Part shown: piece after piece, positions 1 to 62,599 of the stretch
How positions within the stretch are numbered: position 1 is the first letter of the stretch
How the letters are laid out: the number at the start of each line of letters is the position of its first letter
Assembly (NCBI GenBank): GCA_016872555.1
Contig: VGZO01000025.1
Coordinates: 1 to 62,599, forward strand
Direction: 5' to 3'
Source of the DNA: Planctomycetota bacterium
GTDB lineage: Bacteria; Planctomycetota; Planctomycetia; Pirellulales; UBA1268
Length of the DNA: 62,599 nucleotides
Position numbers and translations under genes: made by a program
The notes under the pieces: generated by a model
The model's database searches: none
What the model was told of the DNA's origin: nothing
The model's input: the letters and a program-made list of their open reading frames with translations, nothing else

Positions 1-2
1 TC

Positions 3-416
3 TGGCTCTTCAACAAGGCCAATCTCTCGCCGGCGCAGCGACGCAGGTTCGCGGCCATCCGGCAGAATGGCCTGAAAACCGCTCGCGCGTGGGCCATCAA
101 GGAGGAGTTCCGCTGGTTCTGGCGGCACGTCTACACCACGAGCGCCGAGGACTTCTTCAGCCAGTGGTATGCCTGGGGCGTGCGCTGTCGCCTCCGGCCC
201 GTCATCAAGGAGGCCAGGATGCTCAAGCGTCATCTGCCGAACCTGCTGAGCTACTTCCGTCACCGCATCACCAACGCCACGAGCGAGGGATTCAACAGCG
301 TCATCCAGGCCCTGAAGTACGCAGCCCGCGGCTTCCGGTCATTCGTGAACTACAGAACGCGAATCCTGTTCTTCTGCGGGAAGCTTGACCTCAGGCCGCA
401 GCTACCCTGCCACTGA
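3..416 (+). CDS. ISL3-family transposase, C-terminal part
   Basis: The reading frame is open from the window edge, so the gene begins outside. The visible 137 residues have the C-terminal pattern of ISL3 (DDE) transposases: a segment on leaving few residues between 'KTARAWAIKEEFRWFW' and the closing block with N-A-T-S-E-G-F-N-S, which carries the last acidic residue of the DDE triad (Glu in TSEGFN), followed by the usual R-G-F-R-S-F-x-N-Y-R-T-R-I end. It stops at TGA and is followed within about 20 bp by a sequence resembling the ISL3 terminal repeat. It would mobilise its own element. The reading frame looks intact as far as it can be seen, but the catalytic Asp residues lie off the window. 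Confidence 0.85.
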   Translation, partial: WLFNKANLSPAQRRRFAAIRQNGLKTARAWAIKEEFRWFWRHVYTTSAEDFFSQWYAWGVRCRLRPVIKEARMLKRHLPNLLSYFRHRITNATSEGFNSVIQALKYAARGFRSFVNYRTRILFFCGKLDLRPQLPCH

Positions 417-433
417 AATCCCGGAAGAACCAC
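412..433. repeat. Putative right terminal inverted repeat of the ISL3 element
   Basis: Read outside-in on the minus strand, the sequence starts GGTTCTTCCGGGATTTCAG, which resembles the terminal repeats of ISL3 elements. It sits directly after the transposase stop, where the right end is expected. The left end is outside the window, so neither the repeat pairing nor the target duplication can be confirmed. Confidence 0.35.
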
Positions 434-451
434 CTCTCTTCGAGAATTGGT

Positions 452-646
452 CTGGGATACGACGCGGCGGCTCTGGAGTCGGGCTTCGGCTTTCGCCTCG
501 CCGGTCCGGCCAGCGGCCCCGCGCCGATCCCCGAGATCGACCACTCCGGCCTGACGAGCGTGCTGGCGATGATCACCGGCGCACTGTGCTGCCTCGAACG
601 TATGCCCCGGACATCGGGATCGCGGAATCGACGAAGATCATCATGA
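452..646 (+). pseudogene. 3' remnant of a PEP-CTERM-type secreted protein gene
   Basis: Immediately beyond the inferred IS end, an open frame without its own start encodes a tail with I-P-E-I-D, then a hydrophobic stretch (S-V-L-A-M-I-T-G-A-L) and L-E-R followed by arginines. This is the order of the planctomycete PEP-CTERM sorting signal variant that begins P-E-I-D and ends LER-R. Nothing upstream in this frame looks like the rest of the protein. The simplest reading is that the ISL3 element inserted near the 3' end of such a gene. The rest of the 313-bp gap up to gcvP holds nothing else I can recognise. Confidence 0.4.
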
Positions 647-729
647 TCTCGTCTGCGGTTCGGGAAACTGCTCGAGCAGCGTTGTACGGATCGACGAGAT
701 CGTGGCCATGGGTCGCGCCCTCGTCGCCG

Positions 730-3681
730 TCACGATCCCTCCGCTTCGCCCTTGTCCCCCTCGGCCCAGGCCGCCACCGGCACGCAGCTGCAAAACAGGT
801 TGCGGTCGCCGTGGACGTTGTCGACGCGCCCCACTGGCGGCCAGTACTTGCGCCGCTCGAGGCCTGCCAGGGGAAACACCGCCACCTCGCGCGGGTAGGG
901 GTGGTCCCACTCGGTCACCGCCACGCTGGCCGCGGTGTGGGGGGCGTTCTTGAGCGGATTGTCGTCGCGCGGCCACTGGCCCGATTCGATGCGGCGGATC
1001 TCGCCGCGGATCGCGATCATCGCCTCGACGAACCGGTCGAGCTCCTCGAGCGGCTCGCTCTCGGTCGGCTCGACCATCAGCGTGCCCGGCACCGGGAATG
1101 AGAGCGTCGGGGCGTGGAAGCCGTAGTCGACCAACCGCTTGGCGACGTCCTCGGCGGTGATGCCGCTGGTCTCCTTGAGCGGCCGCAGGTCGAGGATGCA
1201 CTCGTGGGCGACGCGGCCGAACGGGCCGTGGTAGAGGGTGGGGAAATGGTCGGCCAGCCGGCGGCTGACGTAGTTGGCGGCGAGGATCGCCGCCTCGGTC
1301 GCCTGCACCAGCCCGTCGGGCCCCATCATCCGGCAATACATCCAACTGATCGGCAGGACCGCCGCGTTGCCCAGCGGCGCCGCCGACACGGCGCCGACGT
1401 GCGGGGCCGGCAGCCCGCCGGTGGCATGGCCGGGGAGGAAGGGAATCAGATCCGCGACCACGCACACCGGCCCGACCCCCGGTCCGCCGCCGCCATGGGG
1501 GATGCAGAACGTCTTGTGGAGGTTCAGGTGGCTGACGTCGCCGCCGAACTCACCCGGGGCCGCCAGGCCGACCAGCGCGTTCATGTTGGCGCCGTCGATG
1601 TAGACCCGGCCGCCGTGGCGGTGGACGATCGCGCACAGCTCCTTGATCTGCGCTTCGAACACCCCGTGCGTGCTCGGGTAGGTGATCATCACCGCCGCCA
1701 GCCGGTCGGCGTAGTGCCGGCACTTGGCCTCGAGCTCGACCAGATCGACGTTGCCCTGCTCGTCGCAGCCGGTGACCACCACCTCCATCCCCACCATCTG
1801 GGCGCTGGCGGGGTTGGTGCCGTGGGCCGAGGAGGGGATCAGGCAGATCGTCCGGTGCCCCTCGCCGCGCGACTGGTGGAACGCCTGGATCACGAGCAGG
1901 CCTGCGTATTCACCCTGGCTGCCGGCGTTGGGCTGGAGGCTGATGCCGCGGTAGCCGGTGGCCTCGGTGAGCCAGCCGCGCAGTTGCCGGTCGAGGAGCG
2001 CGTAGCCCTCGCGCTGGTCGGCGGGGGCGAAGGGGTGGACGGCGGCGAACTCGGGCCACGTGATCGGGATCATCTCCGCGGTGGCGTTGAGCTTCATCGT
2101 GCAGCTCCCCAGCGGGATCATGCTGCGGTCGAGCGCCAGGTCGCGGTCGGAGAGGCTGCGGATGTAGCGCAGCATCGCCGTCTCGCTGTGGTGCGAGTTG
2201 AACACCGGATGGCCGAGGAAGTCGCTCGTGCGCAGAAGCGCCTCCGGAAGCCGCGGGCCGGCGGCGTGCTCGAGATCGGCCACCGTGGGCCGCGACTGCC
2301 CCGCCGCCGCGAACACCCCCCAGAGCCGCTCGACGTCGGCCCGGGTCGTCGTCTCGTCGAGCGTGATCGAGAGGCTGCCGGCGCCGAGCCGGCGGAGGTT
2401 GATGCCGTGCTCGACGGCCCGGGCGAGGAGTGCCGTGGTCCGGTCACCGGTGTCGAGGCGGAGGGTGTCGAAGGCCCGGGCGTTGGCCACCGCGAACCCG
2501 AGCCGCTCGAGGCCGGCGGCGAGGATCGCCGTCAGCGTCGCCACGCGCCGGGCGATCCGGGCGAGCCCGGCGGGGCCGTGCCAGACGGCATACATGCTCG
2601 CCACCACGGCGGGGAGCACCTGCGCGGTGCAGATGTTGCTCGTCGCCTTCTCGCGGCGGATGTGCTGCTCGCGCGTCTGGAGGGCGAGGCGGTAGGCGGG
2701 CTTGCCGTGGGAGTCGATGCTGACCCCGACCAGCCGGCCGGGGAGCGAGCGCTTGAACGAGTCGCGGCAGGCGAAGAACGCGGCGTGCGGGCCGCCGCAG
2801 CCCATCGGCATCCCGAAGCGCTGCGTGGTGCCGACGACGATGTCGGCGCCCCATTCGCCCGGCGGCGTCAGGATCGTGAGGGCGAGGAGATCGGTGGCCA
2901 CGCACAGCGCGGCACCGCGGGCATGGACGCGCTCGGCGAGGCCGCGGAAGTCGTCGATCGTCCCGTCGGTGGCGGGATACTGCACGAGCACGCCGAAGCA
3001 GTCGGTCGTCCCGATCAACGTGGCGACGTCGCCGACCACGACCTCGATCCCCAGCGGCTTGGCCCGGGTGGCGAGGACCTCGAGCGACTGCGGATGGCAG
3101 CGCCGGTCGGCGAGGAACGTCTTGCTCGATCCGCCGTGGCAGCGGAGGGCGAGCGTCATCGCCTCGGCGGCGGCGGTCGCCTCGTCGAGGAGCGAGGCGT
3201 TGGCGATCGGCATCGCCGTCAGGTCGCAGACCATCGTCTGGAAATTGACCAGGGCCTCCATCCGCCCCTGGCTGATCTCGGCCTGGTAGGGGGTGTAGGC
3301 GGTGTACCAGGCGGGGTTCTCGAGGATGTTGCGGAGGATCACCGGCGGCGTGAGCGTGCCGTGGTAGCCCTGGCCGATGCAGTTGGTGAGGAGGCGGTTG
3401 CGGTCGGCGATCTGCCGCAGTTCGGCCAGCGCCTCCGCCTCGCCGACCGCGGGGGGCAGCGCCATCGGCGTGCTCCGCGCGATGCTCGTCGGCACGATCG
3501 ACTCGATCAGCGCCCCGCGCGACGCCGCACCGACGGCGTCGAGCATGTGTCGCTCCTCGGCCGGTCCGAGGCCGATGTGGCGCGTGCGAAACTCGCCGGC
3601 CGGCTCGAGGGCTTCGAGGGCCGAGGGGCGCTTGGCCGCCGGGGCGGCCGGCCGCGGAGCGGCGGTGGGGGACTGCGACAT
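730..3681 (-). CDS. gcvP: Glycine dehydrogenase (aminomethyl-transferring), P protein
   Basis: This is the PLP-dependent P protein of the glycine cleavage system, which decarboxylates glycine and passes the aminomethyl group to lipoyl-H protein. At about 983 residues it is the long single-chain form with both halves fused. Visible landmarks are the N-terminal R-T-R-H-I-G-L motif, Q-G-Y-H-G-T, and the PLP lysine at about residue 723 in S-H-L-N-L-H-K-T-F, followed by the glycine-rich G-G-G-G-P-G. The chosen ATG (MSQS) lies downstream of a tandem glycine riboswitch; an in-frame GTG farther upstream would put the start inside that RNA and is rejected. No gcvT or gcvH is nearby, so gcvP is transcribed alone here. 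Expression is probably induced by glycine. Confidence 0.97.
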
Positions 3682-3741
3682 GACAAGGCTCCACGCGGCA
3701 TGGCCACGGCCCCCGCCCCGCGGGTTGACCGTCACCGGGAA

Positions 3742-3905
3742 CCCTGTTGTCCTGGGACCTGAGAGATTCACCGCGGACGCCCGTCCGCGGCTTGCCCCTT
3801 CGGTGGACACGGGCTTTCGCCCGCGTCACTCTCCAACAGTGTGTGTCGTCAGTCCGTTTGCCTGAGCGTTCAGCCTTCGGCGGTCTTGCGACTCTCTCCT
3901 GACGT
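3742..3905 (-). promoter_or_regulatory. Tandem glycine riboswitch upstream of gcvP
   Basis: Read on the minus strand, there are two successive copies of the glycine aptamer core. Aptamer 1 (about 3902 to 3847) has GGAGAGA, then CGCCGAAGG, then CTCAGGCAAACGGAC. Aptamer 2 (about 3838 to 3745) has TTGGAGAG, a GGGC-GAAA-GCCC hairpin, ACCGAAGGGGCAA, a long GCGGAC/GTCCGC variable stem, and CTCTCAGGTCCCAGGACAA. These are the conserved blocks of glycine riboswitches (gcvT motif), and a short linker separates the two. It ends about 60 bp before the gcvP ATG, so it may control translation or termination. The second aptamer has GGTCCC in place of the usual GGCAAA, which is atypical. Confidence 0.92.
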
Positions 3906-3964
3906 GCCTCCATTGTAGCAGGCGCCCCCGGGGGCACGATCCGGGGATGAATGCCTTCGTGATC

Positions 3965-4711
3965 TCAGCCGCGCCGACGGGCACGGAGCTGCTCGAGCTC
4001 GGCGCGGAGCGGAGCCCAATAGGCCCGGTCAGCCTCCCGCTCCCCCTGTTCCTCGGCGCGGAGGGCCGAAGCCAGCGCGCCGCTGTCGCCCTCCAGCGCG
4101 TGGGCGAGGAGCGGCCGGCCGGCGGCGGCCACGCGCACGGCGTTCGGGTGAGCGCGGGCGATCTCGATCAACAGCGCGGGAGTCCGTGCCTCGGTCAGCC
4201 AGAAGGCCAGCCGGTCGGTGTCGGCGCCGGGGGCGTGGGTGGCGTAGTCCGCTTCCACCAGCCGCGTGATCATCGGCCAGTCCTTGTCGCGCTGGGTCTT
4301 CTTGGCGGTGACCAGATCCGACAGCGCCAGCAGCTCGATCGGCCCGTCGACGGTGCCGATGGTCGACCGCCGCTGCCAGAGGCGCGCGAAATCCGCGAGA
4401 CCGCGGACTCGGGCCATGACATCCAGCCGCATGCCCTCGACGCCGCGAGCATGACACCGGAAATGGACGGCGTGACCGGCTTCGAGGTGCCGCTTCTCGA
4501 ACGGCGGGACCGCGATCACCTCGGCCTCGAGCTCGCCGACGGCCGCGGCCAGTCGGGCGAGGTTGCCGTCGTCGGCGAGCACGAGGATGTCGGTGTCGCG
4601 GCTAAACTCCGCGCCGCCGTAGGCGATGCACGCCTGCCCCCCCATGAGGAGCGAACGCACGTCGTTCCTCCTCAGAGTAGAAAGGACTTTGAGAATCGGG
4701 CTCGGGGTCAA
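3965..4711 (-). CDS. Nucleotidyltransferase-fold protein
   Basis: This 248-residue protein begins with the pattern of the MNT/AbiEii-like nucleotidyltransferase fold: M-G-G-Q-A-C-I-A-Y-G-G near residue 23, then F-S-R-D-T-D-I-L-V, whose two Asp residues are the likely metal ligands. Later parts are alpha-helical with many Arg and Glu residues. Such proteins transfer a nucleotide to an unknown partner or are inactive scaffolds. The substrate cannot be told from sequence. The 5' end overlaps a small gene in another frame by 110 bp (4602-4850), a frequent two-gene arrangement, so the pair is probably co-transcribed. A start at the internal Met of MGGQAC would remove most of the overlap, but the preceding residues (S-T-L-R-R-N-D-V-R) also fit the family. 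Confidence 0.75.
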   Translation of the reverse strand: MTPSPILKVLSTLRRNDVRSLLMGGQACIAYGGAEFSRDTDILVLADDGNLARLAAAVGELEAEVIAVPPFEKRHLEAGHAVHFRCHARGVEGMRLDVMARVRGLADFARLWQRRSTIGTVDGPIELLALSDLVTAKKTQRDKDWPMITRLVEADYATHAPGADTDRLAFWLTEARTPALLIEIARAHPNAVRVAAAGRPLLAHALEGDSGALASALRAEEQGEREADRAYWAPLRAELEQLRARRRG

Positions 4712-4850
4712 GGGATCCCCCCAATTGCAGATAGGTCTGCCAGAGTACGGACGATGCCTCGAGCCGCTCGGCCGGGGTCATGGCATACCACTCCGCCTGC
4801 TCGTCGCCGACAACAACGCGCCAGTCACACGCGGGGCGATGTCGATCCAT
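4602..4850 (-). CDS. Small protein paired with the nucleotidyltransferase
   Basis: An 82-residue frame lies directly upstream of the nucleotidyltransferase gene. It holds a helix typical of small planctomycete partner proteins (M-T-P-A-E-R-L-E-A-S, W-Q-T-Y-L) followed by G-G-S-L-D-P-E-P-D-S-Q-S-P-F, which I recall as a recurrent motif in proteins encoded ahead of such nucleotidyltransferases. Its last 36 codons overlap the next gene in a different frame. It has no signal peptide or membrane segment. Function is unknown; the position suggests a partner or target of the nucleotidyltransferase. Translation could also begin at the internal Met of MTPAERL. Confidence 0.6.
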   Translation of the reverse strand: MDRHRPACDWRVVVGDEQAEWYAMTPAERLEASSVLWQTYLQLGGSLDPEPDSQSPFYSEEERRAFAPHGGAGVHRLRRRGV

Positions 4851-4910
4851 GATTGGCAGCCTACCGTCGTGTGCGGGCGGGGGTCGAATGCGCCGCCGGG
4901 TTCAGACCCG

Positions 4911-6683
4911 TCACAGGGCGTCTTCGGTGCGGAGCGTGATCTCGATGAGCCGCTCCATCACCGCGGCGGGCGACTCGTGGGGGAAGTTGGTGAGCACGAC
5001 CTCCTTGGCATACAGCTTGCCGACGTAGCGGCGGTGCTTCGCCGGCGACGAGCGGCTGGCGAGGAAGTCGCGGTGGGCGGAGTTGATCACGATCTCGTTG
5101 GCGGGTGCGTCGTAGCGCGAGCGCCACGGCTGGCCGTGCCCCGGCTCGAGCCGGTAGCCGGGGAGACCGCGGCCGCCGGCGGCCCCCGGATCGGCATCGA
5201 CGAGGAACTTCACCGCGACGCGGTCGGTCGCGGCGCGCTCCCCATGGCGTGCCGTCGCCTCGACCGCGACGATCCCCTCGACTCCCGAGGCGACCCGGCA
5301 CGCCGGCCCGTCGGCGGCGAGCTCCCCCTTGCCGGCGACGATCTGCCAGCCGATCGCCACGCCGCGCAGTTCGATCCCCGCGGCATCGGTGGCCACGGCC
5401 GTGAACAGGCACGACCCGCCGGGAGGGCGGCGGGGATGACGCGGCGTGACGCGCAGCGCCGCCAGCGGCCCCGGCTCCGCGGCAAACAGCCCCGGCGGCT
5501 TCGCGGCCGGGGCCGGCGCTGCCGGTTTCTCGCGCCCGCCGCGCCCTTGCCCCGTGCCGCCGCGCTCCTGCAGCGCCGGCTCTGACTTGGGGATGTCGAA
5601 GAACAGGTAATCCTCCTGGGGCAAGTCGGCGAGCGCCGAGGCGAACGCCTTGTGGACCTGCTTGAGGAGCTGCCGGCTGGCCCGCTCGGCCTCCGCCTGC
5701 TCGCGCTCGGCGACGGCGCCGGCGACGTCGGCCTCGATCGCCGGGGCGACGGCCACCAGCAGGTCGAACGCCGCGTCGGGCACGATGCCCGAGCGCGTCC
5801 CGGGGGCGAGCGCCAGCGCTTCGAAGTCGACGAGCCCCTCGAGCCGCCGGTCGGTCCACGGGGCGTGCTGGAAGGGGAGCAGCTCGCCGATGTCGGCCAG
5901 CACGCGCGTGCCGTCCTTGCAGACCGCCACGCCACCCGGGCCGGTGGCGTCGTCGCCGCGCAGGTAGAGCTCCACCGCCACGTCGCCGAGGGGCGTGGCA
6001 TAGCGGCGCGGGATCTCGAGCCGCTCGCCGTCGAACTCGCGCGGCACGACGCGGATCTCGCGCCGGGCGACGGTGTCGATCACGTCGATCGCCGCCCCGG
6101 TGGAGCGGATCCGGTCGCGCAGCTCGGCCGACAGGTAGCGCGCGATCTTCTCCCCGGTGACGAGGTTTTTCGTCGCCTCCAGCAGCGGGCCGACGACCAC
6201 GCGCGTGCCGGGTGGCGCCAGCCGGCCGCGCACGGGGCGGATCGTGTACTGGCGCTTGCCGCGAGAAAGCTCTAGCTCGCGCGGCCGGCCGGTGCCGCCG
6301 GCGGAGGTCATCCGCAGCTCCTCGCCGAGGCTCCAGAAACTCAACAGCCCGATGCCGAACTCGCCGTGCACGCCGCGGCGCTGCGGGGCGTCGAGGTGGC
6401 GCTTCATCGAGTCGCACAGGTGCGTCGCGATCCGCTCGAAGTCGGGGGTGCCGTCGGGTCCCGGGGCGACGCCGCGGCCGTCGTCCTCGACCTCGAGGAA
6501 CATCCGCCCCTGCGCCCGGCGCCGCACGATCCGGATCCGCGCCGCTCCGGCGTCGATCGCGTTCTCGGTCAGCTCGCAGATCGCCTTGAGGGGATGGGTC
6601 TGCGAGTGGGCGATGATCGTGATCGCGTTCCACTGGTCGCCGATCCGCAGCGTGCCGGTGGTGGTCTGCAAGGCGCTTTTCAT
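4911..6683 (-). CDS. GHKL-family ATPase (Hsp90/MutL-like) with Ig-like domain
   Basis: This is a 590-residue protein. Its first 200 residues form a Bergerat-fold ATPase: the N box is E-L-T-E-N-A-I-D-A-G near residue 37, the G1 box is D-D-G-R-G-V near residue 67, and G-E-F-G-I-G-L-L-S near 110 is the ATP lid. A middle transducer-like region follows. Then come a Lys/Glu-rich helix, a low-complexity Gly/Pro/Ala linker near 370-400, and a beta-rich stretch (about 405-490) that looks like a bacterial Ig-like domain. The C-terminal 90 residues are conserved-looking and basic. There is no signal peptide, so it should be cytoplasmic. It lies 79 bp downstream of the phosphonate operon on the same strand but has no obvious link to it. 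The partner and job are unknown. Confidence 0.8.
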   Translation of the reverse strand: MKSALQTTTGTLRIGDQWNAITIIAHSQTHPLKAICELTENAIDAGAARIRIVRRRAQGRMFLEVEDDGRGVAPGPDGTPDFERIATHLCDSMKRHLDAPQRRGVHGEFGIGLLSFWSLGEELRMTSAGGTGRPRELELSRGKRQYTIRPVRGRLAPPGTRVVVGPLLEATKNLVTGEKIARYLSAELRDRIRSTGAAIDVIDTVARREIRVVPREFDGERLEIPRRYATPLGDVAVELYLRGDDATGPGGVAVCKDGTRVLADIGELLPFQHAPWTDRRLEGLVDFEALALAPGTRSGIVPDAAFDLLVAVAPAIEADVAGAVAEREQAEAERASRQLLKQVHKAFASALADLPQEDYLFFDIPKSEPALQERGGTGQGRGGREKPAAPAPAAKPPGLFAAEPGPLAALRVTPRHPRRPPGGSCLFTAVATDAAGIELRGVAIGWQIVAGKGELAADGPACRVASGVEGIVAVEATARHGERAATDRVAVKFLVDADPGAAGGRGLPGYRLEPGHGQPWRSRYDAPANEIVINSAHRDFLASRSSPAKHRRYVGKLYAKEVVLTNFPHESPAAVMERLIEITLRTEDAL

Positions 6684-6762
6684 GGCGGCATCGTCGACGA
6701 GGCCGGTGCCCGGGTCAACGCCCGCCGCCGCGCGGTCGCACGGGGCGCGAGTGCCGCGTCGC

Positions 6763-7803
6763 TCAGCCCGGAAACCCGATCACGGTCATCCCCCGGTTGG
6801 GAAACGAGTCGAACTGCTCGAGGAGCCGGGCGCCGGCCTCCAGGTCGACGGTGTCGCTGACGAGGCGCTCCGGGCCGAGCGTGCCGGCGGCGACCAGGCC
6901 GAGGAGATCGCGGTATGCCCCGACCGGCATCCCGTGGCTCCCGAGGAGCTCCAGCTCCCTGGCGATCACGACATCCATTGGCAGCGGCGGCGTCGCCTGG
7001 TCGCCGGTAAGGAGACCGACCTGGACGTGCCGGCCGCGATTGGCCAGCGACAGGACCGACTGCCGGCAGACCTCGGCAGCGCCGATGCAGTCGATCGACA
7101 CCGCGGCACCGCCGCCAGTCGCCGCGCGGATGCGGGAGGCGACGTCGCCGGCCGTCGGGTCGAGCACCTCCTCGGCGCCGACCGCACGCGCCATCGCCCG
7201 CCGCGCCGCAGCCGGATCGACGGCGATCACCCGCGCGCCGGTGGCCCGTGCGATCATGATCGCCGACAGCCCGACGCCGCCGCAGCCGTGGATCGCCACC
7301 CAGTCCCCAGCCGCCGCCCGCCCCTGTTGGACGACGGCCCGGTAGGCGGTCGAGAACCGGCAGCCGAGGCTGGCCGCGGCGATGAACCCGACGCCGTCGG
7401 GGAGCGCCACGAGATTGAGGTCGGCGTGGCGGATCTCGACCAGTTCGGCGAAGCCGCCGAAGTGGCTGAACCCCGGTTGGGTCTGCCGCGGGCAGACCTG
7501 CGTGTCGCCGCGCCGGCAGTCGGGGCAGGTGCCGCAACCGCAGCAAAATGGCGCGGTCACCCGCTCGCCGCCGCGCCAACCCCTGACCGCCGCGCCGACC
7601 GCGGCCACGTACCCGGCCAGTTCGTGGCCGGGTACGTGCGGCAGCCGCACCATCGCGTCGTGCCCCTGCCAGCCGTGCCAGTCGCTGCGGCAGATCCCGC
7701 AGGCCCGCACCGCGACGAGCACGGCGTCGTCGTGTGGCACCGGGTCGGGCAGATCGCGGACGGCGATCGGCCCGCGGAACGACTCGTAGACGGCGGCACG
7801 CAT
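6763..7803 (-). CDS. Zinc-dependent alcohol dehydrogenase of the phosphonate island
   Basis: This is a 346-residue medium-chain dehydrogenase. The catalytic zinc site is visible as C-G-I-C-R-S-D-W-H (Cys38) and G-H-E (His60, Glu61). The structural zinc loop has four cysteines in C-C-G-C-G-T-C-P-D-C-R-R-G-D-T-Q-V-C. The Rossmann fold shows G-C-G-G-V-G-L near residue 175. It should interconvert an alcohol or aldehyde with its oxidised form using NAD(P). It is the third gene of a unit after hpnW and phnX, 74 bp beyond phnX. Since phnX releases acetaldehyde, aldehyde handling is the natural guess for its role, though the substrate is not shown by the sequence. Confidence 0.88.
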   Translation of the reverse strand: MRAAVYESFRGPIAVRDLPDPVPHDDAVLVAVRACGICRSDWHGWQGHDAMVRLPHVPGHELAGYVAAVGAAVRGWRGGERVTAPFCCGCGTCPDCRRGDTQVCPRQTQPGFSHFGGFAELVEIRHADLNLVALPDGVGFIAAASLGCRFSTAYRAVVQQGRAAAGDWVAIHGCGGVGLSAIMIARATGARVIAVDPAAARRAMARAVGAEEVLDPTAGDVASRIRAATGGGAAVSIDCIGAAEVCRQSVLSLANRGRHVQVGLLTGDQATPPLPMDVVIARELELLGSHGMPVGAYRDLLGLVAAGTLGPERLVSDTVDLEAGARLLEQFDSFPNRGMTVIGFPG

Positions 7804-7877
7804 CGCGGCGTCTCCGGCTCGCAGGCTGTGGCCACGGTGATCGGCCGCCGGCCACGGAGGGCATTGTCGACTCGAAA

Positions 7878-8702
7878 TCAGCGTGGTGGTGGCGCGGGGA
7901 CCGCGTTGGCACCCGGCCCGGTGGCGCACTCCCTGTCGAGGAACTGGGGCAGGTCGGCGACGCTCTCGATGACGAACTCCGCCCCGGCAACGCGAAACTC
8001 GCGCTCGATCGCCGCCAGCCGGTCGGCAAGCTCGGCCGGGGGGAGCGCCGCCACCTCGGCCGCCGACAGGCCCAGGGCGTTGCCGGTGCGCGACACCGCC
8101 ACCGTCCGCGCGCCGGCGTTGCGGCCGGCGGCGATCCCCACCGGCGTGTCGTCGACGACGAGGACCTCGGCCGGCGGATAGACGCCGAGCCGCTCGCAGG
8201 CGCGGAAGATCATCCAGGGCGCCGGCCGCCCGGCGGGGACGTCGTCGGCGCACAGCGAGACGTCGGGGGCGTAGCCGCCGGCCCGTGCGATCGGCTCGAC
8301 CACGTCCAACAGCTCGCGGGTGTAGCCGGTGGTGCCGCCGATCGCCAGGCCGCGCCGCCGGCACTCGGCCACCGCCTCGGGCACGCCGCCGATTACCGCC
8401 GAGTGCTCCGCCAGCACGGCGCGCTGCCGCGGGAGGAAGTCGCGGTACAGCCGCTCGACGTCGGCGTCGGTCGCCGGCCGACCGAGCATGGCGCGCCACG
8501 CCGCCGCGACGCGCGGCAGCGCGAGAACGGTGGCGATGTGGTCGTGTTTGGCGCGCCCCATCGGCGCGCGCGCCTCGGCGACCGTGATCGGGATCCCGGC
8601 GCCGGCGAACAGCTCGACGAACACCCGCGCCGGCGCCCGGCTGCCGTGGTCGACGGTCGTGCCAGCCCAGTCGAAGATCACCGCGCGGATCGGGAAGCGC
8701 AT
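7878..8702 (-). CDS. phnX: Phosphonoacetaldehyde hydrolase (phosphonatase)
   Basis: This HAD-superfamily enzyme cleaves the C-P bond of phosphonoacetaldehyde to acetaldehyde and phosphate. The signature F-D-W-A-G-T-T-V-D gives the nucleophile Asp11, and Lys52 in M-G-R-A-K-H-D-H-I is the Schiff-base lysine that separates phosphonatases from other HAD enzymes. Further family blocks are T-T-G-Y-T-R-E-L-L, D-D-V-P-A-G-R-P-A-P-W and V-V-D-D-T-P-V-G. The ATG at 8702 has a GAGGG upstream and places Asp and Lys close to their known positions (12 and 53 in the Bacillus enzyme). An alternative ATG at 8729 would overlap hpnW by 8 bp. It lies between the FAD oxidase and the dehydrogenase on the same strand. 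Confidence 0.93.
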   Translation of the reverse strand: MRFPIRAVIFDWAGTTVDHGSRAPARVFVELFAGAGIPITVAEARAPMGRAKHDHIATVLALPRVAAAWRAMLGRPATDADVERLYRDFLPRQRAVLAEHSAVIGGVPEAVAECRRRGLAIGGTTGYTRELLDVVEPIARAGGYAPDVSLCADDVPAGRPAPWMIFRACERLGVYPPAEVLVVDDTPVGIAAGRNAGARTVAVSRTGNALGLSAAEVAALPPAELADRLAAIEREFRVAGAEFVIESVADLPQFLDRECATGPGANAVPAPPPR

Positions 8703-8721
8703 CGCCGGGCCCTCGGATCGC

Positions 8722-9867
8722 TCAGGCATCGTCCCACTCCATCCAGGCCTCGTCGGCGAGGCCGAACGCCATCGTCATGCCGGCCCCGCCGAGGCCGGTG
8801 ACCAGGTGCACACCGGGCAGCGGCTCGGCGCGCCATTCACACGCGCCGGGAAGCTTGGCATAGAACCCGTGCCAGCGCGCGGCGATCGACCACTCGGGGA
8901 GGCGGTAGGCGCGCGACAGCTCGCGGAGGATGAGCGACTCGACCACGTCGGTATCGAACGGCTCGATGGCCGCGTCGTAGTGGTGGGAATCGCCGAGGAT
9001 CACCTCCCCCGTACCGGTCTGGGAGACCATCACGTGGATCCCGTGGAGGTCGAGCTCCGGCGTCTCGCGCGCGATCCGGGCCCGCAGCGCCGGCAGGCTC
9101 GGGCAGCCGGCGAAGCTCGCGTAGTGCCGGAGCGTCAGCCCACTGGCGAGGTGGCAGCCGGCCCGCCAGCCGTCCGGCTGGGCGACGGTGCGCAGCATCT
9201 GTAGCTTGCACAGCGTGAGCCCGGCGGCGGCAAGCTCGCGCGGAAACAGGGTTTCCAGGTCGGCACCGCCGGCGACGATGGCGCGGTCGCAGGACAGCCG
9301 CTCGCCGGCCGCAGTCTCGACGACGACCGCGCGGTCGCGCTCGATCCGCGTCACGGCGGTGGCGAACCGGCATTCGATTCCGTACCGTGCCGCGAGCCAG
9401 CCGGGCAGCGCCCGGATCGCCTCCGGCGGATCGACGGCGCACTCGGCGGGGCTCCACAGGCCGCAGCGCAGCCCGGCCGGATTGGCGGCCGGCGTTCGTT
9501 CGAGCACCGCGGCGGCCGACAGCAGCCGGCACTCGATCCCCACGTCGGGTGCGCGTGCCGCGAATTCCTCGACGACGGCGGCCTCGTCGTCGCGGTGGGC
9601 GAGGTGGAGCGAGCCGCAGGGGTCGATCCAGAACCCCGCGCCCTGCGCCGCCTCGAGCCACCGCGCCCGGCTGCGGAGCGCCGTCGCGTGCGGAGCGCCC
9701 GCCGGCTGGCCGATCGGCCACACCATGCCGAAATTGCGGATCGATGCTCCGGCGGCGCGGGGGGAGCGCTCAAGGAGCGTCACCCGGTGGCCGCGCAGCG
9801 CCGCCATCCAGGCATGGGCCAGGCCGACGATCCCCGCGCCGACGACCACGACATGGCTGGTGGGCAT
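8722..9867 (-). CDS. FAD-dependent aminophosphonate oxidase (HpnW/TIGR03364 type)
   Basis: This 381-residue protein belongs to the D-amino-acid-oxidase-like (DAO) family. The N-terminus has the dinucleotide motif V-V-G-A-G-I-V-G-L-A. The FAD-contact segment is R-S-P-R-A-A-G-A-S-I-R-N-F-G-M-V-W, whose R-N-F-G-M pattern marks the TIGR03364 branch, a group found next to phosphonatases. The C-terminus has T-G-L-G-G-A-G-M-T-M-A-F-G. The family is proposed to oxidise an aminophosphonate related to 2-aminoethylphosphonate, yielding phosphonoacetaldehyde for phnX. It is the first gene of the minus-strand unit and faces the DUF5690 gene across about 160 bp. I chose the inner ATG because the flavin motif then begins near residue 6; a start at 9912 is possible. 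Confidence 0.85.
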   Translation of the reverse strand: MPTSHVVVVGAGIVGLAHAWMAALRGHRVTLLERSPRAAGASIRNFGMVWPIGQPAGAPHATALRSRARWLEAAQGAGFWIDPCGSLHLAHRDDEAAVVEEFAARAPDVGIECRLLSAAAVLERTPAANPAGLRCGLWSPAECAVDPPEAIRALPGWLAARYGIECRFATAVTRIERDRAVVVETAAGERLSCDRAIVAGGADLETLFPRELAAAGLTLCKLQMLRTVAQPDGWRAGCHLASGLTLRHYASFAGCPSLPALRARIARETPELDLHGIHVMVSQTGTGEVILGDSHHYDAAIEPFDTDVVESLILRELSRAYRLPEWSIAARWHGFYAKLPGACEWRAEPLPGVHLVTGLGGAGMTMAFGLADEAWMEWDDA

Positions 9868-10027
9868 CGGGCGACCGCCGGGTGGGAAGGGCACGCGCCC
9901 CACGCGGGGCACGCCGCTGATCGTGACCGCGCGCCGGGCGGACGTTCAAGGCCAGCGGTGCCGCACGGGGTTGGTATGCTCTCGCCGCCGCGCGGTCGCC
10001 GCGCGGCTGTCCCGGGGAATCCCGCCG

Positions 10028-11332
10028 ATGGCCGCGCCTGCCGCTCTCCCGCCGGCCCCGGGCCCGTCGTCGCGGCTGGCGACGGCGCTGTGGACCGCGG
10101 CGGCGGCGTTCGGGACCTACTTCTGCATGTACGCGTTCCGCAAGCCGTTCACGGCGGCGGCGTACGAAGAGACGTACGGCGGCGTCGATTTCAAGACGAT
10201 CCTCGTCACCGCGCAGGTGATCGGCTACACGCTCTCCAAGTTCGTCGGCATCCGGATCGTGGCCGAGTGGCCGCGCGGGAGGCGCGCGGCGGGGATCGTG
10301 ATCCTGATCGCGGCGGCCGAGGCGGCGCTGGTCGCGTTCGCCGTCGTGCCACGCCCCTGGAACGCGCTGTGCCTGGTGGCCAACGGCCTGCCGCTGGGGA
10401 TGGTGTTCGGACTCGTCCTCGGCTGCCTCGAGGGGCGGCGCGAGACCGAGGCCTTGGCGGCGGGGCTGTGCGCCAGCTTCATCCTCGCCGGCGGCGTGAT
10501 GAAGTCGGTCGGGGCGTGGCTGTTGTCGCGCGGGGTGAGCGAGACCTGGATGCCGGCCGCCGCCGGGGGGCTGTTCCTCGTCCCGCTGGTGGGGTTCGCG
10601 GCGCTGCTGGCGCGCGTGCCGCCGCCGACGGCGGCCGACGAGGCGGCGCGGGCGCCGCGGGCGCCGCTCGACCGCGCCGGGCGCCGGGCGCTGGCCGGCC
10701 GCCATGCGACGGGGCTGGTGCTCGTGGTCGTCGTCTACACGCTGGTGACGATCCTCCGCAGCATCCGCGACGACTATGCCCCGGAGCTGTTCCGTGGGCT
10801 GGGCGCGCCGGCGGCGCCGTCGGCGTTCGCGCGCGTCGACATGTGGGTGGCGGCGGGAGCGCTGGTGGTGAGCGGTGCCGGGGTGTTCCTCCGCGACAAC
10901 CGTCGTGCCTTTTTCACGGCGCTGGCGTGGTGCCTGGCCGGGTGCCTGGTGCTCGTCGCTACGGGGCTCGTCGCCCGGTTCGTGCGGTTGCCGGCATTCG
11001 CCTTCATGGTGACGGCGGGGCTGGGGCTGTCGATCCCCTACGTCGTCATCCACACCACCGTCTTCGAGCGGCTCCTCGCGGCGACCCGTGACGTCGGCAA
11101 CATCGGCTTCCTGATGCAGGTCGCCGACGCCTTCGGCTACCTCGGCTACGTCGCGGTGATGCTCGGCCGCGGCTGGCTGGGAAGCCGCGACCCGGAGGCG
11201 CTGGCCGGGTTCTTCGTCGGCGCCTGCACGGTCTGCGGCGCGGCGGGGGCGGTGGCGCTGCTCGCCGCGGCCGCCGCGTTCGCCACCACGCTCCCGGGGC
11301 GCGACGACCGCCCCCCCGCGGCCCATGCCTGA
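10028..11332 (+). CDS. DUF5690 multi-spanning membrane protein, putative phosphonate-island transporter
   Basis: This is a 434-residue protein with about 12 hydrophobic segments and MFS-like organisation. The block F-G-T-Y-F-C-M-Y-A-F-R-K-P-F-T-A-A near residue 30, and G-Y-T-L-S-K-F-V-G-I-R near 70, are the hallmark of DUF5690 proteins. A charged cytoplasmic loop (about 205-225) divides two halves. It begins a plus-strand unit divergent from hpnW and overlaps the next gene (HpnZ-type dehydrogenase) by 8 bp, which implies translational coupling. From this context, uptake or export of a phosphonate or its breakdown product is the inferred role. Transport by this family has not been shown as far as I know. 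Confidence 0.83.
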   Translation: MAAPAALPPAPGPSSRLATALWTAAAAFGTYFCMYAFRKPFTAAAYEETYGGVDFKTILVTAQVIGYTLSKFVGIRIVAEWPRGRRAAGIVILIAAAEAALVAFAVVPRPWNALCLVANGLPLGMVFGLVLGCLEGRRETEALAAGLCASFILAGGVMKSVGAWLLSRGVSETWMPAAAGGLFLVPLVGFAALLARVPPPTAADEAARAPRAPLDRAGRRALAGRHATGLVLVVVVYTLVTILRSIRDDYAPELFRGLGAPAAPSAFARVDMWVAAGALVVSGAGVFLRDNRRAFFTALAWCLAGCLVLVATGLVARFVRLPAFAFMVTAGLGLSIPYVVIHTTVFERLLAATRDVGNIGFLMQVADAFGYLGYVAVMLGRGWLGSRDPEALAGFFVGACTVCGAAGAVALLAAAAAFATTLPGRDDRPPAAHA

Positions 11333-12404
11333 ATCGACGCTGGCCTTGTTCTCGGGCACGCCGGGCGAACTGTCGCTCGAGCGCCGCCCGTTCCCCGTCC
11401 CCGGCCCCGGCGAGATCCTCGTCCGCGTCCTCGGCTGCACGCTGTGTGGCAGCGACCTCCACACCGTCGCCGGCCGGCGGAGCGTGGCGGTGCCGACGGT
11501 CCTCGGCCACGAGATCGTCGGCGAAGTCGCCGCCTTCGGCCCCGGCGCCCCGCGCCACGACATCGCCGGCACACTGCTCGCCGAGGGCACGGCGATCACC
11601 TGGGCGATCGTCGCCGGCTGTGGCGAGTGTTTCTATTGCACCCACGACCTGTGGCCGAAGTGCGAGCGCGGCGTGAAATACGGCCACGAACGCGTCGAGG
11701 CGGGAATCGAGTTCCGCGGCGGACTGGCCGAGCACTGCCTCCTCGTGCCGGGGACGGCGATCGTCGCCCTTCCCGCCGGGATGGCGCTCGAGGTCGCCTG
11801 CCCGGCCAACTGCGCCACCGCGACGGTCGTCGCCGCGCTCGAGGCGGCCGGGGACCTTTCCGGGGCGTGTGTCGCGATCCTCGGCGCCGGGCTGCTCGGG
11901 CTCACCGCGGCGGCGCTGGCGCAGGCGCGCGGGGCCCGCGACGTGATCGTCGTCGACACCCGCGCGGGGCGCGCGGCGCGGGCCGCGGAGTTCGGTGCGA
12001 CCGCGGTCGGGGCACCGGGCGACCTGCCCGGGCTGGTCGCCGCGGCGACGGCGGGCCGCGGTGCCGACGTGCTCCTCGAGCTCACCGGCGCGACCGCGGC
12101 GCTCGCGGGGGCCTGGGAGCAGGTCCGGGTCGGTGGCACGATCCTCCTGGTCGGCGCGGTCTCGCCCGGGGCGCCGTGGGCAATCGTGCCGGAGCGGATC
12201 GTACGCCGAGCGCTTTCGATCCGCGGGATCCACAACTACTCGCCGCGCCACCTCGCCGCGGCGGTGGCGTTTCTCGCCACCGCCCAGGACCGGCATCCGT
12301 TCGCCAGCCTCGTCTCGGCCTGGTATCCGCTCGCCGACGTCACGGCCGCGTTCAGCGCCGCCGCCGCCGGCAGCCACGTCCGCGTCGGCATCCGTCCCGG
12401 GTGA
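11325..12404 (+). CDS. Phosphonate-catabolism-associated alcohol dehydrogenase (HpnZ type)
   Basis: This is a 359-residue zinc-dependent medium-chain dehydrogenase. The catalytic zinc ligands lie in C-T-L-C-G-S-D-L-H and G-H-E. The structural-zinc loop has C-G-E-C-F-Y-C-T-H-D-L-W-P-K-C-E-R, followed by V-K-Y-G-H-E, which together with W-A-I-V-A-G-C identifies the TIGR03366 branch repeatedly found with phosphonate genes. The coenzyme site is L-G-A-G-L-L-G-L near residue 187. The substrate is unknown; candidates are a hydroxyphosphonate or an alcohol released by C-P cleavage. The ATG overlaps the end of the DUF5690 gene. Confidence 0.88.
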   Translation: MPESTLALFSGTPGELSLERRPFPVPGPGEILVRVLGCTLCGSDLHTVAGRRSVAVPTVLGHEIVGEVAAFGPGAPRHDIAGTLLAEGTAITWAIVAGCGECFYCTHDLWPKCERGVKYGHERVEAGIEFRGGLAEHCLLVPGTAIVALPAGMALEVACPANCATATVVAALEAAGDLSGACVAILGAGLLGLTAAALAQARGARDVIVVDTRAGRAARAAEFGATAVGAPGDLPGLVAAATAGRGADVLLELTGATAALAGAWEQVRVGGTILLVGAVSPGAPWAIVPERIVRRALSIRGIHNYSPRHLAAAVAFLATAQDRHPFASLVSAWYPLADVTAAFSAAAAGSHVRVGIRPG

Positions 12405-12815
12405 GTCCGCGGCGCGTGCCGTCTGCGTTTCCGGACACGGCCTCGAGCCACAACCGCGCCGGCGACCGCCGAGGTGGCGATGGCTGAGCTGGCGATGGTC
12501 GAGTTGGGGCGATCGCCGTGAAATCCATGGCGCCGTGCGTCCGTCAGGATGGTAAGATCGTCATGACGTGGCCACCACGCCGCGGCCCCGAAAGACCGCG
12601 TCCAAGCCGACACGCGGCCGAAACAGTCCGCCCCCGAACAGGGACCCGCGAAGCCCCTCCGCCGTCGCCCTCGCATCGGCCCGTCGCAACTGCATGCGGG
12701 TCGATGCGAGGGCAGAGGCGCGGGGGGCGTCCCCCTCTGTCGAGCCCGAGCTGAGGTTTGTGTGGACCGACAGCCCACGAATCTCACGGTTCAATCGGTG
12801 CAGTTGAGGTGTTGC
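12405..12815. other. Intergenic region without a recognisable gene
   Basis: The 411 bp ahead of the PSD1 gene contain only short, arginine- and proline-rich frames on both strands that look like chance frames of GC-rich DNA. I see no hairpin with a T tract and no tRNA. It should hold the promoter and leader of the PSD1/DUF1501 unit, but I cannot place a confident -35/-10. Confidence 0.4.
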
Positions 12816-15746
12816 ATGCCCACATCGCGCCACAGCGAGCGATACGCAGCGTGGGCAGCAGTGCTGGCCGCAGCGCTGTCGATCCCGGCTCCGGCGCCCG
12901 CGTCCGACGGCGAGGCGTTTTTCGAGCGCGAGGTGCGCCCGCTCCTCGCCTCGCGGTGCCTCGGCTGCCACGGCGGTGACAAGGCGGGGGGCGGATTGTC
13001 GCTCGGGTCGCGCGCCGGCTGGGAGGCCGGGGGAGAGCAGGGGCCGGCGATCGTGCCCGGCGATCCGGATGCGTCGCTGCTCTTCCGGGCCGTCAGCGGT
13101 GCCGATCCCGACTGGCGGATGCCCCCTCCCGACCATGGTCCGCCCCTGGCGCCCGCCGAGGTCGCGGTCTTCAGGGAGTGGATCCGCCGCGGTGCCCCCG
13201 ATCCGCGTGTCGGCGCGGCCACGCTCGGCGGCATGGATCGCGACGAGGCGGCGGCGTGGTGGGCGTTTCGGCCGCTGCCGGAGGCGACCCGGCTCCCGAC
13301 GCCCGACGAGATAGACGCCCTCCTCGGGGCGGCGCTCGCCGAGCGCGGCATCGAACCGGCCGGGCCGGCCGACGACCGAACGTTCATCCGCCGGGCGACC
13401 TACGACCTCACCGGGCTGCCGCCTTCGCCGGAGGAGGTCGAGGCGTTCGTCGCCGACGGCGCCGCCGACAAGGACGCCCGGCTCGTCGAGCGGCTCCTCG
13501 CGTCACCCGACCAGGGCGTCCACCAGGGGCGCCGCTGGCTCGACGTCGTCCGCTACGCCGACACCGCCGGCGAGAACACCGACCGCCCGCTGCCCCACGC
13601 CTGGCGCTACCGCAACTGGGTGTTCGACGCCTTCACGGCCGACCTCCCCTATCCCGACTTCGTCCGCCTCCAGCTCGCCGGCGACCTGATCCCGGCGGCC
13701 GCACGCTCCGGCCGCAACGACGGCATCGTCGCCACCGGCTACCTGGCGATCGCGCGCCGCTTCGGCCACGACATCGACAAGGACATCCACCTCACGCACG
13801 AGGACGTCATCGACACCCTCGGCAAGACGTTCCTCGGCCTCTCCACCGGCTGCGCCCGCTGCCACGACCACAAGTACGACGCGATCTCGGCACACGACTA
13901 CTACGCCCTGGCGGGGATCTTCGCCAGCACGCGCTTCGCGTTCCCGGGCTGCGAGCCGAAGGGGCAGCCGCGCGACCTCGTGCCGCTCGAGCCCGAGCCC
14001 GACCTGGCCGCCGCCCACGCCGCGTGGCAGGAGCGCGTCGCCCTGCGCGACGCCGAACGCGCCCGCCGCGACGCCGTCGCCTCGCGCGCGAAGCTCGGCG
14101 AAGCGGCACGCGAGGACGCCCGGGTGCTCGCCGCCGGAACGGTGGCGGAGGGGGAGAGCGTGGCGCTCGCCGCCGCGGGGCCGATCGACGTCGCACTCGG
14201 CGCCGGGCAGGTCGTCGTGCTCGCGGTGGCCGCCGGCGGCAACCACGGCGCCGACAGCACGCTGGTCGAGCTTTCGATCCGATCTGGCGACGGCGCCGGC
14301 GTCTGGAGCACGGCCGACGTCGTGCCGCGGCTGGTGACCGCCAACCCCCTCGTCGCCGGCGGTGCCACCTGGTGTTTCCTCGAGCGGTCGGCCGAGGGAC
14401 CGGCGTTCCTCGGCGAGCGGCGCGACGAGATCGACGGCAAGCCGGCGCTGGCGGCGTGGCGGAGCGGCGACGTGCCCAGCGTGTTTGCCAACTCGGCCGC
14501 CGAGCCGGTCACGGTCTGGACGACGCTGCCGGCGGCGGCGCTGTTCGTCCATCCCGGTCCCGACCGCGAGGCGCTTCTGGCATGGATCTGCCCGCGTGAC
14601 GGTACCTACCGCATCGAGGGGCGCGTCGCCGACGCCCATCCGGCCGCGCTCGACGGCGTCGCCTTCACGCTCGCCATCGCCGGCGGGACGGGCTACGGAG
14701 CACTGCTCGCCGAGGCAGGGCGCCTCGGCGCCACGCCGCTGCCCGATCCCGGGCCGGAGCCGGTGCTGCCGGTGGCGTACGCCGTCGTCGAGGGCACCGT
14801 CCACGACGCGCCGCTCCACCAGCGCGGCGATCCCGAGAAGCCCGGCCCCGCCGTGGCGCGCCGCTGGCTCGAGGTGTTTGGCGGCACGCCGGTCGGTGCC
14901 GACGGGGGCAGCGGTCGCCGGGCGCTTGCCGAGTGGGTGGCGACTTCCCCGCTCGCGTCGCGCGTGATCGTCAACCGGGTCTGGCAGTGGCACTTCGGCA
15001 CGGGGATCGTCGCCACCGCCAACGACTTCGGCGCCCGGGGAACGCCGCCGACCCACCCCCAATTGCTCGATCGCCTCGCGGCGGGGTTCGTCGCCGCAGG
15101 CGGACGGGTGAAGTCGCTGCACCGCGCGATCATGGCGACGCGTGCCTACCGCCGGGCGAGCACCGTCGGGCCGCACCTCCTCGAGGCCGATCCCGGCGCC
15201 CGGTGGCTGTCGCGGTTCCCGCGCCGCCGGCTTCGTGCCGAGGAGATCCGCGACAGCCTGCTTCTGGCCGCGGGGGAGATCGACAGCGCGCCGGCCGAGG
15301 CCCATCCCTTTCCCCCCGAGGCGACCTGGAACTTCACGCAGCACGGTCCGTTCGCGGCGGTCTACGAGACGACCAAGCGCAGCGCCTACCTGATGGTCCA
15401 GCGGCAGCGGCGTCATCCTTTCCTGGCGCTGTTCGACGGCGCCGATCCCAACGCCACGACGCCGTCGCGGCAGACGACGACCGTCCCCACGCAGGCGCTG
15501 TACTTCCTCAACGATCCGTTCTTCCACCGCCGGGCTGACGCGTTCGCCTTGCGCCTCGGTGCGCTTGCCGATCCGGCGGCGCGGATCGTCGCCGGCTACC
15601 GGATCGCTTTCCAGCGATCGCCGACGGCGATCGAGGCCGACCGGGCCGCCGGTTTTCTCGCCGCCTATCCCGGCGGCGACGAACAGCGCCTCGCTGCCTG
15701 GGCACGCGTCCTCCTGGCGAGCAACGAGTTCCTCCACGTCGACTGA
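12816..15746 (+). CDS. PSCyt1/DUF1549/DUF1553 c-type cytochrome (PSD1 family)
   Basis: This 976-residue secreted protein has the planctomycete-specific domain order. A signal peptide covers residues 1-30 (A-A-W-A-A-V-L-A-A-A-L-S then A-P-A-S). A PSCyt1 cytochrome domain follows with the haem motif C-L-G-C-H at 48-52. DUF1549 comes next (R-R-A-T-Y-D-L-T-G-L-P-P-S) with a second haem-like motif C-A-R-C-H-D-H-K-Y. A lectin-like insert occupies the middle, and DUF1553 closes (V-I-V-N-R-V-W-Q-W-H-F-G-T-G-I and R-Q-T-T-T-V-P-T-Q-A-L). The exact substrate is unknown; the family is thought to act on polysaccharides outside the cytoplasm, with electron transfer through the haem. It sits 10 bp before a DUF1501 gene, its standard partner. 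I start at an ATG just before the signal peptide, not at an in-frame codon 18 residues upstream. Confidence 0.92.
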   Translation: MPTSRHSERYAAWAAVLAAALSIPAPAPASDGEAFFEREVRPLLASRCLGCHGGDKAGGGLSLGSRAGWEAGGEQGPAIVPGDPDASLLFRAVSGADPDWRMPPPDHGPPLAPAEVAVFREWIRRGAPDPRVGAATLGGMDRDEAAAWWAFRPLPEATRLPTPDEIDALLGAALAERGIEPAGPADDRTFIRRATYDLTGLPPSPEEVEAFVADGAADKDARLVERLLASPDQGVHQGRRWLDVVRYADTAGENTDRPLPHAWRYRNWVFDAFTADLPYPDFVRLQLAGDLIPAAARSGRNDGIVATGYLAIARRFGHDIDKDIHLTHEDVIDTLGKTFLGLSTGCARCHDHKYDAISAHDYYALAGIFASTRFAFPGCEPKGQPRDLVPLEPEPDLAAAHAAWQERVALRDAERARRDAVASRAKLGEAAREDARVLAAGTVAEGESVALAAAGPIDVALGAGQVVVLAVAAGGNHGADSTLVELSIRSGDGAGVWSTADVVPRLVTANPLVAGGATWCFLERSAEGPAFLGERRDEIDGKPALAAWRSGDVPSVFANSAAEPVTVWTTLPAAALFVHPGPDREALLAWICPRDGTYRIEGRVADAHPAALDGVAFTLAIAGGTGYGALLAEAGRLGATPLPDPGPEPVLPVAYAVVEGTVHDAPLHQRGDPEKPGPAVARRWLEVFGGTPVGADGGSGRRALAEWVATSPLASRVIVNRVWQWHFGTGIVATANDFGARGTPPTHPQLLDRLAAGFVAAGGRVKSLHRAIMATRAYRRASTVGPHLLEADPGARWLSRFPRRRLRAEEIRDSLLLAAGEIDSAPAEAHPFPPEATWNFTQHGPFAAVYETTKRSAYLMVQRQRRHPFLALFDGADPNATTPSRQTTTVPTQALYFLNDPFFHRRADAFALRLGALADPAARIVAGYRIAFQRSPTAIEADRAAGFLAAYPGGDEQRLAAWARVLLASNEFLHVD

Positions 15747-15756
15747 ACGGCGCGCC

Positions 15757-17178
15757 ATGTCCCGATCCCACCGCGATGCCGTCTGGACACCGGGAAACCG
15801 CGCCGGACGGCGCACCGTGCTCCGTTCGGCGGTCGCCGGATCGCTCCTCATGCCCGGGATCGTGCGGCACCTGCTCGCCGACGCCGGCGATCCGCTGGCG
15901 CCTCACGCACCGCACTTCGCCCCTCGGGCCAAGCGCGTGATCTTCCTGTTCATGACCGGCGGGGTGTCGCATGTCGACACGTTCGATCCCAAGCCGACGC
16001 TGTCGCGCGACCATGGCAAGGAGATCAAGGCCGACCACCCCGAGATCAGGGATCGCCCCGGCTACGAGCGGATCTACCTCAAGCGGCCGCAGTGGGAGTT
16101 TTCCCCGCACGGGCACTGCGGCACCGAGGTCAGCACGCTGTTTCCCTGCGTGGCCGAGTGCGTCGACCGGATCGCAGTGGTGCGCTCGATGCACACCTCA
16201 CACTCCAACCACTACAACGCCACGCTCGGGATGCACACCGGGTCGTTCGCCTTCTCGCGGCCGAGCATCGGCTCGTGGGTCAGCTACGGCCTGGGCACCG
16301 AAAACGCCAACCTCCCCGGGTTCGTCGTCATCGCCCCGCGGCAGACCTACGCCGGGACGCAGGTCTACGCCGCCGACTTTCTCCCCGGTGCCCACCAGGG
16401 GACGCTCGTCGTGCCGAGCGCCGAGCCGGTGGCCAACGTCACCCCGCGCGTGCCGGCCGACCGGCAGGCGCTCGAGCTGGCGGCCCTCGAGTCACTCGAC
16501 CGCGACCACCTCGTGGCACGCGGCGGCGACCCGATGCTCGCCGCACGGATGCGCTCGTTCGAAACGGCGTTCGGGATGCAGATGGCCGTGCCCGACGCCT
16601 TCGACCTCGCCGCCGAGGACGACGCGACCCTGGCGCTGTACGGTCTTGCGCGCGGCCAGACGGCCGGCTTCGGCTGGCAGTGCCTGGCGGCCCGGCGCCT
16701 CGTGGAGCGCGGCGTCCGGTTCGTCGAGCTGATCGACACCGGGTCGAGCGACAACTGGGACGCCCACGGCGACATGGCGACCCATGTCGGCCTCGCGAAG
16801 AACGTCGACCGGCCGATCGCCGGCCTGCTCGTCGACCTCGACCGGCGCGGTCTGCTCGACGACACGCTGGTCGTGTGGACGACCGAGTTCGGCCGCACGC
16901 CGTTCAACAACACCGCCGACGCCAAGGGGCGCGAGCACCATCCCTGGGCGTTCTCGTCGTGGCTGGCGGGCGCCGGCGTGAAGCGCGGCATCGTCCACGG
17001 GGCGACCGACGAGCATGGCCTCCGCGCCGTGGAGCAGCCGGTCCACGTCCACGACCTCCACGCCACCATCCTGTGGCTGATGGGGTTCGACCATGAGCGG
17101 CTGACGTTCCGCCACGCCGGCCGCGACTACCGGCTCACCGACGTCCACGGCACGGTGGTCACCGATCTGCTCGCCTGA
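15757..17178 (+). CDS. DUF1501 domain-containing secreted protein
   Basis: This 473-residue protein starts with a twin-arginine-like leader (G-R-R-T-V-L-R-S-A-V-A-G-S-L-L). The DUF1501 blocks follow: I-F-L-F-M-T-G-G-V-S-H-V-D-T-F-D-P-K-P near residue 65, M-H-T-S-H-S-N-H-Y-N-A-T-L near 147, and W-T-T-E-F-G-R-T-P-F-N-N near 370. The fold resembles the sulfatase/alkaline phosphatase superfamily, but no formylglycine-type Cys/Ser motif is evident. DUF1501 proteins are almost always encoded directly after a PSD1-type cytochrome, as here with a 10-bp gap. The pair is thought to work together outside the cytoplasm. The substrate is unknown. Confidence 0.92.
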   Translation: MSRSHRDAVWTPGNRAGRRTVLRSAVAGSLLMPGIVRHLLADAGDPLAPHAPHFAPRAKRVIFLFMTGGVSHVDTFDPKPTLSRDHGKEIKADHPEIRDRPGYERIYLKRPQWEFSPHGHCGTEVSTLFPCVAECVDRIAVVRSMHTSHSNHYNATLGMHTGSFAFSRPSIGSWVSYGLGTENANLPGFVVIAPRQTYAGTQVYAADFLPGAHQGTLVVPSAEPVANVTPRVPADRQALELAALESLDRDHLVARGGDPMLAARMRSFETAFGMQMAVPDAFDLAAEDDATLALYGLARGQTAGFGWQCLAARRLVERGVRFVELIDTGSSDNWDAHGDMATHVGLAKNVDRPIAGLLVDLDRRGLLDDTLVVWTTEFGRTPFNNTADAKGREHHPWAFSSWLAGAGVKRGIVHGATDEHGLRAVEQPVHVHDLHATILWLMGFDHERLTFRHAGRDYRLTDVHGTVVTDLLA

Positions 17179-17179
17179 G

Positions 17180-17727
17180 CAGGTCGCGGGTGCTTCGCCG
17201 TCGTGCCGGGCTTCGAGGAGGCTCAGACCGGCGCGTCGCGGGGCGAAGTACGCCGCTGCAATCGACTCGCAGTCGGGACCGGCGCGGTTCCATTGGTCCT
17301 GGAGCATCTTCCGCGCGTTGCTCGCGCTGTGGACCGATCGGTCGGAAAGGTAGTAGCGCCCCTTGGTGGCGTTGACCTCGTGAAATAGCAGCTTCCGCTG
17401 CCGGAGGCGGGCGGCTTCGACGATCGCCTTGGTGCACGAGAATCGGCCGTTGAAGACCAGGACAGTCGCGGGATCGTGCCGGTCGATCAGCCGATTGGTG
17501 AGCGTAAACGATCGGGCCGCCGCGGTGAGCAGCGCGTCGACCAACGGCCCGTGGGCGTCGAGGTCGGGTGCGAGGTTCTTGCAGTGGAAGATCAGCGACG
17601 ACAGCGCGCCGTAACCGAGTGCGGCACCATCGAGCCGGAACGAGCGCAGATCGTCGGGGGTCGTGATGCCTTTCGAGAACGCTGTCGGAGAGTCGTTCTC
17701 GAGGGTATCCTCCCCACCTCACCCCTT
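17180..17727 (-). pseudogene. Internal fragment of a surface-polysaccharide biosynthesis protein
   Basis: On the minus strand an open frame with no good start encodes F-R-L-D-G-A-A-L-G-Y-G-A-L-S-S-L-I, then V-L-V-F-N-G-R-F-S-C-T-K-A-I-V-E-A-A, L-L-F-H-E-V-N-A-T-K-G-R-Y-Y and S-A-S-N-A-R-K-M-L-Q-D-Q-W. This is the pattern of capsule/surface-carbohydrate synthesis proteins of planctomycetes (N-G-R-F followed by a His-Glu). Both ends are missing: the 5' side begins at a stop codon at about 17727, and the 3' side runs into the end of the DUF1501 gene, where the sequence stops resembling the family. About 180 codons of a gene usually over 400 codons long remain. Confidence 0.6.
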
Positions 17728-17746
17728 GTATCCACGGAACATTCCC

Positions 17747-18139
17747 ATGGTGAAAAAGAGCAAGCCTCCGCAAGATCACGGTGAACCGTCCGCCGCGGAC
17801 GCCCCGAAGGTCAACAAGAGCGAGGAGATCCGGGTCGAGGCGCGGCGGATCGTCGACGCCGGCCAGACACCGCGGCCGAAGATGATCGTCGAGGCGCTCG
17901 CCGCCCGAGGGGTCGACGTCGTCTCCCCGCAGGTCAGTATGGTGCTCAAGCGAATGGGGGTCGAGCCACGCGGGCGGAAGCGGAAGCCGGCCACCGCGGC
18001 CGCGCCGGTCGCCGCCAAGCCGGCGTCCAACGACGCCTTCACGCTCCACGAGCTGCTCGCCGCCAAGCAGTTCGTCGAGATGATCGGCAGCCCGTCGCGT
18101 GCTGCCGCCATCCTCGACGCGCTCGGCCGGATTTCCTGA
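17747..18139 (+). CDS. Small putative DNA-binding protein, planctomycete type
   Basis: This is a 130-residue basic protein. Residues 22-70 (N-K-S-E-E-I-R, then P-K-M-I-V-E-A-L-A-A-R-G-V-D-V-V-S-P-Q-V-S-M-V-L-K-R-M-G) read as a winged-helix-like helix-turn-helix: a first helix, a turn, and a recognition helix. A lysine/proline/alanine linker follows. The C-terminal helix-rich block (L-L-A-A-K-Q-F-V-E-M-I-G-S) recurs in similar small planctomycete proteins as I remember them. The ATG is followed by a Lys-rich tail. It stands alone between two pseudogenes, so it may be a survivor of a disrupted segment. The target is unknown. Confidence 0.65.
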   Translation: MVKKSKPPQDHGEPSAADAPKVNKSEEIRVEARRIVDAGQTPRPKMIVEALAARGVDVVSPQVSMVLKRMGVEPRGRKRKPATAAAPVAAKPASNDAFTLHELLAAKQFVEMIGSPSRAAAILDALGRIS

Positions 18140-18373
18140 GCGGGAGGAATCCAGCGGCGACCGCAGATGCCGGCCGGCGTGTCCACGCACCGTCCGGCCG
18201 ACTCCTCCGCGCCACCCGCGCCGTGAGAGGCAGGTCGTCGGTGCGAGGTCCGGTCGCGACCACCCGGCGAGTCGCTGATCGCCCCGGTCGCTCCGGAGGT
18301 GACGACGGATCCTCCGCCGCTTGGTGGGATCGACTGTTCGCACACGGCGCGGCAGCGGTGGGCGGTTCCGTGG

Positions 18374-18580
18374 TCACGTCGTCGGTTGCCCCGCGCGGCG
18401 CCGCGACCACGTCAGACTGAACAACCAGGCCAGGATGCCCACCAGGACGATCGATCCACTGGCCCCTGGCCCGGGCAGAGGATCCTCGATCAGCGGGGCC
18501 GGGTTGTTGAGAAGGGCATGCACGCCCATCGCCAGAAAGAGGTTGCCGGTGCGGAGATAGACGAAGGCGAACATGAGGCC
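18374..18580 (-). pseudogene. C-terminal fragment of a CPBP-type intramembrane protease
   Basis: The last 66 codons of a CPBP (Abi/CAAX-type) membrane protease are recognisable: F-A-F-V-Y-L-R-T-G-N-L-F-L-A-M-G-V-H-A-L-L-N-N, where the His-Asn pair belongs to the last catalytic motif, followed by a closing hydrophobic helix (I-V-L-V-G-I-L-A-W-L). The rest of the gene is absent. Upstream on the same strand the sequence switches within a few bases into an S41 peptidase, so this is one side of a deletion joint. Confidence 0.6.
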
Positions 18581-20031
18581 TCGGCAGCTGGAACGGGCCG
18601 ATGTAACCGATCTGGTTCGGACAGCCGCCCGTCGGCTCGCCGACCGTGAGCATCAGGTCGTAGGTCCGCGCCGCATCCGCGAGCACCACCGCGGCCGAGA
18701 AGGTCCCGTCTCCGGTCAGCAGGCAGGCCGGGCCGTCGAACCTGGGTTCGACTCGCGGAGGGCTCCTGACCGCGATCTTGTCGATCATGTCCTCGCCGTG
18801 CTCGAGCGCCACATACCGCGGCATGTATCTCGGCAGGACGACACCGATCAGCAGCCAGCGCCACATCGGCTTTACGGCCAGCCGCATCATCGCGTCGGAT
18901 TCCGCGCTGCGGCGCGTCACGATCCGCGACATCCCCCGGAACGGGCGATCGGTGATTCGGGCGAGCAGGTCATCGCCGAGAGTGTTGCCGCCGGGGTTCT
19001 CCCGGATGTCCACGATCAGTCCCGCGGCGCCCCGCTCATTCGCGGCGGCGATCGCCTGATCGATGAATCCTTCCCACTGCCCGCCGAGCATGAAGTCCAT
19101 GGAGGGGAAGTCGATGAAGGCGATGGGGGCGGCGTCGGACCGGTCGCCAGGAAGCAGCAGGCATCGGAATGGCGGGCTCTCGACGAGGACCTCGCCCCGA
19201 GCCGTCGCGGACGCGGAGGGGGGTGAACTGGCCGGAACGGTCCGCTCCTTCCTGCGAGCGCCGTGGCCGACGCCTTTGACGGTCACGGTGTGCCGCGAGC
19301 CGTCGGAGCGGACGAGCTCGACTTCCGTCGGCGCCGAAACGCCTGCGGCCCAGCTGATGACGTGGAACGAGTCACGGACAAACGCATCGCGAGCGCGCGG
19401 TCTCCGCCGGCATGAGCGAGCGCAGCCGGTCGAGGTGATCGGCCGCCGACACGTCCCCGATACGGACGATCGTGTCCCCCGGCTCGATGCCCTGCTCGGC
19501 CTCCGCCACGGCGACGACCACGAGGGCATCGTCCTCGGGCTCCGCCCGGAAGGGGAGCAGCCGCTCGCCGCGCGCGAACGCGGCCTCGAGATCCTCGATG
19601 GGGACTCTGAAGACGTAGTGGTCACACCGGTACCCCGCCTGCATCTCCATTACCAGCGGGAGGAACTCGCGCCGCGTCATCGGCCGGTCGATCGAGGCCT
19701 TCAGCCGCCCGGCGAGGGCGAGGATCGACTCCTTCGGGGCGCGCAGATACGGATTCGGGCAGGTGCGCTCGTGGAGCGCGACGATCGCGTCGAGATCGAC
19801 GCGGAGCGCCTCGGGCTCGTGGAGCTTCGCGATCTCCTCGGGCGTCGCCCGCGGAATCGCGTCCCACGGATCCCGGATGAACATCGAGAACGTCGAGGGG
19901 CTGACTCTGCCGGAGCGCGCGATGGCCACCGCGGCGACCACCGCGGTGAGCGCGATGCAGGCCGCCCCGACAGCCCAACGACGCCAGCGGCGGGGAGTGC
20001 TGGCAGCGTGCTTCGTGGCCTTGGCATCCAT
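18581..20031 (-). pseudogene. S41 family peptidase, frameshifted and 3'-truncated
   Basis: The first part (20031 to about 19390) starts with a good ATG, an N-terminal membrane anchor (A-V-G-A-A-C-I-A-L-T-A-V-V-A) and a PDZ-like region (G-I-E-P-G-D-T-I-V-R-I-G). At about 19390-19405, within CGCGCGCTCGCG, the match jumps to another frame, which continues with D-A-F-V-R-D-S-F-H-V-I-S-W. It then enters the S41 core: G-L-I-V-D-I-R-E-N-P-G-G-N, and D-G-T-F-S-A-A-V-V-L-A with the catalytic Ser. The homology ends at G-Y-I-G-P-F-Q, where the CPBP fragment begins. The gene is therefore broken twice, once by a single-base indel and once by a deletion. The frameshift could be a sequencing error; the truncation cannot. 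Confidence 0.75.
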
Positions 20032-20065
20032 GGCACCGGTGCCCGAGGTCGACGACTTGACTCAT

Positions 20066-20102
20066 ACGACAGCGGGTCGTTCGGTACACGACACAGTGTC
20101 GT
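20066..20102. promoter_or_regulatory. Two operator-like dyads of a BlaI-type repressor
   Basis: Between the divergent S41 and blaI genes are two inverted repeats of the same form, ACGAC-N5-GTCGT: ACGAC-AGCGG-GTCGT at 20066-20080 and ACGAC-ACAGT-GTCGT at 20088-20102. The second extends to a 7-bp arm, ACGACAC/GTGTCGT. They are exactly 22 bp apart, two helical turns. The position fits autoregulation by the adjacent BlaI-type repressor. The second dyad covers the GTG used here as the blaI start. Confidence 0.6.
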
Positions 20103-20521
20103 ACATCAAGCCACACCGAGCCCTGCCCCGCGGAGATCATCCCTGGTGCCCCCCCGCCCCCCTCGCCAACGCCGAGCTTGCCGTGATGGAGCTCCTCTGG
20201 GACCACGGCGCCATGACCGCGCGGCAGGTGCAGGAGCGGCTCTACGGCGCCTCCGACCGCTCGCAGCACGGCACGGTGCAGCGACTGCTGCAGCGACTCG
20301 AGGAAAAGGACTTCGTGCGGCGCGACAAGACGCCTCCGGCGAGCACCTTCGCGCCGTGCCTCTCGCGGGCGGAGTACGCCGGCGCGCAGCTCGAGACCCT
20401 CGCCGATCGCCTCACCGGCGGCTCGATCGCCCCGCTGCTCTCGAACCTCATCGACAGGAAGCGGCTCAGCCGCACGGAACTGCGCCGCCTCCGCGATCTC
20501 CTCGACGGAAAGAATCCATGA
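20096..20521 (+). CDS. BlaI/MecI/CopY-type transcriptional repressor
   Basis: This 141-residue protein has a winged-helix N-terminus typical of the family: N-A-E-L-A-V-M-E-L-L-W-D-H-G-A-M-T-A-R-Q-V, then H-G-T-V-Q-R-L-L-Q-R-L-E-E-K-D-F-V-R-R. A helical dimerisation tail ends in L-S-R-T-E-L-R-R-L-R-D-L-L. Such repressors bind dyads near their own promoter and are normally inactivated by a partner M56 metalloprotease. That partner follows with an ATGA overlap but survives only as a short stub. No ATG precedes the domain; GTG at 20096 is the only conventional start, and it lies inside an operator dyad, so the true start is uncertain. Confidence 0.78.
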   Translation: MSYIKPHRALPRGDHPWCPPAPLANAELAVMELLWDHGAMTARQVQERLYGASDRSQHGTVQRLLQRLEEKDFVRRDKTPPASTFAPCLSRAEYAGAQLETLADRLTGGSIAPLLSNLIDRKRLSRTELRRLRDLLDGKNP

Positions 20522-20690
20522 CGCTCACGATCCTCTCCTACGCCCTTGGCAACACGCTCCTGGCGCTGCCGCTGGCACTGCTCGCCCGCGCGATCGGTCG
20601 CACCGCCCGCCACCCGGCGGTCGTGCATTTCATGTGGGTGATCGTGATGATCCGCCTCGTCATGCCACCGGTCGCGGCGGTTGCAGCGAG
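20518..20690 (+). pseudogene. N-terminal stub of an M56 (BlaR1-like) peptidase
   Basis: Translation would begin on ATG overlapping the blaI stop (ATGA). The first 57 residues (Y-A-L-G-N-T-L-L-A-L-P-L-A-L-L, then H-F-M-W-V-I-V-M-I-R-L-V-M-P-P) are the first two membrane helices of an M56 antirepressor/protease. The match then ends abruptly and the DNA continues as a piece of an unrelated protein. No zinc-binding HExxH remains, so the sensor half of this regulatory pair is lost. Confidence 0.7.
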
Positions 20691-20938
20691 AGCGGCTCAA
20701 GCCCCACGCGATCGACATTCGGGTGAACATCGACCCGGTGCACTGGTTTCTGAGCCCCGCGAAAGACACCCGCTCGTCGCTCTATCTCGAAGACGCGGCG
20801 ACGGAGTTTCAGGTGCAGGGGGCTGGAGCTCGACTGGACGATCGTCACGTGGGGCGCCGACTTACGCTGGTCGGGCGACGATTGGAGCGACCACTGTTTT
20901 CGCGGGGCGAAGTGGACGGACGTGAAGAAGCCGGCGTA
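20684..20938 (+). pseudogene. 3' remnant of a DUF2075 (Schlafen-like helicase) protein
   Basis: The sequence reads N-I-D-P-V-H-W-F-L-S then R-S-S-L-Y-L-E-D-A-A-T-E-F-Q-V-Q-G, and after a one-base shift at the GGGGG run near 20818-20822 it continues L-E-L-D-W-T-I-V-T-W-G-A-D-L-R. This matches my memory of the C-terminal part of DUF2075 ATPases (Y-L-E-D-V-A-T-E-F-x-x-Q-G-L-E-L-D-W). The piece ends at TAG at 20936-20938. Everything N-terminal is missing, and it joins directly to the M56 stub, making another chimeric joint. Confidence 0.55.
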
Positions 20939-21041
20939 GCCCCGACCGGAGACACACCACGCGACGCACGATTCAACTCCCGCGCGACACTACTTTCGTC
21001 ACGCAGGTGTCTCAAAGTCATTGACACGTTCCGCGCTCCGG

Positions 21042-23501
21042 TCAGAGTCGCTGCCAGCCAGCCGTGGGCGTCCAGCGGTAGCGTGCTCCCGCATCCTCCA
21101 CCGCAAGCCGAAGCCAGCCGTGGGTGACGAGATCCCGCACGCCTGAGTGCCGATTGAGAATGTCGGCAACGCGTTCCCGGCTGGCGTCGATGATGACCGT
21201 AAGCCGCAGCGGCTCATGCTGCAGTTTGGTGCCATCGTGAACCGCCTGCCAGGGGAGGCCAACCCGCAGGTCGCCGCCGTTCCCCTCAAGGATGCCAAAC
21301 TGACCCACCACGTCGTGAATGACTTTGCTTCCGCTGCCGAAGGCCTGGTTGTCGACGGCGGAGGCAAAATACTGTAGCCCGATCCAGCTGGTCACGACCA
21401 GCGGGGCGGTCATGATCAGCTCGAGCACCTTTCCCTCGGGATCTTTCGCCGAGCAGTACTCGTGGAGGAAACAGCGGCCACCGAGGTTGAGTCCTGTCGT
21501 TCGGCTGCGGTCGGCAATGACGAAGGCGGCATTGCCCGCCAGCCCCCATTCGGGCCGGACCTCCGCCCAGTCGCGGGCCCGGAAGAGCACCGACTCATCG
21601 CCGGCGTTGCCCAGCCGCCTGCTCCGTTCAAGCCGCGTTGCCCTCCCAGCGGCGGCAGTCCAGGCAAGGACGTCCCGAAACTCGTCGCGGTGCGTAGCAG
21701 GACAACCCGTCGGACCAAAAAACTCAATCTCATCGGTTGTGGTCCGGTGAACGGCCGCCACGAACCAAGTGTCGGCAGGGATCAAGATGCCTCGCTCGGC
21801 CAGTGCCGCACGGACCTGAATGTCGTTGAGAATGGCGGCGGCAACGCGAGCATTCGGCTCGCCGGAATGGCCACCACAGGCGCCGCAGTCGTAGCCCGCA
21901 CGGTAGGGATTGTTGACCATGGAGGCGGCATGGCCGCAGATGACGACGATCCTCGCAAACCGATCAGTGAGCCCGAGGTTTCGCAGCATGCCTTCGGCCA
22001 GACCGATCCGCTGGTCGAGCGGGATGGGTTCATCCGAGCCATCCAGGTCGGGGCCGAGCCGTCGCTGCTCGTCGCGCGAGAGGCCGTCGTTTCGCGGATC
22101 GGCTACGGGCCGCGTAACGCCAATCGAGTCGGTGAAAAGCTTCGGCAGATAGGCGAGCCCCAGCGACTCCACAAAGCTGTAGCAGGAGATCGCTGACGAC
22201 TGAAAGCCCTTCCAGAGCTTGCGTCCCTTCCTGACCAGCTTCCGGTGGTCGATGGCCGCCGTGATCCGCTCTCCCGATGCTCCCAGCAGCCGCTCAAAGA
22301 CTGGAAAAGTCGGCTGCAGCAGCACCGGGCAATGAGCAGCGCCGAACGCGGTGCCCAGGCGAATGAACTCCAGCGGCATCCCGAAGAATCCGGCAAACCC
22401 ACAGGTTTCAACCAGCTTGCTCTGGGCCTCGAGGTGGCGTCGCAACACCTCGCTGCGAACATCGATGCAAAACACCATCTGTAACGTAGGCCGTCTGGTC
22501 GCCGCCGGCTGTTTATCCGTGGCAATGTCGGCCAGCAGGCCGCGGCGATGGCTGACCTCACCGGCAACCTGCATCAGGTAGCGTGCCAGCACAGCCGGCA
22601 GAGGGTCGGGCGGCTCGGGCGTTGTCGGCACCAGCCCCTCGGGCAGGTCTGTCGAACCGCTCGATTCGGCCAAGGCCACGTCACAGGCCAGTCGGATAGC
22701 CAACAGCCCCGTCAGGTCGTCAGCAACCGATGGTGTTTCCTCGGCATGCCAGGTGAGATAGCGAATAAACGAGGCCCAGCCGGCGACCGAAAAGAGTTCT
22801 GCCAGCAGAAATCGTTCGATGTGTGGCTCGGGAATGGCCAGCCGGGCCAGCAGGGCGGGGATTGCCTCGCGAGGATCATCCGGCAGCGCTGCGACCAGTT
22901 GCCGGAATCCACGGATCCCCAGTTGGTCGAGCCGGCGGCTCAGCTGCGCCCGCTGCCGCCACGCCTCGTAGAGCGGCAAGCTCAGCCAGGGACTCAGCCA
23001 GGTGGCCTGCCCTCGGTCGAAGTGGCCGGCACAGTGCCGGGAGATGTCGGTGACGATGTGGCTGGTCCAGCGGGTACCGGTCCGTTCGTCTACCAGTTCC
23101 GACACGGTTCGGTAGCGGCGTTCGGCCCCGACCGCTGCCGGCTCGTCGTCGAGCAAGGCCCGGCAGGCTTCCACCGTGAGGCTGGCGAACCATTCGGGAT
23201 GCTCCTCCCGGCACTCGGCCAGGGCGGTGTCGAGGTCGGCCGCCGTGATCGCCCCGGTGCTCAGTCGCTGTCGAAACCATTCGGCTGTTGGCAGAATGTC
23301 ACAGACGCGAACATCGGCGAGCAACTGGCGAGCGACCAGAAAAGGCCGGTCGGCAAGGCCAAGAAACGGGTTGACTGCCACGTAGTCAGCCAATGGCCAG
23401 AGCGGCGGAATGATTGCCTTCACGGCTGCGAGATGCGGCGCCAGGTCCGCGGGAGTGAGTCTGGTCGTAGCGGTTTCGCCGCTCGTCGTAACTTTGGTCA
23501 T
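21042..23501 (-). CDS. dabA: DabA, inorganic-carbon accumulation protein (DUF2309)
   Basis: This 819-residue protein is the carbonic-anhydrase-like subunit of the DAB system, which couples membrane energy to one-way conversion of CO2 to bicarbonate at the inner face of the membrane. The zinc-site residues are all visible: Cys345 and Asp347 in F-C-I-D-V-R-S-E, His524 in C-G-H-A-A-S-M-V-N-N, and Cys539 in G-Y-D-C-G-A-C-G-G. The N-terminal P-L-A-D-Y-V-A-V-N-P block and C-terminal P-L-R-L-T-V-I-I-D-A are also typical. The start is the ATG of MTKV, 29 bp after the dabB stop. It forms a two-gene unit with dabB. No carboxysome or RuBisCO genes are in the window. Confidence 0.95.
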   Translation of the reverse strand: MTKVTTSGETATTRLTPADLAPHLAAVKAIIPPLWPLADYVAVNPFLGLADRPFLVARQLLADVRVCDILPTAEWFRQRLSTGAITAADLDTALAECREEHPEWFASLTVEACRALLDDEPAAVGAERRYRTVSELVDERTGTRWTSHIVTDISRHCAGHFDRGQATWLSPWLSLPLYEAWRQRAQLSRRLDQLGIRGFRQLVAALPDDPREAIPALLARLAIPEPHIERFLLAELFSVAGWASFIRYLTWHAEETPSVADDLTGLLAIRLACDVALAESSGSTDLPEGLVPTTPEPPDPLPAVLARYLMQVAGEVSHRRGLLADIATDKQPAATRRPTLQMVFCIDVRSEVLRRHLEAQSKLVETCGFAGFFGMPLEFIRLGTAFGAAHCPVLLQPTFPVFERLLGASGERITAAIDHRKLVRKGRKLWKGFQSSAISCYSFVESLGLAYLPKLFTDSIGVTRPVADPRNDGLSRDEQRRLGPDLDGSDEPIPLDQRIGLAEGMLRNLGLTDRFARIVVICGHAASMVNNPYRAGYDCGACGGHSGEPNARVAAAILNDIQVRAALAERGILIPADTWFVAAVHRTTTDEIEFFGPTGCPATHRDEFRDVLAWTAAAGRATRLERSRRLGNAGDESVLFRARDWAEVRPEWGLAGNAAFVIADRSRTTGLNLGGRCFLHEYCSAKDPEGKVLELIMTAPLVVTSWIGLQYFASAVDNQAFGSGSKVIHDVVGQFGILEGNGGDLRVGLPWQAVHDGTKLQHEPLRLTVIIDASRERVADILNRHSGVRDLVTHGWLRLAVEDAGARYRWTPTAGWQRL

Positions 23502-23530
23502 CAGCGGTGGGCCACCTTGGAAGACACGGG

Positions 23531-25138
23531 CTACGAGACGGCCGCCGGCTGGCCGTAGATCCAGCCGGTCAGCCGGCGGAAGGGAATGTCGAGATAAAAG
23601 CCGTTGTTGGCATGTACGTAAAAGACCTGCACCCAGCCCATATGCGAAAAGTTCTGAATGAAGTTCTGCACAACGAAAATTGCCACAAAACTCGCCACTG
23701 CCACGACATGCACCGCCCATTCGAGGGGCGATCGCTCCAGGGGCTGTCGCGACATCGTGGCGGCCAGCAGGCTGTCGACGAGCTCGAAGCTTGCGAAGTA
23801 GGCGAACGCCACCACCACCGCTGCCGCAATCCCGAGGAGGGACAGGTTCCAGACCCGCATGGCGAGGAAGGTGGAGAGCAGGTTGGTGAGAGCCAACAGC
23901 AGCACGAAGCCGAGGACGATTCCGCCCGGTTTTTCGGCGATCTTGATCCCAAAGCAGGCGAGGGTCAGCCCGAGGATCGCCACTGCCCCGGCGACGGCCA
24001 GGATGTCGGTGACGAGCACCGCGCGACCACCGCGGGCGCGTGCCTGGGTCAGCTGTGTGCGGGCAGCTTGTTCCAGCACGCTTCCCGAGCTGAGAAAGGC
24101 ATGGGCCTTGTAGAGCGAGTGCGCGACGATGTGGAGCAAAGCCGCGGAAAAGCCGCCGAGCCCGCACTGAAGCATCATGAAGCCCATCTGGGCAATCGTC
24201 GAAAACGCAAGCGAACGCTTCACGCTCGTCTGCGAGAGCATCACGACGCCACCGAGGAGTGCGGTGATCGCGCCGATCATCGCCAGCAGGCTAAGAGCGG
24301 CGGGCGAGAGCACCAGCAGCGGGCTGAGCCGGATTACGAGAAACCCTCCGGCATTGATAATGCCAGCGTGCATCAGGGCGGAAACCGGCGTGGGCGCCTC
24401 CATCGTATCGGGCAGCCAGCTGTGAAATGGAAACTGGGCCGACTTAGTCATCGCCGCCAGGACAAACAGGCTTCCGATGGCCCAGATCATCATCGAGTTC
24501 GGTGCCGGCTGCTCTCGCAGGGCCACGGCCTTGGCGAACAGGTCGGTGTAGTCGAAGCTACCGAAGCTGACATACGTCACCGCCAAGGCGGCGATCAGAA
24601 AGGCGTTGCCGAGCAGACTGATGAGGAGTTTTTTCCGTGCGGCCCAGAGGGCCCAGGACCGATGGCGGTGGTGGCAGAGGAGTTCATGGAGGCCGAGGTC
24701 TGCGAAGAGCCAGGCGGCAGCGAACAGGAGCAGGTTACGGGAGGTGACCAGAAGGAACACCGCGCCGAGCGTGAAGAGCATCCAGCACAGGAATCGCCCC
24801 TGCTCACGATCGCCGTCCAGATAGCGGACCGCGTACCGGCAGATGACCGCACCGATGAAACTGATCAGCAGCAGCATGATCGCTGCGAGGTCGTCGAAGT
24901 ACACGCCAAAGTTGAGGGCGGGCAGGCCGGGCACAACCGCCAAGCGAACGTCGATCGGCCCTCTGACGGCGAGCCCCACGGCGACGACGACAGCAAACGC
25001 CGCAGCTGCCACGGTCGCGGTTTCGGCCAGCCGTCGCATGACATCGAGGTGTTCATTCGCCCAGCCCCGAAGGATCAGGCCAGCGGCCAGCAGCATGAGT
25101 GCGGGAGCGATGATCGTCCAGGCATACAAGCTCTCCAT
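23531..25138 (-). CDS. dabB: DabB, proton-conducting membrane subunit (NuoL-like)
   Basis: This is a 535-residue membrane protein with about 13 hydrophobic segments of the NADH-quinone oxidoreductase ND5/MrpA family. The antiporter core is visible: Y-F-D-D-L-A-A-I-M-L, the H-S-W-L-P-D-T-M-E-A-P-T-P-V-S-A-L-M-H-A-G motif, and K-R-S-L-A-F-S-T-I-A-Q-M-G. It is far shorter than MrpA and directly precedes dabA, so it is read as DabB, which anchors DabA and supplies the cation gradient. The ATG at 25138 (MESLY) is chosen; a TTG 17 codons upstream is possible. Confidence 0.92.
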   Translation of the reverse strand: MESLYAWTIIAPALMLLAAGLILRGWANEHLDVMRRLAETATVAAAAFAVVVAVGLAVRGPIDVRLAVVPGLPALNFGVYFDDLAAIMLLLISFIGAVICRYAVRYLDGDREQGRFLCWMLFTLGAVFLLVTSRNLLLFAAAWLFADLGLHELLCHHRHRSWALWAARKKLLISLLGNAFLIAALAVTYVSFGSFDYTDLFAKAVALREQPAPNSMMIWAIGSLFVLAAMTKSAQFPFHSWLPDTMEAPTPVSALMHAGIINAGGFLVIRLSPLLVLSPAALSLLAMIGAITALLGGVVMLSQTSVKRSLAFSTIAQMGFMMLQCGLGGFSAALLHIVAHSLYKAHAFLSSGSVLEQAARTQLTQARARGGRAVLVTDILAVAGAVAILGLTLACFGIKIAEKPGGIVLGFVLLLALTNLLSTFLAMRVWNLSLLGIAAAVVVAFAYFASFELVDSLLAATMSRQPLERSPLEWAVHVVAVASFVAIFVVQNFIQNFSHMGWVQVFYVHANNGFYLDIPFRRLTGWIYGQPAAVS

Positions 25139-25776
25139 TGGAGTGAATCCATTCACAACGATCTCGAGAATGTCAGATTGGCGTGTCAAGATACTCGCGA
25201 ATGGAGATTATTGCCATTCGCCGGCCCTGCCGAAAACCGTCCAGAGCGACGCCGGATGCGGGCCGCCTGAGGAGACGTTCCATCCGTGGTTTTTTCGGTT
25301 GGAGCCGCAGCCCACCGCAGGAGAGGCCCTCTACGCCGATGATCTGTGCGGCACCTGCCTTGTCCTCATGACAGTCGAGGGCGAGGAGGCAGGGAGATGG
25401 GGCCAGAGACGATGGTGGGATGTCCACAGGCGGTGGTGGGGGGAACGGACGAAGGGCCTGGCCCCCCCGGCGAAGCCCTCCAAGGCGCTCAAGACGGCGA
25501 TCGCGGGGGAGAGTCGCAAGAAGCCGGCGGCGAAATGCTCCGGACGGAAATGATCCCGCCGTGGCCCGGCGGTCGGTGGAAGGCGTCATCCATGACGCGA
25601 ACGGCCGCGGGCTGGACAGCGAACACCTTGGCAGAAGGGAAACGCCCCGAGGGAGCCGAGGTTCTTCGGGGATGACGGAGGCCGCTTCCGGCGGCGACGC
25701 GCTTCCCCGTCGGGCTGCGAGCAGCCCGTGGCCAAAGTCCATCCCTGGCCTTTGGCCACTCGAAAACCTGCGGTTT
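25139..25776. other. Intergenic region, no recognisable gene
   Basis: There are 638 bp between dabB and the IS701 fragment. Open frames exist on both strands but show only Arg/Pro/Gly-rich compositions with no family resemblance. One plus-strand frame ending at 25553 contains a run of Trp-rich residues followed by a Lys/Ala/Pro tail that I cannot place; it could be an old gene fragment. The segment lies between an operon and IS debris, so decayed mobile DNA is likely. Confidence 0.35.
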
Positions 25777-26055
25777 TCACCGGAACTGCGCTCCCGGCAC
25801 CTCATCCATGAGGTGCAGCAGGCTGTTTGTCTTGACGAATTGCTCGAGCGCCTGGACGTAGTCCTGCTTCGGTTGATCGATGGCGGTCAGCCGTTGGGCC
25901 ATCGGCTCGATGCTCTGCTGCTCGCCATCGAGCAGAAGGCCGCGAAGGTACGTCATGCACCAGAACGTCCGCTCCCTGCGACCGATGCCCGACGCGATGT
26001 CGGACACGTACCCCTCGAGATCCCGCTTCAGTTTTTCCAGCTTGCGTGTCTTCAT
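25777..26055 (-). pseudogene. N-terminal fragment of an IS701-type transposase
   Basis: The 92 residues from the ATG at 26055 hold the N-terminal domain of IS701-type (DDE_5) transposases: Y-V-S-D-I-A-S-G-I-G-R-R-E-R, Y-L-R-G-L-L-L-D-G-E-Q-Q-S-I-E-P-M-A-Q-R-L and Q-A-L-E-Q-F-V. The catalytic domain that normally follows (some 300 residues) is absent, and the frame runs into unrelated residues and a stop. It is a dead fragment. Confidence 0.7.
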
Positions 26056-26112
26056 GCCGCGAAGCCTGAAGAAGATACAGGTCTGGCACAAGATCCGCTT
26101 GACGGAGTAGCA

Positions 26113-26535
26113 CTAGCTCGGCACGAACAACGAAAACTCGTCGACCGGCTGGTAACCCATCCTGGCGTACGAGGGGCAGCCATCGGCGGTCGCATGGAGG
26201 GCGGTTCGCGTGATCCGGGTTTCTCTCGTCGCGCTCTCGAGACAGCGACGCATGACGAGTTCGGCGAGGCCTCGGCGGCGATGGGCCGTCGCCGTGGTCA
26301 CGAAGGCGACGTAGAGGACGCCATCGAGCGGCACGGCGAGGGCGGTCGCGACGGGATGACCATCCACGATCGCGTTGTGCCCGTAGAGCGGCGTCCGCCA
26401 CAGGGCATCACCTGCGACGGCATCGCGCACCCACTCGGTCGAGATGCCGTAGGCGACGGCATTCAGGTCTGCGAGGGCGAGCCTGCCCCGCTCGTCGTCG
26501 ATGCGGCCGAAGCCAATCGCCGGCTTCACGATGTC
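26113..26535 (-). pseudogene. C-terminal part of a GNAT acetyltransferase, 5' end lost
   Basis: About 135 residues of a GNAT protein are present: D-L-N-A-V-A-Y-G-I-S-T-E-W, V-L-Y-V-A-F-V-T-T-A-T-A-H-R-R-R-G-L-A-E-L-V-M-R (the acetyl-CoA motif with R-R-R-G-L-A), and Y-A-R-M-G-Y-Q-P-V-D-E-F at the end. The N-terminal half is missing: near 26535 the sequence switches to an IS256 remnant read on the other strand. A start codon inside the IS-derived part (26631) could still give a protein, but it would lack the first domain. Confidence 0.65.
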
Positions 26536-26547
26536 ACCACTCGCTAC

Positions 26548-26814
26548 CGAAAGCCGGCACCTGCCCTGGCGGCTTGGCTCGAGGAGAACATCCCCGAAGC
26601 GCTCACCATCCTCCAGGTCCCTGCCGCTCACCGAAGGCGGCTTCGAACGACCAACGGACTCGAGCGGCTCAACAAGGAAATCAAACGCCGCACCAGGGTC
26701 GCCACGCTCTTCCCCAATGAAGCATCGCTGCTCAGGCTCGCGTCCGCAGTCCTCTCCGAGATCAGTGACGATGGGGAGACCGAACGGGCTTACCTCACCA
26801 TGGGAGCCAGATGA
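26548..26814 (+). mobile_element. 3' fragment of an IS256-family transposase
   Basis: About 85 C-terminal codons of an IS256/Mutator transposase survive: W-L-E-E-N-I-P-E-A-L, H-R-R-R-L-R-T-T-N-G-L-E-R-L-N-K-E-I-K-R-R-T-R-V, L-F-P-N-E-A-S-L-L-R-L, ending R-A-Y-L-T-M. The Glu of the DDE triad (N-G-L-E-R-L-N) is included, but the two Asp residues are lost. It abuts the truncated GNAT gene, so insertion and later deletion probably removed both the IS 5' part and the GNAT 5' part. Confidence 0.8.
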
Positions 26815-26914
26815 CCTACCTCTGAAACCCGCGATTTACAGAAGGGCTGTTGCTTTATCCGCCAGCGGATGCAGACCGATGCGGACGGGGGCCGGCTGTA
26901 AGGACAAGACACCG

Positions 26915-27670
26915 ATGAACGACAGCGACACCATGCTCACCGCGACCAGGAAATCGGCGATGCCGAGTAGATTCCAGCCGACCGCGAGCCGGCGAACGCC
27001 CCCCATGTTCCTCGCGACCGCCCACGCCACCGGGCTGGCCGTGCTGGGAATCGACTTCGGTGACCTGGCGCTCATCCTGCGGACCCATGTCCACTCCGAT
27101 CACTTCGGGAACACGGCCGGCGTGGCCCAACGCGCTCGCTGTCCGGTCTCGTACCACCTGGCCGATCAGTCCCTGGCCGACCGCGGCGACAACGGCCCGC
27201 TCCAGGGGATCGGCCTCCGTGGCCGGCTGCTGGCCCGCCTGTTCGGCCATCTCTCCTTCGACCCGGTCGCCGCGGACGTCACGGCCGCCGACGGCATGAG
27301 GCTCGACGATTTCGGCGTGGCGGGGACGGTGCTCCACACTCCCGGCCACACGGCCGGATCGATCGCGTTGATTCTCGACTCGGGTGATGCGATCGTCGGG
27401 GACACGCTCATGGGGGGCTACGCCGGACGGGCGGTGTTCCCCACGCGTCCCAACTTCCACTCCTTCGCCGACGACCTGCCGGCGGCGATGGAGAGCCTCG
27501 ACAAGGTCCTCGCGGCGACCCGCGGAACCCTCTTCGTCGGGCATGGCGGGCCGCTGTGTCACGAGGACGTGGCACGATGGCGGGCGACGCACGGTGCTGA
27601 CGTCAGGTCTTCACCCCATCCGCCCGGCGATCCGGCGAATCTTTCCTCAGGAGGCAGTTGCTGGTCATGA
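26915..27670 (+). CDS. Metallo-beta-lactamase-fold hydrolase, N-terminus likely altered
   Basis: This 251-residue protein carries the MBL metal motif H-V-H-S-D-H-F-G-N, then H-T-P-G-H-T-A-G-S-I, the bridging Asp in V-G-D-T-L-M-G-G, and V-G-H-G-G-P near the end. These would bind two metals for hydrolysis of an unidentified substrate. In MBL proteins the HxHxDH motif normally comes some 50-60 residues after a first beta-strand with an Asp-Gly/Asp-Thr turn. Here the first 45 residues show no such strand and are composition-poor, and IS256 debris lies just upstream. The gene has probably lost its original 5' end. The start at 26915 is tentative. Confidence 0.65.
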   Translation: MNDSDTMLTATRKSAMPSRFQPTASRRTPPMFLATAHATGLAVLGIDFGDLALILRTHVHSDHFGNTAGVAQRARCPVSYHLADQSLADRGDNGPLQGIGLRGRLLARLFGHLSFDPVAADVTAADGMRLDDFGVAGTVLHTPGHTAGSIALILDSGDAIVGDTLMGGYAGRAVFPTRPNFHSFADDLPAAMESLDKVLAATRGTLFVGHGGPLCHEDVARWRATHGADVRSSPHPPGDPANLSSGGSCWS

Positions 27671-27834
27671 TCGCCGCCGGTCCGATCGCCAGCCTCCTCC
27701 TTCGGGCGATGGATACCCGAAACGACGATGATTGCCAGCGCGATCACCAGCGTGCGACCGAGGCGCTGCGCAAGGCTTCAGACGCCGGCCTGGCGATGCT
27801 GACGCTCGATCATCTCGCCATGCTGGATCGCTGA
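27667..27834 (+). CDS. Small hypothetical protein (55 aa)
   Basis: An ATG overlaps the preceding stop (ATGA) and opens a 55-codon frame ending in TGA. The product has a short hydrophobic start (A-A-G-P-I-A-S-L-L-L), a polar Asp/Arg middle and a helical end (A-L-R-K-A-S-D-A-G-L-A-M-L). I recognise no family. The coupling to the MBL gene argues for it; the low information content argues against. Confidence 0.25.
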   Translation: MIAAGPIASLLLRAMDTRNDDDCQRDHQRATEALRKASDAGLAMLTLDHLAMLDR

Positions 27835-27882
27835 AAGGCCCACCCGCGGCGACGGGCATGTCGTTTCCATGAGGAGCGTTCC

Positions 27883-28779
27883 ATGACACGCCGCTTGATC
27901 ACCTCCGGCTCTACCTTCGAAGCCGAGATCGGCTACTCGCGGGCCGTCGTCGACGGCGACTGGGTGTTCGTCTCCGGGACGACCGGCTTCGACTACCGGA
28001 CGATGACTATCGCCGAGGGGATCGCCGAACAGACCGAGCAGTGCCTGCGGAACGTCGAATCCGCGCTCCGGGAGGCCGGGGCGACACTCGCCGACGTCGT
28101 CCGGGTGACGTACGTGGTTCCCAACCGGGAGGAGTTCCCGGAATGCTGGCCGGTGCTCCGGACGCATTTCGGGGCGATCCGTCCGGCGGCGATGATGATC
28201 TCGGCGGGGCTGGCCGATCCGCGGATGCGGATCGAGATCGAGGTCACGGCGCGGATCGGCTCCGGTGAACGCGCCGCGCTCGCAACCCCGCCCGCACGGC
28301 CGGCCGTGGGCCCGTGCCCCACGGAAGTCGCGGGGGCAGGGGGCGTCGCCGGACCCGCCCCTTCAAGCCCGGCCGCGGCCGACGTGATCGAGTACCGCGA
28401 CGACGCCTCCGTCTCGGCGGAGCAATTGGCCGACCTGTTTCGCCGATCGGGCATCCGCCGGCCGGTCGACGACGTGCCGCGCCTCGAGGCGATGATCCGC
28501 CACGCCGATCTCATGATCACCGCCTGGCGATCCGGGGCCCTCGTGGGTGTGGCCAGGTCGCTCACCGATCACCGCTACTGCTGCTACCTTTCCGACCTGG
28601 CCGTCGATCGCCAGCTGCAGCGCCGCGGCATCGGCGCCGAGCTCGTGCGACGCACGAAAGCCGCCGTCGGGGAGGAAGCCGCGCTTCTCCTCCTTTCCGC
28701 ACCGGAGGCGATGGGTTTCTATGCCCGAATCGGCATGGAAGCCGTGACCAACGGCTGGATGATCAAGCGGGCCAGATGA
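27883..28779 (+). CDS. RidA-GNAT fusion protein
   Basis: This is a 298-residue protein of two domains. Residues 1-126 are a RidA/YjgF domain (V-F-V-S-G-T-T-G-F-D, A-D-V-V-R-V-T-Y-V-V-P, and R-I-E-I-E-V-T-A), the family that hydrolyses reactive enamines/imines from PLP enzymes. A Pro/Ala-rich linker spans about 127-165. Residues 166-298 are a GNAT acetyltransferase (L-S-D-L-A-V-D-R-Q-L-Q-R-R-G-I-G-A-E-L for acetyl-CoA binding and F-Y-A-R-I-G-M-E near the end). A GAGGAG Shine-Dalgarno lies 7 bp before the ATG. The RidA arginine that contacts the ketimine in the classic enzyme is not clearly in place. The two domains are usually separate, so a joint role is inferred. The following 290 bp up to vapB hold no clear gene. 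Confidence 0.85.
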   Translation: MTRRLITSGSTFEAEIGYSRAVVDGDWVFVSGTTGFDYRTMTIAEGIAEQTEQCLRNVESALREAGATLADVVRVTYVVPNREEFPECWPVLRTHFGAIRPAAMMISAGLADPRMRIEIEVTARIGSGERAALATPPARPAVGPCPTEVAGAGGVAGPAPSSPAAADVIEYRDDASVSAEQLADLFRRSGIRRPVDDVPRLEAMIRHADLMITAWRSGALVGVARSLTDHRYCCYLSDLAVDRQLQRRGIGAELVRRTKAAVGEEAALLLLSAPEAMGFYARIGMEAVTNGWMIKRAR

Positions 28780-29072
28780 CCCGGGGCAGTGGCGCGTCTC
28801 GGCGACGCGCGCACGGCACGACCCGTGCGTCCTCGACGTGTTCATGCCGGTGACGCACTTCATCGACGGCGGCCGGGCCCGCCCGTGGTGGGCGTTCACC
28901 GCCGAGCGGAAACGCCGGTGCCGCGCCGTGTGGGCCCGTCCGAGGTGAGCAGAGCAACCCGAGCGCTGGCCCAGGACGACGACCGCCTCGATGGCACCGG
29001 ACCACTTCGGCTCTCCCGGGAGGCGAACCTGATCATTCGACATATCGCTGCACAATAAGTACATATTTATGC

Positions 29073-29312
29073 ATGCGAACCACCCTCGACATCGATGACA
29101 CCCTCCTTGCCGAAGCGAAGCGCCGTGCGGCTGACAAGGGCACGACGCTCACGGCCTTCGTCGAGCATGCCCTCGCTGCGGCGCTCGCCGGACGGGCCGA
29201 GACGGGCCCCCGCTATCGCCTCGCGTGGAAGACCCACCGGGGATCCTCGCCTCCGGCTGTCGATGTGGCCGATCGCGACCGGCTCATGGATGTCATGGAA
29301 GGGCGGCGATGA
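29073..29312 (+). CDS. vapB: VapB-type antitoxin
   Basis: This is a 79-residue protein. The first 45 residues form a ribbon-helix-helix-like DNA-binding domain: M-R-T-T-L-D-I-D-D-T-L-L-A-E-A-K-R-R-A-A, then T-L-T-A-F-V-E-H-A-L. The C-terminal tail is the part expected to wrap the toxin. Its stop overlaps the start of the PIN toxin gene (ATGA). An AT-rich stretch, AATAAGTACATATTTATGC, lies just before the ATG and is a good place for the promoter and operator. VapB should neutralise VapC and repress the pair. Confidence 0.88.
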   Translation: MRTTLDIDDTLLAEAKRRAADKGTTLTAFVEHALAAALAGRAETGPRYRLAWKTHRGSSPPAVDVADRDRLMDVMEGRR

Positions 29313-29752
29313 TCGCCGTCGACACGAACATCCTGCTCTACGCCGATCGCGAGGAGACTCCGCAGCACCGGGCAGCCCTGCGGGCGATCCGGCGGCTCGC
29401 GGAAGGACACGAGGCGTGGGCGTTGCCGATCCAGTGCGTCGGCGAGTTTCTCCGCGTCGTCTCCCACGACCGGGTCTTCCAACCACCGACCCCGATCGGC
29501 GAGGCCCTGGCGTCGATCGAGTCGCTGCTGGCGAGTCCAGCGGCACGGATCCTCACGCCAGGGGGCAGGTTTCTGCAGATTCTCCATGAGGTGATCGAAC
29601 GCTCGGATGTCCGTGGCAACCTCGTCTTCGACGCACAGATCGCGGCGGTCTGTCTCGAACACGGGGCATCGACACTCCTCACCGAGGATCGCGACTTCAC
29701 CCGTTTCCCCGGGATCAGGGTGCTGCCACTCGCGGCGTTCGCCCCCGATTGA
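29309..29752 (+). CDS. vapC: VapC-type PIN-domain ribonuclease toxin
   Basis: This 147-residue PIN domain begins I-A-V-D-T-N-I-L-L-Y-A with the first acidic residue (Asp4). It continues with E-F-L-R-V-V-S near residue 47 and ends with L-V-F-D-A-Q-I-A-A-V-C near 110, then L-L-T-E-D-R-D-F-T-R-F with the closing Asp residues, so the metal-binding quartet appears complete. VapC toxins cut specific tRNAs or rRNA. The start was set at the ATG overlapping the vapB stop. The pair sits in accessory DNA full of IS remnants, as mobile toxin-antitoxin pairs often do. Confidence 0.9.
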   Translation: MIAVDTNILLYADREETPQHRAALRAIRRLAEGHEAWALPIQCVGEFLRVVSHDRVFQPPTPIGEALASIESLLASPAARILTPGGRFLQILHEVIERSDVRGNLVFDAQIAAVCLEHGASTLLTEDRDFTRFPGIRVLPLAAFAPD

Positions 29753-29957
29753 TCATGGGCTCCGTCCACGAGTTCGCCGGCATCGGCGTAGTGCGACATC
29801 GATGCGTTCCATGCACGCCGAGACACAACGGGGTTCAACCGCGGCCACGCGTGGTTCGACCCGCTCGACCTCCCGGGCTGGCACCCCGTGGCAGTCATCC
29901 ACATGGGCCTTCGGCTTTCACCGCCAACAGATCGAGCGGATCCTCGCCAATCCCTGA

Positions 29958-30194
29958 CGACGAACGACCGCCGCCTCGGGGACGGTGGCCTTCCTCCCGC
30001 GCGGCGTCCCGCACGCCTTCCGCAATCCGGGCGACGCGCCGGCCCGACTCGTCACCGTCTTCACGCCGGGGGGCTTCGACGACCTTGTGGCGGAACTGCG
30101 GGGCATGCCTCCCGCCGACGCAGGGGACGAAACGAAACGCGACGTGATCCGGGCCCGCCACGGGATCCGGATCATCCACCCGGCGGCCGGCTGA
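29958..30194 (+). pseudogene. Cupin-domain fragment, 5' part lost
   Basis: The frame opens after a TGA and reads A-S-G-T-V-A-F-L-P-R-G-V-P-H-A-F-R-N-P-G-D-A-P-A-R, the second cupin motif, followed by V-T-V-F-T-P-G-G-F-D and a helical tail. The first cupin motif (G-x5-H-x-H) that should precede it is absent, so only about half a domain remains. GTG at 29985 could start a 69-residue product. The 205 bp before it, after vapC, contain what looks like another frameshifted C-terminal shard that I cannot identify. Confidence 0.5.
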
Positions 30195-30299
30195 CGCCGA
30201 AACCTGCCCCCTTGGATCACGTCCGCAGCTGCTTCGCCGGCCTCCGCCGGGGCATGACGCTATCATCGCGGGACCGGCTCCACCCTCCCCGGCCACGCC

Positions 30300-30629
30300 A
30301 TGCGCATCACCGACCCGCCTTTCGGCACGACCGATTGGTCGGCCGTCGAGCAGACCGTCCACGCCGGCACGACGGGGGAGGCGACGTGGCGCACCCGGCA
30401 CTTCGGCGACATCCGAGTGCGAATGGTGAAGTATTCCCGCGGATACCTGGCCGATCACTGGTGTACGAAGGGGCACGTGCTCCTCTGTCTCGCGGGCACG
30501 CTGGACACCGAGCTCGCCGACGGACGGCGATTCACGCTCGTGCCCGGGATGTCGTACCAGGTGGCCGACGACGTGGAACCGCACCGCTCCTCGACCGCGA
30601 CGGGCGCGACACTGTTCATCGTCGATTGA
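30300..30629 (+). CDS. DHCW-motif cupin-fold protein
   Basis: This 109-residue single-domain cupin begins M-R-I-T-D and F-G-T-T-D-W. It contains Y-L-A-D-H-W-C-T-K-G-H-V-L-L-C-L with the D-H-x-C/W signature of this small family, then M-S-Y-Q-V-A-D-D-V-E-P-H-R-S and an A-T-L-F-I-V-D end. Length matches the family. The signature here reads D-H-W-C, which is how I remember the family despite its name. It could be a metal-dependent enzyme or binding protein; the substrate is unknown. It is followed 20 bp later by a small membrane protein gene. Confidence 0.8.
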   Translation: MRITDPPFGTTDWSAVEQTVHAGTTGEATWRTRHFGDIRVRMVKYSRGYLADHWCTKGHVLLCLAGTLDTELADGRRFTLVPGMSYQVADDVEPHRSSTATGATLFIVD

Positions 30630-30649
30630 CACCCCGCCGGCGGATCCTG

Positions 30650-31030
30650 ATGCCCGACGTCGTGCCGCCGCTCCTGGTGATGGTCGCGGTCATCCATCTC
30701 CTCCCGGCGGTGGGCGTCGGTGGACGCGCGCCGCTGGAGCGGCTCTACGGCACCGCCGTCGACGAGCCGAACCTGCTCGTCCTCATGCGGCACCGCGCCG
30801 TCCTCTTCGGGCTCCTCGGAGCGTTTCTTCTGGCCGCCGCCTTTGATCGGCGCCTCCACCTCGCAGGCCTCGTCGCCGGTCTGGCGAGCGTGGGGTCGTT
30901 CCTCGTCCTCGCGTCGCGAACCGGCGCCATGAACGCCCACGTGCGCAGGATCTGCGTCGTCGATGCCGTCGCCGCGGCGTGCCTCCTCGCCGGCCTCGTC
31001 GTTCACCTGACCGGCCGTGGGGCGGGATAA
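30650..31030 (+). CDS. Small four-helix membrane protein
   Basis: This is a 126-residue protein with four hydrophobic segments (P-P-L-L-V-M-V-A-V-I-H-L-L, A-V-L-F-G-L-L-G-A-F-L-L-A, L-A-G-L-V-A-G-L-A-S-V and A-A-C-L-L-A-G-L-V-V). The signature L-Y-G-T-A-V-D-E-P-N-L-L-V-L-M-R-H-R-A-V-L-F-G is conserved in a family often labelled 'phosphopantetheine adenylyltransferase' in databases. That label does not fit, because there is no nucleotidyltransferase motif here. Function is unknown. Confidence 0.7.
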   Translation: MPDVVPPLLVMVAVIHLLPAVGVGGRAPLERLYGTAVDEPNLLVLMRHRAVLFGLLGAFLLAAAFDRRLHLAGLVAGLASVGSFLVLASRTGAMNAHVRRICVVDAVAAACLLAGLVVHLTGRGAG

Positions 31031-31146
31031 CATGGCGGTCGACGGGCGGGATCACCGCCTAACTCGCTCGGTCAGCGCGGGGGCATGAGCCCGCTCATGG
31101 CCGGGGTGTAAGCGCGGAGGCGAGGGGCCACGGTGGGGGTGTCACG

Positions 31147-31608
31147 ATGAGCGCCGGGATCGTCGAGACGTCGCGCGGGGCCTACACGATCTCGACCGAT
31201 CCGGCCCGCCTCGATGCCGTCGCGATCGAGCGTTTTCTCGGGCAGTCGTACTGGGCGGCGGGGATCCCCCCCGACACGCTGCGCCGCTCCCTCGCCGGAT
31301 CGCTCTGCTTCGGGCTCTACGCAGGCGGCAAGCAGGTCGGGTTCGCGCGCGTCGTCACCGACCGGGCGACGTTCGCCTGGCTGTGCGACGTGTGGATCGA
31401 GGAATCCCATCGCGGTGACGGCCTGGGGCAGTGGCTGGTGGAGACGGTCGTCGGCCATCCGGATCTCCAGGGGCTGCGCCGCTTCCTCCTCGCGACGCGC
31501 GACGCGCACTCGCTCTACGAGCGTTTTGGTTTCCGGCCGCCGGCCCGACCGGAGGCGTTCATGGAGATCCACCGCCCAGACATCTACCGCGCCGCATCAG
31601 ACACGTGA
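31147..31608 (+). CDS. GNAT family N-acetyltransferase
   Basis: This is a 153-residue intact GNAT enzyme. After a short N-terminal strand it has I-E-R-F-L-G-Q-S-Y-W-A, F-A-W-L-C-D-V-W-I-E-E-S-H-R-G-D-G-L-G-Q-W-L-V (the acetyl-CoA binding motif H-R-G-x-G-L-G) and Y-E-R-F-G-F-R-P at the end. It would acetylate a small molecule or protein; the substrate is unknown. The W/Y-W-A block after the first helix is typical of a common bacterial subgroup. It points toward the next gene, which is on the opposite strand. Confidence 0.85.
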   Translation: MSAGIVETSRGAYTISTDPARLDAVAIERFLGQSYWAAGIPPDTLRRSLAGSLCFGLYAGGKQVGFARVVTDRATFAWLCDVWIEESHRGDGLGQWLVETVVGHPDLQGLRRFLLATRDAHSLYERFGFRPPARPEAFMEIHRPDIYRAASDT

Positions 31609-31696
31609 GGAGGCACCGGCGATCGCGCTTGTCGTGGACGGGATCTTCGTCCGCGAAGGCCCGTGATCGAGGACGGGCCACCGAACGGCAACCACG

Positions 31697-32839
31697 TCAG
31701 CGGTTGAACGGGGCCTCGTTGACGAGGTGAAAGCCGCGGTTGACGAGGAGGAAGTCACCGCGATCGAGGCGCCTGCCGGTGAACTCGATGCGCTCGCCAC
31801 CGATCTTCCCCGTGCCGCGGAGGCCGTTCTCCCCGTCGAGTGCGAGCGAGAGGGCGCCCGCGGGCGCCCCCTGGCGCGGCCCCCCGCCGTCCCCCGGGGC
31901 GGGATCGAAGAGGTCGATTCCCCCGTCGCGATCCTCGAACAGCCATGTCCGTCGCGAGCGGTCCATCGCCTCGATCATGAACGCCTTCCCCTCGGAGCGG
32001 TCGACGATCGTCACGAACCGGAACCGGCGAGCGTCCCCCTCCACCGGCGGCAATCCGTGTCCGTCACGGCTGAATTCGCCGATCTCCCAAGTTCCCGCGC
32101 GGGTGCCGGGCGCCGCGGATGGTGCGAGGAAGGCTGCGGTCTGCGACGAACCGAAGGCCAGGAGGCCGAGCGTGGCCCCGAGCCAGGCGATCTTGAGCCC
32201 CGTGGCCGCCCGACTCCATCGGGATCCGCGCCAGGGGCCGAGCAGGTCGGCAGGGGGAACGGCCTCGTTGCGGAGGAACATCGCGACCAGCCGCGGCACG
32301 TCGGGCGCCGCGACGACGAGCGCCAGCAGCAGCAACTGGAATGAAAACAGCTTGACGGGAACGTCGTAGCAGAGGTTGAGCATGAACACGTTGGCCATCA
32401 CACCCGCCGTCCACAGGGCTCCGGCCAGCTGCGTCCGCCGGAAGCAGAGGAGCAGGCCGCCGACGATCTCCATCCCTCCGGCGAAGACGGTGTAGGTGCG
32501 GCTGGCCGCCATGAAGTTCCACAGCAGCCCCATCGGCGACGACTCGCCGTAGGTGCGCAGCAGCGCGGTCACCTCGGGCGGCTGGAACTGCAAGGGAAAC
32601 ACCTTGGCGAAGCCGTAGGTGAACATCGACAGGGCGAGGGTGAATCGGATCGCGGTCCGCAGGGCGTCGGCGAGGCGGGGATGGCCACGCGACCCTCGGT
32701 CGAGCAGCGTCCACAGCGCGCAGCCCGCCGCCGCGATCACCACGTTGGCTGCCACACGGACCCAGTCGTACGTGGTGTCGCCGGAGCTCTCCGAGAACGA
32801 CTCGATGCGGATCCCGCACACCGTCCGCGCGATCCACAC
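31697..32839 (-). CDS. DoxX-like membrane protein, N-terminus probably lost
   Basis: This 380-residue protein resembles a family that starts with a membrane helix, then a region ending S-G-D-T-T-Y-D-W-V, then several helices (F-T-L-A-L-S-M-F-T-Y-G-F-A-K-V-F-P-L-Q-F is the DoxX-like core), G-G-M-E-I-V-G-G-L-L-L-C-F-R-R, and a soluble C-terminal domain (D-D..R-F-R-F-V-T-I-V-D-R). Here the first membrane helix is missing: the frame begins just before S-G-D-T-T-Y-D-W and upstream DNA belongs to a DUF1214 fragment on the other strand. It may still be translated, but it looks 5'-truncated by about 60 residues. Confidence 0.6.
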   Translation of the reverse strand: MWIARTVCGIRIESFSESSGDTTYDWVRVAANVVIAAAGCALWTLLDRGSRGHPRLADALRTAIRFTLALSMFTYGFAKVFPLQFQPPEVTALLRTYGESSPMGLLWNFMAASRTYTVFAGGMEIVGGLLLCFRRTQLAGALWTAGVMANVFMLNLCYDVPVKLFSFQLLLLALVVAAPDVPRLVAMFLRNEAVPPADLLGPWRGSRWSRAATGLKIAWLGATLGLLAFGSSQTAAFLAPSAAPGTRAGTWEIGEFSRDGHGLPPVEGDARRFRFVTIVDRSEGKAFMIEAMDRSRRTWLFEDRDGGIDLFDPAPGDGGGPRQGAPAGALSLALDGENGLRGTGKIGGERIEFTGRRLDRGDFLLVNRGFHLVNEAPFNR

Positions 32840-32862
32840 GTAGAGCGACCGCTTCGCCCGGT

Positions 32863-33195
32863 CGACTCGACGGTGCCAAGACCTATCGCCTCAAGGTTCC
32901 GAAGGACGTTCCCGCGGCGCGGTTCTGGTCCGTCACCGTGTACGACAACGAGACCCGGTGCTTCGTCAAGTCGGGCGCACCGCCGGATCGTTCGTCGCGC
33001 GACCCGATCGTCACGAACGCCGACGGCTGAGTGGACCTCACGTTCGGACCTGCGGTTCCCGCCGGAACGCCCCACAGCAACTGGATCAAGACCGTCCCGG
33101 GCAAAGGTTGGTTCAGCTACTTCCGCATCTACGGTCCGACCCAGGCCTACTTCGACTGCTCCTGGGTGCTCTCGGACATCGAGGTGATCGAGTAG
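32863..33195 (+). pseudogene. 3' remnant of a DUF1254/DUF1214 protein with an internal stop
   Basis: The frame reads L-D-G-A-K-T-Y-R-L-K-V-P, F-W-S-V-T-V-Y-D-N-E-T-R-C, then N-A-D-G, a TGA at 33028-33030, and V-D-L-T-F-G-P, W-I-K-T-V-P-G-K-G-W-F-S-Y-F-R-I-Y-G-P. This is the C-terminal DUF1214 domain in one unbroken frame except for the stop, which replaces a residue that is usually Ser. The N-terminal two thirds are absent and the joint falls at the 5' end of the neighbouring DoxX-like gene, so one deletion may have cut both. Confidence 0.8.
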
Positions 33196-33247
33196 TCGGG
33201 GATGGCCGTGAGGGCGGCTCCCGCATCGGGGACTCATCCAGCCGGGG

Positions 33248-33394
33248 CTGCTGCCGGCAGATCTGGCCCGAGACGAGGACTTTCTCCTCGATCTTCGCCA
33301 GACGGCCGACTCTGGCGGTGTCGCCGAGGCGTCGCTGGCGAGTGCGACGAAGGCCATCGAAAAGGCACGGGCGAGCTTGGCGGCGATCGAGCCG
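33248..33394 (+). pseudogene. C-terminal HEPN-domain remnant
   Basis: A frame encodes L-L-P-A-D-L-A-R-D-E-D-F-L-L-D-L-R-Q-T-A-D-S-G-G-V, the middle-to-end part of a HEPN domain, followed by A-S-A-T-K-A-I-E-K-A-R-A-S-L. The last 60 bp closely resemble the 3' end of the HEPN gene at 34145-34414 at the DNA level. It has no start and ends in a different context, so it is a fragment. Confidence 0.5.
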
Positions 33395-33405
33395 ACGGCC
33401 TCGAG

Positions 33406-33549
33406 GACGAGAGGGTACGGCCCTTCGTGGGGCCCGGCACGCACTTCATGATCACGCCCAACCTCGAGATCGGCTGCCGCATGGGCTGGGGCCTCACTCA
33501 AAATGCGGCGGCGTACTTCGTGGACTCTGGCCTCGGGTGGCGGTTCTGA
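33406..33549 (+). pseudogene. C-terminal beta-barrel fragment of an outer-membrane protein
   Basis: About 47 residues remain: F-V-G-P-G-T-H-F-M-I-T-P-N-L-E-I-G-C-R-M-G-W-G-L-T and Y-F-V-D-S-G-L-G-W-R-F, ending in Phe as expected for an outer-membrane beta-barrel. The pattern resembles the closing strands of small planctomycete transporter-type barrels. It joins the HEPN remnant directly. The next 280 bp (33550-33830) contain no gene I can recognise. Confidence 0.45.
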
Positions 33550-33830
33550 AGTTCGCCGCACCCCTGCATGGATGCGACGCAATCCGTGCGGCCGTGCCCG
33601 CACTACTCCCGGTTGGCGTGGAGCCCCAGACGCCGCACTGGATTCGACAGTTGGCCGGCAAGCTCCCCGCGTAGGATTGCGCACAATCGCATTTTCCCGC
33701 CAGAAAACGGGGCTTGCCGAGTCAAAGCGACGCAGAATCCGACGCAGCGTGAACTTCGCACGTAGCCGCAGGAGGTCGCACGCTGGTGGCGGTAGGATAA
33801 GTTCATCATCTGATCGTCAGGGAAACTGCC

Positions 33831-34148
33831 GTGAAAGCGCCCCGAATACTCGCTGAACTCAAGGAACGGCTTTCGGAGGCCTACGGTGAACGGCTGCACG
33901 CGGTTGTCCTCTTCGGTTCTGAAGCCCGCGGGGATGCCAGGCCGGATAGTGACATCGATGTCGTGGTCGTTCTCGATAAATTGGCTGGCGACTACGGCGA
34001 CGAACTGGAGAGAGGACTTGCAGCGGTGTATCCGGTTGCCCTGCGGCTCGGTCGTCGCGTCAGCGTCAAACCCCTGGCACGCGATGAGTATGAGCAGGGC
34101 GACAGCCCTCTGCTTCGCGAGGTACGCCGTTCGGGTGTTGCGGCATGA
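33831..34148 (+). CDS. MNT-type nucleotidyltransferase (antitoxin-like)
   Basis: This is a 105-residue minimal nucleotidyltransferase. The motif G-S-E-A-R-G-D at residues 29-35 and D-S-D-I-D at 39-43 provide the nucleotide-binding Gly-Ser and two catalytic Asp residues (41 and 43). A third acidic residue follows in V-S-V-K-P-L. MNT proteins are paired with HEPN partners; in characterised pairs the MNT protein neutralises the HEPN RNase by adenylylating it. It starts with GTG and overlaps the HEPN gene by 4 bp. The pair is probably translationally coupled. Confidence 0.88.
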   Translation: MKAPRILAELKERLSEAYGERLHAVVLFGSEARGDARPDSDIDVVVVLDKLAGDYGDELERGLAAVYPVALRLGRRVSVKPLARDEYEQGDSPLLREVRRSGVAA

Positions 34149-34414
34149 AGGAGTTCATCCGCAGTCAATGGACGAAGGCGATGCGTTCGCTTGCTGCCGC
34201 CGAGGCAACTCTCGACACCGACCCGGACTCAGCGGCGTCAAGAGCGTACTATGCCGCGTTTCACGGGGTAACCGCGACGCTCGCGGGGCGAGGCATGGAA
34301 TTCACGAAGCACACGGCGGTGCGGGCGGCCCTCGCGAGTGCAACGAAGGCGATCGAGAAGGCACGGACGATCCTGACCGCGCTCCAGCCTCTTTTGCCGG
34401 ATGGCGCTGTCTGA
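34145..34414 (+). CDS. HEPN-domain protein lacking its catalytic region
   Basis: This is an 89-residue protein. The first half is a normal HEPN N-terminus (A-A-A-E-A-T-L-D, then A-A-S-R-A-Y-Y-A-A-F-H-G-V-T-A-T-L, and F-T-K-H-T-A-V-R-A-A). It then passes directly into A-S-A-T-K-A-I-E-K-A-R-T-I-L, the last helix. About 35 residues that normally lie between, including the Arg-x4-6-His RNase motif, are missing without a frameshift. A HEPN RNase without that motif should be inactive, so this may be a decayed toxin or a repurposed partner. The similar shard at 33248-33394 keeps part of the missing section. Confidence 0.75.
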   Translation: MKEFIRSQWTKAMRSLAAAEATLDTDPDSAASRAYYAAFHGVTATLAGRGMEFTKHTAVRAALASATKAIEKARTILTALQPLLPDGAV

Positions 34415-34469
34415 AAGATGCCGCCTGGTGCGGCTCTATGCGAGCCGGTGCCGCACCCTGCGAAGAAAG

Positions 34470-34542
34470 CTCCCCGAGTAGGACTCGAACCTACGACCCA
34501 GCGGTTAACAGCCGCTTGCTCTACCAACTGAGCTATCGGGGA
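34470..34542 (-). tRNA. tRNA-Asn (GUU)
   Basis: The minus strand folds into a cloverleaf of 73 nt: acceptor arm TCCCCGA/TCGGGGA with G discriminator, D arm with AGCTCAGTTGGTAGAGC, anticodon stem-loop GCGGCTGTTAACCGC with anticodon GTT, and T arm GGTTCGAGTCC. CCA is not encoded. It lies at the edge of the pseudogene-rich region; I see no att-like repeat beside it. Confidence 0.97.
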
Positions 34543-34740
34543 ATGAACCGGCTCGCCCGCGCTACCCGAAGGCGGTAGGACCGATGGCGAACTCTGGAGA
34601 ATAGCCGAAAAAAAGCCGCCGGGCGAGGGGGGCGTTGCGGCCGGAAAACCAGATCGGCCGGCGGCTGTCGCTTCTCCGTCGGGGCGCGGGACGACCGCCC
34701 CGTTCGGCCGGTCATTGTCGCCGTCGGGCCGGCACGGCAG

Positions 34741-34962
34741 CTATCGCCCAGGCGCCGCCCCGGCTGGCGGGGGTTGGCCCGCCGCCCCGGTGCCGAGGTG
34801 CGTCTCGACAAATGCCAGGATCGGCGTGGCCACGTCGTGGCCGGCGTAATCGATGCCGAACGTGTGCGGCGCGCCCTCGATCACGAGCAGGTCGTGCGGG
34901 ACACCGGCGGCCAAAAGCGCCCGTGCGAAGGCCGCGCTCTGTTCGACCGCACAGGGCTCACG
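34741..34962 (-). pseudogene. C-terminal fragment of an alpha/beta-hydrolase (esterase)
   Basis: The minus-strand frame reads A-V-E-Q-S-A-A-F-A-R-A-L-L-A-A-G-V-P-H-D-L-L-V-I-E-G-A-P-H-T-F, the last helix-strand unit of a BD-FAE/dienelactone-type hydrolase with the catalytic His in A-P-H-T-F. It then reads D-V-A-T-P-I-L-A-F-V-E-T-H-L and a short tail. The nucleophile and acid parts are absent. It begins immediately behind the stop of the RsbW-like gene. Confidence 0.6.
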
Positions 34963-35473
34963 GCTGCGGCTCGCGCCGCTTTTCCATCAGCACGCTGTTG
35001 CCGCGGGCGTTGTACTCGAGCCGCGACATGAAGTTGCGCATCAGCATCACGCCGCGGCCGCTGGGGACTTCGAGGCGGTCGTCGGCGGTGCAGTCGGGCA
35101 CCGCGGCGGGATCGAATCCCTCCCCCTCGTCGGTGATCTGGATCCGCATCAGTTCAGCGTCGACCTGGCAGACGACGTGGACCGTCTTGCCCGGATCGAG
35201 TTTGTTGCCGTGGACGATCGCGTTGACGATCGCCTCCTCGACGGCGAGGTGGATGCTGAAGACGTCGCTCATCGGCCAGCCATGGGCTTCGAGATGCTCG
35301 AGGAGCGGATCGGTGACCCGTTTGCTGGCGCCGCGCTCGCTCGGCAGGCGCTCGTCGATCCGCCAGCCCGGCGTGGTTCGGCCGCCGGCGGAACGGTTCC
35401 CGGGTTCGTCGGTCGGACCACCCACGATCGCCTCACGTGCCATGCCGCTTCGCTGCCGTTCCCGGTCCATCAC
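34958..35473 (-). CDS. Anti-sigma regulatory factor, RsbW-type ATP-binding kinase
   Basis: This 171-residue protein has a GHKL ATPase domain in its C-terminal 120 residues: H-L-A-V-E-E-A-I-V-N-A-I-V-H-G-N (N box), T-D-E-G-E-G-F-D-P (G1), and S-G-R-G-V-M-L-M-R (G2). It lacks a histidine-kinase phosphoacceptor and a membrane segment, so it belongs to the RsbW/SpoIIAB group that phosphorylates anti-sigma antagonists on Ser. The STAS protein gene lies 24 bp upstream on the same strand, giving a classic partner-switch pair. No sigma factor gene is adjacent. The start is uncertain because the first 50 residues are poorly conserved in this family. Confidence 0.85.
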   Translation of the reverse strand: MMDRERQRSGMAREAIVGGPTDEPGNRSAGGRTTPGWRIDERLPSERGASKRVTDPLLEHLEAHGWPMSDVFSIHLAVEEAIVNAIVHGNKLDPGKTVHVVCQVDAELMRIQITDEGEGFDPAAVPDCTADDRLEVPSGRGVMLMRNFMSRLEYNARGNSVLMEKRREPQP

Positions 35474-35497
35474 CGCGGCACCGACCCTGCGGCGCGG

Positions 35498-35851
35498 TCA
35501 GAACGCCTTCAGGGCTTCCGCCTCGGAGGCACGGATGTCGAAGATCTTGTTGAGCTTGGTGATCTCGAAGACCGACATCACCTCCGGCACCATGTCGCTC
35601 ATCTTCAGGCGCCCCTTGCCCAACTTGAGCTTGCGGTCGATGGCGATCAGCTTGCCGAGGCCGGCGCTGGAGACGAACTCCACGCCCGAGAAATTGAGGA
35701 GCAGGGCACGGCGTTTTTCGACGTCGACAAGCCGCCCCAATTCGCCCGCGAGCTCGTTGACCTGGGCCTCATCGACGATCTTCCGATCGACGAACCGGAC
35801 AACCGTCACGTCACCCGATTCCGTCACCGTGATCCGCCGCAGGTCCGGCAT
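35498..35851 (-). CDS. STAS-domain anti-sigma factor antagonist
   Basis: This 117-residue single STAS domain has V-V-R-F-V-D-R-K-I-V, L-L-L-N-F-S-G-V-E-F-V-S-S-A-G-L-G-K-L-I-A-I-D-R, and ends with a helix. The Ser in V-S-S-A-G is where RsbW-type kinases act. I chose the ATG of MPDLRR over an in-frame codon 26 residues upstream because STAS antagonists usually start a few residues before the first strand. It directly precedes the kinase gene and should act with it to control a stress-type sigma factor. Confidence 0.85.
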   Translation of the reverse strand: MPDLRRITVTESGDVTVVRFVDRKIVDEAQVNELAGELGRLVDVEKRRALLLNFSGVEFVSSAGLGKLIAIDRKLKLGKGRLKMSDMVPEVMSVFEITKLNKIFDIRASEAEALKAF

Positions 35852-36190
35852 GGGACAGACTCCGACCGGAAGGCCATGTCCGGGGCAGCGCCAGGCGACG
35901 TCACGCCCCCCTCGGCCCGGCTCAGACATTATCGACTTGGGCGAGAGCGTACCCCTTCACATTGGCAAAAGCCATCACCCCGGGGTGGACGACTTCGCTG
36001 CCAGATTGGCAGCAGCCGGGAGGGCTGGAAACTGTGGAGAGCGCTCCAGCCAGGTCGTTTCACCTCGGACCGTCTGTCGTTTCGCACGATTCATCGGGTG
36101 AAAATCGATTCAAGCCCTTCCGGCGCGCCACTTGCTGCTACGGGAGAGTCGTCGTTCCGGGTGCCCGGACGGCAGGCGGCCGCGCCAGCG

Positions 36191-36289
36191 GGTCCACCGC
36201 GGTGGACCAGGCGGGTCGGTCGCCCCCTTCCGTCGATCGACGGAAGTCCGTGCCCCACCAGGCACGGTGGCGACGGATTGCCAGTCCGT
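36191..36289. repeat. Cluster of four palindromes upstream of groES
   Basis: Four dyads follow each other within 99 bp: GGTCCACCGCGGTGGACC at 36191-36208 (perfect, 18 bp), CTTCCGTCGATCGACGGAAG at 36227-36246 (perfect, 20 bp), CGTGCC-N6-GGCACG at 36249-36266, and ACGGA-N7-TCCGT at 36273-36289. They sit in the groES leader or promoter region (35852-36351), which otherwise holds no gene. No CIRCE element (TTAGCACTC-N9-GAGTGCTAA) is present, so control of this operon is not of the HrcA type, as far as can be seen here. They might be an intergenic repeat of the genome. Confidence 0.6.
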
Positions 36290-36351
36290 GTCCCGCCCGG
36301 TTTCGGGCCCGCCACCGCGATCCAGCCCTTTTCGAGAGGAGATTCCCCGCC

Positions 36352-36672
36352 GTGTCCGCGACCAAGGCCGCCCCCCGCAAGAAGTCGACCCTCGTGCCCC
36401 TCGGCGATCGCGTCGTGGTCCAGCGCGAGGAGAGCGAGCAAAAGACCTCCGGTGGCATCCTGCTGCCCGACACCGCCAAGGACAAGCCGGCCCGCGGCGT
36501 GGTGGTGAGCGTCGGCGACGGGAAACTCAATGACAAGGGGGTCCGGCAGCCCCTCCAGGTCAAGCCCGGCGACCGGGTGGTGTTCACCAGCTACGCCGGC
36601 GAGCCGTTCAAGGTCGGTGACGACGAGCTGCTGCTGATGCGCGAGGACGACATCCTCGCCGTGCTCGGCTGA
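36352..36672 (+). CDS. groES: Co-chaperonin GroES
   Basis: This 106-residue protein forms the heptameric lid of the chaperonin. It has [10 protein letters not shown], the mobile loop [15 protein letters not shown], then [11 protein letters not shown] and D-I-L-A-V-L-G at the end. The start is GTG preceded by GAGAGGAG at a suitable distance. The first 12 residues are an extra basic tail. groEL follows after 69 bp, so they form the usual operon. Confidence 0.97.
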
Positions 36673-38370
<1,698 letters not shown>

Positions 38371-38414
38371 GCCGGTTGTCGGCCGCCGAGGCCGTCGTGC
38401 CCGTGTCGATCACG

Positions 38415-38446
38415 AGCCGGGGTGCACGGGCACCCCGGCTTTTTTT
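38415..38446 (+). terminator. Rho-independent terminator after groEL
   Basis: A perfect 10-bp stem, GCCGGGGTGC-ACGG-GCACCCCGGC, is followed directly by seven T residues on the plus strand. No T tract follows it on the other strand, so it acts for groEL and not for the convergent sulfotransferase-like gene. Confidence 0.9.
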
Positions 38447-38478
38447 GCGCGCTGGTTTTTTTCGCGCTGGGGCAAGCG

Positions 38479-39810
38479 TCAGGCTGCCTTGCGCCAGGGA
38501 TGGGGGAGGCACCCACGGCGCTCGAGCTTCGCGATCCGCTGCCGAGCGGCCGCCAGGTGCCACTCGAGGTCACGGCAGCGGTGGTCGAGCTCCTGGCAGC
38601 GATGGTCGAGTTGCTGCCGCTGATGGTCGAGCTCGTGGCAGCGGTGCTCGGCAACCTGCCGCTGGTGATCGGCGCGGGAGGCGTCGATCTGCAGGGAAAG
38701 CTCGCTCTCGGCCATGGCCGCGCACTGCCGCCGGGCTTCCGCCAAGTCGTAGCTCACGCGGCGCCAGGCGGCGTCGGCCGCCATCGTCGCCTGGAGTGAC
38801 AGTGCCAGAAGCCGGTCGGCCTCGGCCACGGTTTCGGCCGCCGTCGGCTCGACGCAGGGACCACCGAGGCGATGATCGCGCTCGTCGGCCGACCACCAGC
38901 GCCGATCGGCCTCGAGGGCTGCGGTGGTCTCGGGATCGCACAGCGCGAGCAGCCGACGGCTGGCGTCGGCCGTGGCCGCGAGGATCGTGTCGAGCTGCTC
39001 CTGGCCGATGACCCGCGGCAGCGGGCCGAGGCCTGCCACCGGGTCGGCGCCGTTGTCGGCCGAGCGCACCCAGCGCCACCAGGCGAACTTCAGCTCGGAG
39101 ACGCTCGTCGTGGAGGGGAGTGAGTACCGCGAGAGAAATCGGGCGAATGGTCCGGGGAGGGCGACGTTGTGGCGGATGTCGTCGGCCGACGGCGCGCAGC
39201 CGAGGACCCGGCAGAAGTCGCCGGCGATCGAGCCGGCGACCGGCCGGACGATGAGCCGCTTCACCGCCGGTTGCTCCCGCCAGACGGCGAGATGGTCGGC
39301 CCAGCGCGTCAGCGGCAGCATCGCCGCGAGCCAGTCGTCGATCGTCGTCGCCTCGGCCTCGTGGCGCTGCCAGTAGGCACTCGTCAGCCACGACACCGGG
39401 TCGCGGACGTAGGCGACGATCTCGAGCGGTGCGTCGAGGGCGGTCACGAATCGCGCGACCAGCGCCGGATCGGCGTGGAGCCACAGCTCGTAGCTGAGGA
39501 CCGGGATGATCCCCTCGCGCCGCATGGCGTGGAGCTCGGCGATGCAGCCGCCGAGCCGGGCGGCGGGCAGGGCGAACAGGCTCTCGATCGCGCCGCTGTT
39601 GGCGTAGTGGGCCGCGAACCGCGACGCCATCTCCTCGAGGCCCGGGCCCCGGCGGAGCTGGCCGCGGGCGGTGAGGGCCACGTATTCGTAGGTCACCCCT
39701 GGCCGGCCATGGGCCGGGCGCCGGGGATTCCAGGTGAAGTCGTACTGCAGTGCCGACGACCCGGCTTTCGGGCCGCCGACATGCAGCACCAGTGGCAGAT
39801 CGTCAGCCAT
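38479..39810 (-). CDS. Sulfotransferase-like protein with a C-terminal coiled coil
   Basis: This is a 443-residue protein. The N-terminus L-V-L-H-V-G-G-P-K-A-G-S-S-A-L-Q resembles the 5'-phosphosulfate loop of sulfotransferases (P-K-x-G-T/S-T/S). Further on are V-L-S-Y-E-L-W-L and V-A-Y-V-R-D-P-V-S-W-L-T-S-A-Y-W, the 3'-phosphate-binding motif (R-D-P-x-x-W-x-x-S). A mixed alpha-beta body follows. The last 100 residues are a coiled coil with repeated H-E/R-C-H-E-L-D-H-Q-R-Q-Q-L-D-H-R-C style heptads. It would sulfate a saccharide or lipid. It is last in a minus-strand polysaccharide cluster. Confidence in activity is moderate because sulfotransferase motifs are short. Confidence 0.65.
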   Translation of the reverse strand: MADDLPLVLHVGGPKAGSSALQYDFTWNPRRPAHGRPGVTYEYVALTARGQLRRGPGLEEMASRFAAHYANSGAIESLFALPAARLGGCIAELHAMRREGIIPVLSYELWLHADPALVARFVTALDAPLEIVAYVRDPVSWLTSAYWQRHEAEATTIDDWLAAMLPLTRWADHLAVWREQPAVKRLIVRPVAGSIAGDFCRVLGCAPSADDIRHNVALPGPFARFLSRYSLPSTTSVSELKFAWWRWVRSADNGADPVAGLGPLPRVIGQEQLDTILAATADASRRLLALCDPETTAALEADRRWWSADERDHRLGGPCVEPTAAETVAEADRLLALSLQATMAADAAWRRVSYDLAEARRQCAAMAESELSLQIDASRADHQRQVAEHRCHELDHQRQQLDHRCQELDHRCRDLEWHLAAARQRIAKLERRGCLPHPWRKAA

Positions 39811-39868
39811 GCGGAACCTGTCCCTCCCGACATGATTCGGGTCGGGAGGGTCGTCGGCTTGAGGCGAA

Positions 39869-40696
39869 TCATGCCGCCGGCGCGGTCTTTTCCAGATAGA
39901 CGAGGAATTCGGCCTGCGGCGATCCGGTAAACCCGGTGAACGGGCCGATCACGTCGGCATCGATCAGCCCAGCCGCGCGGATCCGCCGGAAGATCTCGAC
40001 GAACGACTCCGGCGTCCACACGGTGCAGTGGACGTCGAGGTAGGTGTCGGTGGCGTGGACGTGGCGGGCGAAGTCGACCGATTGGGTGTCGGAGTAGTGC
40101 CGCCGCGCCTCGGCGAACGGCGGCAGCCCGGCGGCGAACGAGACGCTACCGTCGTCGTAGAACGACTGCGACAGGAAGTCCATCACCTGCGTCGCCGTCG
40201 GCCGCGACGGCTTTTCGATCGACCACCCCACCACCTGGGCGAACGTCGTCAGGGGGCGGTAGTAGTCCATCGTGAAGGCCTTGTGCGGGAGGAGGATCGC
40301 CACGCGCCCCCCGACCTCGACGCACTCGAGGATTTCCTGCAGCCAGCCGAGCGGGTTGGGGACGTGCTCGAGGACGTGGCTGGCGATGCAATAGCCGAAG
40401 CGGCGGCCTTCGATGCACTTGGCGAGCCGCTTGCCCGGCACCCAGACCGCGTCGATCCACGGCACCTCGCGCCCCACCGATCCCGGATTGACGGCGGCCT
40501 TGCGTTGGATCTCGTCGTTGTCGATGCAGTCGACGTAGAACACGTCGTGCTTCGAGCGGTCGGAGACCGGATGGAAGTAGGGGGCGATCTCGAGGCCCGG
40601 GAGGTGGGCCGGCAGGTGGCCCATGATGAACGACCGCCTGCCCTCCTCGGCCTCCACCATCCACTGCGGCATCGAGTCGGTGGCGGTCGTCGTCAT
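39869..40696 (-). CDS. Class I SAM-dependent methyltransferase
   Basis: This is a 275-residue protein with a methyltransferase core. Y-F-H-P-V-S-D precedes the N-terminal strand Y-V-D-C-I-D. The typical motif 3 region Y-C-I-A-S-H-V-L-E-H-V-P-N-P-L-G-W-L and V-G-G-R-V-A-I-L-L-P follow (motif VI-like). The G-x-G loop is degenerate, as in many methyltransferases of glycan gene clusters. The start is set at the ATG of MTTTATD, because 45 further upstream codons look non-coding. The methyl acceptor is unknown. It lies between an epimerase gene and the sulfotransferase-like gene. Confidence 0.8.
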   Translation of the reverse strand: MTTTATDSMPQWMVEAEEGRRSFIMGHLPAHLPGLEIAPYFHPVSDRSKHDVFYVDCIDNDEIQRKAAVNPGSVGREVPWIDAVWVPGKRLAKCIEGRRFGYCIASHVLEHVPNPLGWLQEILECVEVGGRVAILLPHKAFTMDYYRPLTTFAQVVGWSIEKPSRPTATQVMDFLSQSFYDDGSVSFAAGLPPFAEARRHYSDTQSVDFARHVHATDTYLDVHCTVWTPESFVEIFRRIRAAGLIDADVIGPFTGFTGSPQAEFLVYLEKTAPAA

Positions 40697-40743
40697 CGGT
40701 GGGTCCTCGGAGAGCGGGAAGGGATACTTTTCGGGGGCGTGGA

Positions 40744-41742
40744 TCAGGCGGCACGGCGGATCGGAGGCGCCGCCGCTGCTTCGGTCGCGGCGGCGACCCA
40801 GGCAGCGACGTGGCCCGAGGCCCGCAGCCAATCGACGGTCTGGCGGATGCCGGTGGACAGGGGCGTGTGGGCGACGTAGCCGATGCGCTCGGCGGCGTGG
40901 TCGACCGACATCACGCGGCGCGTGTAGCCCACCGGTTTGTCGGTGAGGAACAGCGGCCGGATCCCGTTGCCGACGGTGGTCGCCACGATCGAGGCGATCT
41001 CGCGGATCGAGGTCTCGCGTCCCGAACCGAGGTTGAAGGTGTCGCCGTCGAAGCGCTCCGGCGCCGTGGCCACCGCCGCGATCCCTTCGGCGACGTCGGC
41101 GACGTAGACGAAGTCGCGGGTCGCGGAGCCGTCCCCCCAGACCTCGAAGCAGCCCTCGTCGAGCTCCGCGGCGAGAACCGCCTTGCGGATCAGCGCGGCG
41201 ACGACGTGGCCGCGCTTCTCGTTGAAGGCATCGCCCGGCCCGTAGAGGTTGGAGGGGATCACCGTCACGGTGTCGGTCGGCTGACCGGCGCAGAGGGTGG
41301 CCGCGGCCAACGAGGTGGCGAGCTTGGCGTAGCCGTAGGTGCCGGTGTCACCAGAGGGCACGCCGTCACGCAGCGCATCCTCGGTGAGCGGCAGCGTCGC
41401 ATCGCCGGAATAGGAGCAGGGGGTTCCGGCGAGCACGAGCCGGCCGACGCCGCCGCGGAGGGCGGCGCGGATGACGTTGAGCCCGAGGGTGTAGTTGTCG
41501 TGGAAGGCGCGCCCCGGGCAACTCTTCAGATAGCCGACGCCACCGACATCGGCCGCGAGGTGGACCACCGTCGCGGCGCCGGCGAGGAGCCGTTCGGCGG
41601 TGGCGGGGTCGCGGAGGTCGCCGTCCTGGCGGCCCACGGCGCGGACCTTCTGGCCGCGGCGCTCGAGGCTGCGGACGACGTGGCGGCCGAGGAAGCCCCG
41701 GGCACCGGTGACGACGACGGGGGCGGAGGGAATGGCGATCAT
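40744..41742 (-). CDS. NAD-dependent nucleotide-sugar epimerase/reductase
   Basis: This is a 332-residue extended short-chain dehydrogenase. The coenzyme loop is T-G-A-R-G-F-L-G-R (G-x-x-G-x-x-G), and V-H-L-A-A-D-V-G follows. The catalytic pair appears as Y-G-Y-A-K near residue 147. The block N-L-Y-G-P-G-D-A-F-N-E-K-R-G-H-V-V-A-A-L-I-R-K resembles GDP-L-fucose synthase and GDP-mannose-derived epimerases. It should make an activated sugar for the glycosyltransferase next door. I do not assign a gene symbol because several related activities share these motifs. Confidence 0.85.
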   Translation of the reverse strand: MIAIPSAPVVVTGARGFLGRHVVRSLERRGQKVRAVGRQDGDLRDPATAERLLAGAATVVHLAADVGGVGYLKSCPGRAFHDNYTLGLNVIRAALRGGVGRLVLAGTPCSYSGDATLPLTEDALRDGVPSGDTGTYGYAKLATSLAAATLCAGQPTDTVTVIPSNLYGPGDAFNEKRGHVVAALIRKAVLAAELDEGCFEVWGDGSATRDFVYVADVAEGIAAVATAPERFDGDTFNLGSGRETSIREIASIVATTVGNGIRPLFLTDKPVGYTRRVMSVDHAAERIGYVAHTPLSTGIRQTVDWLRASGHVAAWVAAATEAAAAPPIRRAA

Positions 41743-41779
41743 CGGACGAATCCTCGGGACAGGGAGACGGTCGATGCGG

Positions 41780-43042
41780 TCAAGGTGTCCGGCCGGCGAG
41801 GACGCCGCGGTAGATCCGCTCGTAGGCGGTCTGGGTGTTGGCCAGCGAGTAGCGCCCGCGGGCCGTCGCCCGGTGCTTTTGCGTCTCGGCGTAGAGTTGC
41901 GGCTCGAACCGGGCGCACTGGCGGATCGTGGCGGCGAGTGGCTCGGCCTCGCCCACGTCGGTGGCGATGCTCGAAAAGGCGGTGTCCTTGTCCATCCGGT
42001 AGACGAACATGCTCCGGGCGCGCGAGGTCACGACCGGCCGGTCGTAGGAGAGGACGTCGGCGAGGACCGCCGACCCCGATTGGCCCACCTCGTCGTAAGG
42101 GAGCACGAACACGTCGGCCTGCTCGAGGACCGCCGCCTGCTCGGCGGGGTCGGCGAGAAACCCGGTGAAGATGATCCGCGACTGGAGGCCCCAGACGTCG
42201 GCCTGCTGGATGAGGTCCATCCAGTAGTCGTTGCCCGTCTTGTCCTTGGGATGGACGCCGCCGGCGACGACGAGCTTGAAGCCGTCGGGGAGGTGGCGGA
42301 GCGCCGACAGGACGTGGCCGTGTCCTTTGTAGCGGCTCACGAAGCCGGGGAGCATCACCCACGTGTCGCGCGGCTGCTTGCGGACGGGGGGCTCGACGAC
42401 GTCGGTGACGGGCCGTTCGATCGGGATCGGCACGACGTGGACCCGCTTCTTCAGGTCGGGAAACGTCTCGACGAAGTACTTGTGGGTGTCCTTGCTGTGG
42501 AGGACGATCGCGTCGGCACGGCGCAGCGCCGCGGCGATGTGGCGATTGCGGTGGCCGTGGAGGACGTTCTCGCAGAGCTGCGATGAGAGCCGGCCGCGCT
42601 GAACGCGCGACATGCTCTTGAGCCAGGTGTGGAGGCTGATCACGACCGGCTTGCGGAGGGCGCGCATCACCTGGAGGAAGCGGCGGTTGGAGGGGCCGAT
42701 CCGCCGGGCGAAGAAGCAGAACTCGTGCTGGATGTGGACCAGGTCGGCGTCGGAGCGGTTGACACCCGCGACGAGGTCGCGGAAGTAGCGGTCGAGCTCC
42801 CAGCGGCTGACGCGCTTCTCGCCGTCGATCAGGTTCCGCATGTCGAACGGCAGGATCGTCGAAAAGCGCCCGAGGCCGACGGCGAGCCGTTTGGCGTATT
42901 CGGCGTTGCCGCACTGCTGGTCCCACGGCGTCATCAGGGCGACCGACAGCCCGTCGGGGACAGCCGCCAGACGGGGAAGCTCGGCGTCAGTCGCGGCCGC
43001 CGCCCCGCGGATCTGCGGCGCCACTGCCAGATTGCCCTTCAT
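41780..43042 (-). CDS. GT4-family glycosyltransferase
   Basis: This 420-residue GT-B fold protein has N-terminal A-L-M-T-P-W-D-Q-Q-C-G-N-A-E-Y, then H-I-Q-H-E-F-C-F-F in the acceptor domain. The donor domain has P-G-F-V-S-R-Y-K-G-H-G, V-V-A-G-G-V, and V-F-V-L-P-Y-D-E-V-G-Q-S-G-S-A-V-L-A-D, the E-x7-E-type donor-sugar motif region. It transfers a sugar from a nucleotide donor to a growing glycan at the cytoplasmic face. It is first of the polysaccharide genes on this strand, with its start overlapping the end of the small membrane protein gene at 42987. Confidence 0.87.
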   Translation of the reverse strand: MKGNLAVAPQIRGAAAATDAELPRLAAVPDGLSVALMTPWDQQCGNAEYAKRLAVGLGRFSTILPFDMRNLIDGEKRVSRWELDRYFRDLVAGVNRSDADLVHIQHEFCFFARRIGPSNRRFLQVMRALRKPVVISLHTWLKSMSRVQRGRLSSQLCENVLHGHRNRHIAAALRRADAIVLHSKDTHKYFVETFPDLKKRVHVVPIPIERPVTDVVEPPVRKQPRDTWVMLPGFVSRYKGHGHVLSALRHLPDGFKLVVAGGVHPKDKTGNDYWMDLIQQADVWGLQSRIIFTGFLADPAEQAAVLEQADVFVLPYDEVGQSGSAVLADVLSYDRPVVTSRARSMFVYRMDKDTAFSSIATDVGEAEPLAATIRQCARFEPQLYAETQKHRATARGRYSLANTQTAYERIYRGVLAGRTP

Positions 43043-43346
43043 CGAAGCCCTCGCGTCGGCGGCCGGGCGCGGTCGGCACCTTTCCCGGATCGTCGAATCC
43101 GGTGGGGCACGGCTGCTCGGTCGGGCCGGGAACGTAGCGACCCTGGGCAGGGGTCAAAAGACCAGTTTTCCCCGCTCGTCCTTGGCCGGTTGCCAGCGCC
43201 GTGACCGACACGAACCCGTCGGCCCCTGCCGGTGCCGTGCCCTGGCACCGGCGCGCCGGACGGCTGCGGAATTGCCTGCGAACCAGCCAGGCCGCGGCCG
43301 CCAGGACGACGGAGAGGGCGACGACATGTTGCCAGAAGTCGGGCAT
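42987..43346 (-). CDS. Small single-span membrane protein of the feo locus
   Basis: A frame starting 19 bp after the feoB stop encodes one hydrophobic segment (V-V-A-L-S-V-V-L-A-A-A-A-W-L-V) followed by basic residues (R-R-Q-F-R-S-R-P-A-R-R-C) and a loop. The placement is that of the small membrane proteins often found after feoB. The end is uncertain: the long C-terminal tail overlaps the glycosyltransferase start by 56 bp and is low in information, so the true protein may be shorter or frameshifted. The Cys-rich signature of FeoC/FeoB-associated proteins is only weakly present. Confidence 0.5.
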   Translation of the reverse strand: MPDFWQHVVALSVVLAAAAWLVRRQFRSRPARRCQGTAPAGADGFVSVTALATGQGRAGKTGLLTPAQGRYVPGPTEQPCPTGFDDPGKVPTAPGRRREGFDEGQSGSGAADPRGGGRD

Positions 43347-43365
43347 CGCCGAACGCCAAGGGTGA

Positions 43366-45444
43366 TCAGCCGCCGACCAGGCCGCTGGCGACGGTGAATG
43401 TCAGCCAGGCGGCGACCCACGCCAGGAGCGTCATCGACAGAAACGACACCACCGGCCAGACGGCCGAGCCGGTCTCCCGGCCGATCACCACCAGCGTGCT
43501 GGCGCACTGCGCACACAGCGCGAAGAACACCATGATCGACAGCGCCACCGGCAGGGTGAACACCGGCCGACCGGTGTCGTCCCAGGTCGCCGCGTGGAGG
43601 CGGGCGGCGAGGCCCCCTTCGGCGTCGTCGCCGTCGCCGAGGTCGTAGAGCACCCCGAGCGTGCCGAGGACCACCTCCCGGGCGGGGAAGCTGGCGAGCA
43701 CCGCACACCCGATCCGCCAGTCCCACCCCAGCGGACGCACGAGAGGCTCCACGAGCCGGCCGGCCCGGCCGAGGAAGCTCTGGCGCTGTGCCGCCCCGCG
43801 GCGCGCCGCGGCCAGGCCTGCGGGGGTGTCGAGGCGGGCGAGCTCCGCGGCCGGTGCCGCCGGCTCCGTGCCGGCCGCGATCCGCCGTTCGAGGGCCCCG
43901 CGCCGGGCGGCGACCTCGGCGTCGATCGCCGCTTCGTCGCGGGGGTAGGTGGTCAGCGCCCAGATCACCACGCTCACCGCCATGATCAGCGTGCCGGCGT
44001 TGTGGAGGAACGACCCGGCCGCCTCGGCGACGCGGCGGAGGACGACGCCGGGGAGCGGCCAGCGCCAGCGGGGGAGCTCCATCACGAACGGCTGCCGCGA
44101 CCGGCCGAGGACGGACTGCGTCAGGAGCCACGCCACCGCCGCCGCGACGACGACACCGAGGGCGTAGAGGCCGAGGAGCACCAGCGCCGGCAGGCGGATG
44201 AAGGGCAGGCCGACGGCGCGGTCCGGGACGAACGCCCCGCAGAACAGCAGGTACACCGGGAGCCGCGCCGAACAGCTCATCAGCGGCGCGAGCATGATCG
44301 TCAGCAACCGGTCGCGCCGGTTCTCGATCGAGCGCGTCGCCATGATTCCGGGGATCGCGCAGGCGAAGCTCGACAGGAGCGGGATGAACGATCGGCCGCT
44401 GAGCCCGACGCCGGCCAGCAGCCGGTCCATCAGGAACGCCGCCCGGGCGAGGTATCCGGAGCTCTCGAGCAGGGCGACGAACGCGAACAACAGCGCGATC
44501 TGCGGCACGAACACGACCACGCTGCCGGCGCCGGCCAGGATCCCGTCGACCAGGAGCGACGCGATCGGCCCCTCCGGCAGCAGCCCGCGCACGGCGCCGC
44601 CGAGCGCCGCGACGCCGGCCTCGATGCCGTCCATCACCGGTGCCGCGAGCCAGTAGATCGACGAGAACATCGCCAGCATCGCCAGCACGAAGGCGAGCGT
44701 GCCGGAGAGCGGATGGGTGAGCAGTTCGTCGATCTGGCGCGCCGCGGCGGCGCCGGCCGGGGGGCGGCGGGTGACGACCCCGGCAAGTTGGCGTTCGATC
44801 CAGGCGTAGCGGGCGATCGCCTCCCGGGCGGCCGGGGAGTGTTCCGGACCGGCGGCGGCGGCGATCGCCTCGAGCCCCGCCGGGGCGGGAGGTACCGGGC
44901 CGGCGGCGGCGGCCACGATCGCGCTGGCCAGGGCGGGAATCCCCTGCCGGGCCGGCGCCACGACAGGGACGACGGGGCAGCCGAGGCGCGCCGCCAACAG
45001 GGCGTGGTCGATCGTGATCCCCTCGGCACCGGCGACGTCCGACTGCGTGAGCGCGACGACCACTGGCACGCCGAGGCCGAGGACCTGGCTGGCGAGGTAC
45101 AGATTGCGCTCGAGGTTGGTGGCGTCGGCGACGACCACGGCACAGTCCGGGGGGGCCATTCCTGGCACCCGGCCGGCGAGGGCATCGACGGCGGCCTGCT
45201 CGTCCGGGCTCCGGGGCACGAGGCCGTAGACACCGGGGAGATCGACCAGGTCGATGGCGCGGCCCCCGTGGGTGAACCGCCCAACCTTGCGCTCGACGGT
45301 CACGCCCGGATAGTTGCCGACCCGGGTGGGAACGCCGGCGAGCGCCGTGAACAGCGAGCTCTTGCCGACATTGGGGTTACCGGCCAGGACGACGGTGAGA
45401 ACCGTTTCCCCGGCGCCGGCGACGGACGAGGCGGGGGATGCCAT
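43366..45444 (-). CDS. feoB: Ferrous iron transporter FeoB
   Basis: This 692-residue protein imports Fe2+ through the inner membrane. The N-terminal GTPase has G1 G-N-P-N-V-G-K-S-S, the switch region N-Y-P-G-V-T-V-E, and G3 D-L-P-G. The G4 specificity motif, normally N-x-x-D, reads A-L-T-Q-S-D with Thr in place of Asn. The membrane part has the two Gate domains, with A-L-L-F-A-F-V-A-L-L-E-S-S-G-Y-L-A-R-A-A-F-L-M-D-R and the conserved Cys in S-C-S-A-R-L-P-V-Y. It is preceded by feoA with 28 bp between them. An iron-responsive box lies ahead of feoA. Confidence 0.96.
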   Translation of the reverse strand: MASPASSVAGAGETVLTVVLAGNPNVGKSSLFTALAGVPTRVGNYPGVTVERKVGRFTHGGRAIDLVDLPGVYGLVPRSPDEQAAVDALAGRVPGMAPPDCAVVVADATNLERNLYLASQVLGLGVPVVVALTQSDVAGAEGITIDHALLAARLGCPVVPVVAPARQGIPALASAIVAAAAGPVPPAPAGLEAIAAAAGPEHSPAAREAIARYAWIERQLAGVVTRRPPAGAAAARQIDELLTHPLSGTLAFVLAMLAMFSSIYWLAAPVMDGIEAGVAALGGAVRGLLPEGPIASLLVDGILAGAGSVVVFVPQIALLFAFVALLESSGYLARAAFLMDRLLAGVGLSGRSFIPLLSSFACAIPGIMATRSIENRRDRLLTIMLAPLMSCSARLPVYLLFCGAFVPDRAVGLPFIRLPALVLLGLYALGVVVAAAVAWLLTQSVLGRSRQPFVMELPRWRWPLPGVVLRRVAEAAGSFLHNAGTLIMAVSVVIWALTTYPRDEAAIDAEVAARRGALERRIAAGTEPAAPAAELARLDTPAGLAAARRGAAQRQSFLGRAGRLVEPLVRPLGWDWRIGCAVLASFPAREVVLGTLGVLYDLGDGDDAEGGLAARLHAATWDDTGRPVFTLPVALSIMVFFALCAQCASTLVVIGRETGSAVWPVVSFLSMTLLAWVAAWLTFTVASGLVGG

Positions 45445-45472
45445 GGAGACGACGAGAGACGGCGGCGAAAGG

Positions 45473-45703
45473 TCAGCGGGGTGCGGTCACGGCGACCCGG
45501 CGGGCTTCGGTCCGACGGATCGAGAGCCGGTAGCCCCGCAGTTCCAGTTCCACCGGATCCCCGAGGGGAGCGCGGCGCACCACCCGGACTTCGACCCCGG
45601 GGGTGAGGCCGAGCTCCAACAGCCGGCAGGCCGCCGGATCATCCCCATCGACGCGTGTCACGCGCGTCGCACCGCCGATCGCCACCTGGTCGAGCGATTC
45701 CAT
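45473..45703 (-). CDS. feoA: Ferrous iron transport protein FeoA
   Basis: This 76-residue SH3-like cytoplasmic protein supports FeoB. The pattern V-T-R-V-D-G-D-D-P-A-A-C-R-L-L-E-L-G-L-T-P-G-V-E-V-R-V and P-L-G-D-P-V-E-L-E-L-R-G-Y-R-L-S-I-R closely follows the FeoA fold, where L-G-L-x-P-G marks the turn. The start at the ATG of MESLDQ is chosen because it sits right before the first conserved strand, leaving the Fur-like box about 45 bp upstream. Confidence 0.93.
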   Translation of the reverse strand: MESLDQVAIGGATRVTRVDGDDPAACRLLELGLTPGVEVRVVRRAPLGDPVELELRGYRLSIRRTEARRVAVTAPR

Positions 45704-45746
45704 CGAACACGCTGTCCTTGGCGGTTTGTGGCTTGAACGGCACAAT

Positions 45747-45761
45747 TGAGACTCAATCTCA
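45747..45761. promoter_or_regulatory. Fur-type operator upstream of feoA
   Basis: The 15-mer TGAGACT-C-AATCTCA is an inverted repeat with 6 of 7 arm positions matching, close to the 7-1-7 Fur-box core TGAGAAT-N-ATTCTCA. It lies 44 bp before the feoA start in the 209-bp gap shared with the divergent bioD gene. Fur with Fe2+ would repress the feo genes there. Confidence 0.65.
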
Positions 45762-45912
45762 GTACAGTTGGAAGTGTAGGCGATCACCGCGCGCGAGGCA
45801 AACGCCGGCCGTTTTTTTGCGACGCTGCGGGCGACCGCGGGCGATGCTCGGCGGGGATCGCAGCGACAGGGAGTGGCGTAACCAAGACGGAACCGCACGG
45901 GAGGGCCTTGCC

Positions 45913-46680
45913 GTGGGTGGCAGTGGAGTCGACCAGCGGCAGCGCCTGCCCGGCTTGTGCGTGACCGGCACCGACACCGGCGTCGGCAAGACCGCCGTCG
46001 CCGTCGCGCTGGTCCGCCGGCTCGCCGCGTGTGGGGTGCCGGTTGGCGTCTACAAGCCGGTCGCCAGCGGCACCTCGGCCGACGATCCGCACGGCGATCC
46101 ATGGCGGTTGTGGGAGGCGGCCGGCAGACCGCTGGCGGTCGCCGCGGTCTGCCCGCAGGTGTTTCGCGCCGCCGTCGCACCCGCCGAGGCTGCCCGGGCC
46201 GAGGGGCGTGCCGTCGACGACGCGCTCTTGCGGTCGGGGATCGACGTCTGGCGCCGCGTGAGCGACGTGGTCGTCGTCGAGGGGGCCGGCGGGCTCTGCT
46301 CGCCGCTGTCCGACACGACGCTCGTCGCCGATGTGGCACGCGATCTCGGCCATCCGGTGGTGATCGTCGACGATTCCCGCCTCGGCTGCATCGGACGCAC
46401 GCTGGCGACAGTCCACGCGGCGCGCGCCCTGGGGCTGGTCGTCGCCGCGGTCGTGCTCTCGGAGGTCACGCCGCCGCCGGCGGGAGAGGCTCAGGCCGCG
46501 GCGGTCGACGACCCCCGACGGATCGCGGTGGCCGCCCGGGAATTCCTCGCCGCCCGGCTGGCGCCGCTCCCCGTGCTCGGGCTGGCGCACGGGGCCGCGG
46601 CGATCGAGCCGGAGATCGACTGGCTGGCGCTGTGCCGGCCGGTGCCGGTACCGACGGATAGCGCCGGCGGGCAGCGGTAG
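45913..46680 (+). CDS. bioD: Dethiobiotin synthetase
   Basis: This 255-residue P-loop enzyme closes the ureido ring of dethiobiotin from 7,8-diaminopelargonate, CO2 and ATP in biotin synthesis. Landmarks are G-T-D-T-G-V-G-K-T, Y-K-P-V-A-S-G with the substrate Lys, and V-E-G-A-G-G-L with the ADP/Mg site. The start is a GTG preceded by GGGAGG at 8 bp; an ATG at 45844 would add 23 residues with no family match. The gene stands apart from other bio genes here and is divergent from feoA. Confidence 0.92.
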   Translation: MGGSGVDQRQRLPGLCVTGTDTGVGKTAVAVALVRRLAACGVPVGVYKPVASGTSADDPHGDPWRLWEAAGRPLAVAAVCPQVFRAAVAPAEAARAEGRAVDDALLRSGIDVWRRVSDVVVVEGAGGLCSPLSDTTLVADVARDLGHPVVIVDDSRLGCIGRTLATVHAARALGLVVAAVVLSEVTPPPAGEAQAAAVDDPRRIAVAAREFLAARLAPLPVLGLAHGAAAIEPEIDWLALCRPVPVPTDSAGGQR

Positions 46681-46854
46681 CCTCCGGCCGCGGGAGCAGC
46701 CAGGAGGCACACCCGCCCCCCCACGGTCCGGCGCGCCGTCGGGGTCGGTCCGGTGTCTCGGGAGCGCCGCTCGTCGCCGCGTCGGTGTGGCGGCGAAGCG
46801 GGACGGGTACCATGAGGATGGTGTCGTGGGGGTCGTGCCGTGAGGGGGTGGATC

Positions 46855-48144
46855 ATGCTGCAGGGGTGCCAGGGGTTGGGAGACCGGTGGAATGCGGCGT
46901 TGCGGGCCGCGGCGGCCTGCGGGTTGGCGGGCGCCATGCTTGCCGCGCCCGCCCAGGATCTCGCCGCCTCCGGCCGCTGGCAGCAGTGGCGCGGCCCGGC
47001 GCGCGACGGCTTCGTCGCCGGCGCGACCTGGCCCGACGGGCTGTCGTCGGACCGTCTCGTGAAGTCGTGGCGAGTCGAGTTCGGCCCGAGCTACTCAGGT
47101 CCGGTGATCGACGGCGACCTCGTGTTCGTCACCGAGACCAAGGACAAGAAGACCGAGCACGTCCGGGCCCTCGACCGCAAGACCGGCAAGCAGGTCTGGG
47201 AGGCGTCGTGGGAGGGGGCAATGACCGTCCCGTTTTTCGCGATCTCCAACGGCTCGTGGATCCGTTCCACCCCGGCCGTCGACGAGGGGCGGCTGTACGT
47301 CGCCGGGATGCGCGACATGCTCGTCTGCCTCGACGCCGCCACCGGCAAGGAACTGTGGCGGAAGGACTTCATGAAGGAGTTCGACAGCCCGCTGCCGGCG
47401 TTCGGCTTCGTCTCCAGCCCCCTGATCGTGGGTGACAATGTCTTCGTCCAGGCCGGGTCGGGGTTCGTGAAGCTCGAGAAGGCGACCGGGAAGGTGGTGT
47501 GGCGCGTGCTCGCCGACGCCGGCGGGATGTCGGGGAGCGCCTTCTCCTCGCCGCTGGTCGCCACGCTCGACGGCGTGCCGCAGATCCTCGTGCAGGCGCG
47601 GGAGTTCCTCGCCGGCATCGATCCCGAGTCGGGAAAGGTGCTGTGGCAGACGCCGGTCGAGGCGTTCCGCGGGATGAACATCGTCACCCCGACGGTGATC
47701 GACGGGCGGATCTTCACCACCACGTATGGCGGTGGGTCGTTCCTGTTCGCGCTCGGTACGCCGGCGGCCGACGGGCCGCGGTCGGTCGAGACGGTGTGGC
47801 GTAACAAGGTGCAGGGCTACATGTCGAGTCCGATCGTCCTCGGCGGCCACGCCTACGTCCACCTCCGCAACCAGCGTTTCGCCTGCCTCGACCTGGCGAC
47901 CGGCAAGGAGGATTGGATCACCACGCCGTTCGGCCGCTACTGGAGCATGGTCGCGCAGGGCGACAGGATCCTCGCCCTCGACGAGACCGGGGACTTGCGC
48001 CTGATCCGCGCCACGCCGGAGAAGTACGAGCAGCTCGGCGAGGCGAAGGTCGCCGAGCGCGAGAGCTGGGCCCACCTCGCCGTCGAGGGGGGCACCGTCT
48101 ACGTGCGCGATCTCGAGGGCGTCACGGCCTACGAATGGAAGTGA
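46855..48144 (+). CDS. Secreted PQQ-like beta-propeller protein
   Basis: This is a 429-residue protein with a signal peptide (A-A-L-R-A-A-A-A-C-G-L-A-G-A-M-L-A-A-P-A). W-Q-Q-W-R-G-P-A-R-D-G is the entry strand typical of planctomycete PQQ-like propellers. Repeats include A-L-D-R-K-T-G-K-Q-V-W, C-L-D-A-A-T-G-K-E-L-W-R and C-L-D-L-A-T-G-K-E-D-W. The repeated A/G-T-G-K-x-x-W motif forms the blades. No residues for PQQ binding are evident, so a structural or BamB-like protein-binding role is more likely. The ATG at 46855 has AGGGGG upstream; a GTG at 46840 is possible. Its last 23 bp overlap the convergent galT-like gene. Confidence 0.85.
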   Translation: MLQGCQGLGDRWNAALRAAAACGLAGAMLAAPAQDLAASGRWQQWRGPARDGFVAGATWPDGLSSDRLVKSWRVEFGPSYSGPVIDGDLVFVTETKDKKTEHVRALDRKTGKQVWEASWEGAMTVPFFAISNGSWIRSTPAVDEGRLYVAGMRDMLVCLDAATGKELWRKDFMKEFDSPLPAFGFVSSPLIVGDNVFVQAGSGFVKLEKATGKVVWRVLADAGGMSGSAFSSPLVATLDGVPQILVQAREFLAGIDPESGKVLWQTPVEAFRGMNIVTPTVIDGRIFTTTYGGGSFLFALGTPAADGPRSVETVWRNKVQGYMSSPIVLGGHAYVHLRNQRFACLDLATGKEDWITTPFGRYWSMVAQGDRILALDETGDLRLIRATPEKYEQLGEAKVAERESWAHLAVEGGTVYVRDLEGVTAYEWK

Positions 48145-49087
48145 GCCGCCGGGCCGACTCGGCGGCGCCGACGGTGGTGATGTGGCAGCCGGTCGCCAGC
48201 TCGAAGCCGGCGATCCCGGAGAGACGCGGCAGGATCTCGAGGTGCCAGTGCCACCCGGGCGGCTCGGCGCCGACGAGCGGCGCCTGGTGGAGCCACCAGT
48301 TGTAGTCGGCGCCGGGCTCGAGGGTGCGGATCCGGCCGACGACATCGCGCGTCAGGTCGGCAATCGCCCCCGCCGCGTCCGCGTCGGCGTGGAACCACGG
48401 CCGCGGCGCGCGGGGCACGATCCAGACCTCGTAGGGCTGCCGGGGGGCGCGGGGCACCAGCGCGACCAGTCCACCGGCGGTGGCGACCACGCGCTCCTCC
48501 GCGGCGGCCTCGTCCAGTTGGCGTGAGAACGGCGCGGCGCCGGCGAGCTCGGCGGCGACCACCGGGGGGACGAACCCGAGCCCGACCAGCTGGCTGTGGA
48601 CGTGCCCCAGCGACGCGCCGGCCGCGGGCCCCGAGTTCTTGAAGACCGTGGTCCAGGCCAGGTCGCCGCGGGCCGCCAGCGCCGCCAACCGACGCCGGCA
48701 GGCCTCCCATGCCAGCCGCCACGCGGCCGGGTCGACGGTGAGGATGCAGGTGTCGTGGCGCGGCGACTCGACGAGCACTTCGTGGACGCCGTGGGCGGGA
48801 GGTCCGGCGGCCGGCGACCGGTCGGACGCGGCGGGAAGGGCGTCGTCGCCGTCGGCGACGACCGGATAGCGGTTGGGGATGATCCGGGCGCTCCACGGCA
48901 GCGCCGCCGATTCCGGCAGCCGCGCCACTTCGCCCGGGGTGAGGTGTTCGTGGCCGGCGCAGAACGGACACGTCGCCAGTTCGGCGGAGCCGGGAATCTC
49001 GAGCGGCCGTGCGGCGCGCCCCGGAGCGACGAACACCCTCCTCGGCACGGCGGCGTCGTCGGCGAGGCGGGGTCGTTGGTCGGGCAT
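48122..49087 (-). CDS. Galactose-1-phosphate uridylyltransferase-like protein
   Basis: This 321-residue HIT-superfamily protein has the two zinc cysteines in C-P-F-C-A-G-H-E, a first His-containing block, and F-K-N-S-G-P-A-A-G-A-S-L-G-H-V-H-S-Q-L, whose H-V-H-S-Q carries the catalytic His. W-H-W-H-L-E-I-L-P-R near the end completes the active site. GalT transfers UMP between glucose-1-P and galactose-1-P; the planctomycete branch may act on other sugar phosphates. The ATG at 49087 sits just before M-P-D-Q-R-P. Ends overlap the beta-propeller gene on the other strand by 23 bp. Confidence 0.85.
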   Translation of the reverse strand: MPDQRPRLADDAAVPRRVFVAPGRAARPLEIPGSAELATCPFCAGHEHLTPGEVARLPESAALPWSARIIPNRYPVVADGDDALPAASDRSPAAGPPAHGVHEVLVESPRHDTCILTVDPAAWRLAWEACRRRLAALAARGDLAWTTVFKNSGPAAGASLGHVHSQLVGLGFVPPVVAAELAGAAPFSRQLDEAAAEERVVATAGGLVALVPRAPRQPYEVWIVPRAPRPWFHADADAAGAIADLTRDVVGRIRTLEPGADYNWWLHQAPLVGAEPPGWHWHLEILPRLSGIAGFELATGCHITTVGAAESARRLTSIRRP

Positions 49088-49204
49088 CGGGCTTGTCACC
49101 GGGGATGGACCGAGCACCGCGCCGGGGCGGTGGCGGGCGCGTTGAAGGAGGTGCCTGGCCTCCGTACACTCTCCGCCGCCCCGCCCGCTTCCGGAGACCG
49201 TCGC

Positions 49205-49735
49205 ATGCTCACCGTCGGTGATCCCTTCCCCGCCTTCACCGCCCCGGCCTGCGTCGGCACGGGGAAGGACGACATCAAGACCCTGTCGAACAAGGACTAC
49301 GCCGGCCACTGGGTCGTGTACTTCTTCTACCCCAAGGACTTCACCTTCGTCTGCCCGACGGAGCTGGCGGAGTTCCACAAGCAGCTCAAGGCGTTCGCCG
49401 ACCGCGACACCGCGGTCGTCGGTGGCAGCACCGACAACGAGTATTCCCACCTCGCCTGGCGGCGCGCCCATCCCGACCTCGAAAAGCTCGGCTACCCCCT
49501 GCTTGCCGCGCAGAAGCTCGCCCCGGAGCTCGGAATCCTCGAGAAGACCGAGGGCTACTGCCTGCGGGCGACGTTCATCGTCGATCCCCACGGCGTCATC
49601 CAGTGGGTCGACGTCAACCAGGGGCGGGTCGGGCGCAACGTCGCCGAGGTGCTCCGCGTCCTCGACGCGCTGCAAAGCGACGAGCTGTGCCCGTGCAATT
49701 GGAAGAAGGGCGACCCGTACGTGAAGGTGGGGTAG
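49205..49735 (+). CDS. AhpC-type peroxiredoxin
   Basis: This is a 176-residue thiol peroxidase. The peroxidatic Cys50 is in F-T-F-V-C-P-T-E-L. The C-terminal L-C-P-C-N-W holds candidate resolving cysteines, indicating a typical 2-Cys form. W-V-V-Y-F-F-Y-P-K-D-F and G-V-I-Q-W-V-D-V-N-Q-G are family blocks. It would reduce peroxides using thioredoxin or a similar donor. No ahpF or oxyR is close. Diacylglycerol kinase starts on the base after its stop codon, so the two may be co-translated. Confidence 0.94.
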   Translation: MLTVGDPFPAFTAPACVGTGKDDIKTLSNKDYAGHWVVYFFYPKDFTFVCPTELAEFHKQLKAFADRDTAVVGGSTDNEYSHLAWRRAHPDLEKLGYPLLAAQKLAPELGILEKTEGYCLRATFIVDPHGVIQWVDVNQGRVGRNVAEVLRVLDALQSDELCPCNWKKGDPYVKVG

Positions 49736-50137
49736 GTGCCCTCCGGCCAGGGGGGTCAGCATCGGAGCTGGCGGCGGAAGTTCACCGACGCCTTCCGGGG
49801 GTTGTCCCGCGGGATCCGCGGCCAATCGAGTTTCGCCGTCCACCTCCCGGCGGCGGTCGCGGTCGTCGCCGCGGCGCTGATGCTCGGCGTGCCGCGCCGG
49901 GATCTGGCGCTGCTGGCCCTGGCGGTCGGCGGCGTCCTCGTCGCCGAGTTGGTGAACTCGGCGATCGAGTCGCTGGTCCGGGCGCCGGGCGTGCCGCGCC
50001 ACCCGCGGATCCGCGACGCCCTCGACATCGCCAGCGCCGCCGTCCTCGTCGCGGCGGGCACGGCGGTGGTGGTCGGCGGGCTGGTCTTCGGCCCGCCGTT
50101 GTGGCGGATCCTGGACAGCCTGCCGGCAGGCCGCTGA
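49736..50137 (+). CDS. Diacylglycerol/undecaprenol kinase family protein
   Basis: This 133-residue membrane protein has an amphipathic N-terminus (R-K-F-T-D-A-F-R-G-L-S-R-G-I-R), followed by three hydrophobic helices. The kinase signature is A-E-L-V-N-S-A-I-E-S-L with the Glu and Asn of the active site. The following segment usually contains K-D-x-x-A-G-A-V-L; here it reads A-L-D-I-A-S-A-A-V-L, so the Lys is replaced. It would phosphorylate a lipid alcohol such as diacylglycerol or undecaprenol. The GTG start abuts the peroxiredoxin stop. Confidence 0.8.
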   Translation: MPSGQGGQHRSWRRKFTDAFRGLSRGIRGQSSFAVHLPAAVAVVAAALMLGVPRRDLALLALAVGGVLVAELVNSAIESLVRAPGVPRHPRIRDALDIASAAVLVAAGTAVVVGGLVFGPPLWRILDSLPAGR

Positions 50138-50240
50138 ACAGCCCCCGCGTCAGGTTGACCCGCGCACGGCGCGGAAGCTACCGTGCCGCATCGCACGACC
50201 GCGATCCGCGGTCGTCCCCGCTTTTTTCCGGAGATCCCCC

Positions 50241-50939
50241 ATGCGCAAGCTCCTCGCAGAGTTCATCGGGACGTTCTGGCTGGTCCTCGGCGGCTGCGGC
50301 AGTGCCGTACTCGCCGCCCAGTACGACAACCATCTCGGCATCGGGTTTCTCGGCGTCGCGCTGGCGTTCGGGCTGACGGTGCTGACGATGGCCGTCGCCA
50401 TCGGTCACGTCTCCGGCTGCCACCTCAACCCGGCGGTCACGCTCGGCCTCGCCGTCAGCGGGCGGTTTCCCTGGAAGGACGTGATCGGTTACTGGGCCGT
50501 CCAGACGCTCGGCGGCTGCTTCGGCGCCTTCGTGCTGTTCGTGATCGCCAACGGCCAGCCAGACTTCGACCTCGGCAATTTCGCCTGCAACGGCTTTGAG
50601 GAGTACTCCCCGACAAAGTATTCCGCGGCGGCCTGCTTCGTGGCCGAGGTGGTGCTGACGGCCGTGTTCCTGTTCGTGATCCACGGCGCCACCGACAAGC
50701 AGTCGGGGTCGGTGATCGCCCCGATCGCCATCGGGCTGTGCCTGACGCTCATCCACCTGGTGAGCATCCCGGTCACGAACTGCTCCGTGAACCCCGCGCG
50801 GAGCACCGCCACGGCGCTGATCGCCGCTTCCTTCGGAAAAGCGATCGCCTACCAGGTGTGGTTCTTCTGGCTGGCGCCCCTGATCGGCGGCGCGCTCGGC
50901 GGCCTCCTCTACCGGGTCGTCGACGAGGCCGAAGACTGA
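50241..50939 (+). CDS. aqpZ: Aquaporin Z
   Basis: This is a 232-residue channel with six membrane helices and two NPA half-helices: H-L-N-P-A-V-T near residue 60 and S-V-N-P-A-R-S near 185, the latter with the Arg of the selectivity filter. A-E-F-I-G-T-F-W-L-V and Y-W-A-V-Q-T-L-G-G are the family helix 1 and 3 patterns. It conducts water across the inner membrane. The residues at the filter (Phe/His/Arg type of water channels) suggest water selectivity. Confidence 0.95.
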   Translation: MRKLLAEFIGTFWLVLGGCGSAVLAAQYDNHLGIGFLGVALAFGLTVLTMAVAIGHVSGCHLNPAVTLGLAVSGRFPWKDVIGYWAVQTLGGCFGAFVLFVIANGQPDFDLGNFACNGFEEYSPTKYSAAACFVAEVVLTAVFLFVIHGATDKQSGSVIAPIAIGLCLTLIHLVSIPVTNCSVNPARSTATALIAASFGKAIAYQVWFFWLAPLIGGALGGLLYRVVDEAED

Positions 50940-50955
50940 GCGGCGCCGGCGACGC

Positions 50956-52254
50956 TCACTTCCGGCGCAGGTCGTAGCAGAGGATCGCGTCCCCCTCGCG
51001 CAGGTAGAGCAGCCCGTCGACGATCACCGCGTGCGACCAGCTCGGCCGGTCGCCGCTGTCGGGGATCTTGAAGGCGCTGACCTCACGGTAGGCCTGCGGG
51101 TCGGCCTTCACCAGGGCGAGCGTGCCGTCGGAGTAGCGCATGTAGATGTGGCCGTCGGCGGCGATGACGCTCGCCGAGTTCTTGCCGCTGCCGCGCTCCT
51201 TCCAGGCGACCTCGCCGGTCAAAAGGTTGGCGCAGAACGGGATCCCGCGGTCGTCGGAGTCGCCGTACAGGTGGTCGCCGACGAGCACGATCCCGCCGTG
51301 CTTGTTGGCCAGGTCCTGCTTGAGGCCGTAGACCTCCTCGACCTTCACCGTGCCGTCGGCCTGCGGCACCTGCTTGAGCAGCGCCCCACCGCGCTTGTAG
51401 CCGGCCGAGAAGAACACCAGATCCCCGCGGACGATCGGTGTCGGGATGACGGCCGTCGTCTGGTCGATCGGGTAGGTCCACAGCAGCGTGCCGGAGGCAG
51501 CGTCGACGCCGAGGGCGCCGCTGGCGGTGGTCTGGACGTAGATCCGCCTGCCGCCGACCTCGGCGACCACGATCGAGGCGTGGCCGGCGCCGCGGTCGCC
51601 CGGTAGCGAGCAGGTCCAGATCGGCGTGCCGGTCTTCTTGTCGAGGGCGACGATCGTCGCCTTCTCGCCGCCGGGGGTGCAGACGAGCCGGTCGCCGTCG
51701 ATCAGCACCGACTCGCTGTAGCCCCAGCTGTCCCCCTTCTTGCCGCCGAACTGCTCCTTGAGGTTGACGCGGAACAGCTCCTTGCCGTCGGCGGAGTGGC
51801 AGGCGACCAGTTCGCCGAACGGCGTGACCACGTAGACACGGTCGCCGTCGACCGTCGGCGTGCTCCGCGAGCTCTGCCAGGTGGCCTGCCCGTCGGTCCA
51901 CGGTTTGCCGGTCTTCGTCCGCCACAGCGCCTTGCCGGTGGCGCGCTCGAAGCAGGTGAGGTATTCGTCGGCGTCGCCGGGCGTCGTCGAGAGGCCGTCG
52001 CCGAGGGTGTAGATGCGGTCGCCGGCGATCGCCGGGCTGGCGTAGCCCCGCCCCGCCCCGGTGGTCTTCCAGACAAGCGGCGGACCCCCTTCGGACCACG
52101 ACTGGAGCAGGCCGCCGCAGGTCGCCACGCCGCTGCGGGCCGGGCCGCGAAACGTCGGCCAGTCGTCGCCCCGGGCGCCGAGGGACAGGCCGGCGAGCAG
52201 GCTGGCGGCGAGGGGGGCGACGGTGACGAACTGCCGGTGGCGGGAGAACGCCAT
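50956..52254 (-). CDS. Secreted PQQ-like beta-propeller protein
   Basis: This is a 432-residue protein. A signal peptide (V-T-V-A-P-L-A-A-S-L-L-A-G-L-S-L-G-A-R-G) precedes D-D-W-P-T-F-R-G-P-A-R-S-G, the typical entry of these propellers. Repeats include C-F-E-R-A-T-G-K-A-L-W-R, A-L-D-K-K-T-G-T-P-I-W-T and G-V-D-A-A-S-G-T-L-L-W, making about 7-8 blades. It is a distant paralogue of the protein at 46855-48144. The start at the ATG of MAFSRH is chosen; an in-frame codon 17 residues earlier would add only low-information residues. The role may be structural or in extracellular sugar or quinone-linked metabolism. Confidence 0.85.
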   Translation of the reverse strand: MAFSRHRQFVTVAPLAASLLAGLSLGARGDDWPTFRGPARSGVATCGGLLQSWSEGGPPLVWKTTGAGRGYASPAIAGDRIYTLGDGLSTTPGDADEYLTCFERATGKALWRTKTGKPWTDGQATWQSSRSTPTVDGDRVYVVTPFGELVACHSADGKELFRVNLKEQFGGKKGDSWGYSESVLIDGDRLVCTPGGEKATIVALDKKTGTPIWTCSLPGDRGAGHASIVVAEVGGRRIYVQTTASGALGVDAASGTLLWTYPIDQTTAVIPTPIVRGDLVFFSAGYKRGGALLKQVPQADGTVKVEEVYGLKQDLANKHGGIVLVGDHLYGDSDDRGIPFCANLLTGEVAWKERGSGKNSASVIAADGHIYMRYSDGTLALVKADPQAYREVSAFKIPDSGDRPSWSHAVIVDGLLYLREGDAILCYDLRRK

Positions 52255-52556
52255 GGTGCGGGGCTCCGGGAAATGGGGATCAAATGGCCGCGCCGGTGGC
52301 GGCACGCGAGGGGCGCGGCGAGCGGCGAGCCTAGGACGGTGGCCGAGCGACGGTCAACTGGCCAGGGAAGACCGGGTAGGCGCGGTCCGGTCCCGCGCCG
52401 GGAGGCGCCTGTCGCCCGACGTCGGCCGAAAGCGCGCTTGCGCCCCGCGGTTCCCCTTGCCCTCTGCCGCATCCGGCGGGAGACTCGCCCCATGGGGCGC
52501 CGGATCGGACGGACCGGTCGCGGTGCGCGGGGACGGGCGTGAACGGGGGACGTCTC

Positions 52557-55376
52557 ATGGGATACGTGTCGCGCGCGAGCAAGACGAGCACGGTCTGGAG
52601 TTGGGGGATGGTGGCGGCGCTCCTGGCACTGCCGGGGGGGGCGGCCGAGCCGCCGTCGCTGGCCACGTCGCTGGCCCCCTGGTGGGAGTGCGTCAGCGTT
52701 ACCCGCGATGCCTTCGCGATCTCGGGGACCGTCGTCCTCGACGCCCGCGGCGCTGCCAAGCAGAAGGCGACGCTCCGCCTGGCCCGCTATGACGCCACGG
52801 CGTTCGACCTCGTCGTCGAGCATCCTGAATATGCCGCCACGATCCGCCGCCGGGCCGAGGGGGTGGCCCTCGCCCTCCCGCGGCACGGGGTCGTCCACCT
52901 CGGCGAGGGGGATTTCGTCGGCCCCGACCATCTCGCCCCGGGGGGGGCGGTGGCGCGGCTGGTGTCCCCCGACTCGGCCGCCGTGGCCGCGCTGCCGTTT
53001 CTCGCCCAGCCTGGCGCCGCCGGGGTCGCGGGGCTGGCGACCGGGATCCTCGGGGTTCGCTACGACCCGGCCGCGGCTGCCTGGAAGCTCGACGACGCCA
53101 CCCTCGCCTTCCCGGCCCCCGACACGCTCGCGCTGCGTGCCGGGGACGTCCACGTCGATCTCGTCCTCGCCCCCGCCGGCGATGCGGCGCCCCTCGCCGA
53201 GTGGCCTGGGCTGCGGGTCAACAGGGTCCCGCGCGGGGACATCGAGCGGCAACTGGCCCGCGGGGCCCGCCGCGCCCTGGAAATCCTCGCCCCCGGGCCG
53301 ACGCTTCTCGACCCCTCGGGCGACGGGAAGCGTGTCCCTCATGGCAGTCTCGAGTGGGTTGACGGGATGCGGGTGGTGACGCTCCACGGCACACCCGAGG
53401 AAATCGGCCGCGCCCACGGGGAATTGCTCGCCGTCGAAGCGCACCGGTGCATCGACTCGGTGCTCCACGTCGTCGGGACGGTGGAGACGATCCGGACCGG
53501 GGAGTGGTTCCGCGACCGGCTCGCCGGGGCCGCCGCCCGCCTCGCCCCCCACATCCCCGAGCGCCACAAAGCCGAGACGAACGCCCTCGCCGCGGCCCTC
53601 GGCGTCGATCCGGAGCTGTTCGCCGTCGTCAACGTCTTTCCCGAGCTGTTCCACTGTTCGGGGTTCGCCGTCTCCGGCAGCGCCACCGCCGACGGCGTGC
53701 TCTACCACGGCCGGGTCCTCGACTACATGACCGAGATCGGCCTCCAGGACGCGGCGGCGGCGTTCGTCGTCGTCCCCACGGGGATGATTCCGTTCGTCAA
53801 CGTCGGCTACGCCGGGTTCACCGGCAGCGTCAGCGGGATGAACGCCCGGTCGATCTCGCTCGGCGAGATGGGGGGCCGCGGCGAGGGGCAGTGGGACGGC
53901 GTGCCGATGGCGACGCTGATGCGCCGGGCGCTGGAGGAGTGCTCGACCCTCGACGAGGTCGTCGCCCTGTGGCGCGACAACCCGCGGACGTGCGAATACT
54001 ACTACGTCTTCGCCGACGGCAAGAGCCGGCGGGCCGTCGGTGTGGCGGCGACCCCCGCCGAACTGCAGGTGGTCGGCGCGGGGGAGGCGCACCCGCTGCT
54101 CGGGCCCGGGATCCCCGACTCCGTCGTGCTCTCGGCGGGGGATCGGCTCGCGTGCCTCCGCGGCCGGGTCGAGGAGGCCCACGGGAAACTCGACGAAACC
54201 TCGGCTTTCCACCTCATGGACCGCCCGGTGGCGATGCGCTCCAACCTCCACAACGTCCTCTTCGTGCCCGAGCAGCTCGTCCTCCATGTCGCCCACGCCG
54301 CCCACGGCAAGCCGGCGGCCGAATGCCGCAGCGTGCGGCTCGATTTCGGCGCCCTCCTCGAGAAAGTGCCGGCGGAGGCCCGCGACGCGGCGGCGGCGGT
54401 CCGCGTGGCTCCGGGGGCCTGTTTTCCAGCCACCGATTCACTCGCCGCCGGCATCGATCCGCAGGCCGACGCCCGGGAGTGCCTCGACGGGCTGGTCTGG
54501 AAACCGGAGGCGTTCACCGTCGAGCTCGAGGAGCCGGGGAAGGGCCCCGGCGACCTCCTCGTCCGCTTCCCCTCCCCCAGGGCCGGCGGCGTGCCGTCGA
54601 ACGACGCGGTCTGGATGGAGTGGTACCAGGCCCGCGACGGAGCCGGCGTGCCGAAGCGGGCGGCGGCCTGCATCGTCGTCCACGAGTCGGGGGGCGGCAT
54701 GACCGTCGGCCGGCTCGTGTCCCGCAGCCTCGCCGCCCGGGGCGTCCACGCGTTCATGGTCCAGCTGCCATTTTACGGCCGCCGTCGCCCCCCCCAGTCG
54801 GGACTTGGCAGCGAAGCGGTGGTGCTCGCCGTCCGGCAGGCCGTCGCCGATGTCCGGCGGGCCCGCGACGCAGCCGCGGCACTGCCGCTGGTCGATCCTG
54901 GGCGGATCGCGCTGCAGGGGACGAGCCTGGGGGGCTTCGTGGCCGCCACGACGGCGGGGCTCGACCGCGGTTTTCACCGCGTTTTCATCATGCTCGCCGG
55001 CGGCGACCTGGCGGGCGTCATCGAGCAGGGCAAGAAGGACGCGGCGAAGCTCCGTGAGGATCTGGCCCGCTCGGGGCTCGACCCGACGATGGTCCGCGAC
55101 ACGCTCTCCGCGATCGAACCGCTGCGCCTGGCCCACCGCTACGATCGCGACAGCACCTGGATTTATTGCGGCCGGTTCGACGACGTCGTGCCTCCGGAGC
55201 ACTCGCGGCGGCTGGCGACGGCGGCGGGCCTGCCCCGCGATCGGCTGGTGGAGATGTACGCCAACCACTACTCCGGGATCGTGTTCCTTCCGCTGATCCT
55301 CGCCGAGGTCCAAACCCGCATCGACGGCGCCCCGGATGCAACCCCCGGGGCGAACATTCCAGCGGTGGCACCCTGA
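52557..55376 (+). CDS. C45-type acyltransferase/hydrolase fused to an alpha/beta-hydrolase
   Basis: This 939-residue secreted protein combines two enzyme folds. A signal peptide (about residues 1-35) is followed by a beta-rich region. The C45 (Ntn-hydrolase) domain has H-G-T-P-E-E-I-G-R-A-H-G, then V-N-V-F-P-E-L-F-H-C-S-G-F-A-V with the probable nucleophile Cys367, and G-V-L-Y-H-G-R-V-L-D-Y-M. From about residue 690 an alpha/beta-hydrolase follows: nucleophile Ser790 in Q-G-T-S-L-G-G-F, an acid in F-D-D-V-V, and a likely His in Y-A-N-H-Y-S. The C45 family cuts or transfers acyl groups, and the second domain could act on the same amide or ester substrates. The ATG chosen has GGGGGA upstream; an in-frame GTG at 52539 is possible. 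Confidence 0.85.
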   Translation: MGYVSRASKTSTVWSWGMVAALLALPGGAAEPPSLATSLAPWWECVSVTRDAFAISGTVVLDARGAAKQKATLRLARYDATAFDLVVEHPEYAATIRRRAEGVALALPRHGVVHLGEGDFVGPDHLAPGGAVARLVSPDSAAVAALPFLAQPGAAGVAGLATGILGVRYDPAAAAWKLDDATLAFPAPDTLALRAGDVHVDLVLAPAGDAAPLAEWPGLRVNRVPRGDIERQLARGARRALEILAPGPTLLDPSGDGKRVPHGSLEWVDGMRVVTLHGTPEEIGRAHGELLAVEAHRCIDSVLHVVGTVETIRTGEWFRDRLAGAAARLAPHIPERHKAETNALAAALGVDPELFAVVNVFPELFHCSGFAVSGSATADGVLYHGRVLDYMTEIGLQDAAAAFVVVPTGMIPFVNVGYAGFTGSVSGMNARSISLGEMGGRGEGQWDGVPMATLMRRALEECSTLDEVVALWRDNPRTCEYYYVFADGKSRRAVGVAATPAELQVVGAGEAHPLLGPGIPDSVVLSAGDRLACLRGRVEEAHGKLDETSAFHLMDRPVAMRSNLHNVLFVPEQLVLHVAHAAHGKPAAECRSVRLDFGALLEKVPAEARDAAAAVRVAPGACFPATDSLAAGIDPQADARECLDGLVWKPEAFTVELEEPGKGPGDLLVRFPSPRAGGVPSNDAVWMEWYQARDGAGVPKRAAACIVVHESGGGMTVGRLVSRSLAARGVHAFMVQLPFYGRRRPPQSGLGSEAVVLAVRQAVADVRRARDAAAALPLVDPGRIALQGTSLGGFVAATTAGLDRGFHRVFIMLAGGDLAGVIEQGKKDAAKLREDLARSGLDPTMVRDTLSAIEPLRLAHRYDRDSTWIYCGRFDDVVPPEHSRRLATAAGLPRDRLVEMYANHYSGIVFLPLILAEVQTRIDGAPDATPGANIPAVAP

Positions 55377-55442
55377 AAAACTGCAGGAAAACAACGAGAA
55401 CGAGCTCATTTGTTAGGAACTGATGAGTTTTTTGCCAACCTG

Positions 55443-55470
55443 TTGACCAACTCTGGCGATTTTGTATTCT
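55443..55470 (+). promoter_or_regulatory. Sigma-70-like promoter upstream of the secreted protein gene
   Basis: TTGACC at 55443-55448 and TATTCT at 55465-55470 are separated by 16 bp in a locally AT-rich patch inside otherwise GC-rich DNA. The patch lies in a 356-bp gap (55377-55732) that has no other gene. The sequence also holds a weaker sigma-54-like motif (GG-N10-GC, 55498-55514), so the true promoter is not settled. Confidence 0.4.
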
Positions 55471-55732
55471 CCACCTGTCCGCAAGTTCTTTCTTTCCCAG
55501 GAACCGCTACTGCAAGCATCGGTCATCGTCGCCGAAGGTCGCGTAATCGCGTCCGCTTGCAGTCTCTTTTGGTTCCTTGGTCTTCCGTGTCTCGGCCATA
55601 TGCCTGGCTGTTTCCGGTAGGCGTTCGGGTTGGGTTTTCCCGACCCCGGGTTCCGCTGATTCTTCTCGCGGAGGATGCGTGGCTCCGGTGCGATTGCCGG
55701 TGCCTGTGGGGCCTAACCACAAAGGTTTTCCG

Positions 55733-56278
55733 ATGCGCTCTCTCCTCACGTTCGGGAAGACTCTGGTGTCCTGCCTGCTGGCCGCGAGCCTGACTGCAGC
55801 CGTTTCGCAGGGCGAGACGATCACCTGGATCGATCCCCCCGAGACCCGTTCGATCGGTGTGGCCGAAGCCTCCTGGGCCAAGTCGCTCGATGTCGATCAC
55901 GCGACCGTGACGCGCGGCTCGTTGGCCGCGCTGTCAGACCCCGCGCCGACGCCGATCGCCCAGCCGGTCGTGGCGGCGCCTGTGAGCATCGAGCTCCCGT
56001 TGGCGGTCAAGACGGCGATCACCGCGAAGGAAGCAGCTTCCGAGAAGACGGAGTTCGGCGCGACTCTGCCGTGGATGGCGATCAACTCGCGGCCTGCGAA
56101 GTCGGGCATCGACCCCTACCCGAGCTGGGGCGGTGCCGCGCTGGTGGTCGACGACGTGACCACTCTGCCGACCGAGGACAGCGATTTGGACACCTACACG
56201 GGGGGCTACCAGGCGGTCAGTCTGGGCTTGAGCCGCAAGGGGTTCGCCATGGCCGGCAGCCGGTTCCTGACTCCGTGA
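55733..56278 (+). CDS. Secreted protein of unknown function
   Basis: This is a 181-residue protein with a clear signal peptide (K-T-L-V-S-C-L-L-A-A-S-L-T-A-A-V-S-Q-G). The mature part is low in Cys, has an alternating Ala/Pro/Val middle, and ends with D-T-Y-T-G-G-Y-Q-A-V-S-L-G-L-S-R-K-G-F-A-M-A. I recognise no family. There is no sortase, PEP-CTERM or lipobox signal. It has a long AT-richer leader. The following 319 bp to hisI contain nothing I recognise. Confidence 0.6.
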   Translation: MRSLLTFGKTLVSCLLAASLTAAVSQGETITWIDPPETRSIGVAEASWAKSLDVDHATVTRGSLAALSDPAPTPIAQPVVAAPVSIELPLAVKTAITAKEAASEKTEFGATLPWMAINSRPAKSGIDPYPSWGGAALVVDDVTTLPTEDSDLDTYTGGYQAVSLGLSRKGFAMAGSRFLTP

Positions 56279-56597
56279 CCGTCCGGACCGGTGCTCGCCA
56301 CCGTCGGTGATCGGCTGGCAGGCATCGCGCCCTAGTCGCCCGAACGCCATGGTGCCGATTGTGCCCGTTCACCGTCCCGGCCAGCCTCCGGGAGGAAGCG
56401 AATCTCGAAACTGCACACGCCGATAGTCCCCATCCCGTCCGCCGCCCCGGTGGGCGGGTGACCTGAGGAGAGTCACGACGACGGATTGGGGGTATCGTGG
56501 AATGGGCCCCGGCGGGCATACGCCGGGGCCCGTTTCGTTGCGGCGGTCACCAGGGCGGCTGACCAGGGCGGTGGGTTTGACGGCTCGGAGGTGTCAG

Positions 56598-57080
56598 GTG
56601 CACGACGACGGACGACTGTTCGCGCCGCGGGCGAGTGTCGAGCAGGTGGAGGAGGGGGTGGAATTGGCCCCCAAGTTCGACGAGCAGGGGCTGATTCCCT
56701 GCGTCACGACAGACCATCGCAGCGGGGAGTTGCTGATGGTGGCGGTGATGAATCGCGAGGCGCTGTCGCGGTCGATCGAGAGCGGCGAAGCCTGGTACTA
56801 CAGCCGGAGCCGCAAGCAGCTGTGGCACAAGGGGGCCACCAGCGGCCTGGTCCAGCGGATCGTCGAGATGCGGATCGACGACGACCAAGACTGCGTCTGG
56901 CTGCGGGTCGAGGTGGCCGGCGGGGCGAGCTGCCATGTCGGCTACCGTTCGTGCTTCTACCGGCGCGTTCCGGTCAGCAGCGAACGCTCCGCGGGCACGG
57001 CGCTTGAGTTCACCGAGACCGGCAAGGTCTTCGACCCCCGGGCGGTCTACGGCGACGCCCCCAACCCGACCCAGCTGTAG
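56598..57080 (+). CDS. hisI: Phosphoribosyl-AMP cyclohydrolase
   Basis: This is a 160-residue enzyme of histidine biosynthesis step 3, opening the purine ring of phosphoribosyl-AMP. Characteristic blocks are [24 protein letters not shown], the Mg-binding D-D-D-Q-D-C, and the zinc cysteine block [10 protein letters not shown]. The fused phosphoribosyl-ATP pyrophosphohydrolase domain (HisE) is absent. GGAGG precedes the GTG start. No other his genes are adjacent. Confidence 0.93.
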
Positions 57081-57350
57081 GCTGGCGTAGGGCGGCGGGT
57101 ATGCGCCTCTTCGGCGCCCCAGCCGGTTGCGTCTTGAAGCCGGCATCGGGCAGGAGCTGTTGCCGTAGCGGGCCGGGCGAGCGGATTGATCGGCCCCCGG
57201 CTCCGCTCAATTGCCGAAGGGGGCTGTCGCAGGGCAGGCGTGGGATCGACGGAGGGCGCCACCCTTACGGCCCAAAGTGAGGCTCGGCGAGGTCACGCCC
57301 CGCGGCCTCGATGCCGCCTAAAACCCCTCTGGGGGGGCAAAAACAGGCAA

Positions 57351-57407
57351 TCACCAATCTGGTGAGCCTCACCAAAGTGATGAGTCCCGGGCTAACCAAA
57401 ATGGTGA
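57351..57407. promoter_or_regulatory. Three direct copies of a 15-bp dyad upstream of the PEP-CTERM gene
   Basis: TCACCA-ATC-TGGTGA (57351-57365, perfect), TCACCA-AAG-TGATGA (57369-57383, one mismatch) and TAACCA-AAA-TGGTGA (57393-57407, one mismatch) share the form T(C/A)ACCA-N3-TG(G/A)TGA. Starts are 18 and 24 bp apart. They lie 122-178 bp before a sigma-54-like promoter, where activators of that system normally bind. Confidence 0.65.
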
Positions 57408-57528
57408 CTCGGGGTTCGCAAGGGAGCCATTTCCGGACCCTTTCTCAGGCCGGAAATAATTCCGCAAAGTCTTTCCATGAATGGGCTTACGAATTTTTTC
57501 CGTTCATTTTCGAGGGCTGGTTTCGGAT

Positions 57529-57545
57529 TTGGCACGGTCCCTGCA
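57529..57545 (+). promoter_or_regulatory. Sigma-54-type promoter of the PEP-CTERM gene
   Basis: TTGGCACG-GTCC-CTGCA matches the -24/-12 consensus TTGGCACG-N4-TTGCA at all but one of the 13 fixed positions. GG (57531-57532) and GC (57543-57544) are exactly 12 bp apart, the diagnostic spacing. Transcription would start near 57556, giving a leader of about 68 nt to the ATG at 57624. Sigma-54 control of PEP-CTERM genes through PrsR-type activators is known in proteobacteria. Confidence 0.65.
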
Positions 57546-57623
57546 CTGCCTATGGGCGTCAGCAAGTCGGTTGGAAACCCAACACCCGTCTTCACCACCG
57601 CCCTGTCAGCCAAGGACCGTCCC

Positions 57624-58772
57624 ATGCGCATCTCGCTCGCCACCATGCTCTCCCGTCGCGTTTGCCACCTGGCTGCCGTCGCCTTGGCGATGTGCGCTCT
57701 GCCTTGTGCAGCGGCGACCGTTACCTGGAACGGAAACGGCGCCAACAACAATTGGAGCACCGGCGCCAACTGGGTCGGAGGCACTGCTCCCGCCGGGACG
57801 GGGGCCGGCGACACGCTGATCTTCGGGAGCGGAACCAACCGCCCGACGACGATCAACACCGTCAACGACTTTCGGATTTCGGCGACGTCCGGGGCAGCTC
57901 TACGGTTCACGTCGGCGGTGAATTACTCGCTGAGCGGTTCGTCGGTCGTCCTCGCCGGCAATGTCTCGCAGACGGCGGCGTCGTCGGTGGCGATTGCCAA
58001 CGACATCAAGATGTCCGGAGTACGTACGTTTGCGTTGACGAACGCGACCGGCACGATCAACGCCTCGGGCGTGATCTCCGAGACGGGGGGATCGGCCAGC
58101 CTGACCAAGACAGGCCCCGGCACGCTGATCCTCGGCGGCAACAACACCTATACCGGCGACACGCTCCTCCAAGGTGGTACGACGATCATCAACGGCACGA
58201 ACGCCGCCTCGAACGTCCTGGTCAGTTCCGGTGCCACGCTGCGTGGTGTCGGACGTGTTGGAAACGTTCTCGTCGAGGGTGCGGTGCGGGCGGGCACCAA
58301 CGGCAGTAGCGGAATCCTCAACACCGGTTCGTTGACACTCCTGGATACCGCATCCTCGATCTTCAACATCTCGGGTACGACCCAGGGCTCGACATACAAC
58401 TCGATCAAGTCCAGCGGCAACGTGGACTTCGGCCTGTCGACCTTGATCCTCAACCTTCCGTCCAGCACGAAGCTGCCCAACTACTCCTCGTACAAGCTGT
58501 TCGATGCCCCCTCATACTCGAGCAATATCGGCGGCATCCCGAACGTTTCTTACCTCGGTCAGGACTTGGCGTTCGAGGACAAGGGCAACGGCCAGTGGGA
58601 GGCATACAACGCCACGATCGAGCAGGCGGTGAGGTTCGATGCCACTACCGGAACGCTGACGGTGGTGCCGGAGCCCTCGTCAATCGTGCTGGCGACGATG
58701 GCCGGTGGCATGGCCGGAGTCTTCGGGATCCGCCGCCGTCGGCAGGGACAATCCAAGGTGGCCAACGGGTGA
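57624..58772 (+). CDS. PEP-CTERM protein with autotransporter-type beta-strand repeats
   Basis: This is a 382-residue exported protein. A signal peptide (H-L-A-A-V-A-L-A-M-C-A-L-P-C-A-A-A) leads into T-V-T-W-N-G-N-G-A-N-N-N-W-S, the usual start of planctomycete beta-helix proteins. The motif L-T-K-T-G-P-G-T-L-I-L-G-G-N-N-T-Y-T-G-D-T is the autotransporter-associated beta-strand repeat. The C-terminus has V-P-E-P-S-S-I-V-L-A-T-M-A-G-G-M-A-G-V-F-G-I-R-R-R-R, a complete PEP-CTERM sorting signal processed by an exosortase. Many Thr/Asn/Gly residues fit a surface or matrix protein. The start is the ATG after the predicted sigma-54 leader. Confidence 0.9.
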   Translation: MRISLATMLSRRVCHLAAVALAMCALPCAAATVTWNGNGANNNWSTGANWVGGTAPAGTGAGDTLIFGSGTNRPTTINTVNDFRISATSGAALRFTSAVNYSLSGSSVVLAGNVSQTAASSVAIANDIKMSGVRTFALTNATGTINASGVISETGGSASLTKTGPGTLILGGNNTYTGDTLLQGGTTIINGTNAASNVLVSSGATLRGVGRVGNVLVEGAVRAGTNGSSGILNTGSLTLLDTASSIFNISGTTQGSTYNSIKSSGNVDFGLSTLILNLPSSTKLPNYSSYKLFDAPSYSSNIGGIPNVSYLGQDLAFEDKGNGQWEAYNATIEQAVRFDATTGTLTVVPEPSSIVLATMAGGMAGVFGIRRRRQGQSKVANG

Positions 58773-58838
58773 ACGAAGCGTCCCGACCGGCTTGCTGACA
58801 CCTGCAGGACGGGACGACTGCGACGATGACCACGGCTG

Positions 58839-58863
58839 CGGCCGGCCCCGTGCGGGCCGGCCG
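58839..58863. terminator. Strong hairpin after the PEP-CTERM gene
   Basis: CGGCCGGCCC-CGTGC-GGGCCGGCCG is a perfect 10-bp GC stem 66 bp after the PEP-CTERM stop codon. No T tract follows (TCGTCGTTTG), so an intrinsic-terminator role is only suggested. Confidence 0.4.
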
Positions 58864-58982
58864 TCGTCGTTTGGCGACGGCACGGGATCGGCTCCACCGC
58901 CGGTCGGCCCGGTCGCTGCCGCGACTGTAGACTGAAGCGCAGGACAGTGTCCGGCGTTGCACCAGCTTCACGGTCGACCGGC

Positions 58983-60278
58983 ATGACGATCCGCGCGATT
59001 CAGCCGCCTTCCGGCCCGCAGGCAGCGCGACTGCCTGTTTCGTGCCATGGATTTTTCGGTACGGCCTCGGCGCGGTGGCTGAGGGCGCTGCTGATGGGGA
59101 GTGTGGCGATCGTCTCCACACCGGCGGTCGCCGACGGCGTCGATGTCGTCACCATCGCCAAGCACGGGGCGATCCGCGGCCGGATCGTTCGCCGCGAGGA
59201 CGACGGCACGCTCACGCTCGTCGTCCGCCGCGCGTGGCTGGCCGAGGCGGCACCGGAGCTCGAGCGCGAGGCGGTGCGCGACGACCGGGTCAACGCCCTG
59301 GCGGCCCGCGAGGATGTCCGCCGGCGGATCGAGGCCACGCTCGCCACCCTCCCCGAGGATGACAAACGGCGGACGTTCCTCGAGACGGAGTCGGCCCGGA
59401 TCGAGCGGCTCCTCGCCGACCCGGCCAAGGACCCCGCCGCACGGGCACCGTTCACCTGGCTGCGCCTGCCGGCCAAGAGCGTGAAGCGCGAGCAGGCGGC
59501 CGATCCCGCCGCGCGGCGCATCGTCGGCTGGGCCTGGGCGGAGGGCCTCGACGGCGCCGAGACGCGCCAGGCCGAGAGGCTGCGGCGTGATGTGGTGGCG
59601 CTGGGCATCGATCCCGCGGCCGAGCCGCCCGCGCTTGCCGACCGGCTCCCGCCCCTGCCCCAGGACGACCGCACCTGGCAGGCGCGCCTGGCGCTGCTCG
59701 CCGACGCCCTCGACGGGCCGGTGACGTTCCAGGGGGTCGGCGACCTCCAGGTGCGGCGCGACCAGGCCGCCGATGCCGCCGCGATCCTCCCGCTCCTCCA
59801 GGAGACGCTCGGCGGGAGCCTCGAGAGTCTCCTCGGGGGCCTCGGGGGGGCCCGCCCGGCCGCCGATCCGTGGCGCTGGGTCGCCAGCGCCCGCGGCCAG
59901 GCGGATGCCGCCGGGCGGTTCCGCGCCACCCGGCTGAACCTCGACCCGCAGGCGCGGCGCGTGACGATCGAGTCGGTGTTCCAGGTGCGCCTGTCCGACG
60001 GCGCCTGGGAGACGGTGTGGTTCCAGCGCCGCGAAGCCGACGGCACGCGCCCCCGGCCGCAGGCCGGCGACCGGCTCCGCGCCGACCCGCGGATCGCCAC
60101 GGCGCTCGACACGATCCGGGCCATCGGCCTGGTCGACGAGCGCCAGATCGAGGGGGCGCTGGCCACCGGCGCCGCCACGCTCGAGGCGCTCACCGCCACC
60201 GACGGCGCGTTCGCCGAGTTCCGCTCGCTCCATGCCCGTGCGCTCGATGGCCCGCCGCTGTGGTGGGACGGCCGCTGA
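58983..60278 (+). CDS. Secreted protein of unknown function
   Basis: This is a 431-residue protein with a hydrophobic leader (A-L-L-M-G-S-V-A-I-V-S-T-P-A-V-A-D) followed by V-D-V-V-T-I-A-K-H-G-A-I-R-G-R-I-V-R, a beta element like a small RNA- or peptide-binding barrel. Long charged Ala/Arg/Glu helices follow with P-P-L-P-Q-D-D-R-T-W in the middle, and a C-terminal part with W-E-T-V-W-F-Q-R-R. I know of no family. The ATG at 58983 is preferred over an in-frame GTG at 58947. Confidence 0.6.
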   Translation: MTIRAIQPPSGPQAARLPVSCHGFFGTASARWLRALLMGSVAIVSTPAVADGVDVVTIAKHGAIRGRIVRREDDGTLTLVVRRAWLAEAAPELEREAVRDDRVNALAAREDVRRRIEATLATLPEDDKRRTFLETESARIERLLADPAKDPAARAPFTWLRLPAKSVKREQAADPAARRIVGWAWAEGLDGAETRQAERLRRDVVALGIDPAAEPPALADRLPPLPQDDRTWQARLALLADALDGPVTFQGVGDLQVRRDQAADAAAILPLLQETLGGSLESLLGGLGGARPAADPWRWVASARGQADAAGRFRATRLNLDPQARRVTIESVFQVRLSDGAWETVWFQRREADGTRPRPQAGDRLRADPRIATALDTIRAIGLVDERQIEGALATGAATLEALTATDGAFAEFRSLHARALDGPPLWWDGR

Positions 60279-60314
60279 CGGGCCGACCGTGTGTCCGCTT
60301 CCGGAGTCCCTGCC

Positions 60315-61268
60315 ATGCCGGTGTTTTCACCGCTCGTCTCGCGCCGCCACCTGCTCGTCGCCGCCCCGGCCGCGCTCGCCCTCGCCGCCCCGGCGCGCGG
60401 TGCCGACGCCACGCCCGCCGCGGGGGCGCTCGTCGCCCCGCCGGCCGGCAAGCGGATCCTCCTGTCCTGCAAGCTCGGGATGATCCCCGGGGAGAGCGGC
60501 GGGCAGAAGCTGCCCCTGGCCGCGCGGCTGTTGCTTGCCAAGGAGGCGGGGTTCGACGGCGTCGATCTCGATCAGGCCGCGCTCTACACGCCGGCCGAGG
60601 CCCGCGCGGCGGTCGCCGAGTCGGGAGTCTTCGTCCACAACGCGATCAACCATGCCCACTGGCAACAGCGGCTCACCAGCACCGACGCCGCCGAGCGGGC
60701 GACCGCCGTGGCGAACCTCGAGCACTGCCTCCGCGTGGCCCATGCTGCCGGCGGCAGTGGCGTGCTGATCGTCGTCGGCCAGGGGGGGGATGGCCCGACA
60801 GCAGAGATCGAGGAGCGCTGCCGCAATGAATTGAAGAAGGTGCTGCCGCTGGCGGCATCGCTCGGCCAGCCGATCCTCGTCGAGAACGTCTGGAACCGGA
60901 TGATGTACGACCACGACGCCCCCCCCGAGCAGGGCCCGGAGAGATTCATCGCGTTCGTCGATTCGTTCAACAGCCCGTGGATCGGGATGTACTACGACAT
61001 CGGCAACCACTGGAAATACGGCCAGCCGAAGGACTGGATCCGGCAGTTCGGCCACCGCTGCGTGAAGCTCGACATCAAGGGCTTCAGCCGCAAGAAAAAC
61101 TCGTTCGTCGACATCGTCAGCCCCGACGACGACGTGCCCTGGGGAGAAGTCCGCGAGGCCCTCTCCGCGATCGGCTTCTCCGGCTGGGCGACGGCCGAAG
61201 TCGGCGGCGGCGACGTCGCCCGGCTGACGACCGTGCGGAAGCAGATGGAACAGGCGCTGTACGGGTGA
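60315..61268 (+). CDS. TAT-exported sugar phosphate isomerase/epimerase-like TIM barrel
   Basis: This is a 317-residue protein with a twin-arginine signal (S-R-R-H-L-L-V-A-A-P-A-A-L-A-L-A) and a TIM-barrel core of the AP-endonuclease-2/xylose-isomerase-like family. Visible elements are G-F-D-G-V-D-L-D near the start, N-L-E-H-C-L-R-V-A-H, I-L-V-E-N-V-W-N-R, Y-Y-D-I-G-N-H with the metal Asp and His, and K-L-D-I-K-G-F. Planctomycetes encode many exported members of this family, probably acting on sugars. The substrate is not predictable. It starts at the ATG of MPVFSP. Confidence 0.85.
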   Translation: MPVFSPLVSRRHLLVAAPAALALAAPARGADATPAAGALVAPPAGKRILLSCKLGMIPGESGGQKLPLAARLLLAKEAGFDGVDLDQAALYTPAEARAAVAESGVFVHNAINHAHWQQRLTSTDAAERATAVANLEHCLRVAHAAGGSGVLIVVGQGGDGPTAEIEERCRNELKKVLPLAASLGQPILVENVWNRMMYDHDAPPEQGPERFIAFVDSFNSPWIGMYYDIGNHWKYGQPKDWIRQFGHRCVKLDIKGFSRKKNSFVDIVSPDDDVPWGEVREALSAIGFSGWATAEVGGGDVARLTTVRKQMEQALYG

Positions 61269-61289
61269 GGGGGCGCGGAGCCAGCACCC

Positions 61290-62522
61290 TCACCGCGGCG
61301 GGAGCATGTTCACGTAGAGCTTGACGTTGTGGGTCGCGCGGCCGACGGCGACGATGTCGGGGCGGCCGTCGCCGGTGAGGTCACCGACGGCGATGTCCTC
61401 GACCGCCACGCCGCCGGCGTCGAGCACGCTCCGCTCCCAGTGCCGTCCGGTGGCATCGGCCCGGTAGACCGCCACCGTCGGCCCGTGGCCGGCGACCGCC
61501 GACGGGTCGCTCGACCCGAAGACGATCTCGTCGCCGCCGTCGCCGTCGAGATCGACCGTCGCCAGGGCGTGGCCGCGTACGTAGCCCACGTCGATCACCG
61601 CGCGCTCCCAGGGGGCCAGCACTCCTCCGGCCGACGGGTGGCACACCGCCACCGCCGTGCCGTGCATCGGTTCGACCGTGACGAAAAACGGCGTGCCGTC
61701 GGCGTGGCGGCCGAGGCGGATCTCCCCCGCGCCGTCGCTGTTGGGCGCCGAGCCGGCGATGCCGGGGGAGAGCTGCTCCCGCGTGGTATTGGCGCCGCGG
61801 ATCAGGTGCACCCCCTCGCGGCTGGCGGTCAGCGTGTCGGTCGGCCCGTCGCCATCGACGTCGGCGTGGGTGTGGTTGTGCATCCGATTGAGGGTGCGGT
61901 CGAGGACGGTGGGGAGCCAGCGGTCCATCGCCGGGTCGGCGGGCACTGCCAGCGCCGTCAACTCCACCCCTGCCGCCCCGGCCACCGCCGTCAGTGGCGA
62001 CACGACCAGCTGCGGGCCGCCCGTGCCGAGGACGTCGGCGAACCGCATCCGGTGGGTGGAGTGGAGCGGGCCGATGCCGTGGACGGTTCAGGGTTCGTCG
62101 AGGCTGTTCCCGCGGCTGAGCCAGTGGAGCGTGCCGGTCGTCGGCCACGAGGCGCCAAGCGCGAAATCGATCTGCCCGTCGCCGTCGATGTCGTGCGCCG
62201 CGATGCAGACGTTGTCGCGCGGCGTCTGGTCGTGGATGACGGTGTGTTTCTGCCACGCGCCGTCGGGCAATGCCGGTGCCGCATACCACAGGACGGCCCG
62301 CTCCGTGACCACGACGATGTCTTGCCGGCCGTCGCCATCGACGTCGGCGAGCGTGACGGCGTAGCAGATTTCACCGGCATGGGGATCGACGACCCGCTGC
62401 GTGAAGCCGCTCTCCGCGGCGCGGGCGGCCGGCCCGAGGGGCGCCAGGAGCACAGGCCCGACGGCCGCGAGCGACACGGCCGCCGACCACCAGCGCCCGA
62501 TCGACCAGCCGAGCCGGCGCAT
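61290..62522 (-). pseudogene. FG-GAP/VCBS repeat protein interrupted by one stop codon
   Basis: A single frame encodes a 410-codon secreted protein: a signal peptide (S-A-A-V-S-L-A-A-V-G-P-V-L-L-A), then repeats with L-A-D-V-D-G-D-G-R-Q-D-I-V-V, A-A-H-D-I-D-G-D-G-Q-I-D-F-A, H-A-D-V-D-G-D-G-P-T-D and V-G-D-L-T-G-D-G-R-P-D-I-V-A. These D-x-D-x-D-G Ca-binding FG-GAP repeats form a beta-propeller. One TGA (62088-62090) interrupts the frame after S-L-D-E-P and before T-V-H-G-I-G, where TGG (Trp) would restore it. Everything else is intact, so this is a recent nonsense mutation, a sequence error, or a stop that is sometimes read through. Confidence 0.85.
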
Positions 62523-62599
62523 GGAGTTTCTCCGAAGCGTGAGCAGGGTCGCGGCGGCAGCGCCGCAGATGCCACCGGTGCGCCGTCAGACCAATTCCG

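Follow-up and report, generated by a model that had tools for sequence, protein, structure and literature searches.

A predicted sigma-54-dependent promoter with three upstream activator sites ahead of a planctomycete PEP-CTERM gene

We analysed a stretch of 62,599 nucleotides from a Planctomycetota bacterium (contig VGZO01000025.1; hereafter, the window), in which an open reading frame starting with the ATG at 57624 lies 3′ of hisI, across an intergenic region of 543 bp. This gene (57624–58772, + strand), the predicted target of the regulation described here, encodes a secreted PEP-CTERM protein with one autotransporter-type repeat (TIGR02601) and a C-terminal PEP-CTERM domain that exceeds the cut-offs of two models (20.5 bits vs. 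16 for TIGR02595, and 30.5 bits vs. 20.7 for PF07589). Upstream of it, we identified three 15-bp dyads, to which no strand is assigned: TCACCAATCTGGTGA at 57351–57365, which is a perfect inverted repeat, TCACCAAAGTGATGA at 57369–57383, and TAACCAAAATGGTGA at 57393–57407. All three are predicted activator sites, and their letters agree with the original prediction, which had placed dyads at 57351, 57369 and 57393. The near-consensus −24/−12 promoter that had been proposed ahead of the gene is present as well, at 57530–57545 (+ strand). This element, TGGCACGGTCCCTGCA, contains GG at 57531–57532 and GC at 57543–57544 with 10 nt between them, and shows a single departure from TGGCAC-N5-TTGCW (C for the first T of TTGC), as expected of a sigma-54 promoter; scores of −24/−12 elements were obtained with an approximate matrix drawn from general knowledge, not with a published one. 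The dyads start 137–179 nt 5′ of the −24 element, within the range of roughly 80–200 bp taken for activator sites, and the spacer between dyads and promoter is 122 nt. Transcription is predicted to start at about 57556, which would yield a 5′ leader spanning 57556–57623 (+ strand); this leader has no match in Rfam. Its beginning, from GGGCGTCAGCAA to CGGTTGGAAA (57554–57577, about 24 nt), is nearly invariant in four species, and the remainder of the leader varies.

The window contains 3 sites that differ from TCACCA-N3-TGGTGA in at most one position, compared to 0.017 in each Markov-simulated window, and close pairs of dyads occurred in none of 60 simulated windows with the same dinucleotide content. 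A sigma-54 match as good as TGGCACGGTCCCTGCA is expected 0.1 times per window by simulation. These counts exclude chance as the cause of the dyads and the promoter. A scan of the whole 4.47-Mb genome for TNACCANNNTGRTGA gave 7 matches on the forward and 3 on the reverse strand, three of these sites being the dyads of the window, whereas the reversed control of the pattern gave 0. The consensus of the dyad is TCACC(A/G)-N3-(T/C)GGTGA, with T in 72% and G in 9% of the sites at position 1 among 64 sites chosen with at most 2 mismatches. Single dyad sites were also observed on contigs C2, C10, C29 and C39 of the same genome.

The genome encodes 24 PEP-CTERM tails. The strict −24/−12 pattern has 13 matches in the whole genome, three of which (on C25, C4 and C107) lie immediately 5′ of PEP-CTERM genes, and a fourth PEP-CTERM gene (C3:129377) is preceded by a slightly weaker match. 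Because the reversed pattern has 19 matches in this genome, most of the 13 strict matches represent background, and it is their location that counts. A second dyad module, with its promoter at C6:93874, consists of TCACCAAAACGGTGA, TCACGATCTTGGTGA and TCACCAAGATGGTGA followed by TGGCACGAGGGGTGCC, and precedes a gene for a 169-aa protein (C6:94112–94621; L048:6113–6622) and then a PEP-CTERM gene. Separately, an amtB-like ammonium transporter gene (C21:48380, L072) has a sigma-54 promoter with the palindrome GTCACCGG-N5-CCGGTGAC upstream; we rejected this palindrome as an instance of the same site, its spacing (TCACCGG-N5-CCGGTGA) being different from that of the dyad.

Comparison with relatives shows that the dyads and the promoter are conserved together. 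Paired dyads were found in 13 of the 396 genomes of the order, 11 of them in the family of this bacterium, and paired matches to the reversed control in none of the 396. In three congeneric species (G284, G275 and G124), the orthologous PEP-CTERM gene is preceded by dyads whose positions relative to the −24 element are −179, −161 and −137 (to within 1 bp), and the half-sites of the dyads and the core of the promoter are kept, whereas the intervening DNA has diverged. In the congeneric alignment, from which the conservation of dyad 2 also derives, the half-sites of dyad 1 are kept in 4 species, dyad 3 retains TCACCA in all three sister species, and TGGCACGG-N-C-N2-TGCA of the promoter is invariant in 4 species. 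Beyond this gene, dyads with −24/−12 elements precede PEP-CTERM genes in three genera, with four such genes in G239, one in G136 and one in G025. At the level of sequence, comparison thus establishes the predicted sites and promoter, their pairing, their conservation and their link to PEP-CTERM genes. In genus g3 (L100, L101, L102, L103 and L104), we observed dyad clusters (TCACCAAAATGGTGA and others), with offsets of 0/20/35 in several. These clusters are located 200–550 bp 5′ of DoxX, dehydrogenase and PEP-CTERM genes, and several have no recognisable −24/−12 promoter; given these promoterless clusters, the protein that binds the dyad may have other roles, too.

The 169-aa protein encoded at C6 provides a test of the association that does not depend on the dyad. 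The protein was aligned and its relatives were then sought by protein alone in named genomes, which yielded 34 loci (L361–L394), nearly all from genomes titled as Planctomycetota MAGs, with some titles pointing to lakes. A good −24/−12 element is present upstream in 28 of these loci, and a dyad (at most one mismatch) accompanies a sigma-54 match in 26 of the 34, that is, in 26 of the 28 with a promoter. The dyads recur at distances of about −218, −199 and −117, and the shuffle null at these loci gave 0 of 680. At 16 of the 34, the next 2.5 kb or so downstream contain a PEP-CTERM open reading frame. Together with the congeneric loci and those in G239, G136 and G025, this answers positively the question whether the dyad is enriched at other PEP-CTERM genes, and conservation and the loci in other genera support the central proposal of the original prediction, a sigma-54 promoter with upstream activator sites serving a planctomycete PEP-CTERM gene. 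The AlphaFold2 model of the 169-aa protein has a (beta-alpha)5 fold (mean pLDDT 78.5, about 92 in the core) that matches CheY-like receivers and the receiver of NtrC1. Since a Pfam scan left the protein unrecognised, and the alignment of the family does not clearly show the acidic pair and the lysine that a functional receiver has, it may be a pseudo-receiver.

We weighed other explanations of the dyads against a sigma-54 enhancer. Chance clustering of the sites, or a REP-like mobile palindromic repeat with no role in transcription, would account for their palindromic and clustered nature, and the promoterless clusters in g3 do look repeat-like; however, only 0.017 sites are expected per window, copies per genome are few, and the register to the promoter is fixed across genera, so that we give this explanation practically no weight. 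The same g3 clusters, standing before DoxX, dehydrogenase and PEP-CTERM genes without a −24/−12 element, are what would be seen if the dyads were operators of an ordinary repressor or of a sigma-70 regulator that overlap a sigma-54 promoter by accident. Such an accident is improbable given that the dyad and the −24/−12 element occur together at a fixed distance at 26 of the 34 loci with a receiver-like gene and, in different genera, at many PEP-CTERM loci, and that dyads 120–220 bp upstream occupy the position of an enhancer rather than that of an operator.

A sigma-54 promoter before a PEP-CTERM gene, as in Proteobacteria (PMC1569441 and, for RpoN-dependent pepA, PMC9850573), is also what would be found if the planctomycete had acquired the proteobacterial PrsR/PEP-CTERM-box system. 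In the PrsK/PrsR system, a 17-nt box ending in TTTACA lies about 63 nt (32–92) before the promoter (PMC1569441). The planctomycete arrangement resembles it in that PEP-CTERM genes often stand alone as single-gene units behind a long intergenic region and have a sigma-54 promoter with an upstream activator motif that is sometimes repeated, but its box consists of TCACC(A/G)-N3-(T/C)GGTGA dyads with a spacer of 122 nt vs. about 63. The genome encodes no PrsR above the TIGR02915 cut-off (best score 377.3 bits vs. 502.6), and neither TTTACA nor TGTAAA occurs in 57081–57624. On the TIGR02915 score, the motif and the spacer length alike, the link to PrsR that had been suggested for this locus fails, and acquisition of the proteobacterial system is very improbable.

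The closest resemblance in the DNA is to the enhancers of NtrC, whose box in E. coli is TGCACCAnnnTGGTGCA (PMC8743547). The dyads share with it the core CACCA-N3-TGGTG with the same centre, they occur in several copies 100–200 bp upstream of a −24/−12 element, and the candidate activator considered below, OG6, has an NtrC-like HTH. They differ from the full NtrC box, TGCACCA-N3-TGGTGCA, in that an outer T...A directly flanks the core instead of TG...CA; moreover, the candidate activator is without a receiver, and the targets are PEP-CTERM and receiver-like genes rather than nitrogen genes. Sigma-54 activators that are without a receiver, such as PspF, combine an AAA+ domain containing GAFTGA with a Fis-type HTH. 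OG6 is like PspF in all these respects and is presumably likewise controlled in trans, but no PspA-type inhibitor was seen here, and one of the targets is the receiver-fold protein, a hint, though a speculative one, of feedback on the activator.

To identify candidate activators, we collected the enhancer-binding proteins (EBPs) of 12 genomes, including the 11 of this genome, and placed them in a tree. OG6 (C58:7317–8495) is an EBP with GAFTGA and without a receiver, and among the 11 it has the HTH with the best score against that of NtrC (76, followed by C47 with 73; the reference, PDB 1ntc, is a 3-Ala mutant). It is present in genera g1, g2, g3, g4, g8, g10 and g12; of these, g1, g3, g4, g8 and g10 yielded dyad/sigma-54 modules. 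In exact-dyad loci from genomes that are without OG6, one each from G143, G076, G183, G211 and G059, no promoter match of at least 13 was found. The association of dyad counts with OG6 is weak (Fisher p = 0.03; rank test p = 0.0005) and about as strong as that with the sister activator, OG5 (p = 0.022); exact dyads are missing from some genomes that have OG6. Counts of this simple kind do not distinguish OG6 from OG5 well, and OG6 is therefore the foremost candidate for the EBP acting on the dyads rather than a demonstrated one; we regard this assignment as somewhat favoured. It is possible, with a lower probability, that the module is the same but that the dyads are bound by C47:7980, OG5 (C6:48108) or OG1 (C31) and that OG6 acts elsewhere. 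C47:7980 is an NtrC-like protein with a receiver domain whose HTH is nearly as NtrC-like as that of OG6, but it has orthologues also in G076, where the single dyad is not accompanied by a promoter; for OG1, the EBPs placed in the tree included no copy from G287 or G171. Although the presence of OG5 fits the counts of exact dyads to about the same degree as that of OG6, OG5 is disfavoured as the dyad binder: it is missing from g10, which has both dyad/sigma-54 modules and OG6, and it follows a different box, GGNGCGAWTCGCNCC, far better. A further EBP, OG2 (C3), was rejected as the activator for its wrong distribution.

We conclude that 57351–57545 is, with high probability, a sigma-54-dependent promoter with an upstream three-site enhancer for an NtrC-type EBP, most likely OG6, that drives the PEP-CTERM gene. 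From the general working of sigma-54 promoters, binding of the activator, DNA looping and dependence on sigma-54 in vivo would be expected. The EBP would bind the TCACC(A/G)-N3-(T/C)GGTGA dyads as dimers, which would oligomerise while the DNA loops to bring them to the RNA polymerase–sigma-54 waiting at 57530–57545; at the expense of ATP, the EBP would then open the polymerase complex, and transcription of the gene at 57624 would begin near 57556. This activator would also drive the conserved operon in which the small receiver-fold gene comes first, often with another PEP-CTERM gene, the copy in this genome being that behind the promoter at C6:93874. In this model, OG6 would act on the dyads of the window and OG5 on GGGGCGATTCGCCCC.

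Where a PEP-CTERM gene of this genome has a sigma-54 promoter, the box ahead of it is in most cases not the TCACCA dyad but the palindrome GGNGCGAWTCGCNCC, which is usually paired and lies 110–270 bp 5′ of the −24/−12 element. Exact GGNGCGAWTCGCNCC occurs at three sites in the genome, all 5′ of PEP-CTERM promoters (on C3, C4 and C75), and with one mismatch at 53 sites vs. 2 for the control; exact sites in relatives number up to 31 per genome. Promoters with a box of this type were found on C2, C4, C13 (two), C3 (two), C7, C75, C107 and C19, the last with receiver-like proteins (loci C2:16935, C3:129484, C3:133078–133176, C4:97134, C7:98165, C13:14689, C75:5728, C107 (L046) and C19:69634). OG5, an EBP without a receiver (C6:48108), is present in all 35 family genomes with at least 2 exact GGNGCGAWTCGCNCC sites, counting a fragmentary copy in G239 as present, vs. 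3 of the 37 others (Fisher p = 2 × 10−17). We tentatively suggest, as a reading that is rather less than even in probability, that this freshwater planctomycete family has two parallel sigma-54 PEP-CTERM regulons, one of the TCACCA dyad and OG6 and the other of GGNGCGAWTCGCNCC and OG5, each with its own receiver-less activator, and that both include detached receiver-fold proteins possibly feeding back on the activators.

Control of PEP-CTERM genes by sigma-54 was previously associated with Proteobacteria: in the study of Haft et al. (2006), the motifs were common to Proteobacteria only, the box was found nowhere else, and no PrsR/K/T was listed for Rhodopirellula (PMC1569441). PEP-CTERM is not mentioned in a survey of sigma-54 regulons from 2025 in which Planctomycetia were included, and our literature search, whose coverage was incomplete, found no paper tying planctomycete PEP-CTERM genes to sigma-54. 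The predicted control in Planctomycetota, with different boxes and activators, suggests that enhancer-dependent control of PEP-CTERM genes arose more than once. If the two regulons are real, they would represent a system, of evolutionary origin separate from PrsK/PrsR, that controls the sorting of proteins to the cell surface. With the boxes, regulons can be predicted in many lake planctomycetes that have not been cultured, OG6 and OG5 being the two named candidate activators.

Two further observations concern the GGNGCGAWTCGCNCC box. Between the two sigma-54 promoters of the divergent PEP-CTERM genes C13:14557(−) and 14815(+) (L035) lies a single set of GGNGCGAWTCGCNCC-type sites, apparently shared by both genes. 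Beside OG5, and divergent from it, lie CheR-, CheW- and sensor-like genes (C6:42340–47669, L115) that look chemosensory from their sequences, and this cluster may possibly provide the input to the GGNGCGAWTCGCNCC regulon.
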